This document shows positions 1 to 64,000 of a stretch of DNA of 64,000 nt, piece by piece; positions within the stretch are counted from its first letter, which is position 1; every line of letters begins with the position of its first letter. This DNA comes from Halioglobus sp. (GTDB lineage Bacteria; Pseudomonadota; Gammaproteobacteria; Pseudomonadales; Halieaceae), in NCBI GenBank assembly GCA_013214285.1, contig JABSPW010000004.1, positions 1-64,000 of the forward strand, in the 5' to 3' direction. Under the pieces are notes generated by a model, which saw nothing but the letters and a program-made list of their open reading frames with translations, searched no databases and was not told the origin of the DNA. The translations under genes and the position numbers were made by a program.

Positions 1-501
1 GCGGTTGTCGGCGCAGTAATTGGTGTGCGTCTCGAAGGGGTCTGGTTCAACCGCTCCCTCGCGGTGATCATGGTCATAGTCATGTTAATAATGCAATTCG
101 ATAGGGGCAAACGAGAAGCAACACAAGCGCACCATCCCTCACGGGCACAAATGATCCGAGGACACTGGCTAATGCTTGCCGTTGGGTTCTGGGGGGGTTT
201 TATTCAAATCGGTATCGGCTTCATTATCATGCCAATACTGAACCGGGCAATGGGTCTGGATCTTATCACGACTAACATGCACAAGGTATTCATCATTGCC
301 GTTTACACAATGGTGGCGCTAGTAATTTTTGCAAGCCAGGTTGAAATTCTGTGGGTTGTCGGCCTAGCACTCGCCGCAGGTAATGCCCTGGGTGGTTATC
401 TTGGCGCACATTTTACTATCAGTGGCGGAGAGAGGCTGGTTCGGCTGGTCCTGAACGTCGTGTTAGTTGCCTTTATCACGAAGCTCTTGTTCGATATCTA
501 G
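1..501 (+). CDS. Sulfite exporter TauE/SafE family membrane protein, 5' truncated by window edge
   Basis: Open frame continues upstream of the listed ATG (AVVGAVIGVRLEG...); hydrophobic TM segments with TauE/SafE-like GGFIQIGIGFIIMP repeat. Confidence 0.75.
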   Translation, partial: AVVGAVIGVRLEGVWFNRSLAVIMVIVMLIMQFDRGKREATQAHHPSRAQMIRGHWLMLAVGFWGGFIQIGIGFIIMPILNRAMGLDLITTNMHKVFIIAVYTMVALVIFASQVEILWVVGLALAAGNALGGYLGAHFTISGGERLVRLVLNVVLVAFITKLLFDI

Positions 502-553
502 TGTCCTATTGTAACAACCTGTCTTTACCTTTGAGGTCTGACATCAAAATTTA

Positions 554-1489
554 ATGATGATAGAAGTAAAAAATATCAGCCGCGACTTCGGCAAAAAAGC
601 TGCGGTGAAGGGCATATCCTTTCGTATCGACCGTAACGAAGTCGTGGGCCTTCTCGGCCACAATGGGGCCGGAAAGACTACTATCATGCGCATGCTTTGC
701 GGCTACCTTGAGCCCTGCACAGGCAACATCAATATCAACGGCACACCGATGGCAAGCAAGCCACAAACCGTGCAGCGCAATCTCGGCTACCTCCCTGAAA
801 AACTACCCGTTTACCCAGGAATGATAGTTGCTGACTACCTGGAGTACGCGGCGACGCTTCGGGACATCGCACCATCGCACCGCCTGGAGGCTGTGCGAAC
901 AGCACTATCATCTACCAACCTGATGAGCGCTGCATTCGATCCTATCAATAGCCTATCGCGAGGATTCAAACAAAGGGTAGGAGTAGCGCAGGCTATCCTT
1001 GGTCATCCGCAGCTGCTGGTGTTGGATGAGCCGACAAACGGCCTGGATCCTGAGCAAACAAGACACATGCGCGCACTGATCAAAAAACTGGCGAAACGTA
1101 GCACGGTGATACTGTCGACCCATATCATGCAGGAGGTAAATGCTCTGTGCGACCGGGTTTTGATACTGCGCGACGGGGCGCTGGCACTGGACCGCTATCT
1201 CTCGCAACTGCAGCAGGGGAGATTTCTGCTGCTGCGAGTGGGCAACTGTCCTCCATCACTGCGTGAAAAATTAGAGCAACTTGATATCGTCGCGGCAGTT
1301 AAAGAGATATCCAATGACGGCGAGATAATTGAATACTCACTTGCACTAGACGGCAAAAGTGATGCGGATTTAGCGGCCAACGAAATTGCCCGGCAGGTCA
1401 TTTTCCGAGGCGGTCAGCTCTACAAGCTGGAGGCACCAATAAGAGATCTAGAGAGCATTTTCCGTGAGGTAACAGCGAGTGTCGACTAG
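554..1489 (+). CDS. ABC transporter ATP-binding protein (GldA/CcmA-like)
   Basis: Walker A GHNGAGKTT, signature SRGFKQRVGVAQA, Walker B LLVLDEPTNGLDP. Confidence 0.93.
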   Translation: MMIEVKNISRDFGKKAAVKGISFRIDRNEVVGLLGHNGAGKTTIMRMLCGYLEPCTGNININGTPMASKPQTVQRNLGYLPEKLPVYPGMIVADYLEYAATLRDIAPSHRLEAVRTALSSTNLMSAAFDPINSLSRGFKQRVGVAQAILGHPQLLVLDEPTNGLDPEQTRHMRALIKKLAKRSTVILSTHIMQEVNALCDRVLILRDGALALDRYLSQLQQGRFLLLRVGNCPPSLREKLEQLDIVAAVKEISNDGEIIEYSLALDGKSDADLAANEIARQVIFRGGQLYKLEAPIRDLESIFREVTASVD

Positions 1490-4328
1490 TTCTATTATCA
1501 TTCGTGTCGCAGAAAAAGAGTTAGACCTACTATTTCGCTCTTCGGTAGCCTGGTTATTTTTAGCTAGCTTCGCGGCCACTAACCTGTTCGCATTTTTTTG
1601 GATCGAGTCTTTTTTCGCCCGGAATATCGCAGACATTCGCCCTCTATTTGAATGGATGCCTTTACTTCTGGTGTTTTTTTGTTCCGCCATCACTATGCGA
1701 ACGTGGAGTGAAGAACGCAATAGCGGAACGCTGGAGCACGTGCTGATACAGCCGCACAGTGTATGGCTTTTTGTCATCGGAAAATTCTGCGCCAGTTTTA
1801 TTTTACTGTTTTTAGCCATTGTCAGCACTTTGCCGCTGCCGCTCACTGTCGCAGGCATCGCAGACCTGGACTGGGGACCGGTCTTTGGTGGCTACCTCGC
1901 CACTATGCTGCTAGGCGCAATGTACCTCGCAATAGGATTGCTCATGTCAGCCCTTACCAGTAATGCCATGATTAGTCTCATCGCTTCAATCGGGCTAAGC
2001 AGCTCATTTTATCTCTGTAGCAGTAACGCGCTGGCGACCTTAGTTGACGAGAAGTATGCAGAATTACTAAATAGAATTGGGAGCGGCGCGCACTTTGAGA
2101 ATATTACTCGAGGAATTTTCGACCTGAGTGATATGATTTATTACATCAGCGTGGCAATTGCGTTTCTTGCACTCAATGTCTTCGTACTAGAAAAAGTCCG
2201 TTGGACAACGCGAACGACTACTGTACAACAGCGGAGATCTCGTCTACTTACTGCTCTCCTGATGGCTAATCTGCTACTTCTCAATCTATGGGTAGATCGT
2301 CTAAAGGCCGATCGACTCGATTTGACCGAAGGACAGCTGTATTCGATTTCCGAAACGACGAGTAATCTATTGAATACGTTGAAGGAGCCACTTCTCATAC
2401 GGGCGTATCTCAGCACTAAGACACATCGCTTGCTAGCTCCATTGGTACCTCAACTGCAAGACTTGCTTCTGGAATACGAAATAGCTGGTAACGGCAACAT
2501 CGCTGTGGAATTTATTGACCCTGCCAAAGCGCCAGCCAAGGAGCAGGAAGCCAATGAGCGTTTCGGTATTCACCCTACGTCTTTTCGAGTAGCAGACCGG
2601 CATCAGTCTTCCTTGGCAAACGCCTACTTCAACATTCTGGTGCAATACGGCGACGGGCAACAGACACTGAATTTCTCAGACCTTCTCGAAGTGCGCAGAG
2701 GGCCAAGACAATCGCTTGATATACGACTGCGGAACCCCGAGTACAGCATTTCAAGTGCTATAAAAAGAGCGTTGTTAGAGTATAACGCGGGCGGCAGCCT
2801 GTTCGACGGCATTGACGAACCTGTAGAACTGATCGGCTATGTATCAAGGGAAGACTTGCTGCCGCAACGACAGCGGGATTATAAAAATGCTATCCGGCCT
2901 ATCCTGGAGGCTGCTGTGGGAAAATCTGGCGGCAAGTTTAGCGTGCGATTTGTCGAGCCAGAAGCCAACGGCGGTGTGGTCGCCAGCAAAATTGAACAGA
3001 CCTGGAATTTCAAACCCCAAAAAAAATCAGAGCAAGACAAAGAAAAATTCTTCTTTTATCTAACGCTCGCTGATTCCAAGCAAGTTGTAAGGTTACCTAC
3101 AGACAACCTCGATTCGGGTGATTTCAGGCTAGCGCTGGATGCCGGCCTAAAGCGCTTTACGACAGCCTTCACCAAGGTTGTCGCATTGTCCGTACCCGAC
3201 GTTGACCCGCACCTAGCGCGATTGGGCAGGGGCGGACCAAGCTTCAGAAATCTCGAGCGCGTATTGAGCCGCGACTACAGTCTACGGCTGGAAAGCCTTT
3301 CAAATGGCAGCGTTACGCCCGACGCGGATATTCTGGTGGTGCTTGCACCCAGGGCGTTGGATGCAAAAGCGGTTTTTGCCGTAGACCAATTTCTGATGCG
3401 CGGTGGCACCGTTGTGCTGTCAACATCGCCTCTTTCCGCCACCATCGACGATGGTCGATTGAGCATGAAGGAATGGGACAGTGGGTTGCACGATTGGCTG
3501 GCGCACCATGGCGTCGATTTACGGAAGGCGCTGGTGCTCGATAGACAGCACTCCAGCTTCTCAGGACCGGTTATTCGACGTGCCGGTGAGCACGAATTTC
3601 GCGAAGTGCAGGTTGTCGATTATCCCTACTTTATAGACTTGCGGTCGCCCGGATTAATAGGTAATCCAATCACAATAAACCTACCCCAGGTCACAATGGC
3701 CTGGGCGTCGCCCATCAACGTATTAGAAACTGATGGGCGACGCCTCGATTTATTACTCAAGAGCTCGGCGCTATCCTGGGAAAGCGGCAGCAGAGACGTC
3801 ATGCCCATCATTGATGGAGAGGCACCGCGCGACTTTCAGACGCCTGTTACTACCAACGGGCCACACACCGTTGGCATCCTTTTAGAGGGACGTTTTGACT
3901 CTTACTTCAGCACCAATCCGGAAGAAGACGCAAATTCCAAAAAACGTCGCACCACGTCTCTCCCTTTAGCGGCAGGCTTTCTGGAAAATTCTCCTGAGTC
4001 CTCTCGCATCATTCTTTTTTCCTCCAATGACTTCTTGAGTGACCGCGTGCTGCAGAGCATTGCAGCTGCCAATGGCAACGGCTACCTCGGCCCTTTGGAA
4101 TTGATGGCCAATACTGTGGACTGGGCTGTAGAACAGGAAAATCTAGTGGATATTCGTGCTCGCGGACATTTCAACCGAACGATACCTCTGATGGAAGAAC
4201 GTACACAGCTGCTTATCGAGTACGCAACTTACGCGATGACAGTGTCTATACTTGCGCTATACGCGTTATGTACAGGGTTTTGGATCCGCAATCGCCGCCG
4301 CTATTTGGCTCGGGGCATCTCGGTATGA
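1479..4328 (+). CDS. ABC-2 permease fused to GldG-like domain
   Basis: N-terminal multi-TM ABC-2 permease with TWSEERNSGTLEHVLIQP motif; central GldG-like LTEGQLYSISETTSNLLNTLKEPLLIRAYLS; C-terminal TM; overlaps the ATPase ORF. Confidence 0.85.
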   Translation: MSTSSIIIRVAEKELDLLFRSSVAWLFLASFAATNLFAFFWIESFFARNIADIRPLFEWMPLLLVFFCSAITMRTWSEERNSGTLEHVLIQPHSVWLFVIGKFCASFILLFLAIVSTLPLPLTVAGIADLDWGPVFGGYLATMLLGAMYLAIGLLMSALTSNAMISLIASIGLSSSFYLCSSNALATLVDEKYAELLNRIGSGAHFENITRGIFDLSDMIYYISVAIAFLALNVFVLEKVRWTTRTTTVQQRRSRLLTALLMANLLLLNLWVDRLKADRLDLTEGQLYSISETTSNLLNTLKEPLLIRAYLSTKTHRLLAPLVPQLQDLLLEYEIAGNGNIAVEFIDPAKAPAKEQEANERFGIHPTSFRVADRHQSSLANAYFNILVQYGDGQQTLNFSDLLEVRRGPRQSLDIRLRNPEYSISSAIKRALLEYNAGGSLFDGIDEPVELIGYVSREDLLPQRQRDYKNAIRPILEAAVGKSGGKFSVRFVEPEANGGVVASKIEQTWNFKPQKKSEQDKEKFFFYLTLADSKQVVRLPTDNLDSGDFRLALDAGLKRFTTAFTKVVALSVPDVDPHLARLGRGGPSFRNLERVLSRDYSLRLESLSNGSVTPDADILVVLAPRALDAKAVFAVDQFLMRGGTVVLSTSPLSATIDDGRLSMKEWDSGLHDWLAHHGVDLRKALVLDRQHSSFSGPVIRRAGEHEFREVQVVDYPYFIDLRSPGLIGNPITINLPQVTMAWASPINVLETDGRRLDLLLKSSALSWESGSRDVMPIIDGEAPRDFQTPVTTNGPHTVGILLEGRFDSYFSTNPEEDANSKKRRTTSLPLAAGFLENSPESSRIILFSSNDFLSDRVLQSIAAANGNGYLGPLELMANTVDWAVEQENLVDIRARGHFNRTIPLMEERTQLLIEYATYAMTVSILALYALCTGFWIRNRRRYLARGISV

Positions 4329-5215
4329 ATCGTGAAGTCACTGCGCTGTTCGCTGTGCTGCTTATTCAGTGCGGTATCGTCGCGGCCGTCTACCTTCCAA
4401 CAAGCTATGCCGAGAAAGCACCAGAGCAACTGTCGATTGCATCATTCGATCCTGATGATGTCGCCAGTTTGACTATCGGAGACGGCTACGACAATGAAGC
4501 GGTATTGATAAGGTCCGGCGCGCATTGGATTATACCCGAACTACACGGTCTGCCCGCGGACGCAAGCAAGATTAATGCGTTGCTGCCACGGCTAGTTCGA
4601 CAGAGTGCCGGTTGGCCCGTCGGCAATTCCAAGCCAGCTCAGCAGCGCTTCCAAGTGAGCAAAACCAATTATCAACGACGCTTGAAACTGGGTGCGATTA
4701 GCGCGGACATCGCCACAATCTACCTAGGCACATCCCCAGGCTTTGGTAAGGTACACGCGCGCAATGCTGACGACGACGCCATCTTTCCTGTTGAGCTCAA
4801 TAATTTCGATTTACCTGCGGTAGCGAGCAAGTGGTTGGATCCCCGTTTGCTGCAAGTCAGAGTGCCTATTCGTATCGATACAGATCTTTACCATCTGCGG
4901 CTAGAGGATGGTGCCTGGCTAACGGGTAATGGCCGACTACCGGGTGAAGCGACGCTATTGACTTTGCTGACTGCACTGAAAACGCTAGAGGTCGTTGGCT
5001 TGGCGGACGAGGACCAGGCTCGTCACCTGGCAGCGTTGGAAGCAGACACTATCATGGTAATAGAAAGCCTTGCAGGGACAGTGACTTTTGAATTTAAGAG
5101 CTGGGCAGAGCAATATTTCGTCTTCAGCGACGAATATCCTTTACTTTTTCAGATAGGCCAACAGGACTATGCTCGCCTCACTGATATCGACCTCGGACTG
5201 ATTACGTCTGAATAG
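4325..5215 (+). CDS. DUF4340 domain-containing protein
   Basis: ATGA overlap with preceding gene; single N-terminal TM followed by DUF4340-like repeats; conserved partner of GldG-like genes. Confidence 0.75.
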   Translation: MNREVTALFAVLLIQCGIVAAVYLPTSYAEKAPEQLSIASFDPDDVASLTIGDGYDNEAVLIRSGAHWIIPELHGLPADASKINALLPRLVRQSAGWPVGNSKPAQQRFQVSKTNYQRRLKLGAISADIATIYLGTSPGFGKVHARNADDDAIFPVELNNFDLPAVASKWLDPRLLQVRVPIRIDTDLYHLRLEDGAWLTGNGRLPGEATLLTLLTALKTLEVVGLADEDQARHLAALEADTIMVIESLAGTVTFEFKSWAEQYFVFSDEYPLLFQIGQQDYARLTDIDLGLITSE

Positions 5216-5550
5216 TGGGCGTAGCAGCATTCTTTCTAGCCTGCTATGTTAAACTGTCGCTGCTCTCCGACGACACGACACTGCCTTGCGTGAAAACGCT
5301 ACGGTTCAGAATTTCAGGATTGATCGTGTCGTTCATGGGTAGTGGCATTGAAGCGGCCATCTGTTGCGAAGCGGGAGTCGTCGTCTATCCTGACGACTGG
5401 AGAGGCTTGCCCTGTCCGCAGATTATTGTGGGGCGCTGGCAGAAAAATCCGATGGCCCTGCAACAAATCGCTCCAAGCCGGTAGGGCCGCAGTATACCCA
5501 ACAGGAGGTTACTAGCCTGTGCATATATTGATCTCAAAACGGTGCAGTCC

Positions 5551-6180
5551 ATGAGCTGGGAATTTTTACTGCGAGAGTTCATTTCAATCTGGGTAGTTGT
5601 CGACCCATTCGGAACTATTCCTGTGTTCATCAGCGTAACAGCAGGACTCAGCGCAGTAAGCAAACGCGCCATCGCGGTGAAAGCAACCATTATCGCCACT
5701 CTGATCCTTTTATTCTTTATCGTCGCCGGTCAACGCTTGATTGAAGCCATGGGCATTCATCTCGAAGCCTTCCAGCTGGCGGGCGGCATCGTATTATTCA
5801 TTTTTGCGATGACAATGATCTTCGGCGACGGTAAACCCGCGCGTGAGAAGGAGCAATTCGATGGCGATACTAGCCACCTCGCCATATTTCCCCTCGCGAT
5901 GCCCTCTCTGGCATCACCGGGAGCCATGCTCGCGGTTGTTATGCTGACGGATAATTACCGGTATTCCATTACCGAACAGTTTATCACAGTAGGCATAATG
6001 TTTAGCGTCATGCTCTTTACACTGACTCTACTTTTGCTGGCCACACCCATTCAAAGAATAATCGGAGAAGGCGGTGCAAGTGTTATCAGCCGTGTCATGG
6101 GGTTGATTCTCGCTTCTGTTGCCGTGGACAATAGCCTTGACGCCATCGACAGCTTTTTCAACCTAGGCGCAGTGGGCTAA
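5551..6180 (+). CDS. MarC family integral membrane protein
   Basis: VVDPFGTIPVFISVT and FPLAMPSLASPGAM motifs typical of MarC family. Confidence 0.9.
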   Translation: MSWEFLLREFISIWVVVDPFGTIPVFISVTAGLSAVSKRAIAVKATIIATLILLFFIVAGQRLIEAMGIHLEAFQLAGGIVLFIFAMTMIFGDGKPAREKEQFDGDTSHLAIFPLAMPSLASPGAMLAVVMLTDNYRYSITEQFITVGIMFSVMLFTLTLLLLATPIQRIIGEGGASVISRVMGLILASVAVDNSLDAIDSFFNLGAVG

Positions 6181-6267
6181 TTACTCGAGCGGCGGAATAT
6201 CGAGGCTACTATATCGTCGCGGATTACCATACACGAGGCAGCATATCGCTATAGATAGCGGTCCAAA

Positions 6268-7071
6268 TCAATCTTCGTAGTTTGGAGAGCGGCCCTCCCT
6301 ACGTGCCTGAATAGCCTCCTCAAAGTTTTTTGTCGTCATACGTACGAACAACTGAGCGTGACCCTCATGATTCATGTGAGAGTGCAGACTTCCTGCATCA
6401 ATGCCAGCCCATAACATCTGTTTACTCAACTCCACGCCCAATTGGCTGTAACCGTTAATGCGCCTTGCAACAGCGTAGCACTCATCAAGCAGTCGACGCG
6501 GATGTACCACTCTGGAGACTATACCTATCTCTTGGGCCTCCTCGGCATCAACATCGCGTCCCGTCAACATAATTTCGAAGGCCCGGCTAGTGCCAATCGC
6601 TCGGGGTAACAGATAGCTCAAACCCAGCTCCGCAGATGTGAGACCATTATTAATCCCAGCGGGACGGAAATAGGCCGTGTCCGAAGCAATACGGATATCT
6701 GTTGCCATAGCCAGACAGAAACCACCGCCAATAGCAGGTCCGTTGATCGCGCCAATGACGGGTTGATGCATGCTGTGAATCGCTTTAATCACATCGTCTA
6801 GGATGCGCATTGCACGACGAGCAATGCCAGGCACAGTTAGCCCATCGAAGATATCCATCCAGCCAGGGTCTTCCAGATCGGCGCCGGAGCAGAAACCCGC
6901 CCCCGTGCCAGTCACGATCACGACCCGCGTTTCATTATCAAAACTCACTTCCTCCAGTGCCTTCTTGAAGGGAACCATCACATCAAAGGCCATGGCATTC
7001 ATACGATCGGGCCGGTTTAAAGTGATCTGAGTTATATACGGATGTGGTTTCTCAACGATAACAAATGACAT
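6268..7071 (-). CDS. Enoyl-CoA hydratase/isomerase family protein
   Basis: Crotonase motifs GTGAGFCSGADL and GAINGPAIGGGFCLAMATDIRIAS; start set at MSFVIVEKP. Confidence 0.88.
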   Translation of the reverse strand: MSFVIVEKPHPYITQITLNRPDRMNAMAFDVMVPFKKALEEVSFDNETRVVIVTGTGAGFCSGADLEDPGWMDIFDGLTVPGIARRAMRILDDVIKAIHSMHQPVIGAINGPAIGGGFCLAMATDIRIASDTAYFRPAGINNGLTSAELGLSYLLPRAIGTSRAFEIMLTGRDVDAEEAQEIGIVSRVVHPRRLLDECYAVARRINGYSQLGVELSKQMLWAGIDAGSLHSHMNHEGHAQLFVRMTTKNFEEAIQARREGRSPNYED

Positions 7072-7448
7072 GGGAAATCCTGCGCGTTGTCTGTCCAAGC
7101 GTCAAGACTACGCTTTTGATGACGCTGCCTCCATGGCTAAATAGGCCAGTGTGGCTGGGTCTATATCGACCATTGCACCAAATCCCAGCTGTCGAAGAAG
7201 CCGAAAGCACAATGCCTGTGAAACAGCATACAGCTCTGGGAAAACCCAAGGGTAAACCAAATGCTCTGATGAAAATAATGCAAAAAAGAACTCAATACCC
7301 GGGAAGAGAAGAAGACTAGTCTATCCGCGGTGTATCTCTTTAGGTTCAGTCGTGTTGCAATGAATAGTCTAGACTTTAGCGGCGATTTTATTACCCATTT
7401 ACACGCAATGCCAGCATCAGAAAACACAAATGCAAGAGGAGATTGACC

Positions 7449-7715
7449 ATGAAACCCACCGTAAAACTCTTTTTTTTCACTTGGCTCTATTCTCTGGGAT
7501 TCAATGCCGCAACGGCAGGCGATATACCACCACAAAACTCACTGCCACTTTCCAAAGTTGTCACCGCCTTAGAGAAAAAGGGGTTCACCCCCATTACTGA
7601 AATTTCAATGGACGACAACGTCTGGCAGGTGGAAGCATTCATCAGCGGCGATGAACGCGCACTAACAGTTGACCCAACGACCGCGGAAATTCTGTCCGAT
7701 CAGCCGGCCCACTGA
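7449..7715 (+). CDS. Small secreted PepSY-like domain protein
   Basis: Signal peptide followed by a single PepSY-like unit (VVTALEKKGFTPITEISMDDNVWQVEAF). Confidence 0.65.
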   Translation: MKPTVKLFFFTWLYSLGFNAATAGDIPPQNSLPLSKVVTALEKKGFTPITEISMDDNVWQVEAFISGDERALTVDPTTAEILSDQPAH

Positions 7716-7879
7716 GCGTATCAATTGCGTATTTATTATCAGCGGATGCTCTACCCGTGCTCATCATTTTCATGCTGCCGAGCGGGCGGCATGTTCGAAT
7801 CCTATTGAGGGAGCTCGAGAATTGACGCGCCTTCATCCTGCACTAAGCCTGGGAGGGATCGCGTTACTGGATGCAGAAT

Positions 7880-8764
7880 TTAGGTTTTCAGTTTCTGCAA
7901 AATACTCGAGAAGTCGCGCTGGCCATTCCCCGCCTCCTGGTGCTGTGCATAAAGTTCTCCAGCGAGTTTGCCCATCGCATTATTCACCTTACAGCGTTCA
8001 GCAATGCCCTGAGCCAACCCCAGATCTTTCACCATAAGATCAACCATGAAGCCAGGCTGGTAGCCATTGCTTGACGGGGCATTTTCAATCACATCCGGAT
8101 AGGGATTGTATACTTCGAGGGACCAGTTACGGCCTGAACTGGCCAGCATGATCTCCGACAGTATCTTCGGATCCAAACCATTGCGGACACCCATCTCTAA
8201 TGCCTCACAGGTACCTATCATATGAATGGCCAAGAGCATATTGTTGCAGCCTTTTGCCACCTGGCCAGAACCCGCAGGACCCGCATGGAAGATATTCCTA
8301 CCCATATGACTGAGAATCACTTCTGCCTTTTCAAATGTTGCAGCATCTCCGCCGCACATGAAGGCAAGAGTGCCTGCCTGCGCCGCGGCAACACCGCCTG
8401 AGACCGGCGCGTCCATAAAGCCAATACCCAGCGCAGCAGCTGACTCACCTACCTTGCGCGCAGTCTGCGCATCAATGGTGCTGCAATCGAGAACCGTCGT
8501 CTTTTCATCCAGGTCGGCCAACAACCCGGTTGTACCCAGATAAGTCTCCGCGACGTGCTTACCTGCAGGCAGCATAGAAATAACATAATCCATACCCGAA
8601 CTTGCTTCCGAAGCAGAGCCAGCAACCTCGGCGCCCGCCATCTCAATCTGCTCACAGGCCGCCTGGGAAAGATCATACACCGCAACGGAGTGGCCTGCCT
8701 TCAGCAGGTTAATGGCCATGGGGCCGCCCATGTTCCCAAGCCCGATAAACGCAACGTTAGCCAT
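7880..8764 (-). CDS. mmsB: 3-hydroxyisobutyrate dehydrogenase
   Basis: MANVAFIGLGNMGGPMAINLLKAGH NAD-binding motif, DAPVSGGVAAAQAGTLAFMCGG; located in valine degradation cluster. Confidence 0.92.
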   Translation of the reverse strand: MANVAFIGLGNMGGPMAINLLKAGHSVAVYDLSQAACEQIEMAGAEVAGSASEASSGMDYVISMLPAGKHVAETYLGTTGLLADLDEKTTVLDCSTIDAQTARKVGESAAALGIGFMDAPVSGGVAAAQAGTLAFMCGGDAATFEKAEVILSHMGRNIFHAGPAGSGQVAKGCNNMLLAIHMIGTCEALEMGVRNGLDPKILSEIMLASSGRNWSLEVYNPYPDVIENAPSSNGYQPGFMVDLMVKDLGLAQGIAERCKVNNAMGKLAGELYAQHQEAGNGQRDFSSILQKLKT

Positions 8765-8787
8765 AGTGGGGCTCTCCGCAGTGTGGG

Positions 8788-9900
8788 TTATAAATCCGCC
8801 AGCGGGTTGCTTTCCCACGGCTCAGCAAAAAAAGAATCCAGCACGTCTTCGGGTATATCTCGCGTTGACGTGTATTGCCATGACGGCTTGCGGTCCTTGT
8901 CGATCAAAAGGGCGCGCACCCCTTCGGCGAATTCCGGGTGCCGAACGATATTAGTCGCCAGCCGAACCTCTGACTGGAATACTTCTTTTAAGGATGCGTG
9001 ACGCATCGCATGTTGTTGTCGATTGATCCAGAGAGCCGCTAGCGGCGAGCCTTGCGCGAGCGTGGCACTGGCTTTAGACAACCACTTGTCTTGAGTCTGC
9101 ACAGCAGTGATATTGTCGACCACCTCATGGACATCAAATCCATCGCACAGCTCGTTAATCGCAGCGAGGTGAGGCGCCACCTGCGCCTCTGGGCACTGCT
9201 CGGTGCTCCGGATAGCAAACTGGCGCAGCACCTGGCGAATCATACCGTTATTGTGTGCCGGATGACTCACCCAGTCCTGCTGCAACAACTGCTCGACTAA
9301 CTCCTCTTCCAATTCACTGGCAATGACACGATCGGCAAGGCCAATGTAAACAGCGTCGGCTGCATTGATGGATGCGCCGGTCAGAGCGAGGAACTGACCC
9401 ACTTTGCCGGGCATGCGATTGTGAAGCCATGTGCCACCCACATCGGGGAACAAAGCGATCGTGATCTCAGGCATCGCAATTCGCGTCTTCTCTGTCACTA
9501 AACGATGGGAACAGCCGGCCATAACACCTAACCCACCGCCCATCACGATGCCGTGACCCCAACAAATCAAGGGTTTTTTGTACGTGTGCAGCGTATAGTT
9601 CATGCGGTACTCACGGGTAAAGAAATTTTCCGCATAATCACAGGGACCACCGGGAGTTTCCACCGCGGATGCGTATAAGGCCTGCACATCACCACCAGCG
9701 CAAAACGCCTTATCGCCAGCACCATCGATAAAGACAACCACGATATCGTCGTCGTCACGCCAAGCCTCAAGCTGACCCTGCAGCAGGTCAACCATTTCAA
9801 GGGTGAGGGAGTTAAGCGTTGCCGGCGCGTTCAGCGTCGCACGGCCAAGCCTGTACCCCCTTGCAGGCAGCTCTTCAAAAATTATCGGCACATCAGACAT
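8788..9900 (-). CDS. 3-hydroxyisobutyryl-CoA hydrolase / enoyl-CoA hydratase-isomerase family
   Basis: Crotonase fold with HIBCH-like GAGDKAFCAGGDVQALY and MPEITIALFPDVGGTWLHNRMPG. Confidence 0.9.
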   Translation of the reverse strand: MSDVPIIFEELPARGYRLGRATLNAPATLNSLTLEMVDLLQGQLEAWRDDDDIVVVFIDGAGDKAFCAGGDVQALYASAVETPGGPCDYAENFFTREYRMNYTLHTYKKPLICWGHGIVMGGGLGVMAGCSHRLVTEKTRIAMPEITIALFPDVGGTWLHNRMPGKVGQFLALTGASINAADAVYIGLADRVIASELEEELVEQLLQQDWVSHPAHNNGMIRQVLRQFAIRSTEQCPEAQVAPHLAAINELCDGFDVHEVVDNITAVQTQDKWLSKASATLAQGSPLAALWINRQQHAMRHASLKEVFQSEVRLATNIVRHPEFAEGVRALLIDKDRKPSWQYTSTRDIPEDVLDSFFAEPWESNPLADL

Positions 9901-9909
9901 GAGACATCC

Positions 9910-10698
9910 TCACGCGTTCTTCCACTCTGGCTTGCGCTTCTCCAGGAAGGCATTGACCCCTTCTTTCTGGTCTTCCGTAGCGAACAACGCTACGAAAAGA
10001 TCCCGCTCACTCTGCAAACCATCGCTTATGGCCCGATCGCGGGCTGTATGTATTAGCTCTTTACAGATGCGCACGGACGTGGGGCTCTGCTCGCCCACCT
10101 GCTCCGCGAGCACCAGCGCCCGCTCCAATGATTTACCCTGCCCCACTACTTCCTCAACGAGGCCAATTTTTTCTGCCGTTGTCGCATCCAGCCGCTCTCC
10201 GCAGAGGATGATCCGCTTCGCCCAGCCCTCACCCACCAGCCAGGACAAGCGCTGGGTGCCTCCAGCACAGGGCAACAGCCCTACTTTGGCCTCAGGTAGT
10301 GCCATCTTAGCCTGCGTCTCAGCAATGCGTATGTCACAGGCGAGTGCGACTTCCAGGCCGCCACCCATCGCGAAACCGTTGATAGCCGCTATGGAGACCC
10401 CGCGAAAGTCCGCCAGTGCTTCAAAGCCTTCACCAAAAAAGCGTGCCATGTCCGCCGCCGTTTGCGGGTCGCCATCGGCAAACAATTTCAGATCAGCACC
10501 CGCAGAGAAAAACTTTTTCCCTTCACCGGTAATGACCAGAGCGTAGATATCCTTGTCATCATTCAGCTTTTTCACAACTTCTTTCAGTGCAGGCAAACTA
10601 TCCACATCCCAGGTATTCGCCGCCGGGTTATCGATAGTGAGCAGCGCAACGTTGCCCCGAATTTCCACCACAAGTTTGTCCGAAGTGCTGAGGCTCAT
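9910..10698 (-). CDS. Enoyl-CoA hydratase
   Basis: GEGKKFFSAGADLKLFADGD and AAINGFAMGGGLEVALACDIRIAE. Confidence 0.9.
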   Translation of the reverse strand: MSLSTSDKLVVEIRGNVALLTIDNPAANTWDVDSLPALKEVVKKLNDDKDIYALVITGEGKKFFSAGADLKLFADGDPQTAADMARFFGEGFEALADFRGVSIAAINGFAMGGGLEVALACDIRIAETQAKMALPEAKVGLLPCAGGTQRLSWLVGEGWAKRIILCGERLDATTAEKIGLVEEVVGQGKSLERALVLAEQVGEQSPTSVRICKELIHTARDRAISDGLQSERDLFVALFATEDQKEGVNAFLEKRKPEWKNA

Positions 10699-11855
10699 TT
10701 AATAATCTCCAGTGCGCCGTCCATTAACAACTTGCGGGAAATGATCACCCGCATAATTTCGTTGGTACCTTCTAGAATCTGGTGTACGCGGGTATCGCGC
10801 ACATGCCGCTCCATAGGGTATTCCTTGATATAGCCGTAACCACCAAACAACTGCAGAGCATCATTGCAAACTTTGAAGCCCACATCAGTAGCAAAGCGCT
10901 TCGCCATAGCACAGTATGTCGATGCGTAAGAATCCTTCGTATCCAGTTTGTGGGCCGCCAGTCTTACCATCTGTCGCGCGGCAACCAACTCCGTCAGCAT
11001 ATCTGCAAGCTGAAATTGCGTGGACTGGAACTCAGCTATAGCGTTGCCGAATTGCTTGCGCTCCTGCACGTATGCCGCGGCTTCCTCCAAAGCCTGCTGA
11101 GCTGTACCCACACTGCAAGTGGCAATGTTGATACGCCCCCCGTCCAAGCCCTCCATAGCAATGGCGAACCCTTGCCCTTCCTCGCCCAGACGATTGACCT
11201 CAGGAATCCGCACGTTATCGAATGTGATCATGCGGGTAGCTTGAGCATTCCAGCCCATTTTTTCTTCTTTTTTACCGTAAGACACTCCATCAGCATCCGC
11301 GGGAATCAACAGTGCCGTTATGCCCTTAGCACCAGGTTTTCCAGTGCGCAACATCACCACCAGTACATCCGTATCACCGGCTCCAGAAATGAATACTTTG
11401 GAGCCATTGACTATATAGTCATCGCCATCCCGAATGGCTGTGGTAACAAGCGATGCAGCGTCGGAACCGGCGCCGGGCTCGGTAAGGCAATAGGACGCCA
11501 GTTTCTTTCCAGCAGTCAGGTCGGGGCACCATTGTTCAACGGTTGCCGCCTGGCAATATCTCCCTACCATATTGGTGGCCATATTATGGATAGTGAGAAA
11601 CGCAGCAGTGGCAGTGCAACCCTTCGCCAGTTCCTCTACGATCAGGCTGGCGTCAAGGCGCGACATCGACAAACCATGAGCGGACTCGGGTGTATACATG
11701 CCCATAAAACCCAGCTCACCCGCCTGCGCCAGCGCATCCTTTGGAAAGATTGCCTGTTTGTCCCAACGCGCGGCGTGAGGTGCAAGCACGCCTGCGGAGA
11801 ATGCGCGGGCGCTGGCGACAAAGGCCTGCTGATCTTCGCTAAGAGAAAACTCCAT
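10695..11855 (-). CDS. Acyl-CoA dehydrogenase, probably isobutyryl-CoA dehydrogenase
   Basis: YCLTEPGAGSDAASL, QLFGGYGYIKEYPMERHVRDTRVHQILEGTNEIMRVII; genomic context with HIBCH and HIBADH. Confidence 0.9.
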   Translation of the reverse strand: MEFSLSEDQQAFVASARAFSAGVLAPHAARWDKQAIFPKDALAQAGELGFMGMYTPESAHGLSMSRLDASLIVEELAKGCTATAAFLTIHNMATNMVGRYCQAATVEQWCPDLTAGKKLASYCLTEPGAGSDAASLVTTAIRDGDDYIVNGSKVFISGAGDTDVLVVMLRTGKPGAKGITALLIPADADGVSYGKKEEKMGWNAQATRMITFDNVRIPEVNRLGEEGQGFAIAMEGLDGGRINIATCSVGTAQQALEEAAAYVQERKQFGNAIAEFQSTQFQLADMLTELVAARQMVRLAAHKLDTKDSYASTYCAMAKRFATDVGFKVCNDALQLFGGYGYIKEYPMERHVRDTRVHQILEGTNEIMRVIISRKLLMDGALEIIK

Positions 11856-11883
11856 GCCCGTCTCCTTCTTTACTGATCAGGCA

Positions 11884-13293
11884 TCAGAACTTCCCCATTA
11901 CCTTACCGAACAAGTCCTCGTCGGACGGAATCTCCTTGAACTTCGGCAACGGCCGGGATACCCAGGTCTCGTTGATAAGGTCGCGCCAGGTGATATTGTG
12001 GTTCACACTGTTACCGCCCCAGGACCCGCAGCCCAAAGAGAAAGTCTGTCGCATGCCGTTCCAAAGATTGCCAGAGTTGGAGGCCGCCTGGGGCTGATTG
12101 ACCATGACACGGGATGTCCGTGTGCCCAACGCAAGCTGCATAATATTGTGGTCATTGTAGGAATAGATGCCGCAACTGTGTCCCTGACCCTGGTATGCCT
12201 GAATACGGTTGGTCAGGTCAACCGCCTCATCAATGCCGCTCACTTTATACAAGGCCATAGTCACCGTGAGTTTCTCGCCGGAAAAAGGGTGGTCCGGACC
12301 CGCGCCCGTCTCGGGAATAATGAGAAACTGTCGACCCTCAGGCAGGTCGAAACCGGCCTGACCGGCGATAACCGCCGCCGGCTGCGCCACGATCTTCGCA
12401 TTGATATGCCCATCTTCCCATAACACCCTCTGCAACTTCGATTTCTCGTCCTCATCCATGACGTAGCCACCCTCAGCCTTGAGCTTGTCGAGGAGCGCAT
12501 CGTATACCGATTCAAAAACAATCACCGCGTTATCCGAAGAACAGGATGCTGCTAGATCAAGTGTCTTGGAGATGCGAATCTTTTCAGCCGCTTCATCTAA
12601 ATCGGCACTGTCATCCACGGTAATCACGGCATTGCCGACGCCCACCCCCAGCGCCGGGGTACCAGAAGAATAGGCCGCGCTCACCATCGCGCCGCCCCCG
12701 GTAGCAAGAATGCGATCGCACTGACGCATCAGTTCGTTAGTCTTGTCTAGGGAGGGGACATCGATACTTTGCACTAGATCTGCGGGCGCACCCATGGCGA
12801 CAATGGCCTCGCGCATATAGTCGCAAATTAGTTTATTGGTCAGCTTGGCTCGAGGGTGTGGCGCAATGATGATGGCGTTGCGGCCCTTTACTGCAGAGAT
12901 CGACTTGATGACGGGCGTCGCTTCAGGGTTGGTAGAGGGCGACAGCGCTCCAATAACACCCACCGGCTTAGCGATCTTCACAATACTGCGCTCGGCGTCC
13001 TCCTCGATCACACCGACGGATCTGTCATCGATGATGTCCATCAATGTCGCACGGGTCTTGCGATGAATCTTGAGGTACTTGCCCTCATAGTTGCCCAATT
13101 GCGTTTCTTCCACCGTGAACCGCGCGATTTCCTCCGAACGATCCTCTCGCGCTACTGCCCAGACCATGGCCGTGATGAGCTCGTCCACCTGCTCCTGGCT
13201 ATAGTCGGCAATCTGTGCCTGGGCCGCCCTCGCCCGCGCCATCATCACCGCCATTGCCTCACGCGCCTCTAATAATTCCTGGCTGTCGTCCAT
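11884..13293 (-). CDS. Acylating (CoA-dependent) aldehyde dehydrogenase family protein, SauS/AdhE-N-like
   Basis: SPSTNPEATPVIKSISAVKGRNAIIIAPHPRA and catalytic Cys region LDLAASCSSDNAVIV, typical of acylating sulfoacetaldehyde/acetaldehyde dehydrogenases; start set at MDDSQELLEA. Confidence 0.82.
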   Translation of the reverse strand: MDDSQELLEAREAMAVMMARARAAQAQIADYSQEQVDELITAMVWAVAREDRSEEIARFTVEETQLGNYEGKYLKIHRKTRATLMDIIDDRSVGVIEEDAERSIVKIAKPVGVIGALSPSTNPEATPVIKSISAVKGRNAIIIAPHPRAKLTNKLICDYMREAIVAMGAPADLVQSIDVPSLDKTNELMRQCDRILATGGGAMVSAAYSSGTPALGVGVGNAVITVDDSADLDEAAEKIRISKTLDLAASCSSDNAVIVFESVYDALLDKLKAEGGYVMDEDEKSKLQRVLWEDGHINAKIVAQPAAVIAGQAGFDLPEGRQFLIIPETGAGPDHPFSGEKLTVTMALYKVSGIDEAVDLTNRIQAYQGQGHSCGIYSYNDHNIMQLALGTRTSRVMVNQPQAASNSGNLWNGMRQTFSLGCGSWGGNSVNHNITWRDLINETWVSRPLPKFKEIPSDEDLFGKVMGKF

Positions 13294-13541
13294 CGTGCTG
13301 TGCTCCCGCCATCGCATCCAGGCAGCCGCGCTACCTCCCGATACACTAGCTAATCAATTGTCCAACGCCAGAAACTCGGCGCACACTGCCCCACAGGGGA
13401 GGCAAACTGCGCATTGTAGGGGATACAACGCGACATACAAGCAGGTCTGACTGTTTTTTGAAAACAGCACTCGAGCCGACGCACCAAAGCACGCGACGAC
13501 ACCTTACCAGGCCCCTGCGTCCCCGGCTTGCGCCGTGCCGT

Positions 13542-14534
13542 TTAGGCCTCCGCAACTTTTGGGGTTGCCTCAGGCTGGACCAGCTCCGGCGAACTGGACA
13601 GATGCTTCATCAGTAAGCTACGCATCCATTGGTGGGGTATACTGCGTGAGGTGCGGGTGTGCCGCATGAGGGACATCTTGCCCCGGTTGGTGCTATTGGT
13701 GTTGCGTATCATACGCTGCAGTTCTGCCGGCAATTCATGGCCAACAATCCGCTCGCGGTACAAGCCACCTTCCTGGAAACCCGCATTGGCCACCAATAGC
13801 GAGTCAGTGTGCGTGAGCACACCAACCGCCGAAGAAAACTGTGTGGTCTCCAATACAATGCTACGGTGCACCCCGTACTGACCCAGCACGTCGTCGACCA
13901 TACTGGTATTTTCCCGCGTCAGGCCGGGCAGGTACAGCCGCAAGTGAGGATAGGCAAGAAAATCCTGCAGGTTGATTTCTTTTTCTGCCAGTGGATGGCC
14001 AACACGCATGTAACAACGCGGCGCAATGGCAGCGATCGGCTCCGCTAGAATGTCACGCTCTGTTTCCAGTGCAACAAAGGCGGCAAAATCCGCTTCACCC
14101 TTTTTCAGATGCTCCTGATAGTTGGGAGGCACCTCCGCCATGATGATCTGAACGTGCGGCGCCACCTCCGCCAGCTCCGCCATCAAGCCGGGTAACAGCG
14201 ACTCGCAGAGGATGGGTGGTAACAGGAGCTTAAAACTACCTGCATAGGTCTCAGGGCTGAACTCCGTATCACCCAGCACCTGCTCGATGGTCTCCAACAA
14301 ATGGGGCAATTCGCTGCCCAATTCCTCCGCGCGAGGGGTCGGAACCAAACCGTGTGATGTCCGGGTGAACAGCTCATCCTCAAAGGAGTCACGCAACTTT
14401 TGTAACGTTTTACTCAGCGCCGGCTGGGACACGGACAGACGCTCTGCAGCCCGAGTGACATTGCGCTCCTCCAGCAAAATCTGCAGCGCAACCAGCAAGT
14501 TGAGATCGGTTCGGATCAATTTGCGAGAGATCAT
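13542..14534 (-). CDS. LysR family transcriptional regulator
   Basis: N-terminal HTH NLLVALQILLEERNVTRAAERLSVSQPALSKTLQKLRDSFEDELFTR. Confidence 0.93.
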   Translation of the reverse strand: MISRKLIRTDLNLLVALQILLEERNVTRAAERLSVSQPALSKTLQKLRDSFEDELFTRTSHGLVPTPRAEELGSELPHLLETIEQVLGDTEFSPETYAGSFKLLLPPILCESLLPGLMAELAEVAPHVQIIMAEVPPNYQEHLKKGEADFAAFVALETERDILAEPIAAIAPRCYMRVGHPLAEKEINLQDFLAYPHLRLYLPGLTRENTSMVDDVLGQYGVHRSIVLETTQFSSAVGVLTHTDSLLVANAGFQEGGLYRERIVGHELPAELQRMIRNTNSTNRGKMSLMRHTRTSRSIPHQWMRSLLMKHLSSSPELVQPEATPKVAEA

Positions 14535-14740
14535 GGGCGTCCCCGGAAATAACTTATAGTTATATTAGAGCAAGATAACAAACAGTGGCCAGCAAAACTG
14601 CGCACAAAGTGACAAAGTTACATTAACCCACCCGTCCAGTGCCCTGTGTGGCTGCGAATGGCCCCGCCTGCTACCATTGACCCGGCGATCATCCGGTCAA
14701 TCGTCGGCCCCTGTTAGGCCACCGCGTCCCGAGGAGCATT

Positions 14741-15334
14741 ATGCATTTCAGCAATATCCTGACTGTCACCCTGCTATCAATCGCCCTCGTGGCGTGCAGC
14801 GGCATCGAAATTGAGTCATCGGACGCCGAGCCGTTTGCCGCCGGGCACTACCACTATTATCGCTGGCGGACTGGCCCACTGCCCCCGGGGATCGTGTCCA
14901 ACGATCCGATTTACGCCATTGACCCGGTCGTGCGCAGAGAAGTCGATTCCACGCTCAGTAGCAAGGGCTATATGCTAGACCCAGCGCGCGCCCAGTTCAC
15001 AGTCGATTATCGCTTTGGGCCGGGTTTGCTGCAGGGCGAAACCAGTGACCTGGCAAGTAACATTTCCCACCTGCCCAGCGTCACCCCCAATCGCCAGGTC
15101 GACCAGGCCAGCGTAGACAATGCTATCGCCCTTGGAGGCGTCAAGGAAACCAACAATTTGGTGCTGCAATTCAACGACAGCACAACCAACCTCGCAGTGT
15201 GGCAAGTGACAGTCTCCAAGATCGTAGAGAACGCCAACCGGTCCGAGACCCTGGAGATCGACAAGACCCTGAGCAAGTATATCGCGCGCGCCCTGGAAAG
15301 CCTGCCTCCCGCGGTCAGGTCGCAATCTCCCTGA
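14741..15334 (+). CDS. DUF4136 domain lipoprotein
   Basis: Lipobox LSIALVACSG; DUF4136-like YHYYRWRTGPLP and TVDYRFG segments. Confidence 0.65.
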   Translation: MHFSNILTVTLLSIALVACSGIEIESSDAEPFAAGHYHYYRWRTGPLPPGIVSNDPIYAIDPVVRREVDSTLSSKGYMLDPARAQFTVDYRFGPGLLQGETSDLASNISHLPSVTPNRQVDQASVDNAIALGGVKETNNLVLQFNDSTTNLAVWQVTVSKIVENANRSETLEIDKTLSKYIARALESLPPAVRSQSP

Positions 15335-15344
15335 GCGGCCCGCC

Positions 15345-16325
15345 TCAGCCTGATGGCGCCCTATCGTAAACCCGGGCGTTAGCGCAATGCGGCATGCGGC
15401 GCCCCTGCAGCGCTGCAACGGCATTGCTCATCGCCAACGCCAGCATCTGTGCCCGGGTTGCCGCTGTCGCACTGCCAATGTGAGGCGTTAGCACTACCCG
15501 AGGATGGCGCAGCAGAGGGCTTTCAGGCGACAGTGGCTCACTTGCAAAGACATCCAGACCCGCAGCAAAAAGTTGTCCCCCATCCAGTGCCTGCGCCAGG
15601 GCCTGCTCGTCCACAATTTCGCCCCGAGCCGTGTTGATCAGCACGGCACCGGGCTTCATGCTGTTGATTCTTGCCGCATCAATCAGATTGCGTGTGGCGT
15701 CCGTCAAAGCCACATGCAGACTGACACAATCGCTGCGCACCAGCAATTCCTCCAGTGAAACGCCCTGCACCCCAGGCACGACGCGGCCGGAAGGAGTCCA
15801 GCCGATTAAGTCCATATTGAATGCCGCCGCGCGCCGCGCCACCGCCTGACCGATGGCGCCCAACCCGACAATGCCCAGGGTTGCACCACTGATGTTCCTG
15901 CCAAGGAAAAAGTCCGGTGACCAGTGGTTTTCCGGACACCAGCAGCCAGCACGTACAAAACGATCCCCCTCCACGACCCGGCGCGCCGCTGCAAGCAGCA
16001 GGGCCATCGCGAGGTCCGCGGTGGCATCCACCAGCACACCGGGCGTATGGCCCACGGGTATACCTCGCGCGTTCAGGGCCGGCAAGTCAATGTGGTCCAA
16101 ACCAACGGACACACTAGAGACAAACTCCAGATTCTCCATACGTTGCACCAACGCGGCTGTGACCGCGTCCGTCAGGAAACAGATTAAGCCGGTACACCCC
16201 AAAAGCTGCTCATCGGGCAGTGCATCGCAGAACGAACCTGACTGGAGCGTCTCAACGGCACAGTGAGCGCTGAGCTGCTGCAGAACCTCGTCGTCAATGG
16301 ACTGTGTAATCAGTACTTTCCCCAT
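15345..16325 (-). CDS. D-2-hydroxyacid dehydrogenase (GhrB/SerA-like)
   Basis: GATLGIVGLGAIGQAVARRAAAF, INTARGEIVDEQALAQAL, VVLTPHIGSAT. Confidence 0.92.
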   Translation of the reverse strand: MGKVLITQSIDDEVLQQLSAHCAVETLQSGSFCDALPDEQLLGCTGLICFLTDAVTAALVQRMENLEFVSSVSVGLDHIDLPALNARGIPVGHTPGVLVDATADLAMALLLAAARRVVEGDRFVRAGCWCPENHWSPDFFLGRNISGATLGIVGLGAIGQAVARRAAAFNMDLIGWTPSGRVVPGVQGVSLEELLVRSDCVSLHVALTDATRNLIDAARINSMKPGAVLINTARGEIVDEQALAQALDGGQLFAAGLDVFASEPLSPESPLLRHPRVVLTPHIGSATAATRAQMLALAMSNAVAALQGRRMPHCANARVYDRAPSG

Positions 16326-16362
16326 GACAAACCCCGTCCCCACAGCACGTTAAACAGCGCAA

Positions 16363-16815
16363 TCAGACACTGAGCGATCGGGCCCTCAGCCCTGCGCGCT
16401 CGACCAACAGAGTCTGCCATTTACGCAACTGCTCATCGCCATAAACTTGCCCAGAGGGCAGGTTATTCCACACCGGCTGAGGCCAGCAACTATCACCGAC
16501 CCTACGGCCTATAATATGCAGATGCATAGCCCGCACCACGTTGCCAAGGCCCGCAAAGTTCACCTTGCCATAGCCCAGTTGCTGCTTGATAAAGGCTGAC
16601 AGCACGGCACACTCATCCAGCACATCCCGACGCAGATATTCCGGTAAATCCAGAAAATCCTCCAGCTGAGTACGCGGAACCAGAATGAACCAAGGCAGGG
16701 CGGCATTGCGGTGCAGCAGAATCTCTGAACAGGACAGGCTGCCCAGATGATGGCACTCGTCCCGCAACCGCTGCGGTATCTCGAACGTCTTCACACGCTC
16801 CTTACTAGCGGTCAT
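16363..16815 (-). CDS. HIT family protein
   Basis: HIT-like AMHLHIIGRRVGD; IPRT-like LVPRTQLEDFLDLP. Confidence 0.82.
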   Translation of the reverse strand: MTASKERVKTFEIPQRLRDECHHLGSLSCSEILLHRNAALPWFILVPRTQLEDFLDLPEYLRRDVLDECAVLSAFIKQQLGYGKVNFAGLGNVVRAMHLHIIGRRVGDSCWPQPVWNNLPSGQVYGDEQLRKWQTLLVERAGLRARSLSV

Positions 16816-16940
16816 CTCGCTACCACGCCCACGCTGCCTACCCCCGCTTACGGGCAACACGACACAGCCCACGCACTCACTAAATCTAACTGCGGGCAGC
16901 GCGCGCAATAACTCCGGGAGAACCCCCAGGGTAATGCCGT

Positions 16941-17531
16941 TTACTCGATGCTATCCCGGTTGCCGCCCCACCGTTTCACCTGCTCGAGCTCCAAGTCAAA
17001 AAGGTCGAGTACACGCCCTACCGTCTGCGTCACCACGTCATCGAGGGTCTTCGGCCCGGTATAAAATGCAGGCACCGGCGGTGCAATAACCGCACCCATC
17101 TCAGACAATTGCGTCATGTTGCGCAGATGTCCGGTATGCAGCGGTGTCTCCCGCACCATCAAGACCAGACGTCGGCGTTCTTTCAGCACCACGTCGGCAG
17201 CGCGGGTAAGCAGGGTAGATGTTACGCCGGTTGCAATCTCGGACATAGTGCGAACCGAGCAAGGAGCAATGAGCATGCCGGCGGTATGAAATGACCCACT
17301 GGCAATCGTCGCGCCGATGTCACTCGCCGCGTGCACGTGGCTGGCCAATGACTGCAGAGCCTCCTGTGACATATCCAGTTCATGGTGCAAGGTCAGTTTT
17401 GCAGACTTGCTGACCACCAGGTGAGTCTCCACCTTGCACTCGCGCAACAATTGCAGCGCACGCAAGCCGTAGACAATGCCGGAGGCACCACTGATACCGA
17501 CGATTATCCGCCGAGTCACGCCGCACTCCAC
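16941..17531 (-). CDS. ubiX: Flavin prenyltransferase UbiX
   Basis: RIIVGISGASGIVYGLRALQLL, IASGSFHTAGMLIAPCSVRTMSEIATG, RRRLVLMVRETPLHTGHLRNM. Confidence 0.93.
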   Translation of the reverse strand: MECGVTRRIIVGISGASGIVYGLRALQLLRECKVETHLVVSKSAKLTLHHELDMSQEALQSLASHVHAASDIGATIASGSFHTAGMLIAPCSVRTMSEIATGVTSTLLTRAADVVLKERRRLVLMVRETPLHTGHLRNMTQLSEMGAVIAPPVPAFYTGPKTLDDVVTQTVGRVLDLFDLELEQVKRWGGNRDSIE

Positions 17532-17544
17532 GATCTAACACCCA

Positions 17545-17931
17545 TTACAGTGCGGCCTCTTGCAGCATCCTCTGCATGCGGGTGTGCATCAGATTCACTG
17601 CCTTTAACGGGCGCAGCATGACCTTGAACTCCTCAATCTTGCCCCGTCCATTAAACGTCATGATATCGACGCCGTTGACGACAATGCCGTCCAAATCGCA
17701 GATAAACTCCAGTACCGCGCACTGCGGCGTCAGCACCTCCTTGGTGTAACAAAAGCTATCGTTAAATACCCCTAAGGCACCGCGCAGGTACATCGCCGTG
17801 TTATCACGCCCTTCTTGGGGAGTGTGCACGATGGGCGAGAGGAATACACAATCCAGCGCCAGTATCTCGTCGAGCCGGTCCAGGTCTCGCCTGCGCACCA
17901 TGTCGTGCCAAATTTCCAGTGTCTTCCTCAA
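17545..17931 (-). CDS. SnoaL/NTF2-like domain protein
   Basis: Short NTF2-like fold sequence WHDMVRRRDLDRLDEILALDCVFLSPI...GVDIMTFNGRGKIEEFKVMLRPLKA. Confidence 0.75.
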   Translation of the reverse strand: MRKTLEIWHDMVRRRDLDRLDEILALDCVFLSPIVHTPQEGRDNTAMYLRGALGVFNDSFCYTKEVLTPQCAVLEFICDLDGIVVNGVDIMTFNGRGKIEEFKVMLRPLKAVNLMHTRMQRMLQEAAL

Positions 17932-17981
17932 TAGAATACCCCCGCATTCCTCGAGGCCGTGCCTATCACGGCGCCTGGTGT

Positions 17982-18329
17982 TTACATATCCTGCTCTTGC
18001 AGGAACTCATGCTCGATTTTCTGCTGCAATTCATAGCGCGAGACACCCTTGCTGCGTGCCGAATGCTTAAGGCGTTGCTGGTAGCGGCCTCGGCGAAACT
18101 GCTGCACCAATAACGCAAAACGTTCAGGTTCCGTCTCACCGGCGATCAGTTCTTCGATAAAAGCAATATCTATCCCGACACGGAATGCAATGCGACTGGG
18201 TCGGATCTTGTGCGCATGAAATTCTGCAACGATACGCATCTGCTGATCTCGCGAAAAGGTACACTCGCGAGAGTAGCCATAGGGTGGTGATGGAGTGCGC
18301 TTATCTGTGAGTGGTCTATCCGAACTCAT
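17982..18329 (-). CDS. Hypothetical protein with possible HTH-like segment
   Basis: ORF between co-oriented NTF2-like gene and divergent calB-like gene; IRPSRIAFRVGIDIAFIEELIAGE resembles an HTH. Confidence 0.5.
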   Translation of the reverse strand: MSSDRPLTDKRTPSPPYGYSRECTFSRDQQMRIVAEFHAHKIRPSRIAFRVGIDIAFIEELIAGETEPERFALLVQQFRRGRYQQRLKHSARSKGVSRYELQQKIEHEFLQEQDM

Positions 18330-18414
18330 AGACAATTATTAGCAGTTGTGGCTCACGATGCCAAGTCCGGCCTTCAGAAGCCGCGCCGTGGCCATAAATA
18401 ACTTAGGTTAGTGG

Positions 18415-18443
18415 TTAAAATTCACCCAGTTGGGGTCTATACT
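18415..18443 (+). promoter_or_regulatory. Candidate sigma-70 promoter for calB-like gene
   Basis: TTAAAA - 17 bp - TATACT about 48 bp upstream of the ATG at 18491. Confidence 0.5.
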
Positions 18444-18490
18444 AAGCGCCTCGTAACGCTCCCGCACCAGTGTACGACAAGGATTCCATT

Positions 18491-19951
18491 ATGAACGCAC
18501 CCCAGCACGTCACTCCCCAGGGCGACATCAAACAGCAGATGCAATCTATCCTGCAAACGCAACGCGAAGATTACCTCAACGAAGGAGAGGTGTCCGCTGA
18601 AACACGCATCGACCGCTTGCAGCGCGGCATCGATGTCATGGTCAACTACAGTGACAAACTCGCGGAGGCACTAAATACGGATTTCACCTGCCGCCCGCGT
18701 GAAATTTCGCTACTGACAGACATCGGTGCGGGTATTGCTCCCATGAAGCATGCGATCAAACATGTGCGCAACTGGATGAAGCCTGAGAAGCGCCCGACTG
18801 GATTTCCCTTCAACTTGCTGGGCGCTCGCTCGCGCATCGAGTACCAACCCCTGGGGGTAGTGGGTGTCATCGCGCCCTGGAACTTCCCTGTCAATATGGT
18901 GTTCGCCCCGCTTGCCGGTGTGCTGGCGGCAGGCAACCGCGCCATGGTAAAACCATCTGAATTCACCCCTGCAACATCGGCACTCATCGAAGAGATGATC
19001 GCCGACGCCTACGATCCCAAAGAGGTGGCATGTTGCAGCGGTGGTCCGGAAGTCGGGCAGGCATTTTCCAGTCTCCCTTTTGACCACATGATTTTTACGG
19101 GCGCAACCTCGATTGCCAGACACATTCTAGCCGCTGCATCTCAGAACCTTGTGCCGGTCACATTAGAACTGGGCGGCAAATCACCGGTGGTTATTTCACG
19201 CAGCGCCGATATCCAGAAGAGTCTGGAAAGAATTATGTTGGGCAAGACCATGAACGCAGGCCAGATTTGTCTGGCACCGGACTATCTACTAGTGCCGGAG
19301 GAAAAAATCGACGAGGTCATTGATGCGGCCGAGAAAGCCGTGAGACATATGTACCCCAAAATACTCGACAACCCAGAGTACACCTCCGTCATTAACGAGC
19401 GTCATTTCCAACGGCTCAATGCGTATCTGGCAGAAGCAGCCGAGCGCGGCCAAGCCATGATTACTATCAACCCCGCGGAGGAAGACTTCGAGGCTCAACA
19501 GGGCACCCTGAAGATACCGCCGACGCTGGTCCCGAAGCCTGCGGACGACCTCAAGATGATGGAGGAGGAGCTGTTCGGGCCATTACTCCCCATTCGGACC
19601 TACAAGAGTTTTCGTGAAACTATCGACTATATTAACAGCAAACCCCGCCCGCTTGCCGCTTACTATTTCGGCGAGGATGAAAAAGAAGAAGCGGACTATA
19701 TCAACCTCACCACATCCGGTGGCGTGTGCGTCAATGATGTTGTCATGCACGTGGCGCAGGAAGAGCTGCCATTTGGTGGGGTAGGTCCCAGTGGTATGGG
19801 CGCCTACCACGGTTTCAAGGGATTCCAGACCTTCAGCCACGCCAAATCAATTTACCGCCAATCCAAATTTAATATTGCAAAGATAGGCGGCATGGCGCCG
19901 CCCTTTGGCAAGACCACCGAAAACACCATCAAAATGCAGGTGAAGAAGTAA
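18491..19951 (+). CDS. Coniferyl aldehyde dehydrogenase-like aldehyde dehydrogenase
   Basis: GVVGVIAPWNFPVNM, VTLELGGKSPVVI, MNAGQICLAPDYLLVP, EELPFGGVGPSGMGAYHG. Confidence 0.88.
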   Translation: MNAPQHVTPQGDIKQQMQSILQTQREDYLNEGEVSAETRIDRLQRGIDVMVNYSDKLAEALNTDFTCRPREISLLTDIGAGIAPMKHAIKHVRNWMKPEKRPTGFPFNLLGARSRIEYQPLGVVGVIAPWNFPVNMVFAPLAGVLAAGNRAMVKPSEFTPATSALIEEMIADAYDPKEVACCSGGPEVGQAFSSLPFDHMIFTGATSIARHILAAASQNLVPVTLELGGKSPVVISRSADIQKSLERIMLGKTMNAGQICLAPDYLLVPEEKIDEVIDAAEKAVRHMYPKILDNPEYTSVINERHFQRLNAYLAEAAERGQAMITINPAEEDFEAQQGTLKIPPTLVPKPADDLKMMEEELFGPLLPIRTYKSFRETIDYINSKPRPLAAYYFGEDEKEEADYINLTTSGGVCVNDVVMHVAQEELPFGGVGPSGMGAYHGFKGFQTFSHAKSIYRQSKFNIAKIGGMAPPFGKTTENTIKMQVKK

Positions 19952-19971
19952 TCCCTAGGCAGCCCTGAACA

Positions 19972-20235
19972 ATGCACAGAGTCCTCATCTTCGCTGCCTT
20001 TTTGCTCGTGACAGCCTGTAGCGCTGAACCGGGAAGTACCCGGTGGTGTGAGCAGAAGAGTGCGCAACCGAAGAACGAGTGGTCCGCTTCCGATCTGGTC
20101 ACCTACACCCAACACTGCTTCATTGCAGGCACCGAAGTAGGGTCAGAAGAGTGGTGCAAGGCACTTGATCAGAAGGACAAACGGGACTGGACGGCGCATG
20201 AGACTGCAACCTACACCAAGAACTGCATTATGTAG
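19972..20235 (+). CDS. Small lipoprotein with two DUF3012-like repeats
   Basis: Lipobox LLVTACSA; repeats RWCEQKSAQPKNEWSASDLVTYTQHC and EWCKALDQKDKRDWTAHETATYTKNC. Confidence 0.7.
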   Translation: MHRVLIFAAFLLVTACSAEPGSTRWCEQKSAQPKNEWSASDLVTYTQHCFIAGTEVGSEEWCKALDQKDKRDWTAHETATYTKNCIM

Positions 20236-20914
20236 CGGCCTGCTGGATCAGCAGTGTGGGAATCTCGAGACAATGACTTTGGATCGTGGCGACGCGCGTA
20301 CCCGGCTTCCGACCGTCGCGGACTGCGGACAGGCTGACCCCCGCTTCCAATAAACGCGCAGCTGCAACATCGATCTCTGCACACCGGTAAGCAATTCCCC
20401 AAAACCCCCCGGCAGCCTCTGATGTGATCACCTCCAGGGTCAGTTTTCCACCTCGGAAAAACAACATCCGCCCACCCCATTGAGGTACTGTCTGATCGAG
20501 CGCCAGGCGCACACCGAGCCGGTCGCGGAACAAGCCGATACAGCTGTCTGCATCCTGCGTGCGCAGCACAAGGTGATCCACTGAAAGTGTTGTAGCCTGT
20601 GCCTCAGGATAAGCGTCGCGAAAATCGGCAGTGCTGCGCCCATCACTGGCACGGATGTCGAGCCCAAGGGTATTCTCAACAGGCATTTCCTGTGGTCCCG
20701 CCGCGGGAAAACTGAATGCGATGCCCTGTATATGGGGTGCCAGAACAGACCCTTCAACCAGCTCGATCACGGTATTGGGCAACGCCCAGCGGGTAACACG
20801 TCGACGATCCGACAATGCTGACTGCACGCCCTCCGCTGCAAAAAGGACTTGATACTGCGCCACCGCAGCCCGCATGTCTGGAACCGCCACTAAAATACGC
20901 TCAAATAATTGCAT
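20228..20914 (-). CDS. VOC (glyoxalase-like) family protein
   Basis: Two VOC-like halves: LFERILVAVPDMRAAVAQYQVLF and LSVDHLVLRTQDADSCIGLFRDRLGVRLAL. Confidence 0.82.
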   Translation of the reverse strand: MQLFERILVAVPDMRAAVAQYQVLFAAEGVQSALSDRRRVTRWALPNTVIELVEGSVLAPHIQGIAFSFPAAGPQEMPVENTLGLDIRASDGRSTADFRDAYPEAQATTLSVDHLVLRTQDADSCIGLFRDRLGVRLALDQTVPQWGGRMLFFRGGKLTLEVITSEAAGGFWGIAYRCAEIDVAAARLLEAGVSLSAVRDGRKPGTRVATIQSHCLEIPTLLIQQAAT

Positions 20915-21039
20915 TGTGGGCTCCCCATATCACCTAAAAGATTTTGGCATCTGCACCAATCGGCCCTACACTGGGGGCGGAGCGTCCGTTTCACGCTGCC
21001 AATCACCGAACGAGACTGACTTTACGGGAGAACCTGCCG

Positions 21040-21849
21040 ATGTCCAACGTTTTAAAACCGTATCTACTGTCCAGTTTTTTTGCCTGGCTGACATTTCTGT
21101 CGCCCGGCGGACTCACTGGCGATACACTCGAGCGCGTGGTCGATTTCCAGGTTGTCACCGTGGGCATGTCAGGCAACCAACCTCCTATGACCATGGTTAA
21201 TCGTGAAGGCGGTCTGATGGGGTTCGATGTGGACCTGGCCCAGGCATTGGCCATGGCTATGAATGTCGCGCTGGATATTCAACGGATGCCCTTTGGTGAA
21301 CTGATGGGCGCACTGGAAAAAGGCGAGATCGATATGGTCATCTCAAACCTTTCAATCACGCCGGCGCGCACTGAAAGGGTGTCCTTCGTAGGCCCCTACA
21401 TGATGTCTGGCCAGTCCATTCTCACCAGGAGCAAGTCCATGGCTGACCTGACATCTGCAGAGGAATTTAACAGCAAAGACCTCAAGATCCTTGCACTACA
21501 AAATTCCACCCACGTGGCTTTTGTGAAAGGCGTTGCACCCGAGGCCACCCTGATCGAGGTGCCCAGCTACGACGATGGCGTCACCATGCTCATGGACAAT
21601 AAGGCGGACCTTATGGTGGCTGACATGACCCAGTGTATTCTGGCGGTGATGCGTTTCCCCGATGCTGGTTTTACTACTCTCGACAAACCGTTAACGCTCG
21701 AGCCGATAGGTATCGCCGTGAGCAAGGATGACGCGCAATTCTTCAATCTGGTAGACAACCTGCTGCGCGCCTACGAAAAGACAGGTGTATTAAATCAAAT
21801 GCGCGAGAAATGGTTTGAAGAAAACACGTGGATAGCGGCCATGCCCTGA
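21040..21849 (+). CDS. Periplasmic solute-binding protein (SBP family 3)
   Basis: GFDVDLAQALAMAMNVALDIQRMPFGELMGALEKGEIDMVISNLSITPARTERVSFVGPYM. Confidence 0.88.
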   Translation: MSNVLKPYLLSSFFAWLTFLSPGGLTGDTLERVVDFQVVTVGMSGNQPPMTMVNREGGLMGFDVDLAQALAMAMNVALDIQRMPFGELMGALEKGEIDMVISNLSITPARTERVSFVGPYMMSGQSILTRSKSMADLTSAEEFNSKDLKILALQNSTHVAFVKGVAPEATLIEVPSYDDGVTMLMDNKADLMVADMTQCILAVMRFPDAGFTTLDKPLTLEPIGIAVSKDDAQFFNLVDNLLRAYEKTGVLNQMREKWFEENTWIAAMP

Positions 21850-22886
21850 GGCGTGGTCGCTTTAAAAGGGAGGAAAATCTCTCTCTCGCGTCCTCTTCTA
21901 CTGAACGCTTGGCCTTGAGCAAAACACCCCCGATCGTTATCGCCCACCGAGGCGCCTGCGGCTACCTGCCGGAACACACGCTGGCTGCTAAGGCACTCGC
22001 TCACGGGATGGGCGCGGACTTCATGGAACAGGACGTAGTATTGAGTCGTGATGGAGTCGCTCTCGTCCTGCACGATATTCACCTGGACAGCACAACCGAT
22101 GTGGCGATCAAATTCCCCGGACGGGCACGCACGGACGGCCGTTTCTATGCGATCGATCTCGACCTGCCGGAGATTCGCGAACTTCGGGTTCACGAGCGCA
22201 TTAGCGTCAACGCCGGGACATCAGCGGAGGCGGTGTACCCGCAACGTTTTCCCTCCCGCCCCGCTCTTTTCCAAGTGCCCACACTGGAAGAGGAAATCAC
22301 CATGCTGGCCGGCCTGGATCGCAGTCGTGGTTGCCGCACGGGACTGTATATTGAATTCAAGGCCCCTGATTGGCATGCCGATCAGGGGCTAGACCTACCC
22401 GGCGCTGTACTGGCTGTGTTGGATAAAACCGGCTATGCCGATCGGCCTGAACAGGTGTTCTTACAATGCTTCAACGACAAGACCTTACGGCGTATGCACG
22501 AGGCCGGCCAGACGCAGTTGCCCATGATCCAGTTGATCGGCGAAAACGACTGGGGCGAAGATGGCGGCGTCGATTTCAATTACCTGAGAACACCGCCAGG
22601 ACTGTCCCGCGTTGCCGAGTACGCTCAGGGTATTGGACCATTTCTGCCCCAGATCTACCTCGGAAAAAGCGACTCTGGCGCCGTGCAGCTCAGCAACCTA
22701 GTGACGACCGCCCAGGAAAAGGGCCTGTTGGTGCATCCGTACACCCTTCGCCAGGATGAACTACCCCCTGGCATCAACAGCTTCTCCGAACTATTGGACG
22801 TTTTTGTACAGCGTGCTGGCGTCGATGGTCTGTTTACCGATTTTCCCGACCTGGTTGTCGACTATATGAAAACACAGCACATGTGA
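21828..22886 (+). CDS. Glycerophosphodiester phosphodiesterase (GlpQ-like); start codon uncertain
   Basis: PIVIAHRGACGYLPEHTLAAKALAHGMGADFMEQDVVLSRDGVALVLHD; no ATG before the core, GTG or TTG start likely. Confidence 0.87.
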   Translation: MDSGHALRRGRFKREENLSLASSSTERLALSKTPPIVIAHRGACGYLPEHTLAAKALAHGMGADFMEQDVVLSRDGVALVLHDIHLDSTTDVAIKFPGRARTDGRFYAIDLDLPEIRELRVHERISVNAGTSAEAVYPQRFPSRPALFQVPTLEEEITMLAGLDRSRGCRTGLYIEFKAPDWHADQGLDLPGAVLAVLDKTGYADRPEQVFLQCFNDKTLRRMHEAGQTQLPMIQLIGENDWGEDGGVDFNYLRTPPGLSRVAEYAQGIGPFLPQIYLGKSDSGAVQLSNLVTTAQEKGLLVHPYTLRQDELPPGINSFSELLDVFVQRAGVDGLFTDFPDLVVDYMKTQHM

Positions 22887-23263
22887 GCCTGAAGAGTGAC
22901 CCCATGAAGACACGGTTCTGCGGAATATCTTTGATACCGTCTTGCCGGGCTCTCCCTTGAACAAAGGTCATTGGAGCACAATGATCGTCGATAGGCGTAA
23001 TCGAACGCGCAGTGGATCAGGCCTGCAAACTGGTTGTGCGAAGGCTGCCGAATAAGACGGGGGAAGCTCTGGAATTCCGTCACGGGCAACATACGCTGTA
23101 CCAAGCACTCATTTCGCAGCGTACCGATAGCGCGGCAGGCCGTGTGTCGTCACCGCGATCCACAGCGTGTATTCTGCCTCTGTAATGGTACAATTTTTGG
23201 ACTAAAGGGCATTATCATTGCTAACCCGACGCCGCCGGCATATCCCGCGCATAAAGGAGTCAC

Positions 23264-24712
23264 GTGAACCCACAGGTCATCAGGCGCACCAAGATCGTCG
23301 CCACGATCGGACCAGCAAGCGAATCGGATGACCTCATCGCCAGGCTCATTGCCGCGGGGGTCAACGTCTTTCGCCTAAATTTTAGCCACGGCTCCACAGG
23401 ACAGCATATTCGCGCAGCAGAGCGCATTCGCAAGCAAGCGAGTATCGCGGGGCGTTATGTCGGCATCCTCGCAGACCTGCAAGGCCCGAAGATCCGTATC
23501 GGTAGTTTTCGCCATGCCTCCGTGGACATTGCCACAGGAGACCGCTTTCGTCTGGACCTCGACATTCATCCAGCCGAAGGCGATATTACCGGCGTATGCC
23601 TGGACTATCCTGAGCTATGTAGCAGCGTGTCCCGCGGCGACACGCTGCTGCTTGATGACGGGCGCATTCGGCTGCGCGTGGACGACGTAGAAAGCAGAGC
23701 CGTCGATTGTACTGTACTCGTCGGCGGTGAACTTGGTTCTCGCAAGGGTATCAACCGTTTAGGTGGAGGCCTCTCAGCGCCGGCGCTCACGGCGAAGGAC
23801 CTCACAGATATTGATAGCCTTGATAAAATCAAACCGGATTTTGTCGCCGTTTCTTTCGTATCCAGTGCCGATGATATTTTTCAGACGCGCGAACTATTGC
23901 AGCAACACCAGCTGAAGCCCGCTATCATCGCCAAAATTGAACGCGCTGAAGTCGTCGCAGACGAGGATACGCTGAAAAGCATACTAATGGCGTCAGATGG
24001 CCTGATGGTGGCCCGCGGAGATCTTGGCGTTGAGGTCGGCGACGCGCAGTTGATTGGCATCCAGAAAGAATTGATTACGCGGGCACGCAAGATGGACCGT
24101 GTCGTCATCACCGCGACACAAATGATGGAATCCATGATCAACAGTTCAATGCCAACTCGCGCAGAGGTATTCGACGTGGCCAACGCGGTGCTTGATGGCA
24201 CTGACGCGGTAATGCTGTCAGCGGAGACTGCAGTTGGTAACTATCCGGTCGATGTGGTCGAGGCGATGGCAGACGCCGCCCTCGGCGCGGAGAGGCAACC
24301 GGTGGCGCGCACGTCAAAGTATCGACTAGATACCGCGTTCACCAATGCGCAGGAAGCCATCGCCATGTCGGCGATTTACGCCGCGAACCATTATAAAAAC
24401 GTGCGCGGTATTGCCTGCCTGACGGAATCCGGGACAACACCAAGACTCATGTCAAGGCTTAGCTCCGGCCTGCCCATTTTCGCCTTGAGCCGGCTCAGTG
24501 AGACCCTACAGCAGCTGGCTCTTTGTCGCGGTGTTGTGCCACTGTTTTTCGATGCAACAGCCTTCGATAATGACCGCGTCGATGGCCGGGCCATTGAATT
24601 CCTTTTAGATGGTGGCTATTTACGCAAGGGCGATGCCATCATACTGACCAAGGGTGCCATCATGGGCGCCGCTGGCTCGACTAACATCATGAAAATTCTG
24701 CCTGTCTATTGA
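23264..24712 (+). CDS. pyk: Pyruvate kinase
   Basis: TKIVATIGPASES, FRLNFSHG, MVARGDLGVEVG, VITATQMMESMINSSMPTRAEVFDVANAVLDGTDAVMLSAETAVG. Confidence 0.97.
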   Translation: MNPQVIRRTKIVATIGPASESDDLIARLIAAGVNVFRLNFSHGSTGQHIRAAERIRKQASIAGRYVGILADLQGPKIRIGSFRHASVDIATGDRFRLDLDIHPAEGDITGVCLDYPELCSSVSRGDTLLLDDGRIRLRVDDVESRAVDCTVLVGGELGSRKGINRLGGGLSAPALTAKDLTDIDSLDKIKPDFVAVSFVSSADDIFQTRELLQQHQLKPAIIAKIERAEVVADEDTLKSILMASDGLMVARGDLGVEVGDAQLIGIQKELITRARKMDRVVITATQMMESMINSSMPTRAEVFDVANAVLDGTDAVMLSAETAVGNYPVDVVEAMADAALGAERQPVARTSKYRLDTAFTNAQEAIAMSAIYAANHYKNVRGIACLTESGTTPRLMSRLSSGLPIFALSRLSETLQQLALCRGVVPLFFDATAFDNDRVDGRAIEFLLDGGYLRKGDAIILTKGAIMGAAGSTNIMKILPVY

Positions 24713-25695
24713 TGAGGCCCTCCGAAGCAACCAACACCAGACTGGTCGCAGATATCGGCGGCACAAATACACGCCTGGCATTATTCGATTATAGCGCGCA
24801 TACCATGCGCGCACAGCGTCACTACATTAACCATGAGCACACCTGCCTCGAAGTCATTATCGAGGACTGGCTGCAAGGCTTGGACGAATCACCACCCCGT
24901 GAAGGCTGTCTCGCCGTTGCCGCGCCGCCTCCTGTCAAAGGCCGCATCGACATGCTCAATATTGACTGGCACTTCTGTGTGCGCACACTCAAAGACCGGT
25001 TCGGCTTTCATAGCCTCTGCTGTATTAACGACTTCGAGAGTAATGCCTACGCGCTACCGCACCTCACTCACAACGATGTAGCGATCCTACGCAGCAGCGA
25101 CCATCCGGCCGGCGGCAAACTCGCCACGTTCGGGCCTGGCACGGGACTGGGAGGCTCGACGCTGGATACCTCAAGCGAAACCCCCCTCGCATGGGCTAGC
25201 GAACCGGGGCATATGGGCCTGTCTCCAGCCACGGAGCAAGAGCTTGCCTTGTTCCAATACCTGCAAGCAATTTATGGTGAGGTCTACGCAGAGCTGCTGC
25301 TATCCGGCCCCGGCCTCAGGCGACTGCGGCAGGCACTGGCAATCATACGCGGCGAAGATATACCTAGCCTGACGTCCGAGGAAATATCCACACGCGCGCT
25401 GGCAAACGAGTGCGCACTCTGCACAGACACACTGCGCAGCTTCTGTGCACTGCTCGGTTCGGCTTGTGGTGACTTTGTCCTCGCCAACGGTGCTTTTGGC
25501 GGCCTCTATATTGCCGGCGGCATCCTACCTGGAATGGTTGATTTCCTCAAAGACAGTAGCTTCGCAGATCGTTTTTGCGCGAAAGGTAACATGGCAGACC
25601 ACCTATCGCGCGTGCCACTCTATGTCATCACGGCCAGCAACACAGGACTCCTTGGCGCAGCGCATGCGCCTATGGGCAGTGCATATCGACCATGA
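24712..25695 (+). CDS. glk: Glucokinase
   Basis: LVADIGGTNTRLALFD, FGPGTGLGGSTL, GGLYIAGGILPGM; TGATG overlap with pyk stop. Confidence 0.93.
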   Translation: MRPSEATNTRLVADIGGTNTRLALFDYSAHTMRAQRHYINHEHTCLEVIIEDWLQGLDESPPREGCLAVAAPPPVKGRIDMLNIDWHFCVRTLKDRFGFHSLCCINDFESNAYALPHLTHNDVAILRSSDHPAGGKLATFGPGTGLGGSTLDTSSETPLAWASEPGHMGLSPATEQELALFQYLQAIYGEVYAELLLSGPGLRRLRQALAIIRGEDIPSLTSEEISTRALANECALCTDTLRSFCALLGSACGDFVLANGAFGGLYIAGGILPGMVDFLKDSSFADRFCAKGNMADHLSRVPLYVITASNTGLLGAAHAPMGSAYRP

Positions 25696-25908
25696 CCAAC
25701 TGCAACAACAATCAGACCTAGAAAAATAGTTGATCAACTTTCCTGTTAATCTCGAATTATGGTGCTACACTGTTTTTGCTGATTGGTTTCAGCTGTATTT
25801 ATGCTCACGATCGAAGTTCCATTCAGTTCCTCGGTACGTAAAACATAAATCACATTCACTCGGAGAACGCGCCTGGACATGGCGCTGCAAGCAACACAGG
25901 TAAACACT

Positions 25909-26115
25909 ATGTCTAAAACAACCGGCACCGTTAAATGGTTTAACGAGACCAAGGGGTTTGGCTTCATCGAACGCGAGGATGGTCCAGATGTCTTCGTCCA
26001 TTTCAGCTCTATTCAGGCCGAAGGCTTCAAAACGCTGGCGGATGGCCAGAAAGTGGAGTTTGATGTGACGGACAGCCAGAAAGGCCCACAGGCGGAAAAC
26101 GTCGTTCCGATCTAG
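25909..26115 (+). CDS. Cold shock domain protein, CspA family
   Basis: [32 protein letters not shown] (RNP1/RNP2). Confidence 0.96.
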
Positions 26116-26178
26116 CCCAGCGCGCTGCAGCACTGCCTGGCTAGTCGTGCTACTCAGCACAGTCTAAAGAAAAAATCA

Positions 26179-26204
26179 GGGGCTCACCGAGCCCCATTTT
26201 TTTT
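26179..26204 (+). terminator. Rho-independent terminator downstream of csp
   Basis: GGGGCTC-ACC-GAGCCCC hairpin followed by A and eight Ts; A-rich upstream side could also serve the opposite strand. Confidence 0.88.
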
Positions 26205-27666
26205 ACCCCTGCGTATTGGGGTTCTCCGCTGCTGCCGCGCCTCCCACCGACGCCTCATCGATCGCTGTGTCGGCAGACTCATTCGGCTCAGCCGCGGCAT
26301 TTAATGCGGCATCCAGGGCTGCATCTTCTTCTCGCAAAGCCTGCTGACGCGCCAGTTCCGAGTCCATGTACTTGATCCACTGAAGCGCATACTCTTTCGA
26401 GCGCGAGTCCTGGCTCGCAGCCTCAAACGCCTCTCGCGCATTATCGTACTGACTGTCGTTGAAGTAGGCCATACCCAGCACCAGCCGGGTGGTGTCCGGC
26501 CGCTTGACCCCACCGCGTTGCAGGGCTTTATTACAGGTGCTAATGGCGCGTTTGAAGTCATCGTTGTCCAGATAGATGTTACACAAGCGGGCAAACAACT
26601 CGCCCTTGTCGGATTTTGCGGCAGCCTTCTCCATGGCGGGAATAGAGCGCTCCAGCTCCTGGGCTTGCCGCCAGGCATTGCCCGTCAGCTCCCAATTCTT
26701 GGAGGTGGCCTTGATAGAGTCATTGTCTAATCCCTTGTCGAGAACCTTGGCCGCATAGTAGGGCGCGTCAGCATTCAGGTAGAGATAGGCCATGGTGACC
26801 TGTTCGGTACCTTTGTCCAACATGTTTTGCAGGTAGGCGGTGTCCATGGCAGCCAGTTGATCCGCCTCCTTCTTCTGCTCGCCGTAGAGATGAGAGACCT
26901 GCACCCAGTAGTCTTTCTTTGGGTAGTGCGTTAGCAACGACTCTAACGTCCTCACCGTATTCTGGATATCATTTTTCTCGAAGTAGAGAAACCGGGCCAG
27001 GTTATACCACTGCTCCCTGGGCACCTTGCCGGCCTGCTGCTGCATACTGATGGCTTTCTCCACATTGCGCAGCGACTTATCGTAATCCTTAACCTGGTAA
27101 TAACCCTGGGCGAGCAACACATAGGCGTTGGCGTTGGGGTTTTCAGTCATATTGAACCACTGCAACAACGCCTCTATGCCCTTCTGCCACTGCTCCTGCA
27201 CGAAATACAACTGGGCGATGGTAAACCGTGTGTTGATCTCCATCGCCAAAGGAATATCCGGCTGCGACACCACAGTCTGGTAAGCTTTCAACGCCCCGGC
27301 AAAATCATCCCGGGAGTAGTAAATAAACGCCATCAGGTTCCACACATTGGCCAGCTCGTAACTGTTCAGCTTGGTGCTCTCGCGGTTCGCGTTAATCATT
27401 TCTCTGAGAATCGCTTCGGCCGTGTTGTAGTCCTTAGCCTCCAGCGCGGCCTGCGCCTCGGACAGTCTTTCATAGACTTTCCCGCGCAGCGCAGGGGTGC
27501 GGCGCGTCTCACGCTGCGGCTTCTGACCCTCCTCCTGCGCCCGGGCAGACGCGAGGGCGGGCAGCCCCAATTCAACCTGCAGCTGGGTGACAACTAGCTG
27601 CAGGGCCAAAACCGACACCAAGGGTAACGCCACAGCGCTATGGATTATGGCTTTCAACACATTCAT
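26203..27666 (-). CDS. TPR repeat protein of Ttp-type TonB locus
   Basis: Signal sequence, multiple TPR-like repeats; last gene of the ExbB/ExbD/TonB cluster. Confidence 0.82.
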   Translation of the reverse strand: MNVLKAIIHSAVALPLVSVLALQLVVTQLQVELGLPALASARAQEEGQKPQRETRRTPALRGKVYERLSEAQAALEAKDYNTAEAILREMINANRESTKLNSYELANVWNLMAFIYYSRDDFAGALKAYQTVVSQPDIPLAMEINTRFTIAQLYFVQEQWQKGIEALLQWFNMTENPNANAYVLLAQGYYQVKDYDKSLRNVEKAISMQQQAGKVPREQWYNLARFLYFEKNDIQNTVRTLESLLTHYPKKDYWVQVSHLYGEQKKEADQLAAMDTAYLQNMLDKGTEQVTMAYLYLNADAPYYAAKVLDKGLDNDSIKATSKNWELTGNAWRQAQELERSIPAMEKAAAKSDKGELFARLCNIYLDNDDFKRAISTCNKALQRGGVKRPDTTRLVLGMAYFNDSQYDNAREAFEAASQDSRSKEYALQWIKYMDSELARQQALREEDAALDAALNAAAEPNESADTAIDEASVGGAAAAENPNTQG

Positions 27667-27702
27667 CGCGTTACCCCATTACTGCCATTGTTCAGAGGCA
27701 CC

Positions 27703-28308
27703 CTAGTTTTCAAGTTCATAGGTGAATTTGTTCTGCACACCCGGCACCTCGATGGCCTCACCGTCCACAACCCGCGGCTTATATTTGAACTTCCCTGCCG
27801 CCCTGACAGATGCTCTGTCAAACACGCCGGGGGGGTTGCAGTCCACCGCGACCGGATCGCGAATCGCGCCAGATGTCGTCACCGTATACTCAACAATGCA
27901 ATACCCTGTGATACCGCGAGTCTGCGCCCGACGCGGATAAACGGGCGCGACCTTCACGATGGGTAGGTATTCACCGTCACCACTGATCTGCCCGGTTGGA
28001 TCGAGATTCACCTCCGCGGTAATGGTTGGCGCGAAGTTCTCTGCATTGGGATCCACGTCCACCACCAGGTCTTCCATCTCTAAATCCGGGGGTGGCTCTT
28101 CCGGATCATCGACCTTGTCCGGTTTTGGCGTAGTAGTCTGTAGCTCGATTTTCTCATCCGGCTGCACCAGATCGGCAATCTTTCGCGCCTCGACCTCCGG
28201 GTTGTCCCAATCGCTGTCGATCAGGCTGTGCATGATCATGAACAAAGCCAACACCACAGGTATGGAGAGCAGTATCGAAACCAGCATTCTCAGCGAGTTG
28301 TTACCCAT
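27703..28308 (-). CDS. TonB-like energy transducer
   Basis: N-terminal TM, acidic/proline linker PKPDKVDDPEEPPPD, C-terminal TonB domain VYPRRAQTRGITGYCIVEYTVTTSG...FKYKPRVVDG. Confidence 0.9.
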   Translation of the reverse strand: MGNNSLRMLVSILLSIPVVLALFMIMHSLIDSDWDNPEVEARKIADLVQPDEKIELQTTTPKPDKVDDPEEPPPDLEMEDLVVDVDPNAENFAPTITAEVNLDPTGQISGDGEYLPIVKVAPVYPRRAQTRGITGYCIVEYTVTTSGAIRDPVAVDCNPPGVFDRASVRAAGKFKYKPRVVDGEAIEVPGVQNKFTYELEN

Positions 28309-28313
28309 TCCGC

Positions 28314-28760
28314 CTACCCCGTCTCTTCCGTCGAGACGCACAGGGGCGCATCCATCAGCGGCTTCATCGTCGCCAGTAAATCACTGAGTACCGCGGTGGG
28401 GGCATCCTCATCCACCTGAATGACAAAATTCGCCTTCGGTGCATCTTTTTTGGCCGCCGTCGCGAGACGGTGAACACGATCGAGGGGCACCTCTTTTTTG
28501 TCGTAATGGATTTTGCCGGTGGCATCCACCGCAAAGATAATTGTCCCCCGCTCGCAAGGATCCGTCGTAACCGCTTCGACCTTGGTGATGTCAACACCGG
28601 GTTCCTTGATGAAAGACGACGTCACAATGAAAAAAATGAGCATAATAAATACGACATCGAGCATCGGCGTCAGGTCGATATCACCCTCACCGCCATCTTG
28701 CGTTGCTCGCCCCCCTGCTGCCGCGCCACGCCTGCTCACTGCTTCGCCTCCGCTGGCCAA
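28314..28760 (-). CDS. ExbD/TolR family biopolymer transport protein
   Basis: IDLTPMLDVVFIMLIFFIVTSSFIKEPGV. Confidence 0.94.
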   Translation of the reverse strand: MASGGEAVSRRGAAAGGRATQDGGEGDIDLTPMLDVVFIMLIFFIVTSSFIKEPGVDITKVEAVTTDPCERGTIIFAVDATGKIHYDKKEVPLDRVHRLATAAKKDAPKANFVIQVDEDAPTAVLSDLLATMKPLMDAPLCVSTEETG

Positions 28761-29146
28761 TTCACCTGCGTGACGCCCGCCTCACGGGCGGCATCTCCCA
28801 CCTCAATCAGGGTGCCGGCACTGGCACCGGGCTCCGTCTTAACCGTAAAAGACTGCTCCGGGTCAGAGGCCAACAGCCGCGCAATATTGGCTCTCACCGC
28901 GCGAATGTCGATTCGGCGGTTCTCCATCCAGATCTGATCATCGCCGGTGATAGTGACCAAGATGCTGGTGGCATCAGTATCCGGGGGGTTCTGGTTGCTG
29001 TCGGGTCGGTTCATTTCGATACCGGCCTCCTTCAGGAAGGACGCGACCACAATGAAAAAGATCAGCATGATAAATACGACATCCAGCATCGGCGTCAGAT
29101 CAATTTGCGCCTCGTCGGCATCTGCTATTCGTTTTCTTCTGCGCAT
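28736..29146 (-). CDS. ExbD/TolR family biopolymer transport protein
   Basis: IDLTPMLDVVFIMLIFFIVVASFLKEAGI. Confidence 0.94.
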   Translation of the reverse strand: MRRRKRIADADEAQIDLTPMLDVVFIMLIFFIVVASFLKEAGIEMNRPDSNQNPPDTDATSILVTITGDDQIWMENRRIDIRAVRANIARLLASDPEQSFTVKTEPGASAGTLIEVGDAAREAGVTQVNWPAEAKQ

Positions 29147-29159
29147 TAGCGTGGCCTTA

Positions 29160-29678
29160 TCAATGATCCGTCGTCAGGTTGTCCTGCAGGAATTCGCTTT
29201 CACGCCGAGCAATCCGGGTAACATAGGTATTGGCAAACACCCCTGACAGAGCCGCCACCATGCCTGCCATGGTCGGGATAGTTGCCTGCTGTACACCACC
29301 CGCCATGGACTTGGCATCACCACCGCCGGTGACCGCCATGATATTAAACACCTCCACCATGCCTGTCACAGTGCCCAGCAAGCCGAGCAACGGGCATAGG
29401 GCTACCAGGGTTTTGATCATGGGCAGGAACTGATTGATCTGCATGCGCGCCTGTGACAACAGCATGTTGCGAATCTGATGGGCTTGCCAGGATTTTCTCT
29501 CCTTGCGACCCTCCCACCGGGTGATGATTGCGGCAACGTCATGTTTCCAGCCAAATTTCAGATACCACACGCGCTCGAAGATCAGGGCCCACATCACGAA
29601 CAATAGGGCGGCAATCAGCCAAAGGACGTCGCCACCCTTGTCCATGAAGGCAAGCAGTACCTCCATCATACCGCCCAT
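29160..29678 (-). CDS. MotA/TolQ/ExbB proton channel family protein
   Basis: LVALCPLLGLLGTVTGMVEVFNIMAVTGGGD...AGMVAALSGVFANTYV. Confidence 0.93.
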   Translation of the reverse strand: MGGMMEVLLAFMDKGGDVLWLIAALLFVMWALIFERVWYLKFGWKHDVAAIITRWEGRKERKSWQAHQIRNMLLSQARMQINQFLPMIKTLVALCPLLGLLGTVTGMVEVFNIMAVTGGGDAKSMAGGVQQATIPTMAGMVAALSGVFANTYVTRIARRESEFLQDNLTTDH

Positions 29679-29679
29679 A

Positions 29680-31062
29680 TCACGACCTCAGGTTGGCTTC
29701 GGTATGCTCCGCAATAATGCCGGCGGTCTGCTCGTCCAGGATATGAATGATCCGCTGCGCCCGACCGTTCACAATGGTGTGCAACAACACTGTCGGAATT
29801 GCAACCAGCAACCCGAGCACCGTAGTCACCAACGCACTGGATATACCGCCAGCCATTGTCTTGGGGTCGCCGGCACCGAAAATAGTAATCGCCTGAAAAG
29901 TTATGATCATACCCGTCACCGTACCCAGCAGACCCATCAGCGGCGCCACAGCGGCAATGATTTTCAACAGAGTTAGACCGCTTTCCAGCCGGGGAGTTTC
30001 CTTCAATACACCCTCGGAAAGCTTCAATTCCAGTGTCTCCGTATCCATGGTGGGGTTGTCCTCGTGTATCTTCATCACACGACCTAGAGGGTTATTCTCA
30101 TTGGCCTTGTCACTCTTCAACTGCGCATTGACCTTGCTACCAACACCCGTCAGCACAATCATGCGATAAATCGCCAGCAAGAAGGCGAAAATACCCACTG
30201 CAGTAATGGCATAACCGACATAGCCTCCCTGATGCCAGCGCTCGACTAGCGACGGTGTATCGATAATTGCCGCCAGGAACGAACCACCGGTAGGGCCCGT
30301 AGGATCCACCCCGAAAGGATGCAAGCCGGTGGTGGCCGCAGCCAGATCTGCCGCCCAGCCGGTATAGGGCCCCGCGGGCTGTCGCGGTAACTCTCGTAGC
30401 GTACCGTTTTCGTAGCTCAAGTAGCTGCCATTGGTATCGACGATGTTGAACGCACCCACCCGCATAACCGGTCGTTCAGCGCGCTCACCCCCCGGCGATG
30501 AGACGTTTGCGGAGAAGGTGGTAACCATGCCGGTCTCACGAATCTCGCGCATCAGTTCAAACCAAACCTGCTCAATCTCCTCGATGCTGGGCAGCTCATC
30601 CGAGTTGCTCATCTTGGAGACCAGGTCGCGCAGGAACACTTCTCGATCGGGGTATTGGGCCGAGGCAAGTGATACTTCAAAGTTGGACGCGAGGTCACCC
30701 GCCGCAGAGGTGAGATGGCCAAACAACTCGGTCAGCGCACCCAATTTATCTTTCAACAGCTCCTGTTTGTTTGCGATCTCGATCTCGTTCTGTTCGAATG
30801 TGTTTTCCAGTTCGGTGGACAGGGCTTCCTGTCGGGCGCGTTCTTCCTCTGCACGTTGCAATTCCGCAGCCTGGTTTGCCTTATCATTGGCAAAGCGCTG
30901 TTCACGCTCTCTGTTTTCCCGCGCCGCCGCCGCCTGTCCCTGCTTTACGTATTGAAGCAGCTCATCCAGCGACTTCGCCTCTTGTGCCAGAACCTTACCG
31001 CCTGACAGCGACAGCAGACTGCACAGCATGATAGCAGCGCATTTCACGAATTTAACGCTCAT
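29680..31062 (-). CDS. MotA/TolQ/ExbB proton channel protein with long coiled-coil periplasmic N-terminus
   Basis: Signal peptide, coiled coil (RENREREQRFANDKANQAAELQRAEEERARQ), C-terminal VAPLMGLLGTVTGMIITFQAITIFGAGDPKTMAGGISSALVTTVLGLLVAIP. Confidence 0.92.
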   Translation of the reverse strand: MSVKFVKCAAIMLCSLLSLSGGKVLAQEAKSLDELLQYVKQGQAAAARENREREQRFANDKANQAAELQRAEEERARQEALSTELENTFEQNEIEIANKQELLKDKLGALTELFGHLTSAAGDLASNFEVSLASAQYPDREVFLRDLVSKMSNSDELPSIEEIEQVWFELMREIRETGMVTTFSANVSSPGGERAERPVMRVGAFNIVDTNGSYLSYENGTLRELPRQPAGPYTGWAADLAAATTGLHPFGVDPTGPTGGSFLAAIIDTPSLVERWHQGGYVGYAITAVGIFAFLLAIYRMIVLTGVGSKVNAQLKSDKANENNPLGRVMKIHEDNPTMDTETLELKLSEGVLKETPRLESGLTLLKIIAAVAPLMGLLGTVTGMIITFQAITIFGAGDPKTMAGGISSALVTTVLGLLVAIPTVLLHTIVNGRAQRIIHILDEQTAGIIAEHTEANLRS

Positions 31063-31847
31063 CAGTTAGCCTCCGGCGCCGCGACGGGCATGCTCAACAA
31101 CTCAATGGTGGCTTGCTTTTTCGCAATCCGAATACCCTTGCGAATGGCAGCGTTGTAGTCACCCGAGGGCAGCTCTACCCAGTTCCCTGCATCACTGTCC
31201 CAGGCGCCAGTCAGCGCGCCGTCAGTGGTCTGATAAACCAGCGCAATACGGCCGACCTGAAGGAAGTCCACCTCTCTTGGGGCGCCGTCGAGATCGATGG
31301 TGCCCTTGTAAGTGTCAATGCCACGTCCATACTGCAGCTCGATGTTGTAGGCCTCGAGCACCGCCCTGAACTTTTCCGCTACCGACACGTCGGTGCGGTC
31401 CAGGTTGTTGCGCAAAAACGCTATTCGCTGCAAGCGTTCCTCTTTGCGAAAGGGCACATCCAGCTCGACGAACTGCTCTAGACCATCAATCATACGAATG
31501 ACCAGTGGGGTCATCTGCCGCGCAACTACCGTCGAGTTGTCGATGTTGCCCTCGATAACCTTGATGCGAGCCAATTGATTATCGATCTGCTTCTGTAATC
31601 GCTCGTTGTAGACCTTGAGACCATCCACCTGCTTGGTCACCGTTTTGTAGTCGCTCAGCAAATCGCGGGTTTCCTCCGCCAGTCGGTCAATCTTTTCCTG
31701 CGACTTCCTGGCGGCTGCGTTCTTGGATTTGCCCACCGCGAGGACGGAATCCAGTGTATTTGCCTGCACCGCCACCACGGAGCTCCCGAGGGCTCCCGCG
31801 GCGATCAGCGCAGCGATCAACACTCGTCGTAATCGATGCATAGTCAT
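31062..31847 (-). CDS. DUF3450 family periplasmic protein
   Basis: Signal peptide and coiled coil; DUF3450-like MTPLVIRMIDGLEQFVELDVPFRKEERLQRIAFLRNNLDRTDVSVAEKFRAVLEAYNIELQYGR. Confidence 0.88.
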   Translation of the reverse strand: MTMHRLRRVLIAALIAAGALGSSVVAVQANTLDSVLAVGKSKNAAARKSQEKIDRLAEETRDLLSDYKTVTKQVDGLKVYNERLQKQIDNQLARIKVIEGNIDNSTVVARQMTPLVIRMIDGLEQFVELDVPFRKEERLQRIAFLRNNLDRTDVSVAEKFRAVLEAYNIELQYGRGIDTYKGTIDLDGAPREVDFLQVGRIALVYQTTDGALTGAWDSDAGNWVELPSGDYNAAIRKGIRIAKKQATIELLSMPVAAPEAN

Positions 31848-32092
31848 GAGGATAGTGCTTCCTAAAGTAAGCCAACAGAGGGGTTCAGAGCTACTTACAC
31901 AAAATAGACCAGATTCTTGCTTTCTGTAGCGGAAAACTGATGCTGGTAAACCGCGCGGGCCAATTTAAACCAGTTGTGGTGTGTTTTCAATCAATGCGCT
32001 CCGGCGGCCAAAGGAAAATTCGGCGCTGGGTAGTTTCGTTACACTTTGTGTTGCGGAAATGTTGCAGGGTAACAACGTCGGGCGACAGCCCC

Positions 32093-32596
32093 CTAGCCGG
32101 ACACGGCGCGCTCGAAGTGAACAATACTGTAATCGGGCTCACCGACATGCAATTCGCGGGAGGTCTCCCGCCACTGATCCCAATCGATCTCCGGCAGCCG
32201 GCTATCACCGTCAACGCTGGCATGGACTTCAGTTAAATACAGCCGGTCGGCCAGCGGCAGCGCCATACGATAGATGTCGGCGCCGCCGATCACCATGGCT
32301 TCATTTGCACTGCCGGCGGCCGCAAGTGGCGCCGCCAGTGCCAGTGCCGCAGCCAGAGAAGTCACCACCTCGATGCCCGCGCGGTGATATGCCACGTTGC
32401 GCGTAATGACGATATTGCAGCGTCCAGGCAGGGGCCGACCCATCGATTCAAAGGTCTTCCGGCCCATGATCACGGGCTTGCCCATCGTGACACGTTTGAA
32501 GTGTTGCAGGTCACCGGGTAACCGCCAGGGCAGGGCATTATCCCGCCCAATCACACCGTTTTCGGCCACCGCCACAATAATCGACAAGGTGCTCAT
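32093..32596 (-). CDS. folA: Dihydrofolate reductase
   Basis: IIVAVAENGVIGRDNALPWRLPGDLQHFKRVTMGKPVIMGRKTFESMGRPLPGR. Confidence 0.96.
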   Translation of the reverse strand: MSTLSIIVAVAENGVIGRDNALPWRLPGDLQHFKRVTMGKPVIMGRKTFESMGRPLPGRCNIVITRNVAYHRAGIEVVTSLAAALALAAPLAAAGSANEAMVIGGADIYRMALPLADRLYLTEVHASVDGDSRLPEIDWDQWRETSRELHVGEPDYSIVHFERAVSG

Positions 32597-32608
32597 GGCG
32601 CCATCGAA

Positions 32609-33442
32609 TCACACCGCCACAGGGGCTGCAATATGGTCGTGAGGCAGGTAATCGACCAGTTGAAAATCCTCGAAGGCATAGTCATACATCGATTGCGGCC
32701 GCCGCAAGAATCCAAGACGCGGCAACGCACGGGGTTCCCGGGCGAGTTGCTGTCGCACTTGCTGGAGGTGGTTGCTGTAAATATGGGAATCCCCTGTACA
32801 GATAATAATCTCACCGGGCTCCAAGTCACACTGTTGCGCCAGCATATGAGTCAGTAGCGCAAGACTGGCCGTATTGTAAGGCAGACCAAGAAAAGAGTCG
32901 CTGGAACGGATCATCAGCTGCGCTGACAAGCGCCCGCCGGCGACGTAAAACTGGTACAACAAGTGACAGGGCGGCAACGCCATGCGGCCGGCCCGTACAT
33001 TGTCCTGAGGGCTCAGCTTCTCATCAGGCAGGTATTCGACGTTCCAGGCATGAAAAAGTATACGGCGGCTATCAGGATTGTGCCGCAAACAGTCCACTAC
33101 ATAGTCGATCTGATTGATACAGTCCCCATCACGGGTTGGCCACGCAGTCCACTGGGCACCATACACAGGGCCGAGGTTACCCTCCTCTGTCGCCCACTCG
33201 TCCCAGATACTAACACCATGCTCCTTCAGCCATCGGATATTCGTGTCTCCGCTAAGAAACCAGAGTAACTCGCAGACAATACTCCTAAAATGCAGCTTCT
33301 TGGTAGTCAACAGCGGAAACCCCTCCGCCAGATCATGCCTGAACTGGCGGGCGAAAACCGATACAGTGCCCGTGCCCGTGCGATCGCCCTTTTGCACACC
33401 GTTGTCGAGTATGTCTTGCAACAAATCCAGGTATTGCCTCAT
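32609..33442 (-). CDS. thyA: Thymidylate synthase
   Basis: [48 protein letters not shown]. Confidence 0.97.
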
Positions 33443-34266
33443 TGACTCTGCCTTCCTTCCGTTTTGCCCAGTGCACCACTGACACTACCGTAGGCCGTAA
33501 CAATGAGATAGACGCCCAGGGCGATCATTGGCAACGACAGCATCTGTCCGCGAGTCATCCAACCCAAAGCGAGATAGTCGATGTGGCCATCGGGCTCCCG
33601 ATAGAACTCAACAAGAAAACGCACCGTGCCATACATCAGGGAAAAAACGCCCGACACCGCACGGGTGGGGCGGGGCCTTGCGGAAAACCAAGCCAAAACC
33701 ACGAACATCAATACGCCCTCCAATGCAAACTGATAGAGCTGTGACGGGTGTCTCGTCAGCTGCAACGGATCGTTGGGAAAGACCATGGACCAGGACACGT
33801 CAGTGGCTCTGCCCCACAGCTCCTGCCCGATAAAATTTCCCAGGCGCCCCAGACCCAAACCCACAGGAACCAGTGGGGCCACAAAATCCATGAGCGGCCA
33901 AAAGGCGATATTGTGACGACGTCCGAACAGGTACATGGCAAACAATACGCCCAGGAAGCCGCCGTGGAAAGACATACCGCCTTCCCAGACTCGCATCACC
34001 CAGAGGGGATCATCCAACAGCTTTTCAAAACCATAGAAGAAGATGTAGCCGAGTCTGCCACCGGCCACCACACCCAACGCGGCATAAAAAATAAGATCAT
34101 CAACCTGTTCCCGGCTCAAGGGAGACCAGCTGCGCCGGCTGCAGCGAGCAGCGTACCACCAGGCGAATGCCAATCCCGCCAGGTAGGTAAGGCCGTACCA
34201 GTGTATCTTCAGTGGCCCAAGGGAGAGGGCAACCGGGTCTATTTCAGGATAAGGCAACATGTGCAA
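33439..34266 (-). CDS. lgt: Prolipoprotein diacylglyceryl transferase
   Basis: [58 protein letters not shown]. Confidence 0.96.
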
Positions 34267-34409
34267 CCGGAGTCAGGGTCAGTTTTTCTATCGATCTCGA
34301 TCCAAGCCGTGTGTGCTGCGTGACAACGCACTCTGGCCTCAATCAAGCAAAGCGGTATTATCATCCAGCTGCAGTGGTTTAACAATTGTTTCGCCTGGAG
34401 ACAGCGTCT

Positions 34410-35180
34410 ATGTGTCTGATCATCATCGCTCACCAGGTGGTTGCCAATTACCCGCTGGTCGTCGCCGCGAACCGGGACGAGTTTCACGCGCGTCCCACCC
34501 TACCCGCCGACTTCTGGCCAGACCAACCACAACTGCTGGCGGGCAGGGATCTGCAACAGGGGGGGACCTGGATGGGCATCACCCGCAACGGCCGTTTTGC
34601 CGCCGTTACCAATTACCGTGACCCGTCGAATGCATTCGCTGCACCCCGCTCCCGGGGCGACCTGCCCCTGGATTTCCTGATTGGCGAACAACCCCCGGGC
34701 AGCTATCTCGAGAGCCTTGCCATCCGGGCGACGGACTACGCGGGCTTCAACGTGCTGCTGGGCGATCACGACAGCCTCTGGTACTTCAATAACAGCGACC
34801 AAAAACCGCCCCGACCACTGTCACCCGGTATCTACGGCCTCAGCAACGCCGTGCTGGATACCCCCTGGCCAAAAGTAACACAAGGCAAAACGCGGCTGGC
34901 GGCTTTGCTAGGCCGGGGAACGCTGTCACATGATGCCCTTGCCAGCGTGGTCCAAGACAGGCGCCTGACAAGCCCGAAGTACCTCGCCAGTCTCGGCCTG
35001 CTTGGCGTTATGGACCCAGAGCTCTCGGCGCAGTTCATCGTCACCGACGCCTATGGGACGCGCTCGCGAACCACGCTCTGGACAGAAGCCACTCGTGTGC
35101 AATGGCAGGAGCAGAGCTTCAGTCCGGCGGGGACACCAGTGCATCAATGCACAACCGTGTTCACTCTGCAGCAGACATAG
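34410..35180 (+). CDS. NRDE (TANGO2-like) family protein
   Basis: MCLIIIAHQVVANYPLVVAANRDEFHARPT, GGTWMGITRNGRFAAVTNYRDP. Confidence 0.92.
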   Translation: MCLIIIAHQVVANYPLVVAANRDEFHARPTLPADFWPDQPQLLAGRDLQQGGTWMGITRNGRFAAVTNYRDPSNAFAAPRSRGDLPLDFLIGEQPPGSYLESLAIRATDYAGFNVLLGDHDSLWYFNNSDQKPPRPLSPGIYGLSNAVLDTPWPKVTQGKTRLAALLGRGTLSHDALASVVQDRRLTSPKYLASLGLLGVMDPELSAQFIVTDAYGTRSRTTLWTEATRVQWQEQSFSPAGTPVHQCTTVFTLQQT

Positions 35181-35191
35181 TGCCGCCGCTC

Positions 35192-37456
35192 TCAAGCCAC
35201 AGGATTGTGGATGAAGTTCTCCATACCATGGTCAGCGAGAAAGCGATCCAAGCGGGCACTGATCTGATCACTGTTCTCCATACCCTTGACCTCTTGCAGC
35301 AGCTCACGCGCTTCCTCAAGGTGCAGGTTGAGCAAAGCCTTCTTAACTTTCGGCAAACTGGTCGCATTCATCGATAGCACGTCGTAGCCCATCGCCAACA
35401 ACAGCACCGCAGCCCCCGGGTCCCCCGCCAACTCACCGCAAATTCCGATAGGGATGTCCTCGTCTCTGCTGGCCGACGCCAAATAGTCCAACGCTTGCAC
35501 CACCGAGGGGTGAAGGGAGTGATACAAAGCCGCTACCTGCGGATTATTGCGATCCACCGCCAGCAGATACTGCGTCAAGTCATTGCTGCCCACAGACAAA
35601 AAGTCGACGCGCCGCGCCATTGCCCGTGCCTGCCCGATCGCCGCAGGCACCTCCACCATGACACCGATAGGCGGTAAGCGGCCCTGCAAACCTTCCTGCA
35701 ATAGCTCCCGGTGAGCGCGATGTATCAAGTCCAACGCCTCATCGATCTCGGGGATGTTGCTCACCATCGGTAGCATGATGCGCAGGTTCCAAAGGCCCTC
35801 GTTGGCTTTGAGCATGGCCCGGATTTGCGCCAGGAAAATCTCCGGGTGGTCTAGCGTCACGCGAATGCCACGCCAGCCTAAGAACGGATTGTCTTCGTGA
35901 ATAGGGAAATAAGGCAGGGCCTTGTCACCGCCGATATCCAGCGTGCGCATGGTCACCGGTCTCGGGGCAAAGGCCTCCAACTGCTCACGATAAATTTGCC
36001 GCTGCTCTTCCTCACTCGGAAAGCGGTCGCGGAGCAGGAACGGGATTTCAGTGCGGTACAGGCCAACGCCCTCGGCACCCTGCTCCAGTGAGCGCGCAAC
36101 ATCCACCATCAGTCCCGTATTGACCCACAGCGGCACACGCTGCCCGTCGAGAGTAACACAAGGCTCATCGCGCAGCGCTTCCAGATCGCGCGACAAGGCG
36201 GTGTCTTCGTCCAGCACCTCCTGAAAACGCTGCTTGATCTCGGGCAGCGGATTGAGGTGCACCGTGCCATTGTAGCCGTCGATAATGACGTCGCGGTCTT
36301 GCAATCGTGTATAGGGTAGGTCCACCGCACCCATGACCGTCGGTACACCCATCGCCCTAGCCAAAATCGCCACATGGGAACTGCCCGAGCCCATGACCGA
36401 AATCAGTCCGACGAGCTTATCGCGGGGCACTTCACCCAGTGAGGTGGCGGTTAATTCCTCCCCGACCAGGATCGTGTTTTCCGGATAAAGCCGCTCTTCC
36501 TGGCTCGCTGCCTGCAAGTAAGCTAGTACTCGCGTACCTAAATCCTTAACATCTACAGCGCGCTCCTTAAGATAGCTGTGCTCCATACGCTCGAAGTGAC
36601 GAATGTGTTCAATCATCACCTGGCTGAGGGCGCCCTGCGCCCAGTGGCCTGCTTTAATGAGGCTGACTACCTCGGCGCCAATGGTTGAATCGTCGAGAAT
36701 ACCGAGATAGACATCGAATAATGCATGGTCTTCCGGGCTAAGCTCGCCGCCAAGCTTGTCTGATACCAACTGAATATCTCGGCGCACGGCATCGAGTGCT
36801 TCGCGAAAGGCGCGCACCTCTGCGCGCCGATCCTCGCCCTTCTTTGGCGGCACGGAATACAAGTCGGCCCCTGGTGACACCACTACTGCTGTGCCGATAG
36901 CAATACCCTGAGCCCCCGGCACCCCCACGACCTTCGCCGGCTCGGCCCCACCGAGTACCTCCGCCTCGAGCACGCCAGTCACCTGGGCATGAGCAATCAC
37001 GCCGGCCAGTTGTGCAGACAGCGTCACCAAGAAAGCCTCATCACTTTCATCAAATCGGCGACTCTCAGCTTGCTGCACGACCAACACCCCCAACACCTCG
37101 CGTTGATGAATAATGGGTACTCCGAGAAAAGCGTGGAAATGCTCTTCTCCGATACCGGGCAGAAAGCGGAAACTGGGGTGGGTTTCTGCCTCCTCCAGGT
37201 TTACCGGCTCACCACGCGCCGCCACCAATCCAACCAGTCCCTCGCCCGCCTCCAGGCTGGCAACGCCAACCAAGTCCGGGTTCAGTCCCTCGGTTGCCCG
37301 GAACATGAGCCGCCCCGTCCCCTGGTCACGCATATACACACTGCAGACCTGGGTATTCATGGCCTCGCGAACCCGCTGCACGGTAATGCCAAGTGCCTGG
37401 TTCAGCCCGCCCGCAGCGTTAACCTCTTGAACAATATGTCGCAGGGTTTCGAGCAA
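35192..37456 (-). CDS. ptsP: Phosphoenolpyruvate-protein phosphotransferase PtsP (GAF + EI)
   Basis: N-terminal GAF domain; EI motifs GSGSSHVAILARAMGVPTVMG, RTLDIGGDKALPYF, FLSVGSNDLTQYLLAVDRNN. Confidence 0.95.
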   Translation of the reverse strand: MLETLRHIVQEVNAAGGLNQALGITVQRVREAMNTQVCSVYMRDQGTGRLMFRATEGLNPDLVGVASLEAGEGLVGLVAARGEPVNLEEAETHPSFRFLPGIGEEHFHAFLGVPIIHQREVLGVLVVQQAESRRFDESDEAFLVTLSAQLAGVIAHAQVTGVLEAEVLGGAEPAKVVGVPGAQGIAIGTAVVVSPGADLYSVPPKKGEDRRAEVRAFREALDAVRRDIQLVSDKLGGELSPEDHALFDVYLGILDDSTIGAEVVSLIKAGHWAQGALSQVMIEHIRHFERMEHSYLKERAVDVKDLGTRVLAYLQAASQEERLYPENTILVGEELTATSLGEVPRDKLVGLISVMGSGSSHVAILARAMGVPTVMGAVDLPYTRLQDRDVIIDGYNGTVHLNPLPEIKQRFQEVLDEDTALSRDLEALRDEPCVTLDGQRVPLWVNTGLMVDVARSLEQGAEGVGLYRTEIPFLLRDRFPSEEEQRQIYREQLEAFAPRPVTMRTLDIGGDKALPYFPIHEDNPFLGWRGIRVTLDHPEIFLAQIRAMLKANEGLWNLRIMLPMVSNIPEIDEALDLIHRAHRELLQEGLQGRLPPIGVMVEVPAAIGQARAMARRVDFLSVGSNDLTQYLLAVDRNNPQVAALYHSLHPSVVQALDYLASASRDEDIPIGICGELAGDPGAAVLLLAMGYDVLSMNATSLPKVKKALLNLHLEEARELLQEVKGMENSDQISARLDRFLADHGMENFIHNPVA

Positions 37457-37459
37457 AAC

Positions 37460-37960
37460 TCAGTTACCTTCGACCTTGCGGGTGAAGCGGCCCAGGGGCG
37501 CAGCCAATTCCATCATGGCTTGGCGATAGACGTCGCGCTTGAAGGCAATCACTTGGTTCAGCGGATACCAGTAGCTGACCCACTGCCAACCGTCGAACTC
37601 CGGCTTGTCATTCAGGTTGAGCTTTACTGCCCGATCATCCTCGAGCAGACGCAACAGGAACCATTTCTGTTTTTGGCCAATACAACGTGGCTTTTGCCCC
37701 TCGCGGATATACCGTTTGGGCAGCCGATAACGCAGCCACCCGCGGGTTGAAGCCAGTACCTCCACCGCGTCGCGCTGTAGCCCAATCTCCTCATACAGCT
37801 CCCGATACAAGGCATCCTGCGGCGACTCATTGGCACTGATCCCGCCCTGTGGAAACTGCCAGGCATCCTGACCACCGACGCGGCGAGCCCATAACAGCTC
37901 ACTACGATCGTTCGTCAACATAATGCCCACATTCGACCGAAATCCATCTGAATCAATCAC
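37460..37960 (-). CDS. rppH: RNA pyrophosphohydrolase (Nudix)
   Basis: [41 protein letters not shown]...[12 protein letters not shown]. Confidence 0.95.
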
Positions 37961-38071
37961 TTGAGCAAGCCACCTATGCTTCGATTCGGCTATTGTTCCA
38001 CAATTCAGGTGCCCTGAGAAATTTACTATCGAGGACCCTGCCGTTATGCTGGCTGTCGCTTCTGCAGGATT

Positions 38072-38731
38072 GTGGTTGTGGCACTGGCAATATTCGACTT
38101 AGACAATACGCTCATAGGCGGTGATAGCGACCACCTTTGGGGCCAGTTCGTCTGCGAGCGGCAACTCGTCAACGATCAGGATTTCAGGCGTCGCGCGGAC
38201 CAGTTTTACGCCGACTACGCAGCGGGTGCACTCGATATCGACGCCTATGTTCGCTTCGCCCTGAGCCCGCTGGCTGGTCGCGCGAGGGAAGACATTGACG
38301 CTTGGCACCGCGAGTTTATGAAGAGCAAAATTAATCCGATCATGCTGCCGCGTGCCACTCGCCTCCTCACCGATCACCGACAGCAGGGGCATGAATTGTT
38401 AATCATCACCGCCACCAACCGTTACATCACTGCACCTATCGCTCGCGCGCTCGGCGTGGACGAGCTGATAGCCTGTGAAGGAGAGGTAGTGAACGGCGTT
38501 TATACCGGTGAACCTATCGGGGTGCCCTCATTTCAGCAGGGAAAAGTGACTCGACTCATGGAATGGCTAAACGGACGCGATACTACCCTCGAGGGCGCAT
38601 ACTTTTATAGCGATTCGCACAACGACCTGGCCTTGTTGGAACTCGTCGATACGCCAGTGGCAGTCGACCCGGACGAAAAGCTGCGCGCGCATGCCCAGGC
38701 GCGGGGCTGGCCAATCATCTCTCTGCGCTAA
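38072..38731 (+). CDS. HAD-IB family hydrolase (SerB-like)
   Basis: [52 protein letters not shown] start. Confidence 0.9.
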
Positions 38732-38758
38732 TCCCCTGCGGGTCCCCGGTATACCTCT

Positions 38759-39338
38759 CTAGCTTTTACGCAGACACAGTGTCTTGAGGTACTCGGTCTC
38801 GGGTATCGCCGGGTGAATAGGGTGATCTGCAGCCTGCCCGCGCTGATCCACCAAACGCACTTGGCAACCGACACGCACGGCGGCTTTTTGCACGGCCGAG
38901 ATCAACTCAGCCCGAGATAAGTGCATTGGACAGAAAGCGGAAACGAGCAATCCACCCGCTTTGAGCAGGTGCAGCGCCAATTCATTGATCCGGCGATAGG
39001 CCGCCGCGCCTTTTTTTAACTCTTTTCGGCGCCGAATAAATGCTGGCGGGTCGAGAATGACGACGTCGTAACGCTCACCAGCGGATCGTAATTCCGCCAT
39101 GCTGCATCCATAGGCCGCTGCTCAGCAAGTGCGCATAACAGGGACTGGGGCTCCATAAAGGCACTGCCCCGAGGAGGGCGCCATCAGCACTGCGTACACA
39201 GGCCAGCTCACCCACAGCAACGCCGCCCAGGGGTGAGCGTTGGCTATCGACCTCATTGGCATATACCCACACAAGCCCCCCCGGCAAGCGGCGGTCAGCA
39301 CCCTGGCGCAGGAACACGTCAATCACGCAGGCATCCAA
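38759..39338 (-). pseudogene. rlmI: Disrupted class I SAM-dependent rRNA methyltransferase (RlmI-like), internal deletion plus frameshift
   Basis: ORF 39075..39338 carries the N-terminal PUA-like part (GADRRLPGGLVWVYANEVDS); ORF 38759..39100 in another frame carries the C-terminal part (YDVVILDPPAFIRRRKELKKGAAAYRRINELALHLLKAGG...QAADHPIHPAIPETEYLKTLCL); middle Rossmann portion absent. Confidence 0.82.
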
Positions 39339-39352
39339 CGACTCGAGGTGTT

Positions 39353-39742
39353 CTACTCCTCGTCACACTGCTGCTGATAATCCTCAGAGGACATCAACGC
39401 ATCAAGCTCAGCGGTATCAGCGGGTTGCAGCTTGTAAAACCAACCGTCATTGTAGGGGTCGGTGTTAACGATCTCCGGCGCATCTTCCAGCTGCGTGTTA
39501 ATTGCGACGACCTCACCCGCAACCGGCGCATAGATATCTGACGCAGCCTTCACCGATTCAACCACCCCGGCTTCATCCGAGGCCGCTAATTGCGCACCAC
39601 ACTCCGGCAACTCCACAAATACTACATCACCCAGCGCTTCCTGAGCGTGATCAGTAATACCCACTGTGATGCTGCCATCCGCCTCTAGACGCGCCCATTC
39701 ATGCGTGCTGGCATATCTGAGTTCACTGGGCGTCTGGCTCAT
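39353..39742 (-). CDS. gcvH: Glycine cleavage system H protein
   Basis: [61 protein letters not shown] lipoyl site. Confidence 0.96.
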
Positions 39743-39832
39743 AGCGATTCCTCTGCTGGTGGGGCGGGTCGTAACAGCCGACCCATTCTAACCACCCACC
39801 GCCGAAAAACAATCTCTCGCCAGAATGCGGTA

Positions 39833-41050
39833 TCAGCGCAGTCCCATGGCGTACTGCATCAGCCTCTGTTTCAAAGGCAACATCTGGTCCACGGCGCGCA
39901 TGCCCGTGTTGCGTAACCAGCGCAACGGCAGCGACTCCTGTTCGAAGAGTCGCTTAAAGCCGTCCATCGCGGACATCATCAAGAGATTTTCTGCCTTGCG
40001 CTGGCGCTGGTAACGCCGCAGCAACTCAAGCTGGCCAGGCCGCACTCCTTGCCGGGTCCCCCTCAGCACCTCGCGTGCGAGGGCAGCGACATCGAGCAGC
40101 CCCAGGTTGATGCCCTGGCCGGCGAGAGGGTGAATCGTATGGGCAGCATCGCCGACCAGAGCAATCCCCGCTTGCACATAATCCACCGCGTGGCGTTGTC
40201 GCAGCGGAAAGGACAATCGTTGCGAGCTGTCTACTACGTCACCGAGCCGCCATTCAGACGCACGCCCCAATGCGTCGCAGAACGCGGTGTCATCAAATGA
40301 TAGTACCTCATCGGCGCGCTCTTCTTGCATTGACCACACTATGGAGCAGAAGTGCTTGCGCTCCGTCCCCGGCAGTGGCAACAAGGCCAAAGGCCCGCCG
40401 GGCAGGAAACGTTGCCAGGCCGTCGCCTCGTGGGGACGTTCCACTTGCACGGTTGCCACCACCCCACGGTGACCGTAATCCCATTCCCGCGTGCGAAAAT
40501 CCATCATCCCGCGCACAGGAGACAGGGCGCCATCGGCGGCAACCACGAGGTCAGCCTGCAGGGCGCCCCCGCCGTGCAATGCCAGCGCCATATGTCCGGA
40601 CGACACGCGCGTGATGGATGCAAGAGCGGTCTGGCTGAACACATGGATATCACCGGCAGCACAGGCCCGCTCGATTAGCGCGCCAACGATGGCACGGTTT
40701 TCAACAACAGTTCCCAGCGCCGGGGTATCCACCTCTGACCGGTCAAATTCAATCTGACCAGTGCCCTCCGCATCCCAAACGGTCATATGGTGGTAGTTAC
40801 AACTGCGGTATGCGGCTATCGTCTCCCACACACCCAGCTGATCCAGCAAAGCCCTTGAGCGCGGCGCCAGGGCACTGACTCTGGGATCAAAGTGCCGAAC
40901 AGACCACTGTGTGGGCAAGGCCGGCTGTTGGACCTCCCGAGCCTCAACCAGGGCAATAGAGAGACCCTCACCCGTCAGCGCCAACGCCAGCGCGCCACCA
41001 GCGATACCCGCACCGATAATCGCGACATCAAATGCCAGCGAGTCAGCCAC
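39833..41050 (-). CDS. UbiH/UbiF/VisC family FAD-dependent ubiquinone hydroxylase
   Basis: FDVAIIGAGIAGGALALAL, GIALVGDAAHTIHPLAGQGINLGLLDVAAL; start uncertain (GTG near 41050 or upstream). Confidence 0.9.
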   Translation of the reverse strand: MADSLAFDVAIIGAGIAGGALALALTGEGLSIALVEAREVQQPALPTQWSVRHFDPRVSALAPRSRALLDQLGVWETIAAYRSCNYHHMTVWDAEGTGQIEFDRSEVDTPALGTVVENRAIVGALIERACAAGDIHVFSQTALASITRVSSGHMALALHGGGALQADLVVAADGALSPVRGMMDFRTREWDYGHRGVVATVQVERPHEATAWQRFLPGGPLALLPLPGTERKHFCSIVWSMQEERADEVLSFDDTAFCDALGRASEWRLGDVVDSSQRLSFPLRQRHAVDYVQAGIALVGDAAHTIHPLAGQGINLGLLDVAALAREVLRGTRQGVRPGQLELLRRYQRQRKAENLLMMSAMDGFKRLFEQESLPLRWLRNTGMRAVDQMLPLKQRLMQYAMGLR

Positions 41051-42290
41051 CTGTGTGCCCACGCTGTGCCAGCCCTGCAGCGCGGCGCACAAACTCCCGT
41101 TTCACCCCTGGCAGGATGTCCAGCCCCGCCAGGGCAAGATCGCGACCCATACCCAAAACCAAGTCCCGCTGCATGAAGAGCGACGGAACAACATCGCTAA
41201 ACTGTATCGCCCTGTCCTGATCAGCGCGCTGCCTGCACTGATAACGCTGCAAAGTAGACAGGTCACCCAACGAACAACCATTGGCGATGCCTTCTGCAAG
41301 GACACGCCCTAGTTCGGCTACATCGCGCAGCGCGAGATTAAAACCCTGCCCAGCCACGGGATGTAAGGCATGGGCTGCATTACCCATCACAACAACACCC
41401 TGTCGCACCTGCTCATACGAACGCAATAAGGCGAGAGGGTATTGCTGTCGTGCACCCACCTGCAGCAAGCGTCCTAAGCGGTAACCGAAGCGGGCCTGCA
41501 ACTCATGCAGGAACACCTGTTTAGAGCAATCCACCAACTGTAACGCTCGCGAAGGCGGCAGCGTCCATACCAGTGCACTGCGGTGTTCATCGCTGTCCGT
41601 CGGTAACAAAGGCAACAGCGCTAACGGGCCCTCATCGGTAAAACGTTCAAAGGCACACCCCTGATGCGGTTTGGCGGAGGTCACGTTCGCTACCAGTGCA
41701 TGTTGGTCATAGTGTTTTTCCCTGACAGACACCCCTAACTGCGCCCGCAGTGCTGAGTTTGCACCGTCGGCCACCAGTAGCAGAGTGGTAGTCAGTTGAC
41801 CTACCCCACCCTCCAGGCCAAGCTTGACTCCGGCCTGCCCGACCGCGACATCCGTGACTTTGGCGGGGCTCATCATTTCAATCCGATCACTACGATACAG
41901 CCCCTGTATCAGGGATTGGCCCAACCACGCGTTCTCAACCACATAACCCAGTGCCGGCCATGCATAGTCTTGCGCGCGCATCAGTGAACTGCCAAAGCGC
42001 CCGCGACTGGACACATGGATACTCTCGATAGGACACAGCCACTCGGATACCCCTTCCCAGAGGCCCATTCCCTCATAAATCAGCTGTGAGCTATAACTCA
42101 GCGCAGTGGATCGGGCATCAAAGGACGGGTGATAATCCGGCGCGCGGTTTACCGCTGGCCTGGGAAACTCAATCCCTTCCACCAACAGAATGGTGGTGTC
42201 AACTGGCAACCGCGTATCCAGCTGCAGGGCCAGACTGGCACCAACCATGCCACCACCAGCGATAACAATGTCGAAGTGCGTTGACATCAC
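41043..42290 (-). CDS. ubiH: 2-octaprenyl-6-methoxyphenol hydroxylase-like FAD monooxygenase
   Basis: FDIVIAGGGMVGASLALQL, GVVVMGNAAHALHPVAGQGFNLALRDVAELG. Confidence 0.88.
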   Translation of the reverse strand: MMSTHFDIVIAGGGMVGASLALQLDTRLPVDTTILLVEGIEFPRPAVNRAPDYHPSFDARSTALSYSSQLIYEGMGLWEGVSEWLCPIESIHVSSRGRFGSSLMRAQDYAWPALGYVVENAWLGQSLIQGLYRSDRIEMMSPAKVTDVAVGQAGVKLGLEGGVGQLTTTLLLVADGANSALRAQLGVSVREKHYDQHALVANVTSAKPHQGCAFERFTDEGPLALLPLLPTDSDEHRSALVWTLPPSRALQLVDCSKQVFLHELQARFGYRLGRLLQVGARQQYPLALLRSYEQVRQGVVVMGNAAHALHPVAGQGFNLALRDVAELGRVLAEGIANGCSLGDLSTLQRYQCRQRADQDRAIQFSDVVPSLFMQRDLVLGMGRDLALAGLDILPGVKREFVRRAAGLAQRGHTGG

Positions 42291-43604
42291 TCAGGCTGCC
42301 ATCAGCGCCTCAATCTCCTCTATAGTCTTTGGCGCCCCCGACGACATGATCTCGCTACCAGTGTCAGTAACGATCACATCATCCTCGATCCGAATGCCGA
42401 TGCCGCGCCATTTTTTTGCAACTCGGGTATTGCCAACGGGAACATACAATCCTGGTTCCACAGTCATGACCATGCCAGGCTCCAGCACACGCCATTGCTC
42501 TGCTACGCGGTAGTCTCCAACATCGTGCACATCGAGGCCCAACCAGTGACCGACGCGGTGCATATAGAATTCACGGTAAGCCTTGCGCTTAATCAGACTG
42601 GAAACTCGGCCACGCAGCAAGCCGAGCTCCACTAAACCCTCGGTCAGCGCAGTGACGCTGGCATCATGGGGCTGATTCCAATGATTGCCCGGTTTCACCT
42701 GATCGATTGCCGCCTGCTGCATGTTCAGGACCAATTCATAAAGTACGCGCTGCTCTTTGCTAAACCGTCCATTCACCGGAAAGGTGCGGGTTACGTCCGA
42801 CGCGTAATACTCCAGCTCGCAGCCCGCATCGATCAATACCAGTTCCCCATCCCTTAACTTGTCACCGTTGTCAGTGTAGTGCATGACACAGGCATTAGCG
42901 CCACTGCCGACAATACTGGGATAGGCAGGAAAGCGCGCACCTCTCTGTGCAAATTCATATTGCAATTCGGCCTCGAGTTGGTATTCGTACATGCCCGATT
43001 TGCACCGCTGCATCGCTCGGCAATGGCCTCGCGCGGAGATATCCGCCGCCTTGCGCATCAGACGCAACTCCGCCGCACTCTTATACAAACGCAATTCGTG
43101 CAACATATGATCAAGGTCGGTAAATTCTCCAGGGGGCACGGCGCCAGACGCTTCCTGGCTACGAATCTGGTTTACCCAGCCCATAATCTGGCGGTCAAAT
43201 TCTGTGCGGCGGCCTAGGGAGTAGTAAACACGATCCCGACCCTCCAACAATCCCGGGAGAATTTCATCAATATCGCTAACGGGAAAGGCATCATCCGCTC
43301 GATACAGTTCGCACATGCCCTCCGGCCCCGCGCGATTACCGTGCCAGAGTTCCTGTCCACTGTCGCGCTCGCGACAAAACACAACAAACTGGCCATGCCG
43401 GCGGCCAGGTATAAGAACCAGCACCGCGTCGGGCTCAGTAATGCCAGACAGGTAGTAGAAGTCACTGTCCTGACGAAAGTGGTAGGTCGTGTCCCTGCTC
43501 CTTAGTTGCTCACTGGCAGAGGGAACAATGGCGATACTATTCGGCTCCATAAGGGCCATGAGATGTTTACGCCGACGGTTGTATTCGGCCATGCTGATAA
43601 TCAT
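42291..43604 (-). CDS. pepP: Xaa-Pro aminopeptidase
   Basis: M24 motifs VLIDAGCELEYYASDVTRTFPVNGRF, HRVGHWLGLDVHDVG, MTVEPGLYVP. Confidence 0.95.
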   Translation of the reverse strand: MIISMAEYNRRRKHLMALMEPNSIAIVPSASEQLRSRDTTYHFRQDSDFYYLSGITEPDAVLVLIPGRRHGQFVVFCRERDSGQELWHGNRAGPEGMCELYRADDAFPVSDIDEILPGLLEGRDRVYYSLGRRTEFDRQIMGWVNQIRSQEASGAVPPGEFTDLDHMLHELRLYKSAAELRLMRKAADISARGHCRAMQRCKSGMYEYQLEAELQYEFAQRGARFPAYPSIVGSGANACVMHYTDNGDKLRDGELVLIDAGCELEYYASDVTRTFPVNGRFSKEQRVLYELVLNMQQAAIDQVKPGNHWNQPHDASVTALTEGLVELGLLRGRVSSLIKRKAYREFYMHRVGHWLGLDVHDVGDYRVAEQWRVLEPGMVMTVEPGLYVPVGNTRVAKKWRGIGIRIEDDVIVTDTGSEIMSSGAPKTIEEIEALMAA

Positions 43605-43634
43605 ATTGTCACTCGCTGCTGTTCTACTCCCTTA

Positions 43635-44240
43635 CTACTGCAAGGATTTATGATCGCCCAAGCCATCCTCCCCATCTGCGTCCCCATCAGAATCATCCAG
43701 GAAAATGTTTATGACGGCGACGCGCAGGTACTCTACCAATTCAGCATAATGCCCTTCCGCATCATCTGCGCCTTCATCCTCGCCGACCTCTACCTGGGCA
43801 AATGCGGCGATATCGCGAAGCGCCTCGTTGCTGGGCGGCGACAGTGTCGACCCTCCCTTTTCGTCACTGGCAGCTTCGAAGGCAAACCCTGACAGGAATC
43901 CGTTGCACCAATCACTGAGGGCCTCGACACGCTGAGCCAGTTCGACATCATCGCTTGGCAGCAACGGGGTAAACCGGAAGTCATCATCGCGCAAGGCTGC
44001 GCCCACTAGGGTATACATTTGCACGACACAGTCAGCAAGTTCACCGTGAGCGTGCAAACCCAGAACATCCGCCAGAGCATCCAGTCCATACTCCGGCTCA
44101 ACGTTAGCGCCGCCGCTCTGCAATCCACACAGGCAACCCTCTATTTGGGACGGTGATACCAGCCCACCCTGCTCTAGCAAGTGGTTGGCGATCTCATCAA
44201 AATTTAGGGCCGGAATCTCGTCCAATGCCTCATCGTACAT
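43635..44240 (-). CDS. UPF0149 (YgfB) family protein
   Basis: SPSQIEGCLCGLQ and ALSDWCNGFLSGFAF motifs; position upstream of pepP. Confidence 0.88.
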   Translation of the reverse strand: MYDEALDEIPALNFDEIANHLLEQGGLVSPSQIEGCLCGLQSGGANVEPEYGLDALADVLGLHAHGELADCVVQMYTLVGAALRDDDFRFTPLLPSDDVELAQRVEALSDWCNGFLSGFAFEAASDEKGGSTLSPPSNEALRDIAAFAQVEVGEDEGADDAEGHYAELVEYLRVAVINIFLDDSDGDADGEDGLGDHKSLQ

Positions 44241-44404
44241 CGAAGTGCTCTCCTTCCGGGAGGCCGCGCCCCGACGCGGCTGAAGTAAACGCGAATTGTA
44301 CTGTAAGAAACTGGCAGGCTATTGATATGTATGCATTTTGCTCCGTTGACCTCAATGCAATCGGCCTCTATAGTAGGCCATCGAAAAGAACTATCCAAGT
44401 AACC

Positions 44405-44605
44405 ATGGCCACCAACCCTATCAAGGAACTGGAAAAAAAAATCGATGAGTTGATCTTGCTGTGCAAAGAGCTCAACATGGAAAATGGTGCGCTGAAAGCC
44501 GAGATAGCAGGCTGGCAGGACGAGCGTAAGGATCTCATAGACAAAAATGAGCTAGCGCGATCCAAGGTAGAGGCTATGATCGATCGCCTGCGTTCAATGG
44601 AGTGA
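44405..44605 (+). CDS. TIGR02449/ZapB-like short coiled-coil protein
   Basis: 66-aa coiled coil ELEKKIDELILLCKELNMENGALKAEIAGWQDERKDLIDKNELARSKVEAMIDRLRSME; ends in ATGA-type overlap region with zapA. Confidence 0.8.
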   Translation: MATNPIKELEKKIDELILLCKELNMENGALKAEIAGWQDERKDLIDKNELARSKVEAMIDRLRSME

Positions 44606-44610
44606 CAAGT

Positions 44611-44922
44611 ATGAGCGCCTCTAATACCGTGACTGTGAAAATTCTCGACAAAGATTACCAGGTTGCCTGCCCAGAAGAACAAGAAGCGCAGCTGCAAACA
44701 TCTGCCAAGTACCTCGATAAGCAGATGCGGGTCATTCGTGACTCTGGCAAGGTGATAGGACTGGAACGCATTGCCGTGATGGCTGCTTTGAACATTGGCT
44801 ATGAATTGTTGCAAGCCTCCGATAGCGCTGCAGCCGCACAACCTAACGGCGATTCAGTCAAACGCATCAACGGTAAACTCGACGCCGCCCTGCACGACCT
44901 GCGACAACTTGAAATCGGCTAA
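44611..44922 (+). CDS. zapA: Cell division protein ZapA
   Basis: VTVKILDKDYQVACPEEQEAQLQTSAKYLDKQMRVIRDSGKVIGLERIAVMAALNIGYEL. Confidence 0.93.
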   Translation: MSASNTVTVKILDKDYQVACPEEQEAQLQTSAKYLDKQMRVIRDSGKVIGLERIAVMAALNIGYELLQASDSAAAAQPNGDSVKRINGKLDAALHDLRQLEIG

Positions 44923-44987
44923 TAGTCGACGGCCCTCATCACATCGTATCCTTCTTTTCAACGTCGTCCCACACGCGTTATTTGGGC

Positions 44988-44993
44988 TATACT
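44988..44993 (+). promoter_or_regulatory. Candidate -10 element of 6S RNA promoter
   Basis: TATACT located about 6 nt before predicted 6S RNA 5' end. Confidence 0.5.
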
Positions 44994-44998
44994 TGAAC

Positions 44999-45180
44999 CG
45001 GGTCCCTGGTGTATTCGCCAGACTTACAGCTCCTGAGCCGATATTGTGTACCCGGGGGCTTCTCGTATCTGTAGGTGTGCATGTCCGGCAGTGGCCGGAA
45101 AGCCTGATACAGGTCAGAGGCCGCCACCTTGAGCCATCGGGTTCAAGGGCAGTTTTGTCAGCGGTACGCCGGGAACCCCT
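44999..45180 (+). ncRNA. ssrS: 6S RNA
   Basis: Between zapA and ygfA; conserved CCTGAGCCGATATT and CTTGAGCCATCGGGTTCAAGGGCAG; complementary ends GGGTCCCTGGTGTA / TACGCCGGGAACCCC. Confidence 0.93.
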
Positions 45181-45188
45181 TCCTAATC

Positions 45189-45815
45189 ATGGAAAATACC
45201 CCAACAACAAAAGTCGAATTGCGCAAGTTACTGCGACGCCGCAGAAACAACCTGAGTCCCTCTCAGCAGTGCGCTGCGGCTCAGTCACTGATCGCTTCGG
45301 CGACGCAAGTACCGGGCTCGGCGACGGCGGAAAACATCGCCCTCTACCTCGCCACAGATAATGAAATCGAGACGACACCGCTCGCATCCAGGTTAAGAGC
45401 GCAAAATAGCACTTTGTACCTGCCAGTAATTACTGGCAATGGCACATTATATTTCGCCCGTTGGGATAACTGCGCAGCTCTGGTAGAAAACCGCTACGGC
45501 ATACCTGAACCGCCAACGACGTCTGAACTCCTTGACGCAGCACAGCTGGATATCATTTATTTACCGGTCGTGGGTTGGGATAAATTTGGCACCAGACTAG
45601 GCATGGGCGGGGGCTTTTATGATCGTAGCTTGGCCAACAATCAGGCGACCCGGAAAGTGGGGCTGGCACACGAATGCCAGTACATTGAGGCGCTGCCCAG
45701 GGACAGCTGGGATGTCAGCCTCGACTACATTGCAACGGGCACGGCCCTTTACCGCAACAAGGGACAAGGGCAAGAGTTGGACATACTATTCAGTGAAGAT
45801 AACACCGGCCTGTAA
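45189..45815 (+). CDS. ygfA: 5-formyltetrahydrofolate cyclo-ligase
   Basis: LRKLLRRRRNNLSP, IIYLPVVGWDKFGTRLGMGGGFYDRSL; located directly after 6S RNA. Confidence 0.93.
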   Translation: MENTPTTKVELRKLLRRRRNNLSPSQQCAAAQSLIASATQVPGSATAENIALYLATDNEIETTPLASRLRAQNSTLYLPVITGNGTLYFARWDNCAALVENRYGIPEPPTTSELLDAAQLDIIYLPVVGWDKFGTRLGMGGGFYDRSLANNQATRKVGLAHECQYIEALPRDSWDVSLDYIATGTALYRNKGQGQELDILFSEDNTGL

Positions 45816-46109
45816 CTCGGAGGCCGGATCTGCGACGGAATGGTTGGCCGCCAGCGGCAGCAGTAAGGTTAGCAACAAGCCCACCGCAAACGAGGCCGCC
45901 AAAAGGAGCACTACATCAGGTCTACCATTCACTACGTTGTCCCACTGCTAATCGCACCCCACGCGTAGATATGGGGCGACCCTGTCAATGCGCACGCTTC
46001 GTCGTTGCTTGCTTAATTTTTCTTAGACTGAGAATACTATCCCAGCTTTCATAAAAATAAAACCCCTCGACCAGCCTTGGTAGATCCTTACAGCACTTCG
46101 CGGGTCTGC

Positions 46110-47630
46110 CTAACCGCCAAGGTAGAGCTGGTAGGCCGGGTTGCCCGTTTCATCAGAGTAGGGAAAACCGATCCGATCCAAAACGCGCTGCAGTTGCCGC
46201 CGCTCTGACATCGGCACCTGGATGCCAACAAAAATGCGGCCATAAGCCGCGCCGTGATTGCGATAATGAAACATCGAAATGTTCCAACGCTGGCCCAGTC
46301 CGGAGAGGAATTTAGATAAAGCGCCAGGGCGCTCAGGGAATTCAATGCGATAAACTCGCTCGTCTATCAATTCGACCGGAGCGTGGCCACCAACCATGTG
46401 ACGCACATGCAGCTTGGCGACTTCATTGTCCGTCATGTCCACCGTTGCGTAGCCTTTTTTTTGCAGCTCGAAGAGCAAACTCGCCAAGTCATCACCCCCA
46501 GGTGTAACAGATAGGCCTACGAATACCTGCGCCGGGCTCGCACCGCTATACCGGTAGTTAAACTCCGTGATATTGCGCTTACCCAGTACACGACAGAAGC
46601 GCTTAAAGCTGCCCGGTTGTTCTGGAATAGCAACGCTGAGAACCGCCTCTCGGTGTTCGCCGATCTCAGAACGCTCAGAAATATAGCGTAGGCGATCGAA
46701 GTTAGTGTTCGCTCCGCTAACAATAGCCAGCAGAGTCTCGTCGTACGCGCCATGATCTTCGACGTACTTCTTTAGGCCCGCCAGCGCAAGAGCGCCGGCG
46801 GGCTCTGCAATACTGCGCGTATCCTCGAAAATATCCTTGATAGCAGCACACATCTCATCAGTGGAAACCGTGATAACGTCAGATACCGTGCGACGGATGA
46901 TGCGAAAGGGCTCCTTACCGACCTGGGCCACAGCACAACCGTCGGCGAATAAGCCTACTTCCGACAGTGTCTCCCTTCGCCCCTTCCGCATAGCCAACTG
47001 CAGACAGGCCGCATCTTCCGGCTCCACGCCGATAATCCGCGTCTCCGGCCAAACGTAGTTGATATAGGCGGCAACTCCGGCAAGCAGTCCACCGCCGCCA
47101 ACAGGCACAAACAACGCGTCCAGTGGAGACTGATGCTGTCGAACAATTTCCATACCCACGGTGCCTTGTCCGGCGATTACATCCGGGTCATCGAAGGGAT
47201 GAACATACGTTTGGCCCTTGTCTGCGGCGACCGCCCTGGCGTGAGTTGCGGCGTCATCATACGAGTCACCATGCAGAACTACACGCGCGCCCAAACTGCG
47301 TACCGCATCTACCTTTATTTGCGGGGTGGTCCTCGGCATGAAAATGGTCGCTTTGGCATCCAGCGCACGAGCCGCCATCGCTACACCCTGTGCATGATTA
47401 CCCGCCGAAGCGGTGATCACTCCGGCATCGAGCTGCTTGCTGCTCATACGACTCATTTTACAGTAAGCACCGCGCAGCTTGAATGAGAAAACCGGTTGCA
47501 GGTCCTCGCGTTTTAGCCAGACCCGGTTACCCAGACGGCGCGACAGTAGACTGGCCTTGTGAATAGGCGTTTCCCGCGCAACGTCATAGACGCGCGCATC
47601 GAGAATGCTTTTGATATACGACTCGGGCAT
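46110..47630 (-). CDS. ilvA: Threonine ammonia-lyase, biosynthetic
   Basis: VWLKREDLQPVFSFKLRGAYCKM, ITASAGNHAQGVAMAA, VGGGGLLAGVAAYI, two C-terminal ACT-like domains. Confidence 0.96.
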   Translation of the reverse strand: MPESYIKSILDARVYDVARETPIHKASLLSRRLGNRVWLKREDLQPVFSFKLRGAYCKMSRMSSKQLDAGVITASAGNHAQGVAMAARALDAKATIFMPRTTPQIKVDAVRSLGARVVLHGDSYDDAATHARAVAADKGQTYVHPFDDPDVIAGQGTVGMEIVRQHQSPLDALFVPVGGGGLLAGVAAYINYVWPETRIIGVEPEDAACLQLAMRKGRRETLSEVGLFADGCAVAQVGKEPFRIIRRTVSDVITVSTDEMCAAIKDIFEDTRSIAEPAGALALAGLKKYVEDHGAYDETLLAIVSGANTNFDRLRYISERSEIGEHREAVLSVAIPEQPGSFKRFCRVLGKRNITEFNYRYSGASPAQVFVGLSVTPGGDDLASLLFELQKKGYATVDMTDNEVAKLHVRHMVGGHAPVELIDERVYRIEFPERPGALSKFLSGLGQRWNISMFHYRNHGAAYGRIFVGIQVPMSERRQLQRVLDRIGFPYSDETGNPAYQLYLGG

Positions 47631-47813
47631 GTACCGGGCCTCTGGTCGGTATTCCAACTATCCATCATAGATGAGCATGCAGTGATTTCCAGCCATGGCA
47701 TTCGCGGCTTTTCTATCAGCCCCGCAGCACCATACCCTATACTGGAGTGAACACGATAAATTTGATCGATACAGCAGATAACAGCAGCCGACTTGATTGA
47801 GGGGGTGCACGAT

Positions 47814-48488
47814 ATGACACAGGACGAATTGAAACAGGCCGCAGCAGCAGCGGCACTTGATTACGTTCAGCCAAAGTTGGACAACAATACCGTGCTAGGC
47901 ATTGGCACCGGCTCCACTGCAGAACTGTTTATAGAGGCGCTTGCACGAATCAAGGGTCAGCTCAACGCGACAGTTGCCAGTTCCGAAGCGTCAGCGAGGC
48001 GGCTGAAGAGCCATGGTATCCCTGTCTACGAGTTAAACACTGTCAATTGCGTGGATTTTTATGTGGACGGAGCAGACGAAAGCAATCGCGCCCTGCAGTT
48101 AATTAAGGGAGGCGGTGCAGCCTTGACGCGGGAGAAAATTTTGACGGCAGTGGCGGAAGAATTCATCTGTATCGCGGATGAAAGTAAGCTGGTTCACACT
48201 CTGGGCAACTTTCCACTGCCCGTAGAGGTGATTCCCATGGCACGCAGTTACGTGGCACGAGAGCTAGTCAAACTGGGCGGGGATCCGGTCTACCGTGAGA
48301 CAGTCATTACAGACAACGGCAATGTCATTCTCGATGTGCACAACTTCCCAATTCCCCAACCACTGGCAATGGAGAAGCGGATCAACAACATTACCGGCGT
48401 CGTGACCAATGGGCTCTTCGCCCAAAAACCAGCAGACTTGTTGCTACTGGGCACTACCGAAGGAGTGAAAACTCTTCGCACCGAGTGA
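47814..48488 (+). CDS. rpiA: Ribose-5-phosphate isomerase A
   Basis: [45 protein letters not shown]. Confidence 0.96.
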
Positions 48489-48554
48489 GTCGAGTCACGT
48501 ACCGACTGTCGTACTAACGCAGCCTAAAAAGGTTGCTGCGATATAAGCTAGGCA

Positions 48555-49991
48555 TCACGTATCAAAAATCTTGCCCGGATTCATAATACTGTGGGGGTCA
48601 AATGCCTTTTTAATCTGCCGCATAATGTCGATTTCCAGTTCAGATCGACTGAAATGCAGATCATTTTTTTTCACTAGGCCTACCCCATGCTCTGCGGATA
48701 TACTGCCTCCAAAGCGCTGCACAACGGCGAAAATGCTCTGGCTGACTTCCTCGCAGCGCCTGTGAAATGTATCGGCGGGCATGTCTTCTGGCTTCAGGAT
48801 ATTCAGATGCACATTGCCGTCTCCGATATGGCCGAACCAGATAATTTCGAAGCCGGGATAGTGTGCTGTCACCACAGCATCGATCTCCGCCAGAAACTCC
48901 GCGCTGCGGGAGGTCACCGTCGATATATCGTTTTTGTAGGGCGTCCAACGCGCGATCGTCTCGGTGATATCTTCCCGCAGACGCCACAGGGATGCTTTCT
49001 GAGCATCACTCTGGCTGATAACACCCGCCTGTACCCAACCACGGGAAACGCAATCCTCATACAGGCTCAAGGCCACATCTCTTGCGCTACTGTCGCTTAA
49101 CTCAAACTCCAGTAAAGCATAAAATGGCGCAGGCCTTTCGAGGGGACGCTGCCGATCCCCTTGCGCTAGCACCCTGAGCATAGCGGCCTCAGAGAAGAAC
49201 TCGAACGCGGTAAGTGCCATTGTGTCACGACAGGTATCGAACACCTGCGTGATTGACTGGATATCCGGTGTAGCTAATAACATCACCGCCGTTGCAGGCT
49301 GCGCCTCTGCCAGACGCATGGTCGCTTCAACAACAATACCGAGTGTACCCTCTGCACCGATCACCAGGTGTCGCAGGTCATACCCGGTATTGTTCTTAAC
49401 CAGTCCCTTGTTCAAGTCAAGCAGCTCACCTCGACCATCTACCAATTTCACACCTGCTACCCAGTCGCGCGTCATACCGTGGCGAATGACACGGATACCT
49501 CCGGCGTTGGTGGCAATATTGCCACCAATCCGGCTGGAACCGCTGGCGGCGAAATCGACGGGATAGGACAGACCGCGTTGCATAGCGAAAGCCTGCAATT
49601 GCGCGGTCAAAACACCGGCACCGCAGCGCACCGTGCGATCTACCCGATTGAATGCATCAATGGTATCGAGCCTGTCCAACGCGAGTATGAGTTCGCCTTT
49701 TCGCGCGACAGCGCCCCCACTTAGCCCCGTGCGACCACCGGATGGCACAATCGCCACATTCCGAGTCACCGCCAGCTGCACAATCGCCTGCACCTGCGCA
49801 GCGCTGTCAGGCAGCAGTACCGCAGCAGGGTCAGGTGCATACAGGCTTGTCCAATCCGTACCATAATGTTGCAGGGAATTGGCGTCAGTGAGAACTCGCT
49901 CTGATCCGACGATATCTTGCAAGGATGACAGCAACGCGTTATCGATAGCGGACAAGAGGGCGCCTCCTTGACGCGCTAATGCCAGAATCAA
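48555..49991 (-). CDS. FAD-binding oxidase/dehydrogenase (GlcD / D-2-hydroxyacid dehydrogenase-like)
   Basis: IVPSGGRTGLSGGAVARKGELILALDRL, GSSRIGGNIATNAGGIRVIRHGMTRDWVAGVK, GHIGDGNVHLNI, EHGVGLVKK. Confidence 0.93.
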   Translation of the reverse strand: MILALARQGGALLSAIDNALLSSLQDIVGSERVLTDANSLQHYGTDWTSLYAPDPAAVLLPDSAAQVQAIVQLAVTRNVAIVPSGGRTGLSGGAVARKGELILALDRLDTIDAFNRVDRTVRCGAGVLTAQLQAFAMQRGLSYPVDFAASGSSRIGGNIATNAGGIRVIRHGMTRDWVAGVKLVDGRGELLDLNKGLVKNNTGYDLRHLVIGAEGTLGIVVEATMRLAEAQPATAVMLLATPDIQSITQVFDTCRDTMALTAFEFFSEAAMLRVLAQGDRQRPLERPAPFYALLEFELSDSSARDVALSLYEDCVSRGWVQAGVISQSDAQKASLWRLREDITETIARWTPYKNDISTVTSRSAEFLAEIDAVVTAHYPGFEIIWFGHIGDGNVHLNILKPEDMPADTFHRRCEEVSQSIFAVVQRFGGSISAEHGVGLVKKNDLHFSRSELEIDIMRQIKKAFDPHSIMNPGKIFDT

Positions 49992-50243
49992 ACCTCCTCT
50001 AGTGTAGCACGCGAAGGGTCACAACTATCCAAGCGGTATTTTTGCACCCTCTGTGCCATTTTCGCTGCATTTCGCAGATGATAGATTAGCGTCAAGAATT
50101 GGAATGGGTGGGTGAGCCTATGCTGCCGGTCGCAGCAATCAAGGGCCATCATGCGTTACAAAAAAGAAGCGGGCAATGGATCATGCCCCGAGCGGCGCGC
50201 TTCATTAATACACAAACTGCACAGTAGTTATTCAGGGGCGATC

Positions 50244-52589
50244 ATGCAGAACAAAACGGGCTTTAAGGTCAGTACGTTGTCCGCCGCCGTCGCATCGGCT
50301 TTGATCAGTGGACCCGTGTCATCTCAAGGTGCCGGGCTGGAGGAAGTCGTCGTAACAGCCACACGACGGGCCGAATCCATCCAGGATATTCCCATCAATA
50401 TTACTGCCATCAGCAGCCAACTGATCGAGCGCCAACGGCTTACCGACCTGTCGGACATTGCAAGGATTGTCCCTGGTCTCACGCTGATCGACCAGGGCCC
50501 TCGCAGTGGCAATATTCTTACGATACGAGGGCTCTCTGCGAGCTCAATTACGGCAACTGATGGCGATAATAATGGCGGTGGACTGGTAGGCACCTATGTC
50601 GGTGAAATTCCTCTTTACATTGACCTCAGGCTGAATGACCTAGAACGCGTAGAAATACTGCGCGGCCCGCAAGGCACTTTGTATGGTGCAGGAACGCTGG
50701 GCGGCGCGGTTAGATACATTCCAAATAGGCCGCAGGCGGACACGCTCAGCTATGAGTTTCGCGGTGATGTTTATGCCCTGGATGAGTCCAATGATGCCGG
50801 CTATGAGGCCGGTGGCACTGTCAATGTGCCATTAATTGACGGGACACTCGCCGTACGCGCGTCTCTAGACTACCTCAACGACCCGGGCTTTATCGATTAT
50901 CCCTACCTGGTGCAGGAGGCCGGCGTATCCTATCCAGACCCCCTCCCTGACTTTCCCGAATCCTTGGATCGCGAGGCCAATGTGCGTAGCAAGGATGATG
51001 TCAATGACGAGGACACCTGGTCCGGGCGCCTGGCGCTGCGTTACGCCGGCGATTGGCTGGACGGCACTCTAAGTTACTACTACCAGGACCAGAAGGTCGG
51101 TGGACGCCAGATCAATCAACGATTAGGTTTTGGCACTGGCAAGTATGAGTCGGCAAATCGCTTCAAGGAACCCAATAAGCGCAAGAACGAATTGCTCGCA
51201 TTGGAACTGGTTGCCGACCTTGGCTTCGCCGAGCTGACGTCCGCCACCGGCTATTCGGAGTATTCCGAAAAAGGACAGCGAGACCAGACCGATCTATTAC
51301 TGGAACTGGAACTCTCCTATGAGTTCTTCCCGCAGTTTTCCGCCTTTACCCGAGAGGATGGCAACGAGGATACCTTCACTCAGGAGCTGCGACTGGTGTC
51401 GACATCAGAAGGCCCCTGGAACTGGATCGCCGGCGCCTTTTATTCCAAGTTCAAGCTCGACACCCTGAGCCAGGAATACGCACCCAATTATGAGGAGTTC
51501 TTGACGGGAGAGCCCGGGCCCAATGCGCTAGAGTACGAGGAAAAACTGAAACAGGAGGTCGAAGAGACCGCGATATTTGGAGAGGTGGGCTACAACATCA
51601 CTGCAAAGTGGCAGGTCACCGTGGGTGCCCGTTGGTTCAAGTTCGATGACGATGCCAAAAGCCGCGTTACTCTTCCCATCGCAGAGCGCGTTTTCGGGGA
51701 GCAGCCATTCGACGGTGCCAATAGTACCGATGATGACGATACCGTATTTAAGTTCAATACATCCTACGATTTTACTGACGACATAATGAGCTATCTCACC
51801 ATCAGCGAGGGATATCGACTGGGTGAGGTCAACGCGGTAACGCCCTGCCCAGATCCCTTGCCAGTCGACAGACAGCTTGTTTGCGCCCTGCCGGACGAAC
51901 AGAAAGTGAAGTCCGATACCAGCATCAACTATGAAATAGGTTTGCACTCGCAGTTCAGCGATGCTGTGCTGCTTAACGCCTCAGTGTATTACATAGAATG
52001 GGATGACATTCGTCTTGAGACATCAACAGAGAATGGCTTCTTCCCTATCAGTACCAACGGTGATGGCGCAGAAAGCAAGGGCATCGAGATCGAAGCAACC
52101 TGGTTTATTACACCGGACTGGTACCTGCAGGGCTCCTACGCATATACTGACGCGGAGTTGTCGGACTTTGCACCCGGCATTGTCGATGGCGAGGACGCAT
52201 TCGCTGGCGATCGTCTCCCTGGCACACCTAAGAACCAAGGGTTCCTAGCAACCAATTATACCATCCCGCTCAATAACGGCTCGGACATTGACCTATACTA
52301 CTCCGTCGTTGGCCAGAGCAACGTCTACACCAAGGTCGGCAATCGTAATTTCGGTGAGTCCCTTGGAAGCTTTTTTCTGCACTATGCGGCGGCAACCTGG
52401 AATCGGGATGCATGGCGAATCTCACTGTACGTGCAAAATCTATTCAACGAATACGCGATCACGGGTGTGCGCAGGGATACCAGCACGTTCAGACAGGTGG
52501 GCCTATTTGACCTGAGCCGGCGCTACTTTCAAAACGTGGTGCGCCCGCGGCAGATTGGCCTCAATATCGTTTACAATTTTGAAGAATAG
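50244..52589 (+). CDS. TonB-dependent receptor
   Basis: Signal peptide, LEEVVVTATRRAESIQDIPINITAI TonB box/plug, RVEILRGPQGTLYGAGTLGGAVRYI, C-terminal barrel strand ending in aromatic NFEE. Confidence 0.95.
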   Translation: MQNKTGFKVSTLSAAVASALISGPVSSQGAGLEEVVVTATRRAESIQDIPINITAISSQLIERQRLTDLSDIARIVPGLTLIDQGPRSGNILTIRGLSASSITATDGDNNGGGLVGTYVGEIPLYIDLRLNDLERVEILRGPQGTLYGAGTLGGAVRYIPNRPQADTLSYEFRGDVYALDESNDAGYEAGGTVNVPLIDGTLAVRASLDYLNDPGFIDYPYLVQEAGVSYPDPLPDFPESLDREANVRSKDDVNDEDTWSGRLALRYAGDWLDGTLSYYYQDQKVGGRQINQRLGFGTGKYESANRFKEPNKRKNELLALELVADLGFAELTSATGYSEYSEKGQRDQTDLLLELELSYEFFPQFSAFTREDGNEDTFTQELRLVSTSEGPWNWIAGAFYSKFKLDTLSQEYAPNYEEFLTGEPGPNALEYEEKLKQEVEETAIFGEVGYNITAKWQVTVGARWFKFDDDAKSRVTLPIAERVFGEQPFDGANSTDDDDTVFKFNTSYDFTDDIMSYLTISEGYRLGEVNAVTPCPDPLPVDRQLVCALPDEQKVKSDTSINYEIGLHSQFSDAVLLNASVYYIEWDDIRLETSTENGFFPISTNGDGAESKGIEIEATWFITPDWYLQGSYAYTDAELSDFAPGIVDGEDAFAGDRLPGTPKNQGFLATNYTIPLNNGSDIDLYYSVVGQSNVYTKVGNRNFGESLGSFFLHYAAATWNRDAWRISLYVQNLFNEYAITGVRRDTSTFRQVGLFDLSRRYFQNVVRPRQIGLNIVYNFEE

Positions 52590-52610
52590 CTTTTCTCTGT
52601 GCTAAATCAG

Positions 52611-52631
52611 GGCGCTTCGGCGCCTTTTTTT
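52611..52631 (+). terminator. Rho-independent terminator after TonB-dependent receptor
   Basis: GGCGC-TTCG-GCGCC followed by seven Ts. Confidence 0.88.
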
Positions 52632-52687
52632 ATGGTCCAGATTTCCTGCTATGAAGGGCAGTGTCCGAAAGCATAAAATACTTATTG

Positions 52688-54307
52688 ATGACAACAAACC
52701 CAAAAATATCGAACCATCACAAAGCCGCCCAACAGGCCATGGGGCGCGGGCAGCTGCGGGCAGCCCATCAACACTGTCTTGCGATATTAAAGCTCGATCC
52801 GTCGTTTGCAGACGCATGGTTTCTGTGCGGTCTGATTGCGGCCAACAACGGTTTGCCGGGAAAGTCAGTGGAGATCATCGAGAAAGCCGTGAGCCTCGCA
52901 CCTGACAATCCAGAGTACCTAGCTGAGCTTGGTAAACAAATGCTCGCGAATCAGCAGCCGGAACGCGCATTGGAAGCAGCAGAAGCGGCACGCGCATTAT
53001 CACCATCAGGTCCGCCTACGCTTGCGACACTCGGCACAGTCTTCAGTTACCTCGGAGAACATCACAAAGCACTGAATTGCTTCGAACGTGCCTCCGATTA
53101 CCTCGCGGGCAGGTCGGGGACATCAGCGGGCCTGTCTCACAAGTGGCGCTCTGAACTCAGCTTCAACTTGGCTGCAGAGCTGCAGTTCGCTGGGCGCTTT
53201 GATAAGGCGGAGGAGGCTTATGAACACGCGATAACGCTGCAACCTTGTATGTTTCAGGCCCACGCAGCACTCTCTACCCTCCGGCGCCAGACTCCCGAGA
53301 ATAATCACCTTGCTCGACTGGCAACATTGCGAAAGAAGGTTTCCAACGCGCGTGACCAATTGCAGTTAGGCTACGCCATCGCCAAGGAGCAGGAAGACCT
53401 TGGTCAGTATGAGGAAACCTTCAAAACCTTGATCTGGGCCAAGCAAGCACAAGCCCTTGCGGCGCCTTATGACTGGGAAGGCGACGCACAGTTGTTCAAG
53501 GGCATCAGAAGTCTCTTCAGCCCACAACTGCTCGAGTCTAAAGGCAGAGGGTGCGACAATTCAGAACCTATTTTTATCGTCGGAATGCCGCGTACTGGCA
53601 CCACGCTCGTGCAACAAATTCTCGCTGGTCATTCACAAGTATTCGCCGCTGGAGAACTACAGAATTTTCCTCAGCAGATTAAACGCATGACCGACTCGGA
53701 GACTCAGGGATTATTCGATCTCAATGCAGTGCAACGTGCGACGCATCTAGATATGACGCAGCTGGGCCTCGCCTACATCGACAGTACCCGACCTCGAACC
53801 GGACGAAAGGCGCACTTTACTGATAAGTTGCCGCTAAACTTCTTCCTTCTCGGGCTTATTCACCTGGCCCTCCCAAGAGCGACACTGGTTTGCCTGCGCC
53901 GCGATCCGATGGATACCTGTCTCAGCAATTACCGCCAGTTATTCGCAGCAAGTTTTAAACATTATCAGTACAACCTCGAGCTGCTCGACTGTGGCCGTTA
54001 CTATATCGAGTTCGATCGAACCATGCAGCACTGGCATAAGGTCATGCCAAACAAAATCTTTGAAGTGCAATACGAGTCCCTGGTAACTGATCCAAGAAGA
54101 GTTATTCGAGAGCTACTCGATCACTGCAATCTGGAATGGGAGAGTACGTGTCTGGATTTCGACAAACGAGCCAGCAACGTGGCCACACCAAGCGCTGTAC
54201 AAGTCCGTCAGGGGATCTTCACCGATTCAGTGAATCGATGGCAACGCTATGGCAACACACTGCAACCGCTATATGAATTGTTGCGGTCCGCTGGATACTA
54301 TGCCTGA
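52688..54307 (+). CDS. TPR repeat-containing sulfotransferase
   Basis: N-terminal TPR units; PAPS-binding 5'-PSB-like FIVGMPRTGTTLVQQILAGHSQVFAAGEL and 3'-PB-like TLVCLRRDPMDTCLSNYRQ. Confidence 0.9.
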   Translation: MTTNPKISNHHKAAQQAMGRGQLRAAHQHCLAILKLDPSFADAWFLCGLIAANNGLPGKSVEIIEKAVSLAPDNPEYLAELGKQMLANQQPERALEAAEAARALSPSGPPTLATLGTVFSYLGEHHKALNCFERASDYLAGRSGTSAGLSHKWRSELSFNLAAELQFAGRFDKAEEAYEHAITLQPCMFQAHAALSTLRRQTPENNHLARLATLRKKVSNARDQLQLGYAIAKEQEDLGQYEETFKTLIWAKQAQALAAPYDWEGDAQLFKGIRSLFSPQLLESKGRGCDNSEPIFIVGMPRTGTTLVQQILAGHSQVFAAGELQNFPQQIKRMTDSETQGLFDLNAVQRATHLDMTQLGLAYIDSTRPRTGRKAHFTDKLPLNFFLLGLIHLALPRATLVCLRRDPMDTCLSNYRQLFAASFKHYQYNLELLDCGRYYIEFDRTMQHWHKVMPNKIFEVQYESLVTDPRRVIRELLDHCNLEWESTCLDFDKRASNVATPSAVQVRQGIFTDSVNRWQRYGNTLQPLYELLRSAGYYA

Positions 54308-54313
54308 CAAGTT

Positions 54314-55255
54314 TTATAGTGTCACACCACGGTCTGCCAACCAGTTGGCCGTCTGGTTTAGATACTCGCCACGTAATTTGTCACTCTCATTGGCCAATTG
54401 GTGGCCCGCCCCTGGCAGATATATTATCCGGCTGTTAGGGAACAACTTTTCGACTACCGCAATGTTATAACGCCAATCCACCGTTGCATCCGCATTACCC
54501 TGAATAACCAAAGCGGGGCCAACGCCGAGATTGTCATGCGACAAGGCCGCAAGCCAACGGCGCAGCGCGCGGATCCAGCGCAGGGAAATGCGATCGCTCT
54601 GCAGCGGATCCGAGCGCACAAATTCAAGGAATTCCGTATCCGACGAGTTCTTGACAAAATTTCTGCGTACGCTGCCGATAAATCGATGTAGTACGCTGTG
54701 GGCTGCCTTGATACTCCGCCAGCCAGCAGGACGTACCAACGGTGCCAGCAACACTGCTGCCTTAAACGGCCACTCATAGCGCACAGCGTAATCTATCACC
54801 GCGGCAGCACCTGTACTCTGCGCCATCACCCAAAGAGGACGTTGCGGCAGTGTAACCACCGCTAGTACATCGGCAATCGCACGACTGTAGTCGCCAAAAT
54901 CATTGATGGCGCCGGGTTCACCGCTGGACAACCCATGCCCGGGCAGGTCGAAAGCCAGCACATTGCAAGCATTAGCCAGACCCCACTCGACCAGTTTACC
55001 GAACAACCCGGTATGGTCCAGATAGCCATGTACCAAAACCATATTGCTGTGGGCGCCCGGCTGAACCCAGCGATGAACCAGCAATGTAAATGAACCGGAG
55101 TCGATAAGACCGGCAACGTGCTCAAGAGCGGGATCGTGTGCCGCGAAGTCGATGCCATAAAAGTGGCAGTACTCTGCAAAGCCATCCCGCGTATCCGGAC
55201 CAGCGCCAAAGCGCGGCAGCCGCTGACGTAGGGCCTGCAGTTGCCCGGGCGTCAC
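54314..55255 (-). CDS. Alpha/beta hydrolase
   Basis: MVLVHGYLDHTGLFGKLVEWGL, FDLPGHGLSSGE, VMAQSTGAAAVIDYAV, IYLPGAGHQLANE. Confidence 0.88.
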   Translation of the reverse strand: MTPGQLQALRQRLPRFGAGPDTRDGFAEYCHFYGIDFAAHDPALEHVAGLIDSGSFTLLVHRWVQPGAHSNMVLVHGYLDHTGLFGKLVEWGLANACNVLAFDLPGHGLSSGEPGAINDFGDYSRAIADVLAVVTLPQRPLWVMAQSTGAAAVIDYAVRYEWPFKAAVLLAPLVRPAGWRSIKAAHSVLHRFIGSVRRNFVKNSSDTEFLEFVRSDPLQSDRISLRWIRALRRWLAALSHDNLGVGPALVIQGNADATVDWRYNIAVVEKLFPNSRIIYLPGAGHQLANESDKLRGEYLNQTANWLADRGVTL

Positions 55256-55259
55256 CGGA

Positions 55260-56324
55260 CTAGTGGACGGTGGGCGCTAACGCTCCAGCGTCATAAGCCT
55301 GCTGCATATCCGAAAGCGAGCGGACCGCAATGTTGTCTGCGTTGCCCGCGGTACCGAAGGATTCATAGCGAGCAATACAGATCTCTTTCATAGCGGCAAT
55401 CGTCTGCGCTAGGTATTTGCGCGGGTCGAACTCTGCTGGATTCTGGGCCATAAAACGGCGGATCGCGCCGGTCGAAGCCAACCGCAGGTCCGTATCAATA
55501 TTCACCTTACGTACTCCGTGCCTTATACCTTCCTGCACCTGTTCAACGGGGACACCGTAGGTTTCTGGTATTTCCCCTCCGTACTCATTGATGATCGCCA
55601 ACCAATCCTGGGGCACCGCGGAGGAGCCATGCATCACCAGATGGGTATTGGGAATACGCTTATGGATTTCCTTGATACGGCCGATGGCCAGGATATCGCC
55701 GGTGGGCGGACGGGTGAATTTGTAAGCCCCGTGGCTAGTGCCGCAGGCGATCGCCAGCGCATCCACTTCAGTATCCTTGACAAACTGTGCGGCTTCCTCG
55801 GGATCGGTAAGCAACTGATCATGGGTCAGTATGCCCTCGGCACCTATGCCATCCTCTTCCCCAGCCTCGCCGGTTTCCAACGACCCAAGGCAGCCGAGTT
55901 CTCCCTCCACCGAGACACCACAGGCGTGGGCCATGTTCACTGCGGTACGTGTAACCGACACGTTGTATTCATAGTCCATCGGCGTCTTGCCATCCTCGGC
56001 CAACGAACCATCCATCATGACCGAACTGAAACCTAACTGAATAGAACGCTGACAAACACCGGGGGAGACGCCGTGATCCTGGTGGACCACCACAGGTATA
56101 TGCGGAAACTCATTCATCGCGGCTTCCATCATCGCGCGCAAGAACGGCGCGCCAGCATACTTGCGGGCACCAGCACTGGCCTGCATGATCACCGGTGAAT
56201 GGGTCGTATCCGCCGCTTCCATGATCGCGCGGGTCTGTTCAAGGTTATTAACATTGAATGCTGGCACGCCGTAGTCGTGTTCGGCGGCATGATCCAACAA
56301 TTGACGCATACTGATTAAAGCCAT
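55260..56324 (-). CDS. fba: Fructose-bisphosphate aldolase class II (CbbA/Fba type)
   Basis: [71 protein letters not shown]. Confidence 0.96.
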
Positions 56325-56356
56325 CGGGTATTCCTCTTAATGCTTTCCAACTGTAT

Positions 56357-57541
56357 TCACTCACTAACTTGAACCTGACCGGCTCGCTGTTCGAGTACCT
56401 CCACAGCAGGCAAGGTCTTGCCTTCCACATATTCCAGGAACGCACCACCGCCTGTTGAGATATAGGAAATGTCTTCTACTATATCGAACTTGTCGATCGC
56501 TGCCAGCGTATCGCCGCCGCCAGCCAATGAGAAGGCTGGACTGTGAGCAATTGCTCGGGCCAATGCGCGGGTGCCACTAGCAAACTGATCGAATTCGAAC
56601 ACCCCGATCGGACCATTCCACAGAATCGTCCCCGCACCCTCAAGAATCGCAGCCATCTCCCGTGCGGCCTCGGGTCCAACGTCGAAGATCATATCATCCT
56701 CGGCAACCTCGCCAGCGGGCTTGCATTCAGCAGCTGAACCTTCTGCCAATGCCTTGCCCGTGACAACATCAGCAGGCAGCGGAATTAAAGTTTTCTCCAT
56801 CAATGCTCTGGCGGCATCGATCAGGCCATGCTCACAAAGAGAGTTGCCCACTGGGCTGCCACTGGCAGCAAGGAAGGTGTTGGCGATGCCGCCACCCACT
56901 ATTAATTGATCCACCTTGTCGGAGAGCACCTCTAGTACTTCCAGTTTCGTCGACACCTTGGAGCCCCCAACGATAGCGACCATTGGACGTGTCGGTTCGG
57001 CCAGCGCCCGCTCCAGGGCAAGCAATTCTGTTTCAAGCAACGGGCCTGCACAGGCGACCGGGGCATAGCGGGCGACACCGTGCGTAGATGCCTGTGCGCG
57101 GTGCGCGGTGCCAAAGGCGTCCATGACGAAAACATCGCAAAGCGCTGCATACGCTCTGGACAACGCCTCATCATCTTTTTTTTCGCCCGTATTAAAGCGG
57201 ACATTCTCCAGCAATGCCACGTCACCATCACCTATGGCTAGCCCTGCTCGCCAGTCGGGCACAAGGTTCACGGGCCTGCCGAGCAACCCGGCCAGGTGGT
57301 TGGCGACGGGTGCCAGGGAAAACTGTTTTTCAAACTCTCCTTCTACAGGACGGCCAAGATGCGACATCAAAACGACCCTGCCGCCGGCATTCGAGGCTGC
57401 CTCAATAGTGGGTAGCGCGGCTCGCAAGCGCGCATCACTGGTAACAAGCCCATTTTTCAGGGGCACGTTCAAGTCCTCTCGAATCAATACACGCTTGCTC
57501 CGCAGGTCCTGATCCCGCATCACATCGACTCTCAATGGCAT
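56357..57541 (-). CDS. pgk: Phosphoglycerate kinase
   Basis: [70 protein letters not shown]. Confidence 0.97.
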
Positions 57542-57575
57542 GCTTTTAGCCTCTACTCACTTGCCCAACAAAGCA

Positions 57576-58589
57576 CTAATCCAGGCCTCCCCAGAAACCG
57601 GCGACATCCAGCATACGGTTGGCGAAGCCCCATTCGTTATCAAACCACGTCAGCACTTTCACCAGATGTCTGCCGCTGACCCGGGTCTGACTCGCATCGA
57701 CAACGCCAGACCGCGGATCGTGATTGAAGTCACAGGATGCCAGAAGCTCCTCTGTGTAGCCAAGCACACCCTCAAATCCAGACTGCGACGCGTCCCGCAG
57801 AACGCGATTAACCTGGATGACATCGGTGTCACGACGCGTCTGCACCGTGAGGTCCAATGCGGAGACATTAAGTGTCGGCACGCGTAGCGCCTGGGCTGAG
57901 AAGCGCCCGGCCATATCCGGCAGTAGGCGAGTAATACCCTTCGCCAGTTCCGTATCCACGGGGATAACAGAATGGGACGCGGCCCGGGTCTTACGAAGAT
58001 CAGTGTGGTGGTAGGCATCCAGCACCGGCTGATCGTTCATCGCTGAGTGGATGGTGGTGATGGTGCCGTATTCAATACCGAGGACACCATCCAGCGCCTT
58101 GATCACTGGCACGATTGCATTCGTGGTACAGGACGCGTTTGAAACAATACGGTGTTGCGCGCTCAGTCTTTGGTGGTTCACGCCATAGACCACCGTCATA
58201 TCAACATCTGGTTGCGCTGGTTGTGAGAACAATACCTTTTCTGCGCCGCGCTCCAGGTGCAAGGCTGCAGTAGCACGATCGGAAAACGCCCCGGTGCACT
58301 CCATAACTATATCAACACCCAGTTCTTTCCAGGGCAATTCACCGATACGGGCATGACTGAGCAAGGCAATATTATCGCCATCCACTCGCAAGTTTTTAGC
58401 GTCACCGTCCAGAGGCAACGGAAAGCGGCCCTGAGTGGAGTCGTAGCGCGTGAGATGCAATACCGTGCCAGCGTCTGCCAGTTCGTTGATAGCAACTATG
58501 CTCAGTGCATGCCTGAAACGGCTTTCATAAAGCGCACGCAGCAGGCTACGCCCTATCCTGCCATAGCCATTAATCGCTAAACGCAACAC
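57576..58589 (-). CDS. epd: Erythrose-4-phosphate dehydrogenase / GAPDH family
   Basis: LAINGYGRIGRSLLRALYE, IVSNASCTTNAIVPVIKAL, TIHSAMNDQPVLDAYHHTDLRKTRAASHSVIPVDTELAKGITRLLPDM (Epd-like); tktA-epd-pgk-fba order. Confidence 0.9.
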   Translation of the reverse strand: MLRLAINGYGRIGRSLLRALYESRFRHALSIVAINELADAGTVLHLTRYDSTQGRFPLPLDGDAKNLRVDGDNIALLSHARIGELPWKELGVDIVMECTGAFSDRATAALHLERGAEKVLFSQPAQPDVDMTVVYGVNHQRLSAQHRIVSNASCTTNAIVPVIKALDGVLGIEYGTITTIHSAMNDQPVLDAYHHTDLRKTRAASHSVIPVDTELAKGITRLLPDMAGRFSAQALRVPTLNVSALDLTVQTRRDTDVIQVNRVLRDASQSGFEGVLGYTEELLASCDFNHDPRSGVVDASQTRVSGRHLVKVLTWFDNEWGFANRMLDVAGFWGGLD

Positions 58590-58600
58590 GGCCTGAACAC

Positions 58601-60616
58601 CTACAAAAGCGCTTCAACGACAGAGGCCACATTCTCCGATGTAAAGCCAAAGTGCCTCATCAGCTCATCGCCAGGGGCAGATTCACCAAAGCTCGTCATC
58701 CCAACCACACGCCCATCCAACCCGACATATTTGTACCAGTAGTCCGCGTGCAATGCTTCTACCGCGACCCGCGCCACAACATCGCTGGGCAGCACCGCCT
58801 CGCGGTAGGTCACGTCCTGCTGCTCAAACACCTCTGCGCACGGCATAGAAACAACACGTAACGCCCTGCCTTTCAACGCGAGTTGCTCTGCTGCTTCCAT
58901 CGCCAACTGCACTTCTGATCCCGTAGCGATTACAATCGCGTCGGGTATGCCATCGCAGTCGCGCAACACATAGGCACCCTTGGCGATATTGGCCACCTGC
59001 TGGTCATCACGCTCCTGATGTGACAAGCCCTGACGAGAGAACACCAGGGACGTCGGTCCATCGCGCCGTTCAATTGCCGCTTTCCAGGCGGCCGCAGATT
59101 CGACCGTGTCGCAGGGGCGCCAGGTCTGCATGTTCGGCGTAGTGCGCAAGGTCGTCAGTTGCTCCACGGCCTGATGGGTCGGCCCGTCTTCGCCCAGACC
59201 TATTGAATCGTGGGTGAACACGAAAATAGACTGCTGCCCCATTAGCGCCGCCATGCGCACCGCATTGCGGGCGTATTCCATAAAAATCAGGAAGGTAGCA
59301 CCGTAGTTGATGAAGCCGCCATGCAGCGCAATACCATTCATAATTGCTGCCATGCCAAACTCGCGCACACCATAGTAAATATAGTTACCGGCGGGATCCT
59401 CAGCCGTAACGGCTTTCGCACCGCGCCACTGAGTGAGGTTGGAACCGGCGAGATCTGCAGAACCGCCGATCAGTTCGGGCAACAACGGCCCATAGGCATT
59501 CAGGCAGTTTTGGGAAGCTTTGCGGGAAGCGATCTGCGCACGTTGCGCCTGGCAAGTGGCAATGTACTCCTGCGCTCGGACAGAAAAATCGGCCGGTAGC
59601 TCGCCCAACAGGCGTCGCTCTAGCTCAGCCGCCAAATCCGGGTGCGCCTGCCGGTAGGCCTGCATCGCTATATTCCACGCAGCTTCGGCCGCGACGCCCG
59701 ACTTGCGGGCGTCCCAACCCTCGGCCACATGGTCAGGGATATCGAAAGGTTCATGGTTCCAACCCAATTCTTTGCGGGCTGCCGAGACCTCCTCATGGCC
59801 GAGCGCAGCGCCGTGCGTGGAAGCCGTACCCTGTTTGTTTGGTGCCCCCTTACCAATTACTGTGCGGCAGCCAATGAGCACCGGCCTATCATGCTGACCG
59901 CGGGCATCCGCAATCGCAGCACTGATCGCATCGGCATCGTGTCCATCAATATTGTCGATGACGCGCCACCCATAGGCACGAAAGCGCCGCGGTGTATCAT
60001 CGGTGAACCAGCCTGGTGCTCCATGGGTGCCAGCAACTTCACCGTCGATCGAGATGCCGTTATCGTCCCAAAAGGCGATCAGTTTGCCCAAGCCCAACGT
60101 ACCAGCCAACGAACAGGCCTCGTGAGAGATACCCTCCATGAGGCAACCATCGCCCATGAAAACATAGGTGAAGTGATCGATCACTTCGTGTCCAGGCCTG
60201 TTATACTGCGCCGCCAGCACTTTTTCCGCCAGCGCCATGCCGACAGCATTGGCGATGCCCTGGCCCAGTGGCCCGGTGGTGGTTTCAACACCCGGTGCGT
60301 AACCATACTCCGGGTGGCCCGGCGTCTTACTATGCAACTGCCGGAAGTTCTCGATTTCCGCCATGGGCAGGTCATATCCGGACAGATGCAGCAAAGCGTA
60401 GAGCAACATCGAGCCGTGACCGTTGGACAGCACAAAGCGGTCACGGTTGGGCCAGTGCGGATTAGTAGGATTGTGCCGCAGATAGTCATTCCATAGCACT
60501 TCGGCGATATCTGCCATGCCCATGGGGGCGCCCGGATGGCCGGAGTTCGCCTTCTGGACAGCATCCATGCTTAAGGCGCGAATGGCATTGGCAAGACTGG
60601 CGCGTGGGGGCGACAT
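58601..60616 (-). CDS. tktA: Transketolase
   Basis: [65 protein letters not shown]. Confidence 0.97.
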
Positions 60617-60750
60617 TACGTTCTCCAGTGCGGCGTGCGGGGTAGGCTGAAATCGGCCGCCATTTTGGCGTAAGCAGTGACGAACGGCAACACGTCGACG
60701 GATATTTGTCCCAAACGCCCGACAGCATGGGTGTGACCGCGATCACAGGG

Positions 60751-60774
60751 CTATATCAAAATATTTTGATATAG
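60751..60774. promoter_or_regulatory. Perfect 24-bp palindrome, candidate SahR-type operator
   Basis: CTATATCAAAATATTTTGATATAG, 28 bp upstream of the ArsR-methyltransferase gene start at 60803. Confidence 0.75.
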
Positions 60775-60802
60775 TTTTGTGCGCCTGCTAGACTGCTCGC
60801 CC

Positions 60803-61825
60803 ATGCCGCAATTGAACGCCGCAACGCCGGTGATACACGCAGTGACAGAGACCTCGGCAGCGCCGCAAGCAGACCTGCAACTGGCAGCCCTTACCAACCT
60901 CTGCAAGGCCAGCGCCGACTCCCTGCGCCTGCTGGTTCTGCGCGTGCTGCGTGCTGACTCCTTTGGCGTGTCCGAGCTCTGTTCCATCTTTGATATTCGC
61001 CAGCCCGCCCTCAGCCATCACCTGAAAGTCCTCGCCAATGCCGGCCTGGTCGCCGCCCGCCGGGAAGCCAATTCAATTTTTTACCGGCGCAGTGAGTTGG
61101 GCCAACACCCCCGACTCGAGGCGCTGCAACAGTCTCTATTTGCAACCGTCGACAGCTTGGAGCTGCCGGCTGACATCGAGCAGCGATTGGGCGCCCTGCA
61201 GCAACAGCGAGTGGAAAATTCCGCCAATTTCTTTCATGACAACGCTCACAAATTTCACGAACAACAAGACCTTATTGCCAGCTACGCGCAATATGCCGAT
61301 GTCGTCCTGCAAGTGTTGCAGGATACGCCAATCAAGCAACACCGCACAGTACTCGAAGTAGGCCCCGGTGACGGTTCCTTCCTGCTAGAGCTGGCGCCGC
61401 TGTTTGAGCGGGTGGTCGCGCTGGATAATGCGCCGGGCATGTTGGCAAAAGCCAAGGAGACGGCAGCTAATGCTGCTCTGACTAACATTGATTTCATTCT
61501 CGACGATACGCAACGCAGCGAACTCAGGGCGCTACAGGCTGACTGCGTAGTTATGAACATGGTCCTGCACCACACGCCTGCACCCGGTGTGGTGTTGCAG
61601 GATGTAGCTGCCTCGCTGGCGCCCGGCGGCGTGGTGCTAGTAACGGATCTGTGCAACCACGACCAGGCATGGGCGCGGGAAAATTGCGGTGATCTCTGGC
61701 TCGGTTTCGATCCCCAGGATCTCGCACAATGGGCCAGGGAAGCAGGGCTCGATGAAATGGCCGGAGTTTATCTGGCTCAACGCAACGGCTTTAAAATACA
61801 GGTACGGCTGTTCGGCCGAGTCTGA
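60803..61825 (+). CDS. ArsR-family regulator fused to SAM-dependent methyltransferase-like domain (SahR-like)
   Basis: Ars[48 protein letters not shown]-terminal methyltransferase [17 protein letters not shown]; adjacent to metK-ahcY. Confidence 0.87.
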
Positions 61826-61850
61826 TTTATTTTGTAACAAGGATAAAACT

Positions 61851-63014
61851 ATGAGCGAGTACAACATTTTCACCTCTGAATCGGTGTCCGAAGGGCACCC
61901 AGACAAAATGGCAGACGCAATATCTGACACTGTCTTGGACTTCATTATCAAAGACGACCCGAATGCCCGCGTAGCCGTCGAAACCATGGTAAAAACCGGC
62001 ATGACGATCGTCGCAGGCGAAGTGACCACTACGACAGCGATGGACGACCTAGAGGACGCCATCCGCGACACCATAAAAGGAATCGGTTACGACAACTCCG
62101 ATGTCGGCTTCGACGGCCACAATTGTGCCTTGCTTAACGCGATCGGCAAGCAGTCTCACGATATTTCTATCGGCGTCACCGAAGGCGAGGGTGCTCATAT
62201 GGAGCAGGGTGCGGGTGACCAGGGATTGATGTTCGGTTACGCGACCAATGAAACCGACGCGCTCATGCCCGCGCCCATCCACTACTCTCATCGCCTTGTT
62301 GAACGGCAGGCCGACCTGCTTAAGAACGGCACCCTTTCCTGGCTCCGTCCCGACGCCAAGAGTCAAATAACCCTGCGCTATGAAGGCAGTAAGCCTGCCG
62401 CGATCGATGCAGTGGTCCTCTCTACTCAGCACGACCCTGATATCAGCCAGTCGGATATTCACGAAGCCATTATGGAAACCGTGATCAAGCCCGTACTACC
62501 GGCCGAGTGGCTGCATGGTGATACGCTGTACCACATCAATCCAACCGGTAACTTTGTGATCGGCGGGCCCGTGGGTGATTGTGGCCTGACTGGACGCAAA
62601 ATCATCGTTGATACTTACGGAGGCATGGCCCGCCACGGCGGCGGCGCATTCTCTGGCAAGGACCCCTCCAAAGTAGACCGCTCCGCGGCCTACGCCGGCC
62701 GCTATGTGGCCAAGAATATCGTTGCGGCTGGTCTGGCCGAACGCTGCGAAATTCAGGTGTCATACGCTATTGGTGTGGCGGAGCCCACTTCAATTTCCAT
62801 TAACACCTTCGGCACGGGCAAGATTGCTGACGATAAAATTCAGGAGCTGGTCCGCGAGCATTTCGACCTTCGCCCTAAAGGACTGATAGAGATGCTGAAT
62901 CTAAAGCGTCCAATCTACAAAAAGACAGCTGCATACGGCCACTTTGGCCGTGATGATGTGGATTTCACCTGGGAAAAAACGGATAAAGCGGACGCCCTGA
63001 AGGCGTCACTTTAA
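61851..63014 (+). CDS. metK: S-adenosylmethionine synthetase
   Basis: [67 protein letters not shown]. Confidence 0.98.
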
Positions 63015-63039
63015 TTTCAACAAGCTAACATCAATCACC

Positions 63040-63080
63040 GTCATTGCGGTGCGCCAGACGGCCACTTCCATAGCAATGAC
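63040..63080 (+). promoter_or_regulatory. Candidate structured 5' leader element of ahcY
   Basis: 8-bp outer stem GTCATTGC (63040-63047)/GCAATGAC (63073-63080) enclosing a 6-bp inner stem GTG-c-GCC / GGCCAC with AGAC loop. Confidence 0.55.
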
Positions 63081-63101
63081 AGTTAAAGAGGAAACATGGT
63101 C

Positions 63102-64000
63102 ATGAGCACTGCAGAACAAATCTCCACCAATGAGGACTACAGGGTAGCCAACATCTCACTCGCGCAGTGGGGCCGTCGAGAGCTGGAAATCGCCGAGAGC
63201 GAAATGCCGGCTCTGATGGCTATGCGCGCTAAGTATGCCGCCAGCAAACCCCTCGCCGGCGCGAAAATTCTCGGTTGCATACACATGACCATACAGACCG
63301 GCGTCCTCATTGAAACTCTCATCGAACTGGGTGCCGAGGTCCGCTGGTCTTCCTGTAATATTTTCTCTACTCAGGATCACGCAGCAGCGGCGATTGCTGC
63401 TGCCGGCATCCCCGTATTTGCCTGGAAGGGTGAAACGGAAGAAGAGTATGACTGGTGTATTGAGCAGACCATTCTCAAGGATGGCAAGCCCTGGGCAGCC
63501 AATATGGTGCTAGACGACGGCGGCGATCTGACCGCCATGCTCCACGACAAGTACCCCGAAATGCTCGAAAAAATACACGGTATTACCGAGGAAACCACTA
63601 CGGGGGTGCACCGTCTGCAGGAGATGCTCGAGCACGGTACGCTGCAAGTTCCCGCTATCAACGTCAACGACTCGGTAACCAAGTCCAAGAACGACAACAA
63701 GTATGGGTGTCGCCATAGCCTGAATGACGCCATCAAACGCGGTACAGACCACCTGATGGCGGGTAAAAAAGCGCTGGTCATTGGGTACGGTGACGTCGGC
63801 AAGGGCTCATCACAGTCCCTGCGACAGGAAGGCATGATCGTCAAGATCGCGGAAATAGATCCGATTTGCGCCATGCAGGCCTGCATGGATGGTTTCGAAG
63901 TTGTATCCGCCTATAAGTGTGGTGTAAACGATGGTACCGAGGACTGTATCAACACAGAGCTGCTGCAAACGACCGATCTCGTTGTGACCACCACAGGCAA
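63102..64000 (+). CDS. ahcY: Adenosylhomocysteinase (S-adenosyl-L-homocysteine hydrolase), 3' truncated by window edge
   Basis: [99 protein letters not shown]; open to window end, absent from ORF track. Confidence 0.97.

Follow-up and report, generated by a model that had tools for sequence, protein, structure and literature searches.

A perfect 24-bp palindrome in Halioglobus sp., a gammaproteobacterium of the Halieaceae, is, judged from its sequence and that of its relatives, almost certainly a SahR operator that controls sahR and the neighboring genes for the recycling of S-adenosylmethionine (SAM). Our preferred reading, to which we assign a probability of about 0.92, is that SahR, an ArsR-family repressor encoded just downstream, would use this palindrome as the operator of a sahR-metK-ahcY-metF operon that responds to S-adenosylhomocysteine (SAH). 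The features on which this reading draws are listed below with their positions in the window, by which we mean the whole 64-kb stretch of DNA that was analyzed; the last two genes lie beyond its end.

58601..60616, minus strand: tkt, transketolase (TIGR00232), the divergent neighbor, judged to lie outside the regulon
60662..60690, minus strand: candidate promoter of tkt itself, TTGCCG-17-CAAAAT; the block TTGCCG...TTACGCGAAAAT is kept in relatives
60751..60774, no strand assigned: operator, perfect 24-bp palindrome CTATATCAAAATATTTTGATATAG with core ATC-N10-GAT, conserved in front of sahR at 69 non-redundant loci
60766..60771, plus strand: predicted -35 element TTGATA of the sahR promoter, within the right arm of the operator (promoter scan, 9/12 consensus matches, 17-bp spacer; spacing kept across Halieaceae)
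60786..60794, plus strand: predicted extended -10 element TGC-TAGACT of the sahR promoter (promoter scan; conserved in relatives)
60803..61825, plus strand: sahR, 340 aa, ArsR-family helix-turn-helix (HTH) and SAM-binding methyltransferase-type domain; ATG 8 nt past the -10 element, no Shine-Dalgarno motif
61851..63014, plus strand: metK, methionine adenosyltransferase (TIGR01034)
63096..64000 in the window, to 64493 on the contig, plus strand: ahcY, adenosylhomocysteinase
64507-65349, projected coordinates: metF, after ahcY
65368-66096, projected coordinates: rsmE, after metF

The first-pass annotation of this DNA had described an exact inverted repeat of 24 bp, and the palindrome is indeed identical to its own reverse complement over its full length. 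Base composition leads one to expect 0.004 perfect palindromes of this length in the window, against the one seen, and, with as many as 3 mismatches allowed, the 20-bp core occurs nowhere else in the 3.77-Mb genome. The genes named on either side (tkt, the ArsR-methyltransferase gene, metK and ahcY) also hold as assigned. That annotation had named a lack of conservation upstream of orthologues as one ground for giving up its reading, and the palindrome is conserved there. The named relatives belong to Haliea, Halioglobus and other Halieaceae, followed by Gilvimarinus, Zooshikella and Pseudomonas, and the palindrome, diverged in a few cases, precedes the regulator gene in all 22 named loci with upstream DNA. 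Across the 69 non-redundant loci the copy is perfect in 36 and keeps at least 18 of the 24 consensus letters in every one, with variation concentrated in the central six bases and the outer arms nearly constant. SahR identity falls to about 45% across this set, and the conservation of the palindrome is therefore not a matter of simple recent descent. The palindrome itself served to gather thirty of the loci compared; those gathered by means of the protein give the same picture.

Presence of the site follows presence of the regulator. Of 120 genomes sampled from the family, 104 have SahR and 78 have the 20-mer when up to 2 mismatches are allowed; eight SahR-positive genomes that seemed to have no site at sahR were inspected, and all carry a diverged copy there (18 to 21 of 24 letters). 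Only one of the 16 SahR-negative genomes has a copy of the palindrome, located at metH in an assembly that is 80% complete (G115). One locus (L099, genome G071) has two tandem SahR-type sites before sahR, at 4596 and 4629, 33 bp apart. A class-wide search of 274 genomes, in which few candidates were scored per genome, gave only two further homologues above threshold, one of which, in G281, comes with the palindrome. The other, an ArsR-methyltransferase homologue at L118 (G377), is 29-30% identical, has no palindrome upstream and possibly represents SamR or another branch. The other exact matches to the palindrome across the class have no homologue nearby and were set aside as apparent chance occurrences or sites of other regulators.

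Because tkt diverges from the palindrome, the site might be thought to act in both directions, repressing or activating tkt as well, together with the more distant gap-pgk-fba genes, and so to tie central carbon metabolism to the SAM cycle. Its start codon lies 134 bp from the palindrome, in agreement with the spacing given in the first-pass annotation, and tkt is likewise the neighbor in most Halieaceae loci. However, the distance between the two ranges from 73 to 3464 bp, helical phase is not fixed, and at one locus with more than 4 kb of upstream sequence (L111) the palindrome is kept and tkt is absent. Moreover, a conserved promoter-like block of tkt, about 60 bp away in the window, shifts its position relative to the palindrome; by pattern, TTGCCG-17-GAAAAT is present at 29 of 70 loci, where 53 to 132 bp separate it from the palindrome. 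The earlier proposal that the operator also affects tktA is therefore not borne out, direct control of tkt by the palindrome appears unlikely from these sequences, and we give the bidirectional reading only a slight chance. The block itself (TTGCCG...GCTTACGCGAAAAT, minus strand) is strongly conserved and is likely a promoter of tkt or the site of a regulator.

The gene downstream of the palindrome encodes a protein with the features of SahR. Residues 39-83 match PF01022, NF033788 also scores above its cut-off, and the C-terminal SAM-binding methyltransferase-type domain matches PF13489 and PF08241. Such a C-terminal domain is typical of SahR. The ArsR-type HTH and the linkage to metK, ahcY and metF are thus both found here, together with a 20-bp palindrome bearing ATC-10 nt-GAT that precedes sahR and is kept among its orthologues. 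Across 78 homologues, conservation extends to the SAM-binding motif (E-x-G-x-G-x-G) and to the recognition helix (Q67...S71-H-H-L-K75); Cys60, which lies where metal-sensing ArsR proteins have their metal-binding motif, is not invariant. SahR is about 50% identical to Pseudomonas proteins. On the regulation of PA0547, which we take to be its counterpart in Pseudomonas aeruginosa, nothing was found in literature titles and abstracts. The gaps between ahcY and metF and between metF and rsmE, beyond the window, are as short as 13 and 18 bp, and the transcription unit is therefore probably sahR-metK-ahcY-metF(-rsmE), running past the end of the window. The rRNA methyltransferase gene rsmE (13368-14096 in L029) may thus ride in a SAM-cycle operon.

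The palindrome could instead be the site of another regulator, SamR-like, MetR or MetJ, with the adjacent ArsR-methyltransferase incidental. SamR of Xanthomonadales is a SahR homologue, about 30% identical to SahR at the protein level, and its motif is likewise a 24-bp palindrome with ATC-10 nt-GAT, yet its regulon is described as centered on methionine synthesis and without ahcY (PMC4239095), whereas the operon here has ahcY as well as metF. Furthermore, the site tracks SahR across the family genomes and sits at the promoter of sahR itself, and the MetJ box AGACGTCT differs from the palindrome. We regard assignment to another regulator as very improbable.

The operator and the predicted sahR promoter overlap, with the candidate -35 element contained in the right arm of the palindrome. 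Shuffled sequences would be expected to yield 0.1 promoters of the type TTGATA-17-TAGACT (TAGACT at 60789-60794, TG before the -10 element). At 59 of the 63 loci scored, the palindrome stands 26-28 bp from the ATG; the gap from the -10 element to ATG is 6-8 nt in 62 of 63, and none of GGA, GAG or AGG occurs in that gap. This suggests that transcription would most likely start at or beside the ATG, and hence that the sahR message would be leaderless. In Pseudomonas, Zooshikella and G281, TAGACT lies about 26 bp from the palindrome instead of 14 bp, and a separate TTG-type -35 element adjoins the palindrome. On balance, we lean toward the view that in the Halieaceae operator and promoter form one element of wholly fixed geometry, in which the right arm doubles as the -35 element and the sahR message is leaderless, and that the operator of Pseudomonas, Zooshikella and one other family lies about 12 bp, or one helical turn, farther upstream, beside a separate -35 element, with the short gap from the -10 element to ATG retained.

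That the inverted repeat acts as RNA, as a terminator or a riboswitch-like hairpin in a leader transcript, we consider extremely improbable: the palindrome folds well as a single strand (DNA fold z-score -4.9), but the predicted sahR transcript begins downstream and tkt is transcribed away, so the palindrome should be in neither leader, its exact letters are kept in relatives beyond mere pairing, and neither an Rfam family nor a terminator-like site was found at the palindrome. The covariance model of the SAH riboswitch (RF01057) had no match in the operon and, in a search run without a positive control, none in the 120 family genomes. 6S RNA (SsrS) at 45000-45179, with 102.6 bits, is the window's sole Rfam match above the gathering score.

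Several genera have a second copy of the palindrome, placed between metH and nfuA. Upstream of metH in the window's genome, the best match is 13/24, against a shuffle median of 12, and nothing there rises above shuffled sequence. We accordingly rejected a degenerate metH site, and the regulon in this genome therefore seems to be down to one operator. A loose form of the motif, which specifies 14 bases and allows up to 3 mismatches, has 94 forward matches in this genome; its reversed control has 44. At the five places with 2 mismatches, the 3-kb loci contain no homologue of SahR, MetK, AhcY, MetH, NfuA or Tkt, and we therefore added no other gene to the regulon. A second site in another genome of the set (G027, contig 22) was also set aside, as it falls within a coding region away from SAM-cycle genes. 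The predicted regulon of the window's genome rests on one site together with comparative evidence.

The mechanism we propose for the SahR operator builds on what is observed in Halioglobus sp. and its relatives, namely the palindrome and the constancy with which it accompanies sahR, the set of genes present, the layout of the promoter elements and the conserved SAM-binding motif. A SahR dimer placed on the two arms of the palindrome would cover the -35 element within the right arm, so that RNA polymerase could not start sahR-metK-ahcY-metF. Accumulating SAH would bind the methyltransferase-like domain and release SahR, allowing the operon to be transcribed; AhcY would then remove SAH, and MetK and MetF would help to regenerate SAM. 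The direction of regulation, the effector and the binding by SahR itself are predictions for Halioglobus sp. In Desulfovibrio, SahR binds the operators of SAM-cycle genes in an SAH-dependent manner, as reported in PMC8877191, and the effector is carried over from there. Taken with the conserved SAM-binding motif and recognition helix and the variable Cys60, this suggests that accumulation of SAH would release the very operon that destroys it. Data from an Ensifer aridi sahR mutant support autoregulation (PMC8877191).

Regulation of this kind has been described before. Leyn et al. (2014) reconstructed SahR regulons in Oceanospirillales, various gamma-proteobacteria and Pseudomonadaceae, and reported a 20-bp palindromic motif, the consensus ATC-10 nt-GAT common to SahR and SamR, and sahR, ahcY, metK, metH and metF as core SahR targets (PMC4239095). 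As presented there, the gamma-proteobacterial regulon resembles the one proposed here in its ArsR-family regulator, in ATC-10 nt-GAT and in its sahR, metK, ahcY and metF targets, with metH added in genera related to Halioglobus. Unlike that regulon, Halioglobus sp. has a single operator heading one likely operon and no metH site, and its candidate -35 element lies within an operator arm, an arrangement that we did not see described in the portions of PMC4239095 consulted; the main text of that paper mentions neither "leaderless" nor "tkt". The SahR of Desulfovibrio (Novichkov et al., cited in PMC4239095 and PMC8877191) likewise exerts local ArsR-type control over SAM-cycle genes with a reported response to SAH, though Desulfovibrio is a distant taxon and the likeness is drawn from its description. 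The SahR-type operator put forward in the first-pass annotation is strongly supported by conservation before sahR orthologues, the metH copies in related genera, agreement with the gamma-proteobacterial consensus and overlap with the predicted -35 element. Relative to the published accounts, the Halioglobus sp. system fits SahR on every testable point save the metH site. Earlier work had predicted SahR-type control in this group of bacteria, and the sole fresh detail is the promoter geometry.

In summary, strong comparative evidence adds the Halieaceae to the range of a known SAH-sensing regulon; the work also removes the suggested link to transketolase and points to a regulon seemingly reduced to one operator in this genome. 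It also provides a compact, testable promoter, in which repression would act through covering of the -35 element. Leaderless translation of a regulator gene, conserved across several families, would, if confirmed, be a small but useful observation.
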